Origin: a virus
DNA length: 21,629 bases
Virus record (IMG/VR): IMGVR_UViG_3300008261_000184
Span: 1-21,629 of that record
Direction: 5' to 3' (one strand)
Part shown: positions 1-21,629 of the stretch, piece by piece
Layout: each line of letters starts with the position of its first letter
How positions within the stretch are numbered: position 1 is the first letter of the stretch
The notes under the pieces: model-generated
Database searches by the model: none
What the model was told of the DNA's origin: nothing
What the model saw: the letters and a program-made list of their open reading frames with translations, nothing else
Made by a program: the position numbers and the translations under genes

Positions 1-2826
1 TTCAAGTGAAATCGTGAACTCCACAATCTGGGTCAGAATGTTATTGATTTCAGACTCAATTGCCGGGATAGCACGGGACATCAGTTCATATGGAATCCCA
101 TCACGACCGACCGCTTCCATATAGTATTTGTAAGCCTCGTAGGTATCTTCGAGTTCTTCGGCTTCCTTGATTTGGTTCAGAATGTCAGCCTTGGAAGCTT
201 CCAATACCTTGATTTCTCCGTGCAGTTCCCGAAGTTGTTTTTCCAACTTGTCCATTGACTTCTTGTTTATTGAAATATCGTATTCAACGTGACTGATATG
301 TTGGTCTATGTTGAAATTATGCTTGATATTCTCTTCGTTTGTTAAGAAGAGTTCAATATCCTTTTCCGCTTGTTCTCTATTACGGTCACACTTTTCAATT
401 GTCGTAATCAACTTCTGGATTTCCAGTTCAATGCCACTTGCCTTCTTCTGCAATTGTTGGACTTCAGTTTGTAACTTCTCGTAACTGGCACAGAGATTGA
501 CCTTCTCAACCAACGGTTCCATCTGAACCTTGATTTGTTCCACCGCCTCTTCCTGCTTACTCTGTAGTTCGTATAGGTCAACCAGTTCGTGAGTGACTTG
601 TTCCATATCGTCAATTACGGACTTATTATTTTCTACGCAGACGTTACAATCTGGATTGTACTTGTAACTTTCCAGTTTACCCTTGAACTTTTCTTTTTCA
701 GAAACCTTAGAGGTAGTCAGTTTGAGCGCTGACGTTCCCTTGTTCAATAAAGTAGATAACTTATTATACTCTTCAACTGACTTCCGAAGTTCTGGGATAT
801 TAGCGTCCACAACTTCTTGGGTTTGTTGTCTGATAGTATCGTTGATTTCTTCTAATCGTCCTTCTGCCTTCAACTTTTCTTCGGTATACTTGACAATTAA
901 AGCATTTGTTTTTTGAAGGTCAGAACGTAATACGTCAATATCTAATGTGATATTTGGTACAGTACGCTTTTGACTCTGCCATTTCCGTAACTTCTCATCC
1001 AACATATCACGTTCTTCCTTGATATCCTTGACGAGTTCTTCCACACGTTGGTGATTGACTTTAGTATCTTCAAGTTTCGTCTGTGTTTCTGCTAGAAGTT
1101 GACCGAAATCAATCTTCTTGAACTTCTTCAAGGCACCAGTAAGCTCCTTACTCTCTTCATTCGCCTCATCAAATAACTTATCAAACACATTCAGCCCCAT
1201 AAACTGAATGAGTAAGTCCTTTCGTTCAGAATGAGACTTGTCAATGAAAAGTGCGTTCGCCGTCTGACTGCTTAATGTGGTCAATACGAAATCTTCATAA
1301 CTACCCACGTAGTTACGAATGTTGGCGTTGGTATCCCGGCGGTCTTCACCATTCAACGAAGTGTGGGTTCCGTCTGGATTCTCCTTCCAGAATGATACGT
1401 CTACCTTGACATCTCCACCCTTCTTACGATTACCAATACGGCGGATATAATAGATTTCTTGATTGATTTCAAACTTTAATTCACATTCGAACTGGTCACG
1501 ACGATTGTTCATAATGTGGTCACCACGAAACGCACGTGGAGTCTTGTCGTACAGACAGAAGATAAGTGCGTCCATAGACGAACTCTTTCCTGATGCGTTT
1601 GCGGCAAAGATACCGTGAATTCCTTGGAGATTCTCAAAGTCAATTTCGTTATTCTCACCATACGAGAACATATTGGAGAATGTAAACTTCAACGGACGCC
1701 AATGAATGTTACGAGACTGGTCCTCATGACTGACCCGTGCATTCAATGCATTGTTGACGGAAATAATCTTCTTCATCAGTTCTTCGTCAACGGTTTCGTG
1801 GTTCCGTTCAATCCAATCTTGAATCAACGTGTTCTGGGTATTGACGTTGGTAACATCCGTGGTAACGTGATTCCCCTTACGGTTGACATTACTTGCTTGA
1901 TTGAATCGGTTCTTATTGATACTGAGTTCAATAATGTTATACCGCTTCCGTAATGCCGCAGTAGTTTTCTTGACCAATGACGTATCTGCCGTCCCCGTAA
2001 ATAAACGAAGGCGGACATTCTTTGGCATATCAGTAGGGAAATTAATCTTTCCGTCTTGAAGTTCTAAAGTGTAATATCCATACGCATTTGGAAGTTCGTG
2101 GAAAGTATGAGTGCAATCTTCCACATTCCACAAACACCATCCGTGATTACGTACAGTTTCCCCGTGGTTCTGCTGAATGAGTGAAGAGGAATACACGATG
2201 ATGGGGTTACTTTCTTGAAGAATCTGATACTTGTGGATGTCACCAAGGAGTACGATGTCGTACCCTTCAAACGTAGTCACATCTACGTGACGATTGGTGA
2301 TGACATACTTGATATCGGTTTGGGCACCGTGAACAGGTCCGTGGTAGAGAGCAATCTTCTTTGCATTCTTCCGACATTCTTCCACGGACGGCCATTGTTC
2401 ACGGTCATCTAATATAGAACATACTGCGAAATCTACGTCAGCAACTTGGTAGACATCGGAGTGCTTAAGATAATGTAAGTTGGGATGGTTGAGATTCTTG
2501 ATAATCGGCGTCAAACTGTCCAATCGGTTCATATTGGAGAGGTTGAGGTCGTGATTACCTGCGATGACTAACGTAGGAGCGATATCGGCAAGATTACGGA
2601 GGAACTCTGAAGCAAGTTCCACCATCTCTGGGCTCATATCGGTCTTTGCGTGAAGGATGTCACCCGCAACGACGATTACCCCGTCAGTTAAATCTGTCTG
2701 ACGGAGTTGGTCGTAGAAGGTATTGAATGCTTCCCGATATTCTTCGTGACGCTTAAATAGTCGAATGTGAATATCTGCGGTATGTACTATTTTTCGTAGC
2801 TTCTTAAACGCGACTTCAATCTTCAT
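1..2826 (-). CDS. 47-46: Fused Mre11-Rad50 (SbcD-SbcC; T4 gp47-gp46) recombination nuclease, C-terminus cut by window edge
   Basis: I checked all 942 triplets of this frame by eye and found no stop, so the gene runs off the left edge. Residues 1 to about 340 are an Mre11/SbcD phosphoesterase: HTADIH (D18, H20), AGDILH (D56), GNHD (N91, H92, D93), HGPVH (H162) and GDIH (D196, H198), which are the metal ligands in the usual order. From about residue 374 a Rad50/SbcC ATPase begins: FSNMFSYGENN, Walker A ANASGKSS (K414), a Q-loop LSSQT, a long charged coiled coil, a CNVC zinc hook (C727, C730), the returning coil, then GRDGIPYELM close to the edge. The signature motif and Walker B should lie beyond position 1. 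In T4 these are two subunits that resect DNA ends for recombination-dependent replication. The start overlaps the primase stop as ATGA, implying translational coupling. Lysine is encoded mostly by AAG, and G+C is higher than in the virion genes. Function is very secure; physical fusion is certain unless there is a sequencing error. Confidence 0.95.
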   Translation of the reverse strand, partial: MKIEVAFKKLRKIVHTADIHIRLFKRHEEYREAFNTFYDQLRQTDLTDGVIVVAGDILHAKTDMSPEMVELASEFLRNLADIAPTLVIAGNHDLNLSNMNRLDSLTPIIKNLNHPNLHYLKHSDVYQVADVDFAVCSILDDREQWPSVEECRKNAKKIALYHGPVHGAQTDIKYVITNRHVDVTTFEGYDIVLLGDIHKYQILQESNPIIVYSSSLIQQNHGETVRNHGWCLWNVEDCTHTFHELPNAYGYYTLELQDGKINFPTDMPKNVRLRLFTGTADTSLVKKTTAALRKRYNIIELSINKNRFNQASNVNRKGNHVTTDVTNVNTQNTLIQDWIERNHETVDEELMKKIISVNNALNARVSHEDQSRNIHWRPLKFTFSNMFSYGENNEIDFENLQGIHGIFAANASGKSSSMDALIFCLYDKTPRAFRGDHIMNNRRDQFECELKFEINQEIYYIRRIGNRKKGGDVKVDVSFWKENPDGTHTSLNGEDRRDTNANIRNYVGSYEDFVLTTLSSQTANALFIDKSHSERKDLLIQFMGLNVFDKLFDEANEESKELTGALKKFKKIDFGQLLAETQTKLEDTKVNHQRVEELVKDIKEERDMLDEKLRKWQSQKRTVPNITLDIDVLRSDLQKTNALIVKYTEEKLKAEGRLEEINDTIRQQTQEVVDANIPELRKSVEEYNKLSTLLNKGTSALKLTTSKVSEKEKFKGKLESYKYNPDCNVCVENNKSVIDDMEQVTHELVDLYELQSKQEEAVEQIKVQMEPLVEKVNLCASYEKLQTEVQQLQKKASGIELEIQKLITTIEKCDRNREQAEKDIELFLTNEENIKHNFNIDQHISHVEYDISINKKSMDKLEKQLRELHGEIKVLEASKADILNQIKEAEELEDTYEAYKYYMEAVGRDGIPYELMSRAIPAIESEINNILTQIVEFTISLE

Positions 2827-3734
2827 ATATTCTGTAACCTGCCACCGATATAGTCTTTAAATGTTGTTGCCGTTCCACGTTCTATACATTCCCACGTATC
2901 TTTGAAACCTAACTCCGAGGGGTCTTTCTTGTCAAGGTTTACCAGCTTGACATTCATTTCATAAGTGTTCAACGTTCGTTCGATTTCTCGTGCATCTGTC
3001 AATGCATCATCGTCCAGTACAACATACACATCTTTTACTTTGTTCTTGACCAGTTCTTTCAACAACTTCTTGGGGACAAACTTACCCAAGAGTGGTATAG
3101 CATTTCGACGGATTGCAATCGCATCGAACACGCCTTCACACAAAACTACCGGCATCTTCCAATTAATTTGATTCTCGAACATCACCACGTTCTTTGATAC
3201 GGGTGGATTCTTATACTTCATCCCATCTTCATAAAAACTACGAGCGATAAAGTAGTTCAACTTATTGTCTTTATCGTATGACGGAATAATAATACGATTG
3301 GCATATGGGCCGTCAATGGTATATCCCATCTGGTAGCGGATAATGTCGTATCCCTTAATACCTCTATTTGTCAGGTATCGTAAGGCGTGTTTGTAATGTA
3401 AACTTTTTGTCGGTATCCACAGCGGTTTATATCCCGGCGGAAGATATAGACTTGTGACTTCATCTGCGGATTCTACGTAATTCCGTACTTGGTCATCAGA
3501 AAGTAGTGACCGCAGTTCCTTCATCTGTGAAGGTGATACGTCCAGTCTCTTAAATAGTGTTATTAAAGAACGTCCTTTTGCTCCACAATGCCAACAATGA
3601 AAAACGTTTTTTAATAAATTGACAGCGAACTTTCTCTTTTGGTGATGACAGAAAGGGCACGAGAAATAATGTTCCCCGTTCCCAAATTGCTTATAATCAC
3701 CTAATATTTGCGACAAAAGAGAGATTAGATTCAT
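2823..3734 (-). CDS. gp61: DNA primase, DnaG/gp61 type (CHC2 zinc finger + TOPRIM)
   Basis: This 303-residue protein should make RNA primers for lagging-strand synthesis together with a replicative helicase that lies outside the window. A zinc-binding motif is visible near the N-terminus (C26-x2-C29 and C47-x2-C50, with His near the second pair). Next come a DnaG-like RIIIPSYD segment at about 148-154 and a TOPRIM fold with the acidic CEG (E200, D204) and LDDD (D241-D243) motifs. It is about half the length of bacterial DnaG and lacks an obvious C-terminal helicase-binding domain, as expected for a compact T4-like primase. It is followed immediately, with a 4-nt ATGA overlap, by the fused gp47-gp46 gene, forming a replication/recombination pair. 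The only SD-like sequence, GAGGGG, sits 13 nt upstream of the ATG, which is unusually far; see the promoter entry. The next Met is at residue 71, which would delete the zinc finger, so I keep this start. Confidence 0.93.
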   Translation of the reverse strand: MNLISLLSQILGDYKQFGNGEHYFSCPFCHHQKRKFAVNLLKNVFHCWHCGAKGRSLITLFKRLDVSPSQMKELRSLLSDDQVRNYVESADEVTSLYLPPGYKPLWIPTKSLHYKHALRYLTNRGIKGYDIIRYQMGYTIDGPYANRIIIPSYDKDNKLNYFIARSFYEDGMKYKNPPVSKNVVMFENQINWKMPVVLCEGVFDAIAIRRNAIPLLGKFVPKKLLKELVKNKVKDVYVVLDDDALTDAREIERTLNTYEMNVKLVNLDKKDPSELGFKDTWECIERGTATTFKDYIGGRLQNI

Positions 3735-3740
3735 ATATGA

Positions 3741-3769
3741 AATCTAACCCCTCTTCTGCAAATTGTCAA
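3741..3769 (-). promoter_or_regulatory. Possible sigma70-like promoter before primase
   Basis: On the minus strand a perfect -35 TTGACA (3764-3769) is followed after exactly 17 nt by TAGATT (3741-3746), four of six matches to TATAAT. Transcription would start near 3734, the A of the primase ATG, giving a leaderless message. The SD-like GAGGGG at 3748-3753 lies inside the spacer and could serve transcripts reading through from upstream. The placement at the switch from virion genes to replication genes makes an early promoter reasonable, but this is inference from sequence alone. Confidence 0.35.
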
Positions 3770-3775
3770 GTTTTC

Positions 3776-4126
3776 TTATTCAACTGGTTTTTTATTAACT
3801 AATTGAAAGAAGTGTTCTGCGGGGATAACCGCGTACACTGGTGTATTGTTTCTCTTAAAGAAAAGAACGGGAGTCGTTCCTTCTTTCGTATTCGCTTCTG
3901 CTTGTTCCAGAGACGCCCAGATGTTCATCTTTTCTTGGTTTTTGCACTCTGGAGAGTAAGGAAATAGCTTTCGCGCCGCAGGTGACAATTTAATATCTGT
4001 TCCACTATCACCCATCAAAGTTGAAACCACATCATCTGGTTCCAATTGTGTGAAGTTTTCCAAAATCATATCTCGTACTGCATTTTGTAACCGTTTACCT
4101 TTATTTTTTGCACTACGTGGTTTCAT
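3776..4126 (-). CDS. Small PD-(D/E)XK nuclease-like protein, possible Holliday junction resolvase
   Basis: This 116-residue basic protein carries the core of a PD-(D/E)XK endonuclease: GTDI (D44), a 15-residue interval, then ECK (E60, K62), followed by NQEKMNIW, a helix rich in Glu and Ala, and a strand LFFKRN. This spacing and the GTD...ECK pattern match archaeal Hjc-like and other small restriction-fold nucleases. A role in resolving branched DNA or packaging intermediates would fit its place immediately upstream of the primase and gp47-gp46, but substrate specificity cannot be read from sequence. The start is supported by AAGAGG five nt upstream. No T4 endonuclease VII (gp49) signature is present in it, so if it resolves junctions it would be a non-homologous replacement. 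Confidence 0.78.
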   Translation of the reverse strand: MKPRSAKNKGKRLQNAVRDMILENFTQLEPDDVVSTLMGDSGTDIKLSPAARKLFPYSPECKNQEKMNIWASLEQAEANTKEGTTPVLFFKRNNTPVYAVIPAEHFFQLVNKKPVE

Positions 4127-4139
4127 CGTAACCTCTTAT

Positions 4140-4148
4140 TATATTATA
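4140..4148 (-). promoter_or_regulatory. TATAATATA motif upstream of nuclease gene
   Basis: On the minus strand the 9-mer TATAATATA overlaps the stop codon of the upstream 150-residue gene and lies 13 nt before the nuclease ATG. A start site about 6-7 nt downstream of TATAAT would leave a 10-nt leader that still contains the AAGAGG ribosome site. The identical 9-mer occurs at 18902-18910 before the first tail gene. No -35 element is seen. Function as a phage promoter is inferred. Confidence 0.3.
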
Positions 4149-4596
4149 GACTCGTTGCTTGTGAAGCAATACGTGCTGCAGCGGACGAATTCTTATCCTT
4201 AAATGTTTGGTTTGGTAATGGGGTGTAATTATGTACAATTACTGACCCCTTTGGGGATGTTGCAGTTCTAAATCTAGAAGTGTAATATCCCTTGTTCAAA
4301 GAAGCAGGACCGTCTTGTTCAAACGCCAACTTTAATGATTTTGGAGTCCAACGGGAAAGTACATATTTTGTGTCATTGGTAGGAGATACCGTTCCTTGAG
4401 CTCCACCAACAGCGTAAGTACCTTCTCTGTTTCTCTTAAATTCTGTTTGGAATTCGTCTGGTTCTGGATTACGCCGGCGAGTGCCGTCCATAAAGTTTAC
4501 ACCGTCCGTTGTATTGGCATCCGTAGCTTGTTGTGCCTTTACACGACCAACGTAAGTACCGTTTGAAGCCTGGTTGTATAAATTTTCTAAACTCAT
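4144..4596 (-). CDS. Conserved-looking virion-cassette protein, function unknown
   Basis: I do not recognise this 150-residue protein with certainty. It is polar, rich in Thr, Asn, Ser and Arg, with no membrane segment, no signal peptide and no enzyme motif. It has a basic patch GTRRRNPEPDEF near residue 38 and a C-terminus rich in Ala and Ser. It is the last gene of the tail/baseplate run, 17 nt downstream of the tandem paralogue pair, and is followed by the DNA-metabolism genes. Position and composition suggest a minor structural or assembly protein. The ATG is preceded by GGAGAG at a good distance. Confidence 0.8.
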   Translation of the reverse strand: MSLENLYNQASNGTYVGRVKAQQATDANTTDGVNFMDGTRRRNPEPDEFQTEFKRNREGTYAVGGAQGTVSPTNDTKYVLSRWTPKSLKLAFEQDGPASLNKGYYTSRFRTATSPKGSVIVHNYTPLPNQTFKDKNSSAAARIASQATSL

Positions 4597-4613
4597 ATTA
4601 GCTCTCCACCATA

Positions 4614-5468
4614 TTAGGTGTCAAATTTTACCACGATAGTTTGAGTACTATCAAATGTACGTTGAATGGGATTCGATAACTTTGCTACAGCCAACAAATC
4701 GTGATTTGCATTATATAACCCAATTGATGTAATATATGGTGCTAAATGTGTAGTATTTTCTGGATCTCTACTACGACTTACCATTGATTGTAACGGAGTT
4801 TGCGTTGAACCTGTGTAAAATGGTAACTCACTTTCTACCGACAGATTGTATAGTGAAAAATTAAAATCGGTTGGGTGTAGCTTCGCCTTTACCGAATGCT
4901 CATAAAATTTCACCGATGAGGTAAAATTCACATTCACATTTGTTCCACTTACAATACAAATACCATTACTGACCAAACCACCGCCGGAAATACTTGATGT
5001 GGGTTTTAATATTGCCACACCTTTATCATAAAAAATTCTTCCTATAATATAACCCGTACCAGACTGTGATACGTACATATTACCCCGGCCGTCATCGTAT
5101 GACGCAGATGTTCCAACCGTTACACTAAATGTTCCTGGTTTAATTTCTTCACCGAACACATCTTGCGTCACACTAATCACATAAACCGACCCCGTGGGGT
5201 GGTATGATGACGATTGTATACCATATGATGCATATACAACTGGTGAGTAAAACGATTGTACAACAGAATCAAACAATTCTTGTGAATCATCGGCTACACG
5301 TAACCCACTTGATGTATCGTATTTTTTTCCAAATGAAACGGTAACATCGTCAGAGTTACTTGTAGACCCCGAAACCCAAGTATAATTAAATGATGAATAC
5401 GCAGGAAATGGTGTTATTGTATACTCAGCTGGACTAAGTGCTTTAAACGCTGTAACAGGAACACTCAT
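4614..5468 (-). CDS. Virion-associated beta-rich protein, paralogue B of tandem pair
   Basis: This 284-residue Ser/Thr/Tyr/Gly-rich protein is a diverged copy of its upstream neighbour (5492-6574). Shared landmarks occur in the same order: VYVISV followed by KPGTF (versus IYVINV and DPGNW), GVAILKP (versus GVILLQP), FYTGS (versus YYTGS), TSIGLYN (versus TTIGLYN) and LLAVAKLSNPIQ (versus LLAVAKLSRPVQ) near the C-terminus. There is no signal peptide, coiled coil or catalytic motif. Composition and context within a baseplate/tail operon suggest a structural tail or baseplate-peripheral protein in the virion. The start follows AGGTGG with a 7-nt spacing. It is shorter than the neighbour mainly in the N-terminal and central parts. 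Confidence 0.85.
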   Translation of the reverse strand: MSVPVTAFKALSPAEYTITPFPAYSSFNYTWVSGSTSNSDDVTVSFGKKYDTSSGLRVADDSQELFDSVVQSFYSPVVYASYGIQSSSYHPTGSVYVISVTQDVFGEEIKPGTFSVTVGTSASYDDGRGNMYVSQSGTGYIIGRIFYDKGVAILKPTSSISGGGLVSNGICIVSGTNVNVNFTSSVKFYEHSVKAKLHPTDFNFSLYNLSVESELPFYTGSTQTPLQSMVSRSRDPENTTHLAPYITSIGLYNANHDLLAVAKLSNPIQRTFDSTQTIVVKFDT

Positions 5469-5491
5469 ATCAATCCACCTAGATTAGTGGT

Positions 5492-6574
5492 TTAGTAATC
5501 TAAGCGAACGCGAACTAATACAGCCTTATCATTACTCTTTTGTACTGGTCTACTGAGCTTTGCTACTGCTAATAATTCATTTGCGTCATTATACAATCCA
5601 ATCGTTGTAACATACGAGATTGGCTTATTACGGAAAGCTGGGAGTACGAGTTGTGGTGCTGACCCAGTGTAATAAGTTGGATTATTTGAGTAATTGTATC
5701 GTGTACTTCCTAAATTTACGAAATAATTTACAGAAGTGATTGATTCAGCCGAACGAGCGACGAATGCACTGTTAGCTGCCATTGACCCAGAAATAGAACG
5801 AACCAATCCTTCGTGTTGATATTGGTATGCGGTTACACTTCCTGTGTATGGAGCAAATGGTACACTTGGTGTGCTTCGTGCGTTGTTTGATGCGGTTACG
5901 AATCCAACTGATGAACTGATAAGTGATGGTTGGAGAAGAATGACACCGTAATCTGGGAATACTAATCCATATACGTTGCTGTCTCCACTTGCAATACCAG
6001 CACTTAATGAACCAGAACGGATTTTGTATACGTTACTTGCCACCAAGTTACCGACCACTGCGGTACCAAGACCACTATCATCAATAAAGGTGCGAAGACC
6101 TTTTGAGCCAGAAAGTCCGAGCTGCCAGTTGCCTGGGTCTAATGCTTGCTTTAAACGTGAACGGGATACGTTGATAACATAGATATCATCTGTATAACTT
6201 GCGGAGGTGAATGAGAATCTGGTTTCTCCACGATTTAAAAGAATATTTCTATATTGTGTATATGTGACTTGGGTTGGAAGCGTTGAAGTTCCACCCAATA
6301 CGTTCGCATCAAGTGGGGGAGAACCACCACCACTTACGTGTCCGTAAGCTACAGAAAATTGTACTTCGGCTGATTGGGTGACTGCTGGATTTGCATTATA
6401 CAAATCGTAGTAATATTCACCAGATACTCCGAATTGAACACTAGAAGTGAATACGGTTGATAAACTTCCCGTATCACTACTCCACAATCCGGTAGTTACT
6501 TCTGTACCGGTCGTTTCGGAAACATCGCCGTTTTCTCTACTGAACAGTGTGTATATGTTATATTGGTATGCCAT
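5492..6574 (-). CDS. Virion-associated beta-rich protein, paralogue A of tandem pair
   Basis: This 360-residue protein is rich in Ser, Thr, Tyr and Gly and is predicted to be mostly beta. Its C-terminal block TTIGLYNDANELLAVAKLS is nearly the same as in the following gene, and the inner landmarks IYVINV, DPGNW, GVILLQP and YYTGS are conserved in order, showing a tandem duplication followed by divergence. Such proteins accompany baseplate genes in T4-like phages of aquatic type, from my recollection of the family, but no precise function is known to me. The ATG has TAGGAA about 8 nt upstream. The downstream paralogue begins 24 nt after its stop, so the pair is surely cotranscribed and the products may assemble on the same ring or fibre. 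Confidence 0.86.
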   Translation of the reverse strand: MAYQYNIYTLFSRENGDVSETTGTEVTTGLWSSDTGSLSTVFTSSVQFGVSGEYYYDLYNANPAVTQSAEVQFSVAYGHVSGGGSPPLDANVLGGTSTLPTQVTYTQYRNILLNRGETRFSFTSASYTDDIYVINVSRSRLKQALDPGNWQLGLSGSKGLRTFIDDSGLGTAVVGNLVASNVYKIRSGSLSAGIASGDSNVYGLVFPDYGVILLQPSLISSSVGFVTASNNARSTPSVPFAPYTGSVTAYQYQHEGLVRSISGSMAANSAFVARSAESITSVNYFVNLGSTRYNYSNNPTYYTGSAPQLVLPAFRNKPISYVTTIGLYNDANELLAVAKLSRPVQKSNDKAVLVRVRLDY

Positions 6575-6593
6575 ATCGTGTTCCTAGTGTTAA

Positions 6594-7238
6594 TTAAGCC
6601 GAAGCTACGGTTGAAAGGGTAAAATTATACGTTGCTCCAGAGTTGTTACCAAACACGCTGACTGTGGTTTCGCCTGTCTTATTTCTTGCGGTAATTTTAA
6701 ATACCGAGCCCTTGGCGATTACTGAACCACGACTATTGACATCCACAGGAACACCACCCGTATTTGGAGTTAATACGGTTACATCGGCGAGAGAGCCGTC
6801 TGCTAAAATCAATGTGTATCCGTCTGGGTCTGCGCCAGTGTAACTTGTCTTTGGTTCAAGACTTGAAATTTCTGCCGATTGTCCCGACGCTGGTGAGTAA
6901 TAAAGCGTTTGTGAGGTATAATTGATATTAGTAATTTGTGGGATAACTACCGCAGCTGTTGTTGCGTCCGTGCCCGTTACCGTCACCAACTTATATCTCA
7001 TAATTTGTGTTTCGTCTGGGGTAGCTTCCAATACAGGCATATTTTCGATAATATCCCCGTAGTGTTCTGACCCAAGTGGGTGGGCGGTATTGTAAAGACG
7101 ATAATCTACTTCGTCGTCTGCTACAGCAAACTTCGTAATATTGAATTGGCCGGCTTCGGTACCTTGTGCCAACAATTCTCTACCACGATTAGTTAAAATA
7201 GCGTCCACCGTGATTGTGGATTTATTTAGGTATCCCAT
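6594..7238 (-). CDS. Virion structural protein of T4-like phages, function unknown
   Basis: This 214-residue protein begins MGYLNKSTITVDAILTNRGR, a beginning I associate with a conserved virion protein of marine T4-like phages, where it precedes other tail proteins. It continues with FNITKFAVADDEVDY and a PVLEATPDE segment, then a beta-rich C-terminal half with GDT/Thr/Val-rich strands. The pattern 'N-R-G-R-E-L-L-A' near residues 17-24 looks like a helix used in assembly rather than an active site. There is no signal or membrane segment. The start follows AGGAG with a 10-nt spacing, in the longest intergenic gap of the window. It heads the sub-block of virion proteins downstream of the giant gp7-like gene. 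Confidence 0.85.
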   Translation of the reverse strand: MGYLNKSTITVDAILTNRGRELLAQGTEAGQFNITKFAVADDEVDYRLYNTAHPLGSEHYGDIIENMPVLEATPDETQIMRYKLVTVTGTDATTAAVVIPQITNINYTSQTLYYSPASGQSAEISSLEPKTSYTGADPDGYTLILADGSLADVTVLTPNTGGVPVDVNSRGSVIAKGSVFKITARNKTGETTVSVFGNNSGATYNFTLSTVASA

Positions 7239-7312
7239 ATTCTGATATCTCCTGAGTGATGTACATCTAATATAAGTATAAACTAATTAAGTTTTATTCA
7301 ATTTATTTAGGG
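7239..7312 (-). promoter_or_regulatory. Longest intergenic gap (74 nt), possible promoter and SD
   Basis: This AT-rich gap separates the giant baseplate gene from the next virion gene. On the minus strand TTGAAT (7296-7301) is followed after 15 nt by TATACT (7275-7280), a poor-spacing sigma70-like pair; TATATT follows directly at 7269-7274. AGGAG at 7249-7253 is the ribosome site for the gene starting at 7238. I see no stable GC-rich hairpin with a U-tract, so no terminator is claimed. Confidence 0.25.
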
Positions 7313-10300
7313 TTATACGAGGGTTATACCGCCATTAGGAACGACCGCAACTCCGTTGGTGGTGACCGTAACCGTATTCGCCTCACTATTTTCCGTACCA
7401 AATGGTGGGCATGGAGCCCAAGGACATCCAGGCGGCGCAACCGCATCAGTTCCAACAGTTCCAATATAATTTCTACGTTTTAACGCTGTGGTATTATCCC
7501 GAGTAAACTTATAGTGTCGTGGTAAATATCCGGTTGGAGCTGGATTTCCTGCTTCATAAATAAAGTAATCGATACTGATTGCGGAAAATATACTTGAACT
7601 GGTCGTATTTGTTATTGTATAATATATGTTGGAATCGGACGTTTGCATCATTAAATGTGGAAATACATCTTGCTGTCCGTTTAAAAGACCGTCAAATAGT
7701 ACACCTTGACTACTCGAAGGTATTGTGGTAAACGGTCTGGATATATCTGCGTCCCGTGCAGCCGCATCCCGATACAATCTAAGTCTTAATTCATTTGCTC
7801 CATTGATTCCTAATAACGTAAACGTATTAGCCATCTTAATTACACCGGTCGTATTTGACCCAGAAGCGTATGTGGTTGCTTGAATATCACCTGTATCTCT
7901 TCCCGTAACTGCCGTGACCGTACCCGCTTCTAATAATGTAATATTTGCATACAATCTGTCAAGGGGCGAGTCCGACTTAGTGTCTAATTTTACCACATAT
8001 GGTGTCTTATATGGAGTCGTTAATGCATAACTGTATACTCCGCTTTCTTTATGGAAATATGTAGTAGTTCCCACATCCGAAAAATCTGAGATAGGTGAAA
8101 TTTCATATAGAGGAGTGACGGTATTTTCTTCACTTGGAAGCTTACTTGGAATTCCAAGATAAGGATTACGAGGGTATGGAGATGATAACCGTTCTTCTGG
8201 TCTGGTTTCTATCGCGTCCGCCTCAATAGTTAAAAATGCACTACGGTCATCCATAATAGATGATGTTACCAATGAACCCGATGTAACATTATTTATATAC
8301 TGATAAACTTTTCTTTGCTTAGACAATTTATCCGATGGGGTACTACTAATTGGCGTCACTTCGTCAGGAACATTAATTTCGCCTTCCCACTGCGTCGTAT
8401 CCCCTAAAAGTTCTCGTTCAGCTTCCATGTCATAACTAGCATCAAATGTAAATGCTCCTACATTAAATGAACCAGAACCACTAACATAAGCGTTGTTTAA
8501 CTCTGTATCATTACCACTAACTCTAAATGAACGGGCCAATGTACTCTTATTTCTTGTCAATATATCCGATTCAATCACAATACCATCAATTAATTTAGCA
8601 CGCGCTGGAACCATAGTTTCAGCCATTTCTGATGGAGCTTGGACTAAATTACGGAAGAAACGTGAGTATTCGTTCGGGTCTACTGATTTATTAAAATACT
8701 TTAAGAATTCATTTCTAAGATTGTCTAAGTATGCATACGAATAGTTTTTAATGTTTCTTGGCGTACCAATAACATTATTAACATCAATCACACCCATACT
8801 TCGAATAATATTTTGATTAATGTAATCGGTAGGTGATATTGCTACCGACACTTGATTCAACCCAGCCGAATAACTCTTTTCAGAAACTGCTTTAATACTT
8901 GCATTTGGCTTGAGTACTTTTGTTCCATTGTCATCAACATATTGGTTAGCAAATACGGGTGGTGGTGAGACAACGACTTTTCTATTACTAAAGATAGTTC
9001 CACCAACAATTGGTACAAATTGTTTAATGCTTCGTTGGAATCTTATATAGGAGGCGGTAGTAAATCCATTTGCCGCAACCGTTGGAATTAATGAAACATT
9101 TTCGTATGGTGTTTCATTAAATACTGATTGGGTAATGGAAGTTAATGGTTGACTGAACGATAATTGTACATACAGATTATCGTATGACGATGTATAATTA
9201 TTTCCGTATAATGAACCAGGATCGTATGCTTGTTCGGTAAAGTTTTGTACAGATGTATTCTCTCCCCAAACACGAACTTCATCAACTACACCATTGTATT
9301 TATCTAATTCATTTGTTCCATTACTACCTACGTAAATGAACGTGGTATTATTCCACATTCCACCGAGGTTTACTGATGCGGATTCTTGATAAAGAATTTG
9401 GTCACCATCGGTTTGAATAATATGCAAATCCGAGGATTGACTACGTAACATTATATCAGTATAATCTGTGCTAAATAGTGGGAAATAGCTACTGGATGCA
9501 ATAACTGTTCTTGTTGAACCACTGGTTACTTGAACTCTTCCGTAGTCCAACTTTGATGCTGATGGATGAGGAACGATATCAATTGTCCATTTGCTATCTC
9601 CAGTCACTAATGACGCTGCTTTTCTTAATGTTGGATTAAATCTTAGTTGTATAGTTTGTGCAGTAAATGATGCAGACACAAAAGGAACAGACAAATAATT
9701 TGATGAAGCAGAATTAAATGTCAATCCGTAGGTTAATTCATCCGAACGAATATAATTTCCAGCTATTGGATACGTACTTTCTTTAATTTGTAATACTGGT
9801 GATGTAATGCCGTATGTGTTGAGTACTGCATCCATTGATGTACGTGACCCTTTACTCTTTACCAAGTAAATTGCACTGTGTAAAACTCTCTTCCAAGTTT
9901 CAGCTACTAATGACCGAGAACCACTATCGCTACTATATGTGGAAATAAAGTTTTCTAAGTTAGTTAATGAATATATATTTGGTAGCTCTAATCCAAACGA
10001 TTGCGCAACTTCATACACTTGGTCCATCGTAAGTTCATCAAATGGGTCAGGTGTAGTGGAATGAATATATGGGAATTGGTCAATATATACCTTGATGTTG
10101 TCCATCATGTGACCAATCATCGATACAAATGTCAAAAATTCTTGAGACTCTGTACTTTCTTGAATGTGAAGTGGTAAATGCTTCAGTAATATATTTTGAT
10201 TGTATTCGTCAAATCGTTGTGCAATAAGAGATTGTGCACTAAACCACGATGATGCTTGTGCCACACTATATACTGTTCCATCACTATTTTTTGGCCATGT

Positions 10301-12223
10301 GCCTGGTGCATTATACTCTACACCACTATCTACATAATCAACACTTGCTGAATAGATAGATGATGTTGGTGCATAATATAAGAATTGTTCGTAAGGGTCA
10401 AAATTACGAATAACATTTTCAATTTGTAAAGCTTTATTTGACCCACCAGCGTTACTACTAGACAAGCTTGCAGATATACTCGCTGTCGTAAGACTTTCTA
10501 TCTCAGTTAGCTTGGTTTTAAAAGTAATCAACCTATCATACGCAGAACCAAAGTTTACAAAATTTCTGTAATCCGAAAAATCAATATTTAATTCCGATGA
10601 ATTAAAATCTGCGGTAAGCCATCTACGGAACACGGTATCATTATACGAATAAGTGCTACCACTTACCACTGTGCCCGCTGACCCAGTGGATAATCCTAAA
10701 GATTGGATTGTTGCATTAGTAATGTATTTATCAGTTGCTACATCAAATTTTATTGAATTGTTTACTGGACGTAGGTATGGAGTAGTGTCTGCCAGCTGTC
10801 CTAGTTCTAACTCAAATGTGTCAACTACACTCTTAGCGATATCCCGCGTAATATATGCGGTATCCAATGTTTGAATACTATCGTCAACAGGTGTTAGTAG
10901 TCTAAGTTGAACTTTGTTTGAATCGGTAGGTGCCAACCGCCACGCTTCAATCACATATTGGCGGTCTACGTTGAAGTTAAGGATACTCTTATATTCTTTT
11001 GATTCATCAAAGAAAGTAATTGCTTTATCGTTAACAATTTTGGTAGACCCGGATAATAAAGCATCTAATAATGGAACCGTGTACGTTATAAATGTTACAC
11101 TAGTAGGAATTGCTATTCTTGCCGATTCGATATTTGTTGCGTCAAGACTAACGTAGGCACTATCTTGCGTGTTTAAAATACTATCAATGAGTCTTATATA
11201 GTACTTAACTATATCTTGGCAATACGCAAATAGACGTTCGTTAGCGCTTAGTTGTCTACCATTAACAGTTATAGAAGATGGAATATACTTGTCAGAAAAA
11301 TCAAAGTGTGTTCTGTAATCTGGTGGGTAATTATCTGCACATTCTCCTACTCCACAAAACAGTGCATTTGCTAACGCTTGTTTTAATAATCGAACAGTTC
11401 CACCAGCATAAGATTCTGGTGGTTGTGTACTAACTCCTCGTCCCCAAATTCCAAATACAGAAGCTTTTGGGTCCGAGTACAATTTTGGATTCATGTTTGG
11501 AAAATCTTGCTTATTAAAGAACCAAACATTACTTACCATAACTTCTTGTAAACTTCCACCAGGAGCTAGCGGAGAATATCCCGATACGGGTTGGCTGAAG
11601 TTATCTAAGATAATTCTTAATTTTCTTTGTTTTTCTTGGAGTTGACCGCGAGTAAAGATAACTCTAGTAGATTTTACTATCTTAAATACCGGTTCAAACT
11701 CATATTCACCAATTGATGCTGTTACATATGAACCGAGAAACGATAGTTCATCCCCTGCATAAGTTATTCTATCTGCATAATACTTTAATTCTCTTGGAGC
11801 TATATCAGAGTCTACACCAAATCTATCGTTACTTGCTGTATTGATGTTTATAATTTGTGCACTACTAGTGACACTTCCAGACACAATATCAAGTAAAATA
11901 CTTTCTTGAATTACATTACGAGAGCTACTTACTGAGAATGAAGCGGAAGGATTTGCAAATACTTTTAACTCTACAGAACTGACTGGTGGAATTTGTATTA
12001 CTCTCGTATTATTCGACACCAACCCAGATGCAGTGTTATATACTTGTACCGTTGGGGTACTTGTGTTTTCCGCGTTGATTATAAGAGAAATAGGAATAGT
12101 GCTGTCATTATTTTTTAATGTCAGTGGCACACTAACCGCAGGATTACTAGTATTTTTGATATACTCAATACTACTAGTAGGGAATACGTACTCAAATGCT
12201 TTGGTTATGTCAAAAGTGCTCAT
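7313..12223 (-). CDS. Giant baseplate wedge/tail protein (gp7- and gpI-like region plus LamG-type domain)
   Basis: This is the largest gene in the window (1636 residues). The region around 700-810 (FVSMIGHMMDNIKVY, DPFDELTMDQVYEVAQSFGL from D726, TWKRVLHSAIYLVKSKGS, NTYGI near 803) resembles the helical core of P2 tail protein I and T4 gp7, which nucleates the baseplate wedge. Directly after it, about 830-1020, comes a LamG/concanavalin-like jelly-roll: FNSASSNYLSVP at its start and GVVDEVRVWGEN (D981-W986) near its end, the usual signature of these lectin domains. The remaining parts are Ser/Thr/Asn-rich beta regions; the C-terminus has a Pro/Cys-rich PPGCPWAPCPP stretch. Order after gp25 and gp6 agrees with gp7's place in T4, although T4 gp7 is shorter (1032 residues). 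It overlaps the upstream gene by 4 nt (ATGA). Binding of a cell-surface glycan by the LamG domain is inference. Confidence 0.82.
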   Translation of the reverse strand: MSTFDITKAFEYVFPTSSIEYIKNTSNPAVSVPLTLKNNDSTIPISLIINAENTSTPTVQVYNTASGLVSNNTRVIQIPPVSSVELKVFANPSASFSVSSSRNVIQESILLDIVSGSVTSSAQIININTASNDRFGVDSDIAPRELKYYADRITYAGDELSFLGSYVTASIGEYEFEPVFKIVKSTRVIFTRGQLQEKQRKLRIILDNFSQPVSGYSPLAPGGSLQEVMVSNVWFFNKQDFPNMNPKLYSDPKASVFGIWGRGVSTQPPESYAGGTVRLLKQALANALFCGVGECADNYPPDYRTHFDFSDKYIPSSITVNGRQLSANERLFAYCQDIVKYYIRLIDSILNTQDSAYVSLDATNIESARIAIPTSVTFITYTVPLLDALLSGSTKIVNDKAITFFDESKEYKSILNFNVDRQYVIEAWRLAPTDSNKVQLRLLTPVDDSIQTLDTAYITRDIAKSVVDTFELELGQLADTTPYLRPVNNSIKFDVATDKYITNATIQSLGLSTGSAGTVVSGSTYSYNDTVFRRWLTADFNSSELNIDFSDYRNFVNFGSAYDRLITFKTKLTEIESLTTASISASLSSSNAGGSNKALQIENVIRNFDPYEQFLYYAPTSSIYSASVDYVDSGVEYNAPGTWPKNSDGTVYSVAQASSWFSAQSLIAQRFDEYNQNILLKHLPLHIQESTESQEFLTFVSMIGHMMDNIKVYIDQFPYIHSTTPDPFDELTMDQVYEVAQSFGLELPNIYSLTNLENFISTYSSDSGSRSLVAETWKRVLHSAIYLVKSKGSRTSMDAVLNTYGITSPVLQIKESTYPIAGNYIRSDELTYGLTFNSASSNYLSVPFVSASFTAQTIQLRFNPTLRKAASLVTGDSKWTIDIVPHPSASKLDYGRVQVTSGSTRTVIASSSYFPLFSTDYTDIMLRSQSSDLHIIQTDGDQILYQESASVNLGGMWNNTTFIYVGSNGTNELDKYNGVVDEVRVWGENTSVQNFTEQAYDPGSLYGNNYTSSYDNLYVQLSFSQPLTSITQSVFNETPYENVSLIPTVAANGFTTASYIRFQRSIKQFVPIVGGTIFSNRKVVVSPPPVFANQYVDDNGTKVLKPNASIKAVSEKSYSAGLNQVSVAISPTDYINQNIIRSMGVIDVNNVIGTPRNIKNYSYAYLDNLRNEFLKYFNKSVDPNEYSRFFRNLVQAPSEMAETMVPARAKLIDGIVIESDILTRNKSTLARSFRVSGNDTELNNAYVSGSGSFNVGAFTFDASYDMEAERELLGDTTQWEGEINVPDEVTPISSTPSDKLSKQRKVYQYINNVTSGSLVTSSIMDDRSAFLTIEADAIETRPEERLSSPYPRNPYLGIPSKLPSEENTVTPLYEISPISDFSDVGTTTYFHKESGVYSYALTTPYKTPYVVKLDTKSDSPLDRLYANITLLEAGTVTAVTGRDTGDIQATTYASGSNTTGVIKMANTFTLLGINGANELRLRLYRDAAARDADISRPFTTIPSSSQGVLFDGLLNGQQDVFPHLMMQTSDSNIYYTITNTTSSSIFSAISIDYFIYEAGNPAPTGYLPRHYKFTRDNTTALKRRNYIGTVGTDAVAPPGCPWAPCPPFGTENSEANTVTVTTNGVAVVPNGGITLV

Positions 12224-13083
12224 AGTAATATAAATCTATATTGTTGATTTCTGGTTACCTTTTCATACTCTGTGCGAATCGCATTCGCCGCAATATCATT
12301 TAAATATACGCTGGTAAAGCTACTGGTTAGATTTGTTATGTCTCTTGCAACGGTATTTGATACTACTAGATACGCATTATCTAATACTTGTTGTGCGATT
12401 TGATATACCCCAGGAAAATTTACACTTCCTGTATCAAATCCATATTTTACCAAATCATCCGTGGTAGTTTCACCAAGTAGTGAAGCGATTGATTGACTAT
12501 TAAGCTGACTTCCTGTTGTGTAGGTAACAAGAGTAGCACTATTTGGTTGATTAAATAGTTGTTTGATAGCATTTTGTACATTTGCTGCGGAAATATACGG
12601 TATTGCAAACTTATTAAGTTCATTAATCTTTGTTGCATCGGTTAATTCTAATTCTATTTCTTGTCTTGTAATAGAGATATCGGTTACTTTTAATACTTGG
12701 TCAGTTGATGAACCGACTTCATTCTTAAAGAAATTAAATGTTGCAGAAACTTGACCAACCGGAAAGTTTATTCCGGTGAGTTTTGAGAAGTCTATAAATA
12801 ATAAATTTCTGCCAGTATTATCGTCGTAAGTTAACGTTTTAGTGACTAATGCGCCTGGAGTAGTTTCATTTGAAACGGTAGTAGTAAAAATAAGTGAATT
12901 GTCTGCTAAACTATAGATATTAACTTCAACATTGTATCCATTTAGATTTACTGGAAATTCCGCAGGAACTTCCATAGATAACAAGTCATCCGTTAGATTT
13001 TCGATAACGCGAGAAACGGTATACTTTGCATACCGTTTTGATTCACTTAATACGTCCGTTTTAAAATTTTCTTGATTTGCCAT
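12220..13083 (-). CDS. Baseplate-cassette protein, function unknown
   Basis: I do not recognise this 287-residue acidic protein. Its N-terminal half looks beta-rich and domain-like (FPVNLNGYNVEVNIYSL, LTYDDNTGRNLLFIDFSKL), perhaps an immunoglobulin-like or BppU-like fold that binds other baseplate parts. Its C-terminal half is more helical (VYQIAQQVLDNAYLVVSNTV) and ends in an aromatic/basic tail RNQQYRFILL. There are no membrane or catalytic motifs. It overlaps both neighbours (TAATG upstream, ATGA downstream), so its translation is tied to the 92-residue protein and the giant gp7-like protein. Location between gp6 and the gp7-like gene suggests a wedge component. Confidence 0.82.
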   Translation of the reverse strand: MANQENFKTDVLSESKRYAKYTVSRVIENLTDDLLSMEVPAEFPVNLNGYNVEVNIYSLADNSLIFTTTVSNETTPGALVTKTLTYDDNTGRNLLFIDFSKLTGINFPVGQVSATFNFFKNEVGSSTDQVLKVTDISITRQEIELELTDATKINELNKFAIPYISAANVQNAIKQLFNQPNSATLVTYTTGSQLNSQSIASLLGETTTDDLVKYGFDTGSVNFPGVYQIAQQVLDNAYLVVSNTVARDITNLTSSFTSVYLNDIAANAIRTEYEKVTRNQQYRFILL

Positions 13084-13361
13084 TATGTCAGCTCTTCAAA
13101 AGTTTTATTTATCGTAGTCTTCCAAACATCATAATTAATATTTTCTACGTACAGCGGCGTATAATAAATGTTACCACGTTCTACCGTTGGGTCACCACCA
13201 GCTACTACAATTTGTGCAGACCCATCGTAGTTAGTTTTCATAGATGCACTGTAGTTGGAAGCTGTAGCATCTACTTGACTAAATGAGATGTCTATCGTTG
13301 ACTTGCTTTCAACTGCGTTAGCATCTGGATTGTCGCTATACACGCGAATGGTATTTGTCAT
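13083..13361 (-). CDS. Small virion-cassette protein, function unknown
   Basis: This 92-residue protein is not recognised. It starts MTNTIRVYSDNPDANAV, is acidic and polar, and has a likely beta core (SAQIVVAGGD, NIYYTPLYVENINYDVW). There is no signal or membrane helix. It sits 3 nt after the DNRLRE protein gene and its TAA stop shares one base with the next ATG, so it is an integral cistron of the baseplate operon and not a chance ORF. Its size suggests a small adapter between wedge proteins, but that is only inferred from position. Confidence 0.78.
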   Translation of the reverse strand: MTNTIRVYSDNPDANAVESKSTIDISFSQVDATASNYSASMKTNYDGSAQIVVAGGDPTVERGNIYYTPLYVENINYDVWKTTINKTFEELT

Positions 13362-13364
13362 AGA

Positions 13365-14402
13365 TTATTCAACCTGAAACGTAGTACTTGTATCAATAGT
13401 TCTGGTATATCCACCCGAATTTATCTTTATTTTTAGTGTATAGAAGCGACCACTATATAATGGTGATGTATCTAACACTATATATGACCCCGTTGGGTCT
13501 GTGCTGATGCGCGAACCATCATCAAAGTTTACGACCGTTGTATTACTTTGTGTATCAACGATTGAATAATATGATGAGGTAGGTAGATAATACTTGTTTT
13601 TATATCGTAGAACTGAATCGAAGTTTTTTAATGGATATTCATCACGTACCACAAGATTTACTTTACTGATATCACCCTTTGCATACACTTGTTTTAAATT
13701 GGTTGGTACCACCTTAACGTTTAATGAAGTTGGAACCGCAACCAAACTTCCAGTTGAGAACGATTGGTTATTCCAACTGACTTCTAGTGTAGGTTGATAA
13801 ATGGTATGTGTTTGTGTAGAAAATACTTTAATGCTACCCTTGTTATTTGAATCAATTTCATCAGCGGTTGGAAACTGTAATACTATTCCGTAGAAATTAC
13901 TTTGAAGTGATTGGCTTACTATTGGAGAAATAATATTGGTTACATCGATTCTTAAATCTCCAAGCGGATATTCTGATAGTGTAACACTAGCGGAGGTGGA
14001 TCCAGTGAGGAAGTCTCCACCAGCTCTACTCCACGATACAGATGTGGTAGCTTGGTTCCACGTTGCTCCATCGTTAGCGTTCTGTACATCTTGGTAAAAA
14101 TATCCACTACCTTCATCCCACGAACGGGATACTTGATATAATAGAAGTTTTTGATTTCGCTTTACATTATCTGCTTGTGCTAATTTCAAATTTAAATAAT
14201 AATTTGACCCCGTGGAAACACTTGCCGTTGTCGGTAATTCAAAATATAACATAGTTCTAGCCGATGCCGAAATATAACTGGGTTCGACTAATGCGGTATC
14301 TACCACTTTACCAATTTCAAGAATTTCATCCAAGCCAGCATTATTTGTTGGATATGCTTGGTAAATGGTTGTGTCTTTACTGGCGGTTAGGAATATTTTC
14401 AT
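13365..14402 (-). CDS. DNRLRE-type beta protein of the baseplate cassette
   Basis: This 345-residue protein shows in residues 1 to about 215 the layout of a DNRLRE/CBM96-type beta-sandwich: an opening ASKDTTIYQAYPTNNAG, then LEIG, ARTMLYFEL, a strand LNLKLAQA, LLLYQVSRSWDEGSG, a W-containing GATWNQ, GGDF, a VTNII segment, and a late FYGIVLQF strand. DNRLRE domains are usually found in secreted or surface proteins, where they are linked to carbohydrate binding. Residues 215-345 form a second beta region, probably Ig-like. The gene begins within the stop of gp6 (ATGA overlap), where T4 would place gp7 or gp8. Likely a virion component with a host-surface or wedge-decorating role. The domain call is from pattern memory and should be confirmed by profile search. 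Confidence 0.75.
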   Translation of the reverse strand: MKIFLTASKDTTIYQAYPTNNAGLDEILEIGKVVDTALVEPSYISASARTMLYFELPTTASVSTGSNYYLNLKLAQADNVKRNQKLLLYQVSRSWDEGSGYFYQDVQNANDGATWNQATTSVSWSRAGGDFLTGSTSASVTLSEYPLGDLRIDVTNIISPIVSQSLQSNFYGIVLQFPTADEIDSNNKGSIKVFSTQTHTIYQPTLEVSWNNQSFSTGSLVAVPTSLNVKVVPTNLKQVYAKGDISKVNLVVRDEYPLKNFDSVLRYKNKYYLPTSSYYSIVDTQSNTTVVNFDDGSRISTDPTGSYIVLDTSPLYSGRFYTLKIKINSGGYTRTIDTSTTFQVE

Positions 14403-16324
14403 TGTGATGCGGTCCCTATGATATCTGTTTGTGGATTCTTCAACTCAAAGATACTTGGGTCGAGACTTGGATAAATAACATCATCAATAGTAGCTTCATC
14501 GATTGGATAGCGATATGGTTGATACTCTACGCCGTCAACGAATTGGTACTTGTTGAAAATTTCAATATTTCTTAATGTCTTAACGCCATCGATTGTATTA
14601 ATGACATTTCTTAAATCAGCCAAAATAATTGGTTGACCGATAGACCACTTGTCGATAGAGAAGAAGTTTTGAATTTCACCAATACAACGAGTCAATACAT
14701 CCCGCATATTATAGTTTTTAAATACTACGATTTCAAATTGAACACCGATATTAATGATAAACGCATCAAGAATGTTTACGTCATCTGTCATCAAACGGTA
14801 TTGTTCTAGATAACGTGCTAAATTGTCTTTTACAATCGTATTTAGTGTAGCGAGGTTTCCAGCCTTATTATATCCCAAGGTATATAGATTTATAGTATTT
14901 GGACGTACTGGATTGTCTACATATGTACGGTCTGATGATGTGGTACTTTGAATTCTGTTTATTTGTTCGTCACGGATAGCATAAGCTTTTGCAACTCTAC
15001 CGTACTTTTCGGGTAACGCTTGTGCTCTAATAATATAATCATCTACCGTGACCACACGGTTTTGTGCGTTGAAGAATCCTAATGCATTTTGTTTGATTTC
15101 TTCTGTAGACTCCCCGTCACCGCCACCCGTGGCTGGTTCTTCATTATTTACAGACAAACTTTGTACCGCAGTATTAAACGCGGATAATTCTGCGGTAGAA
15201 TATGCGGTAGTGTCATTTAAAATAATTGGGTTACTTACATTTACAATTGTATTTGACGGAGTGTTTGTACTTGTGCCACCACCAACTAAATAGGTTACAG
15301 TAAGTGTAGTGTTTGCTGGGGCAATTCCGTATGCATTACTGTTTAGGAAATTTACGTTATTTACTGAAGTGTTTCCTAGCACATTCTTAATAATATTACC
15401 ATATTGATTATTTGCGACTTGGCGAGAATCTAAAGTCAGATTTAATTCAGAATCGTCGCCTGTGCCTGAACCGAATAGTAATTCTACTCGTAAATTTCTA
15501 TTAACTCTTGTTGTAAATCTTTTTGGTACCTTACGTAATCTTAACTTTGCACTTGGCATGACGCCATCTTCATTATTATTTGTTACGTCTACGTCATCCA
15601 TAATGACATCTTGTGCCAAATAATCTACTTCGTACCACGTATTATTATCAGAATCTACTACACTTTCAACTCCGATAATTGGTTCATTTGGCAATGTTAT
15701 CGTAGTAAACTTTTGGGCAGTACCAAAATTAAAAGTCGCCGTCTTTGCTACGGCGGCAACTAACTTTGCTTGTTTTTCTACGATAAATGTGGAAGGTAAG
15801 CCGCCAGCCAATGAGTTAATAATATAGTTAGATTCCGTGATATCACTAAAATCTATATCCTCAATTAATCTAAATTGTATTGGGCTTTGGTCATTGGTGG
15901 TAAATATAGTTCCTGCGCCAACTTTTAACAAATATAACGGGTCTGGGGAATATACCCCATCCGTAAGTTTAGCTGGGACGATTTGGTATACGGTTGCGCT
16001 GGTTGTAGCAGGTGCTGTTAATCTTGGTTTGTATCCGAGAAATTGAGCGAGTGTGACTACGTTTTCAGTTTGTTCAGCGTATGCAAGTAAATTTTCTTTA
16101 AATTGGTTATCAATATAAAACGAAAGAACATCACCGACGTAGGCAGCCATATCTATAAACATCATACCTGGGGAAGATTCATTGAAATCCGAGTATGTGT
16201 TTGGGTAATATGACTTTGCGAACTCTATAAGATTTTGTCTAAAGTCGGTAAATGTCTTAGAAATATAATTAATTCTCTTGACATTTGGCCGTGGTTGTAT
16301 GATTATACTCTGATTACTAGCCAT
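14399..16324 (-). CDS. gp6: Baseplate wedge protein gp6 (J-like)
   Basis: This 641-residue protein is the T4 gp6/P2 gpJ-type wedge subunit that forms the inner ring of the baseplate and drives its change of shape at contraction. The N-terminus contains FTDFRQNLIEFAKSYYPNTY, FNESSPGMMFIDMAAYVGDVLSFYIDNQ and FLGYKPR, a classical gp6 block. The central J-like core shows STEEIKQNALGFFNAQNRVV followed by TVDDY near residues 405-430, then a Y-R-R-like YGRVAKAYAIRDE region. The length agrees with T4 gp6 (660). AGGAG precedes the ATG with 8-9 nt spacing. It follows gp25 by 20 nt and overlaps the DNRLRE gene by 4 nt, keeping the gp25-gp6 order seen in many myoviruses. Confidence 0.95.
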   Translation of the reverse strand: MASNQSIIIQPRPNVKRINYISKTFTDFRQNLIEFAKSYYPNTYSDFNESSPGMMFIDMAAYVGDVLSFYIDNQFKENLLAYAEQTENVVTLAQFLGYKPRLTAPATTSATVYQIVPAKLTDGVYSPDPLYLLKVGAGTIFTTNDQSPIQFRLIEDIDFSDITESNYIINSLAGGLPSTFIVEKQAKLVAAVAKTATFNFGTAQKFTTITLPNEPIIGVESVVDSDNNTWYEVDYLAQDVIMDDVDVTNNNEDGVMPSAKLRLRKVPKRFTTRVNRNLRVELLFGSGTGDDSELNLTLDSRQVANNQYGNIIKNVLGNTSVNNVNFLNSNAYGIAPANTTLTVTYLVGGGTSTNTPSNTIVNVSNPIILNDTTAYSTAELSAFNTAVQSLSVNNEEPATGGGDGESTEEIKQNALGFFNAQNRVVTVDDYIIRAQALPEKYGRVAKAYAIRDEQINRIQSTTSSDRTYVDNPVRPNTINLYTLGYNKAGNLATLNTIVKDNLARYLEQYRLMTDDVNILDAFIINIGVQFEIVVFKNYNMRDVLTRCIGEIQNFFSIDKWSIGQPIILADLRNVINTIDGVKTLRNIEIFNKYQFVDGVEYQPYRYPIDEATIDDVIYPSLDPSIFELKNPQTDIIGTASQ

Positions 16325-16344
16325 CTAGTACTCCTAATTTAAAT

Positions 16345-16809
16345 TTATCTACCCGGCACTGTTCCTCGAACAAGGCCTCGGATTGTAGTAGCTGATGTGT
16401 CGGATGTGCTTACTTCAGATAGAGCTTGCTCACCCCCAACTTCAATTGTAACCGAATCCGTTACGTTTGGATTACTTCTAAACCGATATAAACAATAAAG
16501 TTCTAAGCGGTTTTCAGCTGTATTTTCTGTGATGTCGAATTCGACAAGTTCCAAGAAAGGTAACCAATTGTCTATAGCTTCTATAATTACAAGTCTTGCT
16601 TGTTCTTTGGTTTCATCTGATATTTGTTCAAAGATAACTTTCCACAAATCACAACCAAATGTAGGCAACCCGACCCGTTCACCTTTTCTAGTTAAAATCA
16701 AATTTTTAAGATTTGACTTTGTTTGTTCTAGAATGGTGGTAGATTGTGAAAAATACCCCGTGTTTCCTCTTTTTAAGGGAAGGGTTATGCCTACATACTG
16801 TTGTGCCAT
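16345..16809 (-). CDS. gp25: Baseplate wedge protein gp25 (GPW/gp25 family)
   Basis: This 154-residue protein belongs to the gp25/TssE family, a wedge subunit that, from what is known in T4, touches the first sheath ring and gp6. The diagnostic segment SNLKNLILTRKGERVGLPTF runs from about residue 32, with E44-R45, P49 and F51-G52 corresponding to the family's EPR-type core, followed by DLWKVIFEQISDET. Residues 80-115 contain the typical VEFDITENTAENRLELYCLY strands. The C-terminal 35 residues are a Ser/Thr-rich extension. It lies directly between an unknown small protein (3 nt upstream) and gp6, the conserved order. Confidence 0.94.
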   Translation of the reverse strand: MAQQYVGITLPLKRGNTGYFSQSTTILEQTKSNLKNLILTRKGERVGLPTFGCDLWKVIFEQISDETKEQARLVIIEAIDNWLPFLELVEFDITENTAENRLELYCLYRFRSNPNVTDSVTIEVGGEQALSEVSTSDTSATTIRGLVRGTVPGR

Positions 16810-16811
16810 AT

Positions 16812-17147
16812 TTACTTACTCAATCCCATTGCTTTCATCATAGCGGAATAATCCTTGTTGATTGCTTGAAATGCAGGATTATCTTCTTCTATCCCTCTGG
16901 GTGGTGTAGGCATTACCTTTCCTGTTGTTGCAACTATTGTGTCGCCTATCCGGTCTAATCCCATCATTTCTGCTAATTGAGCACGTGAAAGTTTTGACTT
17001 TGGTGTTGCGGTCGGTGTAGATTCTTGAAGTGATTTTACTTCTGCAACAGCTTCACCGAGTAACTTAGGAAGAACTTTTTTAACTTCTTCTTCCACCGCT
17101 TCTTTTACAAGTTCTTTTACGTATGCTCTAAACAATGCTTTATCCAT
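16812..17147 (-). CDS. Small charged protein between hub and gp25, function unknown
   Basis: This 111-residue protein is not recognised. Its first 45 residues form a strongly charged amphipathic helix (VKELVKEAVEEEVKKVLPKL), consistent with a short coiled coil, then comes a Thr/Pro linker and a second helix-like segment (LSRAQLAEMMGLDRI). The C-terminus is also helical with Met and Lys (SAMMKAMGLSK). It lacks a signal or membrane helix. The gene starts 3 nt after the gp5-like stop; its SD, AGAGG, lies inside the last codons of the hub gene. Positionally it might be a gp53-like or chaperone-like wedge factor, but I see no sequence evidence for that. Confidence 0.78.
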   Translation of the reverse strand: MDKALFRAYVKELVKEAVEEEVKKVLPKLLGEAVAEVKSLQESTPTATPKSKLSRAQLAEMMGLDRIGDTIVATTGKVMPTPPRGIEEDNPAFQAINKDYSAMMKAMGLSK

Positions 17148-17150
17148 AAT

Positions 17151-18497
17151 TTATCCTCTACTGGTGATACTCTTTCTTAGAGTAAACGGCTTTTCTGCCC
17201 GTGTAGCATCTAACGTTTGTTTTTGTATTAATTGACTTTGTGATGTATTTTTAATGGTAATTGAGTTGGTTTTTGTTGTAAAATTATCATTACTTATAAA
17301 ATCTGCTGCCGATAACTTAGACTGTAATGTTTTTAACTTACTTAACAACGCGGGATTAAATGGTGCTGGTCCCGCTGTTGTTATTACTGCCGCAGGAACA
17401 CTTGAAAATACTGCTACAAACTCATTAAGAAACTGCACTAACTTATTTCCCAAAACTAACGGTTCGTTAGCATTCTCCGAACCTATAAATATCTTTGGAC
17501 TCGAAATAGATACCATATTATTCGCAGTCATTCTAATCGAAGTTTCAGAATCTACCGTAATATCGTTCAAACTACTCAGGTTAATTTGGGTATTAGAAAA
17601 GAGCGAAATTTCATTATTTTTACTGTTAAGTACCAGTCTATCCGAGCTCAAAAACATTTGTGCCCCAGTATACTCAGCGGTGGGGGTAGAACATGACCGT
17701 AAATGAGCCTTTTGGGTAGAATTTGTCTTTGTTGTTGCTGCCAAAAACGGTACTTTTTCGTTTACTACCATCCAAATAGAGTTTTTATCCTTATTAATAT
17801 TTTCATATGTCAAAGAATAACTTGTTTTTGTTCTAGTAGATAACTCTGTCGGAGTTTCCCACTGCCCAGCTGTTATTAAAATGTTAGCATCGGGTACTGT
17901 ATTATTGGGATTAGTAAACTGACTTGACCCCATTCTAATAATATTTCCGAATCTGCCCTGTAGAATCGTGTCACCTTCAAATGACCGAACTGGTAGGGTG
18001 TATACATTACTAACAATAGAAGCACCAATCGGAGTCGGTTTATTTAATTCTCCCGTTCTGACTCCACTAGCAGCAAGACGAGAGTTTTCCGAATTAGGTT
18101 CGTCCGATGCTGGCGTTGGGGCATATTTGGTCGATATTTCTAATAGATAACCGTCAGTAATCTTGTTGGTAGTGTTGATTCTTCTACTATAGTATGGTTT
18201 CCCCGCTACCAACATAATCATAACAATTTCGTCTATAAGAGGATACTCTTGTATATTAGACTCAATAGGCGGAATCCAGTTTAAGTTGTTTTCTGCCTCG
18301 TTCTGGTCATACGGGATTGCTCTAAACTTAATATACCCAACGTTACTACCATCTTCGCTATATTCTTTATGTGTTTCATTTGTAATTACGTCAACAACTA
18401 ATCCACTTCTATAAGCAGATGGTTGACGAATAGCTATTCTTGGATAGCTAGAAGCCCCAGGTTGGTTGATATCAAACCCATACCGAGCTATCGTCAT
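17151..18497 (-). CDS. gp5: Baseplate hub / spike protein, gp5-like without lysozyme domain
   Basis: This 448-residue protein matches the OB-fold and beta-helix parts of T4 gp5, the trimeric cell-puncturing hub. The N-terminal 125 residues contain a gp5-type OB region (YIKFRAIPYD, PPIESNIQEYPLIDEIVMIM). A characteristic EGDTILQGRFGNIIRMGSS occurs at 174-192. Residues about 280-345 hold short repeated beta segments (LVLNSKNNEISLFSN, DITVDSETSIRMTANN, MVSISSPKIFIGS) fitting a triple-stranded beta-helix spike. The T4 muramidase domain between OB and spike is absent. A helical C-terminal tail follows. Stop AGAGGATAA carries the SD of the next gene. The start overlaps the preceding cistron by 4 nt. 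Confidence 0.9.
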   Translation of the reverse strand: MTIARYGFDINQPGASSYPRIAIRQPSAYRSGLVVDVITNETHKEYSEDGSNVGYIKFRAIPYDQNEAENNLNWIPPIESNIQEYPLIDEIVMIMLVAGKPYYSRRINTTNKITDGYLLEISTKYAPTPASDEPNSENSRLAASGVRTGELNKPTPIGASIVSNVYTLPVRSFEGDTILQGRFGNIIRMGSSQFTNPNNTVPDANILITAGQWETPTELSTRTKTSYSLTYENINKDKNSIWMVVNEKVPFLAATTKTNSTQKAHLRSCSTPTAEYTGAQMFLSSDRLVLNSKNNEISLFSNTQINLSSLNDITVDSETSIRMTANNMVSISSPKIFIGSENANEPLVLGNKLVQFLNEFVAVFSSVPAAVITTAGPAPFNPALLSKLKTLQSKLSAADFISNDNFTTKTNSITIKNTSQSQLIQKQTLDATRAEKPFTLRKSITSRG

Positions 18498-18883
18498 TTT
18501 TTACTGCTCGCAAAAACGTCATCCAAGTCCTTCACATCCTCTTGAAGTCCTTGGATTTCTACTTTAATATCACCAAGAAGTGCGTTCTTTTCTTCTTCAG
18601 ACAACAAACCGTCCAAAGATGCATTAGACTTGACACCAACAGACACAATACGTTGTGCGATTTGTGCAACGCGGACTAAATGTTCGTCATTCTTGACATT
18701 TACTTCGATAAATCCCTGCACAATAGGTCCAATCACTGCAGCATCTTCTGGCGTGCGGATGAGTTGGACCATTTTCATAATAAACGAGTTGATTTGGGTT
18801 CGTTTACTGTCTGTATTTTTGTGTATTTCTGAGAAAATATCGGCCAGACTTTTCCCATCATATAATTCTGAATTGATATCCAT
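18494..18883 (-). CDS. Helical conserved phage protein heading the tail operon, function unknown
   Basis: This 129-residue acidic, all-helical protein has the layout LYDGKSLADIFSEIHKNTD, then QINSFIMKMVQLIR, and a VNVKNDEHLVRVAQIAQRIV segment, ending in a charged EEEKNALL...EVKDLDDVFA tail. I recall similar small proteins in T4-like phages next to gp5 but no named function. No membrane or catalytic motif is visible. It has the strongest ribosome site in the window, AGGAGG (18889-18894), 5 nt before the ATG, and overlaps the hub gene by 4 nt. This and the promoter-like motif upstream suggest it is the first gene of the late baseplate transcript; a role in hub or tail assembly is inferred. Confidence 0.83.
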   Translation of the reverse strand: MDINSELYDGKSLADIFSEIHKNTDSKRTQINSFIMKMVQLIRTPEDAAVIGPIVQGFIEVNVKNDEHLVRVAQIAQRIVSVGVKSNASLDGLLSEEEKNALLGDIKVEIQGLQEDVKDLDDVFASSKK

Positions 18884-18901
18884 TGAAACCTCCTAAATTC
18901 C

Positions 18902-18910
18902 TATATTATA
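18902..18910 (-). promoter_or_regulatory. TATAATATA motif, possible late promoter of tail operon
   Basis: On the minus strand TATAATATA lies between the late sigma gene and the first tail gene. TATAAT at 18905-18910 would place transcription start near 18898, leaving a short leader that contains AGGAGG. No -35 box is found at the usual distance, as expected for gp55-directed T4 late promoters, although the T4 consensus is TATAAATA, which this matches only in part. The same 9-mer occurs at 4140-4148. Confidence 0.4.
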
Positions 18911-18913
18911 AAT

Positions 18914-18928
18914 AGATAAGAATTATCT
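18914..18928. other. AT-rich inverted repeat spanning sigma-factor stop codon
   Basis: AGATAA and TTATCT form a perfect 6-bp inverted repeat around a 3-nt loop, extended by three more A-T pairs after a mismatch. The gp55-like stop lies in it. It contains almost no G-C pairs, so it would be a weak RNA hairpin; it may be an incidental feature, an mRNA-processing site or an operator next to the TATAATATA motif. Confidence 0.3.
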
Positions 18929-19663
18929 TTTATACGAGAAATAGGAGGATGGGTCGGAAAGATGTCCGTTTACACGAAATTCCCCCAACATCCGTATAAT
19001 GTGGGGTCGCATCTTATTAATGACCTTGGTAATGTGGGCGGTCTTATAATTGGTCATTTCCCGTACCATAAGGTAAAGGGCTTTTTTGTTAAAATTATCA
19101 ATATTATCTATTCGTTCAATCAATTTGACAATTGCGGTTGCTATTTCGATATCACGTTTCTTCTTGAATATCTTTGTAGTGTTGAACTCCCAGTATTGGA
19201 CTAATAATTTGAGGAATTCCTTCATATCCACCGTAGAATCACGTGTTTCTGGTTCTACAATTAGCATTTCTTCCAGTGTAAAGGAATCTTCGGTCTGGTC
19301 TGAAAAGTATAATACCCGCTTTTCTTCCTTATACGAGTTATTATTATGTAAAATCAAGTAATTCTTAGCAATTACACTAAAGTATGAGAATGCCTTTCCC
19401 TTATCTTCTGTAAATTTATGAAGATTGATAACAAGAAAAGAGACTACCTGCGCCTTAATCTCGTCGAAGGTACCCTCCATATATGGAAATTTGAACCGAT
19501 TGATAACGTTTTCTGCTAGCTTATCAAGCGGTCCTTGAATTTTACTTCTAAATAATTGTTCCCGAGTGTCGGGGTCATCTGATTTATTGTATGCGATTAT
19601 CGCTTTTTCAGTATCCTCTGTGAAATAGACTTTATCGCTCTTCTTCCTCGTTGTTATTACCAT
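18923..19663 (-). CDS. gp55: Late-transcription sigma factor, gp55-like
   Basis: This 246-residue protein resembles the divergent phage sigma factor gp55 that directs host RNA polymerase to late promoters. Visible features are VYFTEDTEKAIIAYNKSDD, a PLDKLAENVINRFKF segment, INLHKFTEDKGKAFSYFSVI (the region-2-like, promoter-melting part), and a KNYLILHNNNSYKEEKR basic helix; a later helical part (TNYKTAHITKVINKMRPHI) looks like a DNA-binding helix-turn-helix. I chose ATG at 19663 because GGAG lies 7 nt upstream; the in-frame ATG at 19687 lacks any SD. The start lies 32 nt inside the preceding membrane-protein gene, implying coupling. Its place immediately before the baseplate operon fits control of the virion genes. 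Confidence 0.85.
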   Translation of the reverse strand: MVITTRKKSDKVYFTEDTEKAIIAYNKSDDPDTREQLFRSKIQGPLDKLAENVINRFKFPYMEGTFDEIKAQVVSFLVINLHKFTEDKGKAFSYFSVIAKNYLILHNNNSYKEEKRVLYFSDQTEDSFTLEEMLIVEPETRDSTVDMKEFLKLLVQYWEFNTTKIFKKKRDIEIATAIVKLIERIDNIDNFNKKALYLMVREMTNYKTAHITKVINKMRPHIIRMLGEFRVNGHLSDPSSYFSYKR

Positions 19664-19919
19664 CACGAATCTCCGTAACGAATGCATATAACAAATCTAC
19701 ACATTCAACCAATTGTTTAAACACCGTTCCTACTTCATCGTCACGCTCAAACATTTGACGATTATCTATAGAACGCATAAGTCTTACGGTGGCGTTTGTG
19801 CGTCCGTAAAACTGATTAATAGCGTCCTCTAATTCTTCATTTTTTCTTAACATATTATATGTTGCGAAAGATAATAACGCAACAAGAATTGTCAAGACCA
19901 CAACCAAAAAAATAAGCAT
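19632..19919 (-). CDS. Small single-pass membrane protein, conserved in phages
   Basis: This 95-residue protein has one N-terminal hydrophobic helix (LIFLVVVLTILVALLSFATY) followed by a charged soluble part with the motif SIDNRQMFERDDEVGTVFKQL and a C-terminal acidic tail EEEER. The FERDDEVG-type motif recurs in small membrane proteins of T4-like phages as I remember them, without a known function. It lies directly after the lysozyme-like gene with a TAATG overlap, so a role in lysis timing (holin, pinholin or spanin-like) is possible, but a single helix with a large cytoplasmic-looking tail is not diagnostic. Confidence 0.82.
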   Translation of the reverse strand: MLIFLVVVLTILVALLSFATYNMLRKNEELEDAINQFYGRTNATVRLMRSIDNRQMFERDDEVGTVFKQLVECVDLLYAFVTEIRDGNNNEEEER

Positions 19920-20446
19920 TAAAATCTTTCCCGTAGTTTGTATTTATTGAATTCCTCTAAATAGTTACGAATAGAGGTACCATTTGCGTCCGTTCGACCG
20001 TTTGCATCATTGTCAGAGAAGTACTTTTTTACATTTCCTGCCCCCGCTAAATGCGCGGCAGCGAGAATTCCGGACCGAGTAATACGAATGCCCTTAAATA
20101 CGCGCCCATCATATCGGTCAATTAAGTTATTCAATGACATATTATTAGCTCGCATGTAGCTAACCATTACACTATCTTGAAGTTGTACGTTTTTTAGAAA
20201 TTGAGCACTGGTAACTTTGAATCCAAGTACTCGAATCGTATTTGGGTCAAATTGATACTTTCCCATCATACCAAATCTATTAACTACATGAGGTGTATTG
20301 TCACTCTCACGTTCTGCCATATGGTCAAGAAATCTTTCTAATTCTGTTGGTTCTGACCGAACAATACCATTTGGCACATGTACCGATTTTACTGACCCTG
20401 CTATTATAACCATCAGTGCTACGATTATACTTGCGAAGTATCTCAT
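19919..20446 (-). CDS. Exported lysozyme-fold / lytic transglycosylase-like protein
   Basis: This 175-residue protein carries an N-terminal hydrophobic stretch (ASIIVALMVIIAGS, about residues 5-18) that could be a signal peptide or a signal-anchor of SAR-endolysin type. It is followed by a transglycosylase-like core: MAERESDNTP with candidate catalytic E47, FGMMGKYQFDPN near residue 58-69, and GILAAAHLAGAGNVKKYF with a DANGTS segment near the C-terminus, a pattern common to small peptidoglycan-cleaving proteins. It likely cleaves cell wall at lysis or, less likely, at infection. The hub protein lacks a lysozyme domain, so this may be the phage's muralytic activity. The ATG follows GGAGGAACCT. 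Confidence 0.82.
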   Translation of the reverse strand: MRYFASIIVALMVIIAGSVKSVHVPNGIVRSEPTELERFLDHMAERESDNTPHVVNRFGMMGKYQFDPNTIRVLGFKVTSAQFLKNVQLQDSVMVSYMRANNMSLNNLIDRYDGRVFKGIRITRSGILAAAHLAGAGNVKKYFSDNDANGRTDANGTSIRNYLEEFNKYKLRERF

Positions 20447-20458
20447 AGGTTCCTCCGA

Positions 20459-21490
20459 TTACAGTAAGTGTGGTCTTGCCTCTGCCATACCCGCATTGGT
20501 CACCACCACATATTCTGGGAAGTACTCTTGTAAACTCTCTGCTCCTGCATAGGATAGTGCAGAACGTAATCCATCCAAAAGTCCATCCACCACAAACTTT
20601 ACCTTTCCCTTAAATGGAACAATAGTTGATTCACCTTCAACATTACGAGTTGCTTGTCCGTGGATACTCTTTGTTTCCAAAGAAGCAGCGCCACGATAGC
20701 GCTTATACAATCCGTTTGCCTTCTCAATCATAGCACCAGGCGCTTCCTTTGTTCCTGCGATAAGTGACCCAAGGATAACTGTATTCGCACCAACTGCCAA
20801 CGCCTTCGCAATGTCACCACTATTTCTGATACCACCACATGCAATCACAGGAACCTTTGCTACTGACGATACGTCTATCAATGAGGTAACGTTCGGAACT
20901 CCAAACCCCGTCTTAACACGGGTAGTACAGAGTGACCCACCACCGATTCCGACACGAAGTCCATCGGCTCCCCAGTCTTGAAGCGCTTCTGCTGCGTTTG
21001 CAGTAGCGATGTTTCCTGCGATTATGTCAACGTGCGAGGGCAAATTGTTCTTTAAGTTAGAAATTGCGTCACGAACAAAACTATGATATCCATGTGCGAC
21101 ATCAATTAAAATAATGTCTACTCCATTATTGACTAATTCTTTTGCTCGTTCGAGATAATCTCCATTTGCACCAATAGCTGCCATAACATGAGGCGTCCAC
21201 CAATCACGATTCTTTACTGTTGCGCTCACCTTTAGAACTTGCTCTGCTTGCTGCTCAATCGTCATAAACCGATGAATACATCCGATACCACCAAGTTCTG
21301 CCATAGCAACTGCCATCTCACTATCACAAACCGTATCCATTGGAGAGGCAACCAACGGAACCCTAATACTATAATTAGTAGTGAGTTTGGTAGTAAGGTC
21401 AATATTTTGACGCGATTCAATTCCCGAATATGCAGGAATAAGTTGAATATCATCGTATGTCAGTGCTTGCTTAGCGTGTAATTGTGTCAT
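20459..21490 (-). CDS. IMP dehydrogenase / GMP reductase family enzyme without CBS domains
   Basis: This 343-residue TIM-barrel enzyme shows the IMPDH/GMPR core: ALTYDDIQLIP at the N-terminus, ASPMDTV (48-54), DVAHG (130-134), AGNIAT, the catalytic loop GIGGGSLCTTR with C188, CGGIRNSGDIAKAL (from 218) and GSLIAGT (G241-S242), then YRGAAS and PFKG near 292-295. It lacks the CBS pair normally inserted after about residue 90 of bacterial IMPDH, matching GMPR length. Features lean both ways: RVKTG after the catalytic loop and the short EGEST...PFKG flap resemble GMPR, while GGIR/GS/YRG resemble IMPDH. Reaction is therefore IMP to XMP (NAD) or GMP to IMP (NADPH). C218 replaces the usual Asp that binds ribose. 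ATG 21490 is preferred over TTG 21520. It likely adjusts purine nucleotide pools for phage DNA synthesis. Confidence 0.88.
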   Translation of the reverse strand: MTQLHAKQALTYDDIQLIPAYSGIESRQNIDLTTKLTTNYSIRVPLVASPMDTVCDSEMAVAMAELGGIGCIHRFMTIEQQAEQVLKVSATVKNRDWWTPHVMAAIGANGDYLERAKELVNNGVDIILIDVAHGYHSFVRDAISNLKNNLPSHVDIIAGNIATANAAEALQDWGADGLRVGIGGGSLCTTRVKTGFGVPNVTSLIDVSSVAKVPVIACGGIRNSGDIAKALAVGANTVILGSLIAGTKEAPGAMIEKANGLYKRYRGAASLETKSIHGQATRNVEGESTIVPFKGKVKFVVDGLLDGLRSALSYAGAESLQEYFPEYVVVTNAGMAEARPHLL

Positions 21491-21629
21491 AATACTCGTT
21501 TTGTTTGCGTTGACGGTCAATATCCTTGATATGATATAGACACCATTCTTCTTCCTCTGGAAGTGGAGCAGTGGTCTTGTATCCAGTTATACGTTCGTGA
21601 ACTTTACCTTCCCATTTGATTTCTGGAAT
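21471..21629 (-). CDS. C-terminal part of an unknown gene, cut by right window edge
   Basis: An open frame enters from the right edge and ends at TAA 21471-21473. The visible 52 residues begin IPEIKWEGKVHERITGYKTT and include an acidic PEEEEWC cluster, ending in the charged IDRQRKQNEYYDTITR. I do not recognise it. Its last 20 nt overlap the ATG at 21490 of the IMPDH/GMPR gene, so the two are translationally coupled. The lack of an upstream SD for that enzyme gene supports such coupling. Confidence 0.6.
   Translation of the reverse strand: MPEIKWEGKVHERITGYKTTAPLPEEEEWCLYHIKDIDRQRKQNEYYDTITR

Follow-up and report, generated by a model that had tools for sequence, protein, structure and literature searches.

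A fixed Asp-to-Cys change at the sugar-contact position of a probable GMP-reductase-type enzyme in a lineage of large tailed phages

The locus and its conserved gene block

The stretch of DNA analysed here (the window) is a 21.6-kb virus fragment from IMG/VR (21,629 nucleotides), in which tail, baseplate, primase and SbcCD-like genes are present. The features of importance for this work are as follows.

20459..21490, minus strand: GMP-reductase-type (GMPR-type) PF00478 gene, 343 aa; ATG at 21490, stop codon at 20459-20461, intact open reading frame
20927..20929, minus strand: codon of the catalytic Cys188 (GIGGGSLCTTR), which pairs with C305 of E. coli GuaB
20837..20839, minus strand: codon TGT of Cys218 (VIACGGIR), aligned with D338 of E. 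coli GuaB and D219 of GuaC
20774..20776, minus strand: codon ATC of Ile239, aligned with M359 of E. coli GuaB and M240 of GuaC
20606..20698, minus strand: active-site flap as located by alignment, residues 265-295, YRGAASLETKSIHGQATRNVEGESTIVPFKG
21471..21629, minus strand: 3' end of a family-2 glycosyltransferase gene, recognised from its sequence (a full-length neighbour, L003:5346-5978, is PF00535)
19919..20446, minus strand: SLT-type lytic transglycosylase (PF01464, E 8e-6), downstream of the GMPR-type gene

The GMPR-type gene is located on the minus strand, which was left unstated in the earlier note on this DNA. In profile searches, the PF00478 domain extends without interruption over residues 9-341 of the 343-aa protein (E 4.8e-104) and no match to a CBS domain was found in it; with this full-length domain and the catalytic Cys loop, the protein belongs to the IMPDH/GMPR (PF00478) superfamily. 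The absence of the CBS domains and the intactness of the catalytic Cys188 are thus both as described in the earlier note. A pair of CBS domains inserted in the barrel is usual for IMPDH, but it is not universal. Further, as most GMP reductases are normally without CBS domains, the escape from purine feedback that had been ascribed to their loss is not a special feature of this protein.

The glycosyltransferase gene extends about 20 bases into the 5' end of the GMPR-type gene, and this overlap suggests translational coupling of the two genes. In phages where residue 218 is Cys (Cys-type), the conserved block begins with genes for an HNH endonuclease, HD-type hydrolase, Hsp20, membrane protein, UvdE and the family-2 glycosyltransferase, after which come the GMPR-type gene, the SLT transglycosylase (a neighbour in 60 Cys-type loci among the best 80 matches per query) and then the tail and baseplate genes. 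The placement of the gene within this block supports its phage origin, and the Cys-type phages are a group of large tailed phages.

Some other features of this lineage can be recorded here. A single ORF at positions 1-2826 of the window (minus strand) consists of fused SbcD-like and SbcC-like parts (phrog_100 at residues 12-369 and phrog_77 at residues 304-934), whereas in T4 gp47 and gp46 are separate. A 254-aa protein encoded at 18923-19687 (minus strand) occurs almost throughout the lineage (59 Cys-type loci among the best 80 matches per query); within the window no PHROG or Pfam match was seen for it, and from its location and composition a putative role as a late sigma-like factor is conceivable. 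A contig of about 148 kb from the same lineage (G009, inclusive of loci L235-L242) encodes a family-B DNA polymerase, a divergent B12-type ribonucleotide reductase, 2OG-Fe(II) oxygenase, radical SAM and DUF6065 proteins, and several similar ORFs which by eye resemble sulfotransferases.

Fixation and phylogenetic distribution of Cys218 and Ile239

The encoded relatives of this protein in IMG/VR numbered at least 155 by a single-protein query and at least 247 by an alignment query, and the best 80 matches per query were used. Cys218 was present in 62/62 loci with ACGG(I/V)R downstream of GGGSLC in this set, its codon being TGT in 53 and TGC in 9 of them, and position 239 was Ile in the same 62 loci, written with three different Ile codons. 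As Cys218 occurs in all of these loci and is written in two ways, it is neither a product of chance or sequencing error nor an oddity of one contig. The Asp-to-Cys change at the ribose-contact position described in the earlier note is therefore real, and Cys218 is a character maintained in one phage lineage. When 36 dereplicated Cys-type rows were compared with 51 Asp-type rows (from phages and Bacteroidota), position 218 was C in 36/36 of the former and D in 51/51 of the latter, position 239 was I in 36/36 and M in 51/51, respectively, and these were the only two perfectly discriminating positions. Over a larger alignment of 112 rows, which takes in E. coli GuaB and GuaC, cellular GuaB and very distant phage homologues, position 218 was Asp in 76 rows, Cys in 36 and nothing else. 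Cys is standard at this position only within this uncharacterised phage clade, and the characterised family with a standard Cys, which the earlier note had named as the finding that would speak against its proposal, was not encountered.

The 36 dereplicated Cys-type sequences share a mean pairwise identity of 74% (minimum 65%), and dN/dS over the gene is 0.10-0.18 in comparisons of close relatives. The catalytic Cys188 is invariant in the Cys- and Asp-type members of the family, and Thr190 and Glu285 are retained in all clade members sampled. The catalytic loop of two Cys-type members (L052:6001-7017 and L053:190-1206) reads CCTR and not CTTR, so that it has two adjoining cysteines, and in two distant phage relatives (L082 and L083; LR756508, Microcystis phage Mel-JY01) CTTR is replaced by CETR after the catalytic Cys.

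In a wide quick tree constructed with the column of this trait masked, a single branch (SH-aLRT 87) sets all Cys-type rows apart, and one change at position 218 is sufficient. However, a strict single origin of Cys218, which held in this tree, failed in the more careful trees: a careful family-only tree requires 2 changes, because the Asp-type L180 falls within the Cys clade beside L048 (98/91), and a tree based on the LG+G4 model with a distant outgroup requires 3. L180 is a long branch that has the shared phage gene block, and its Asp may represent a reversion, a recombination event or the misplacement of a long branch. Parts of the Cys-type gene block are also present in other Asp-type phages (viz. 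L173, L066, L177 and L181), and its occurrence in L180 and L173 indicates that the Asp-to-Cys change arose in an already established phage gene.

The nearest cellular relatives, at 61-70% identity, are paralogues from Chitinophagaceae and other Bacteroidota, all of which have Asp. These paralogues adjoin seemingly ordinary chromosomal genes (ORFs inspected by eye), and in 6 of the 7 Bacteroidota genomes checked that carry one, a GuaB-like match in an open frame of 504-526 aa is also present; as a separate full-length GuaB exists in these genomes, the paralogue is not the housekeeping IMPDH. Like the Cys-type enzyme, the paralogues and the Asp-type phage proteins (together about 60-70% identical to it) lack CBS domains and share its flap and the GGGSLCTTR loop, but they all keep Asp218 and Met239. 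Separately, several records described as phage (e.g. OR847177, CAKLQH020000013 and MK416010) contain apparently ordinary bacterial guaB/guaC genes, which are probably host DNA included in the record.

Evidence for GMP-reductase-type chemistry

The earlier note had characterised the protein as a mixture of IMPDH and GMPR features, and the alignment bears this out. The C-terminal tail ARPHLL and the general sequence are IMPDH-like, and it is in the flap and in CTTR-x-KTG that the protein resembles GMPR. Similar to GMP reductase (GuaC, EC 1.7.1.7; TIGR01305, TIGR01306/NF003966), the phage enzyme is a single domain without CBS and has a short flap, the EG glutamate, CTTR-x-KTG, and the catalytic Cys and Thr; it differs from GMP reductase in having GGG rather than GPG in the catalytic loop, a tail like that of IMPDH, and Cys and Ile where GMP reductase has the sugar Asp and the Met, and it is below every curated cut-off. 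With IMP dehydrogenase (GuaB, EC 1.1.1.205; TIGR01302) it has in common the PF00478 barrel, the catalytic Cys and a similar core and tail, but the Arg-Tyr hydrolysis dyad, the longer flap, the CBS domains and the sugar Asp of that enzyme are missing.

The scores of curated models do not assign the protein to either enzyme. Its best NCBIfam raw score is with TIGR01302 for IMPDH (293.2 bits, below the cut-off of 481.5), the GMP reductase model NF003966 gives 231 bits against a cut-off of 344, and among the GMP reductase profiles TIGR01305, TIGR01306, NF003966, NF003470 and NF052358 it remains below every cut-off. None of the curated equivalog models is passed by the Bacteroidota paralogue and the phage relatives tested either, which indicates that these proteins constitute an uncharacterised subfamily. 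Structure comparison does not discriminate between the two enzymes, its best matches being T. brucei GMPR (6jig) and IMPDHs at the same level (Z about 40, rmsd 2.7-2.8 A over 319-328 residues). The catalytic loop and the flap (residues 184-198 and 265-289) are the weak parts of the AlphaFold model.

The hydrolysis step of IMPDH needs an Arg-Tyr pair located on a long mobile flap (R401/Y402 in E. coli). The positions of R401/Y402 of E. coli GuaB are deleted in all 36 Cys-type and 51 Asp-type rows, the EG glutamate (E415 in GuaB, E285 here) is kept on a flap of GMPR length, and a Lys is present two residues past CTTR, as in GuaC, where GuaB has Val. The flap is thus of GMP-reductase type, and on this ground an identification as IMPDH by best raw score was rejected. 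From these sequence characteristics, the Cys-type enzyme very probably uses GMP-reductase-type chemistry (G to I), and due to the deletion of the Arg-Tyr residues the likely reaction consumes guanylate rather than making it.

The sugar pocket, the PurA partner and the proposed deoxynucleotide route

The residue replaced by Cys218 is, as the earlier note had stated, normally an Asp that holds the ribose of IMP; according to one report (PMC6992785), Asp358, Gly360 and Gly381 of T. brucei IMPDH usually form hydrogen bonds with the ribose and phosphate of IMP. By its title, another study (Kerr 2000, cited in PMC4342496) describes the control of hydride transfer by Asp338 in the IMPDH of E. coli. 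GMP reductase also has Asp at this ribose-contact position (D219 of E. coli GuaC), whereas the present enzyme has Cys. The replacement of Asp218, together with the change of the Met located 21 residues further on, should weaken the binding of ribose, and the simplest reason for fixing the Asp-to-Cys change would be a sugar without a 2'-hydroxyl. In the reaction proposed here, Cys188 would attack C2 of a guanine 5'-nucleotide with the departure of ammonia, and a hydride from NAD(P)H would then yield the inosine nucleotide. The changes of Asp218 to Cys and Met239 to Ile would remove the carboxylate holding the ribose hydroxyls and rebuild the pocket, the substrate would be 2'-deoxy-GMP (e.g. out of degraded host DNA), and the resulting dIMP would be converted to dAMP by PurA and PurB of the host, the PurA step being taken in some clade members by a phage PurA whose sugar loop is altered.

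A short PurA homologue was identified outside the window in 7 of the 37 Cys-type contigs searched, and an eighth contig with both PurA and Cys218 (G064) was reached from the PurA side; it was found in 0/18 Asp-type contigs and in 0/10 further reference genomes of phages that carry a PF00478 gene. Since many of the contigs are incomplete and the phages share descent, these counts are not independent. No PurA or PurZ ORF was seen in the ORF list of the window. The PurA of the 8 Cys-type contigs is 337 aa long (e.g. L197:1483-2496) and keeps Asp13 (in 10/10 aligned copies), the NKxD of the GTP site and Arg303; as Asp13 and NKxD are kept, it should use a hypoxanthine nucleotide. However, its loop TRVGxGPFPTEL, which contains Val273 in E. 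coli, has been rebuilt to TYSGFKTTFQDE in 10/10 aligned copies, with Ser in place of Val273, whereas this Val is kept in 8 cellular PurAs, E. coli PurA, the nearest other phage PurA and two PurZs. In PurZ, according to one report (PMC8342488), the Val of this loop is placed so as to interfere with a 2'-OH. With two consecutive enzymes altered at the sugar, a dGMP to dIMP to dAMP route becomes attractive, and the co-occurrence of the GMPR-type enzyme and PurA suggests a route from guanylate to adenylate that may run on deoxynucleotides. PurB was not detected by PF00206 in 18 contigs, and the final step would therefore be that of the host. Two observations run counter to the deoxy route: the Val273-to-Ser change gives room and does not block a 2'-OH, and Arg303, the O2' contact of ordinary PurA, is retained.

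The presence of PurA and that of Cys218 are also separable in both directions. PurA was not found in a Cys-type contig of 146 kb (L021), and since C218 is thus independent of phage PurA, the latter is ruled out as its obligatory partner. In another Cys218 phage, the contig of L048 (L205, G043:8741-8878), a weak PurA remnant with two in-frame TGA stops is present, which points to at least one probable loss of PurA in the clade. Conversely, contig G066 (L243) carries a GuaC1-type reductase (11774-12907) that keeps the Asp and, about 2.7 kb away, a PurA of the same unusual type (15558-16553), both on the minus strand. This pairing of an Asp-type reductase with the PurA of the clade supports a GMPR-to-PurA pathway for which Cys218 is not required, and the GMPR half has apparently been swapped by non-orthologous replacement.

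Based on these results, our tentative reading, to which we assign slightly less than an even chance, is that of a phage GMPR-type enzyme with a rebuilt sugar pocket serving dGMP to dIMP to dAMP. It is possible that a dGMP reductase, joined in some clade members by a PurA acting on dIMP, turns the deoxyguanylate of host DNA, as the monophosphate, into deoxyadenylate, but this is put forward with greater reserve. The catalytic activity, the direction of the reaction, the deoxy preference and the pathway are predictions, whereas the substitutions, their fixation, the flap and the co-resident PurA are features of the sequences themselves. The deoxy reading is the best single explanation, but its lead is small over that of an ordinary GMP reductase which acts on GMP and rebalances the GMP/AMP pools, in which the Asp-to-Cys and Met-to-Ile changes would be compensated, near-neutral drift. 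This alternative, about which we are doubtful without considering it improbable, agrees with the GMPR type of the flap, the retention of Arg303 in the phage PurA, the Asp-type reductase paired with the same PurA in G066, and the sharing of parts of the gene block with Asp-type phages, by which the gene worked before the change. However, the Asp is invariant in the 76 sequences outside the clade, inclusive of the very distant phage homologues, and the maintenance of Cys and Ile in 62/62 loci at 65-100% identity, with turnover of synonymous codons, is unlike drift.

The proposal that the enzyme belongs to a DNA-modification pathway, supplying dIMP for deoxyinosine in phage DNA or for another altered purine, is unlikely. 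The sugar-pocket change is suited to a deoxynucleotide, the dIMP need not become dAMP in those clade members that are without PurA, and a glycosyltransferase gene overlaps the GMPR-type gene; but the family-B polymerase of the one long contig read (G009) is ordinary and no modification enzyme was seen among the genes tested, which take in the minor, annotated part of that contig. In the PurZ/2-aminoadenine (Z-DNA) pathway, which is analogous in that a purine enzyme has been adapted to dGMP (PMC8342488, PMC12884076), the enzyme is from another family, and Ser rather than Asp is present at the catalytic position in all 147 phage PurZ sequences (PMC12884076). As the PurA of the clade keeps Asp13 and scores 121 bits with the PurZ model (cut-off 300), it is not a Z-DNA enzyme, and with no PurZ found, 2-aminoadenine DNA was rejected; the modified base in phage DNA considered in the earlier note consequently receives little support. 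An unregulated IMP dehydrogenase raising the guanylate supply for phage DNA is very unlikely, as the TIGR01302 score and the IMPDH-like tail that favour it are opposed by the deleted R401/Y402 dyad, a flap about 10 residues too short, the separate full GuaB in cellular genomes with the paralogue, and the loss of a residue which, by the title noted above, controls hydride transfer in IMPDH. Although this same loss could point to a catalytically dead or regulatory relative binding another purine ligand, such a protein is highly improbable in view of the catalytic Cys, Thr190 and Glu285 kept in the sampled clade and the dN/dS of 0.10-0.18.

In the literature searched, no report of a phage GMP reductase with an altered sugar site was found, and no paper on a 'dGMP reductase' activity (by this name and its variants) was found in the open-access literature searched. 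If the sugar specificity of the enzyme has truly changed, then these phages hold a deoxy-specific GMP reductase, which would constitute a further phage route, beside the PurZ pathway, for balancing the purine precursors of DNA, and residues 218 and 239 would provide a two-residue handle on ribose versus deoxyribose in a major drug-target family. Even if the enzyme proves to be an ordinary GMP reductase, nature has here removed the Asp that grips the sugar, which offers a ready experiment on the role of this residue.
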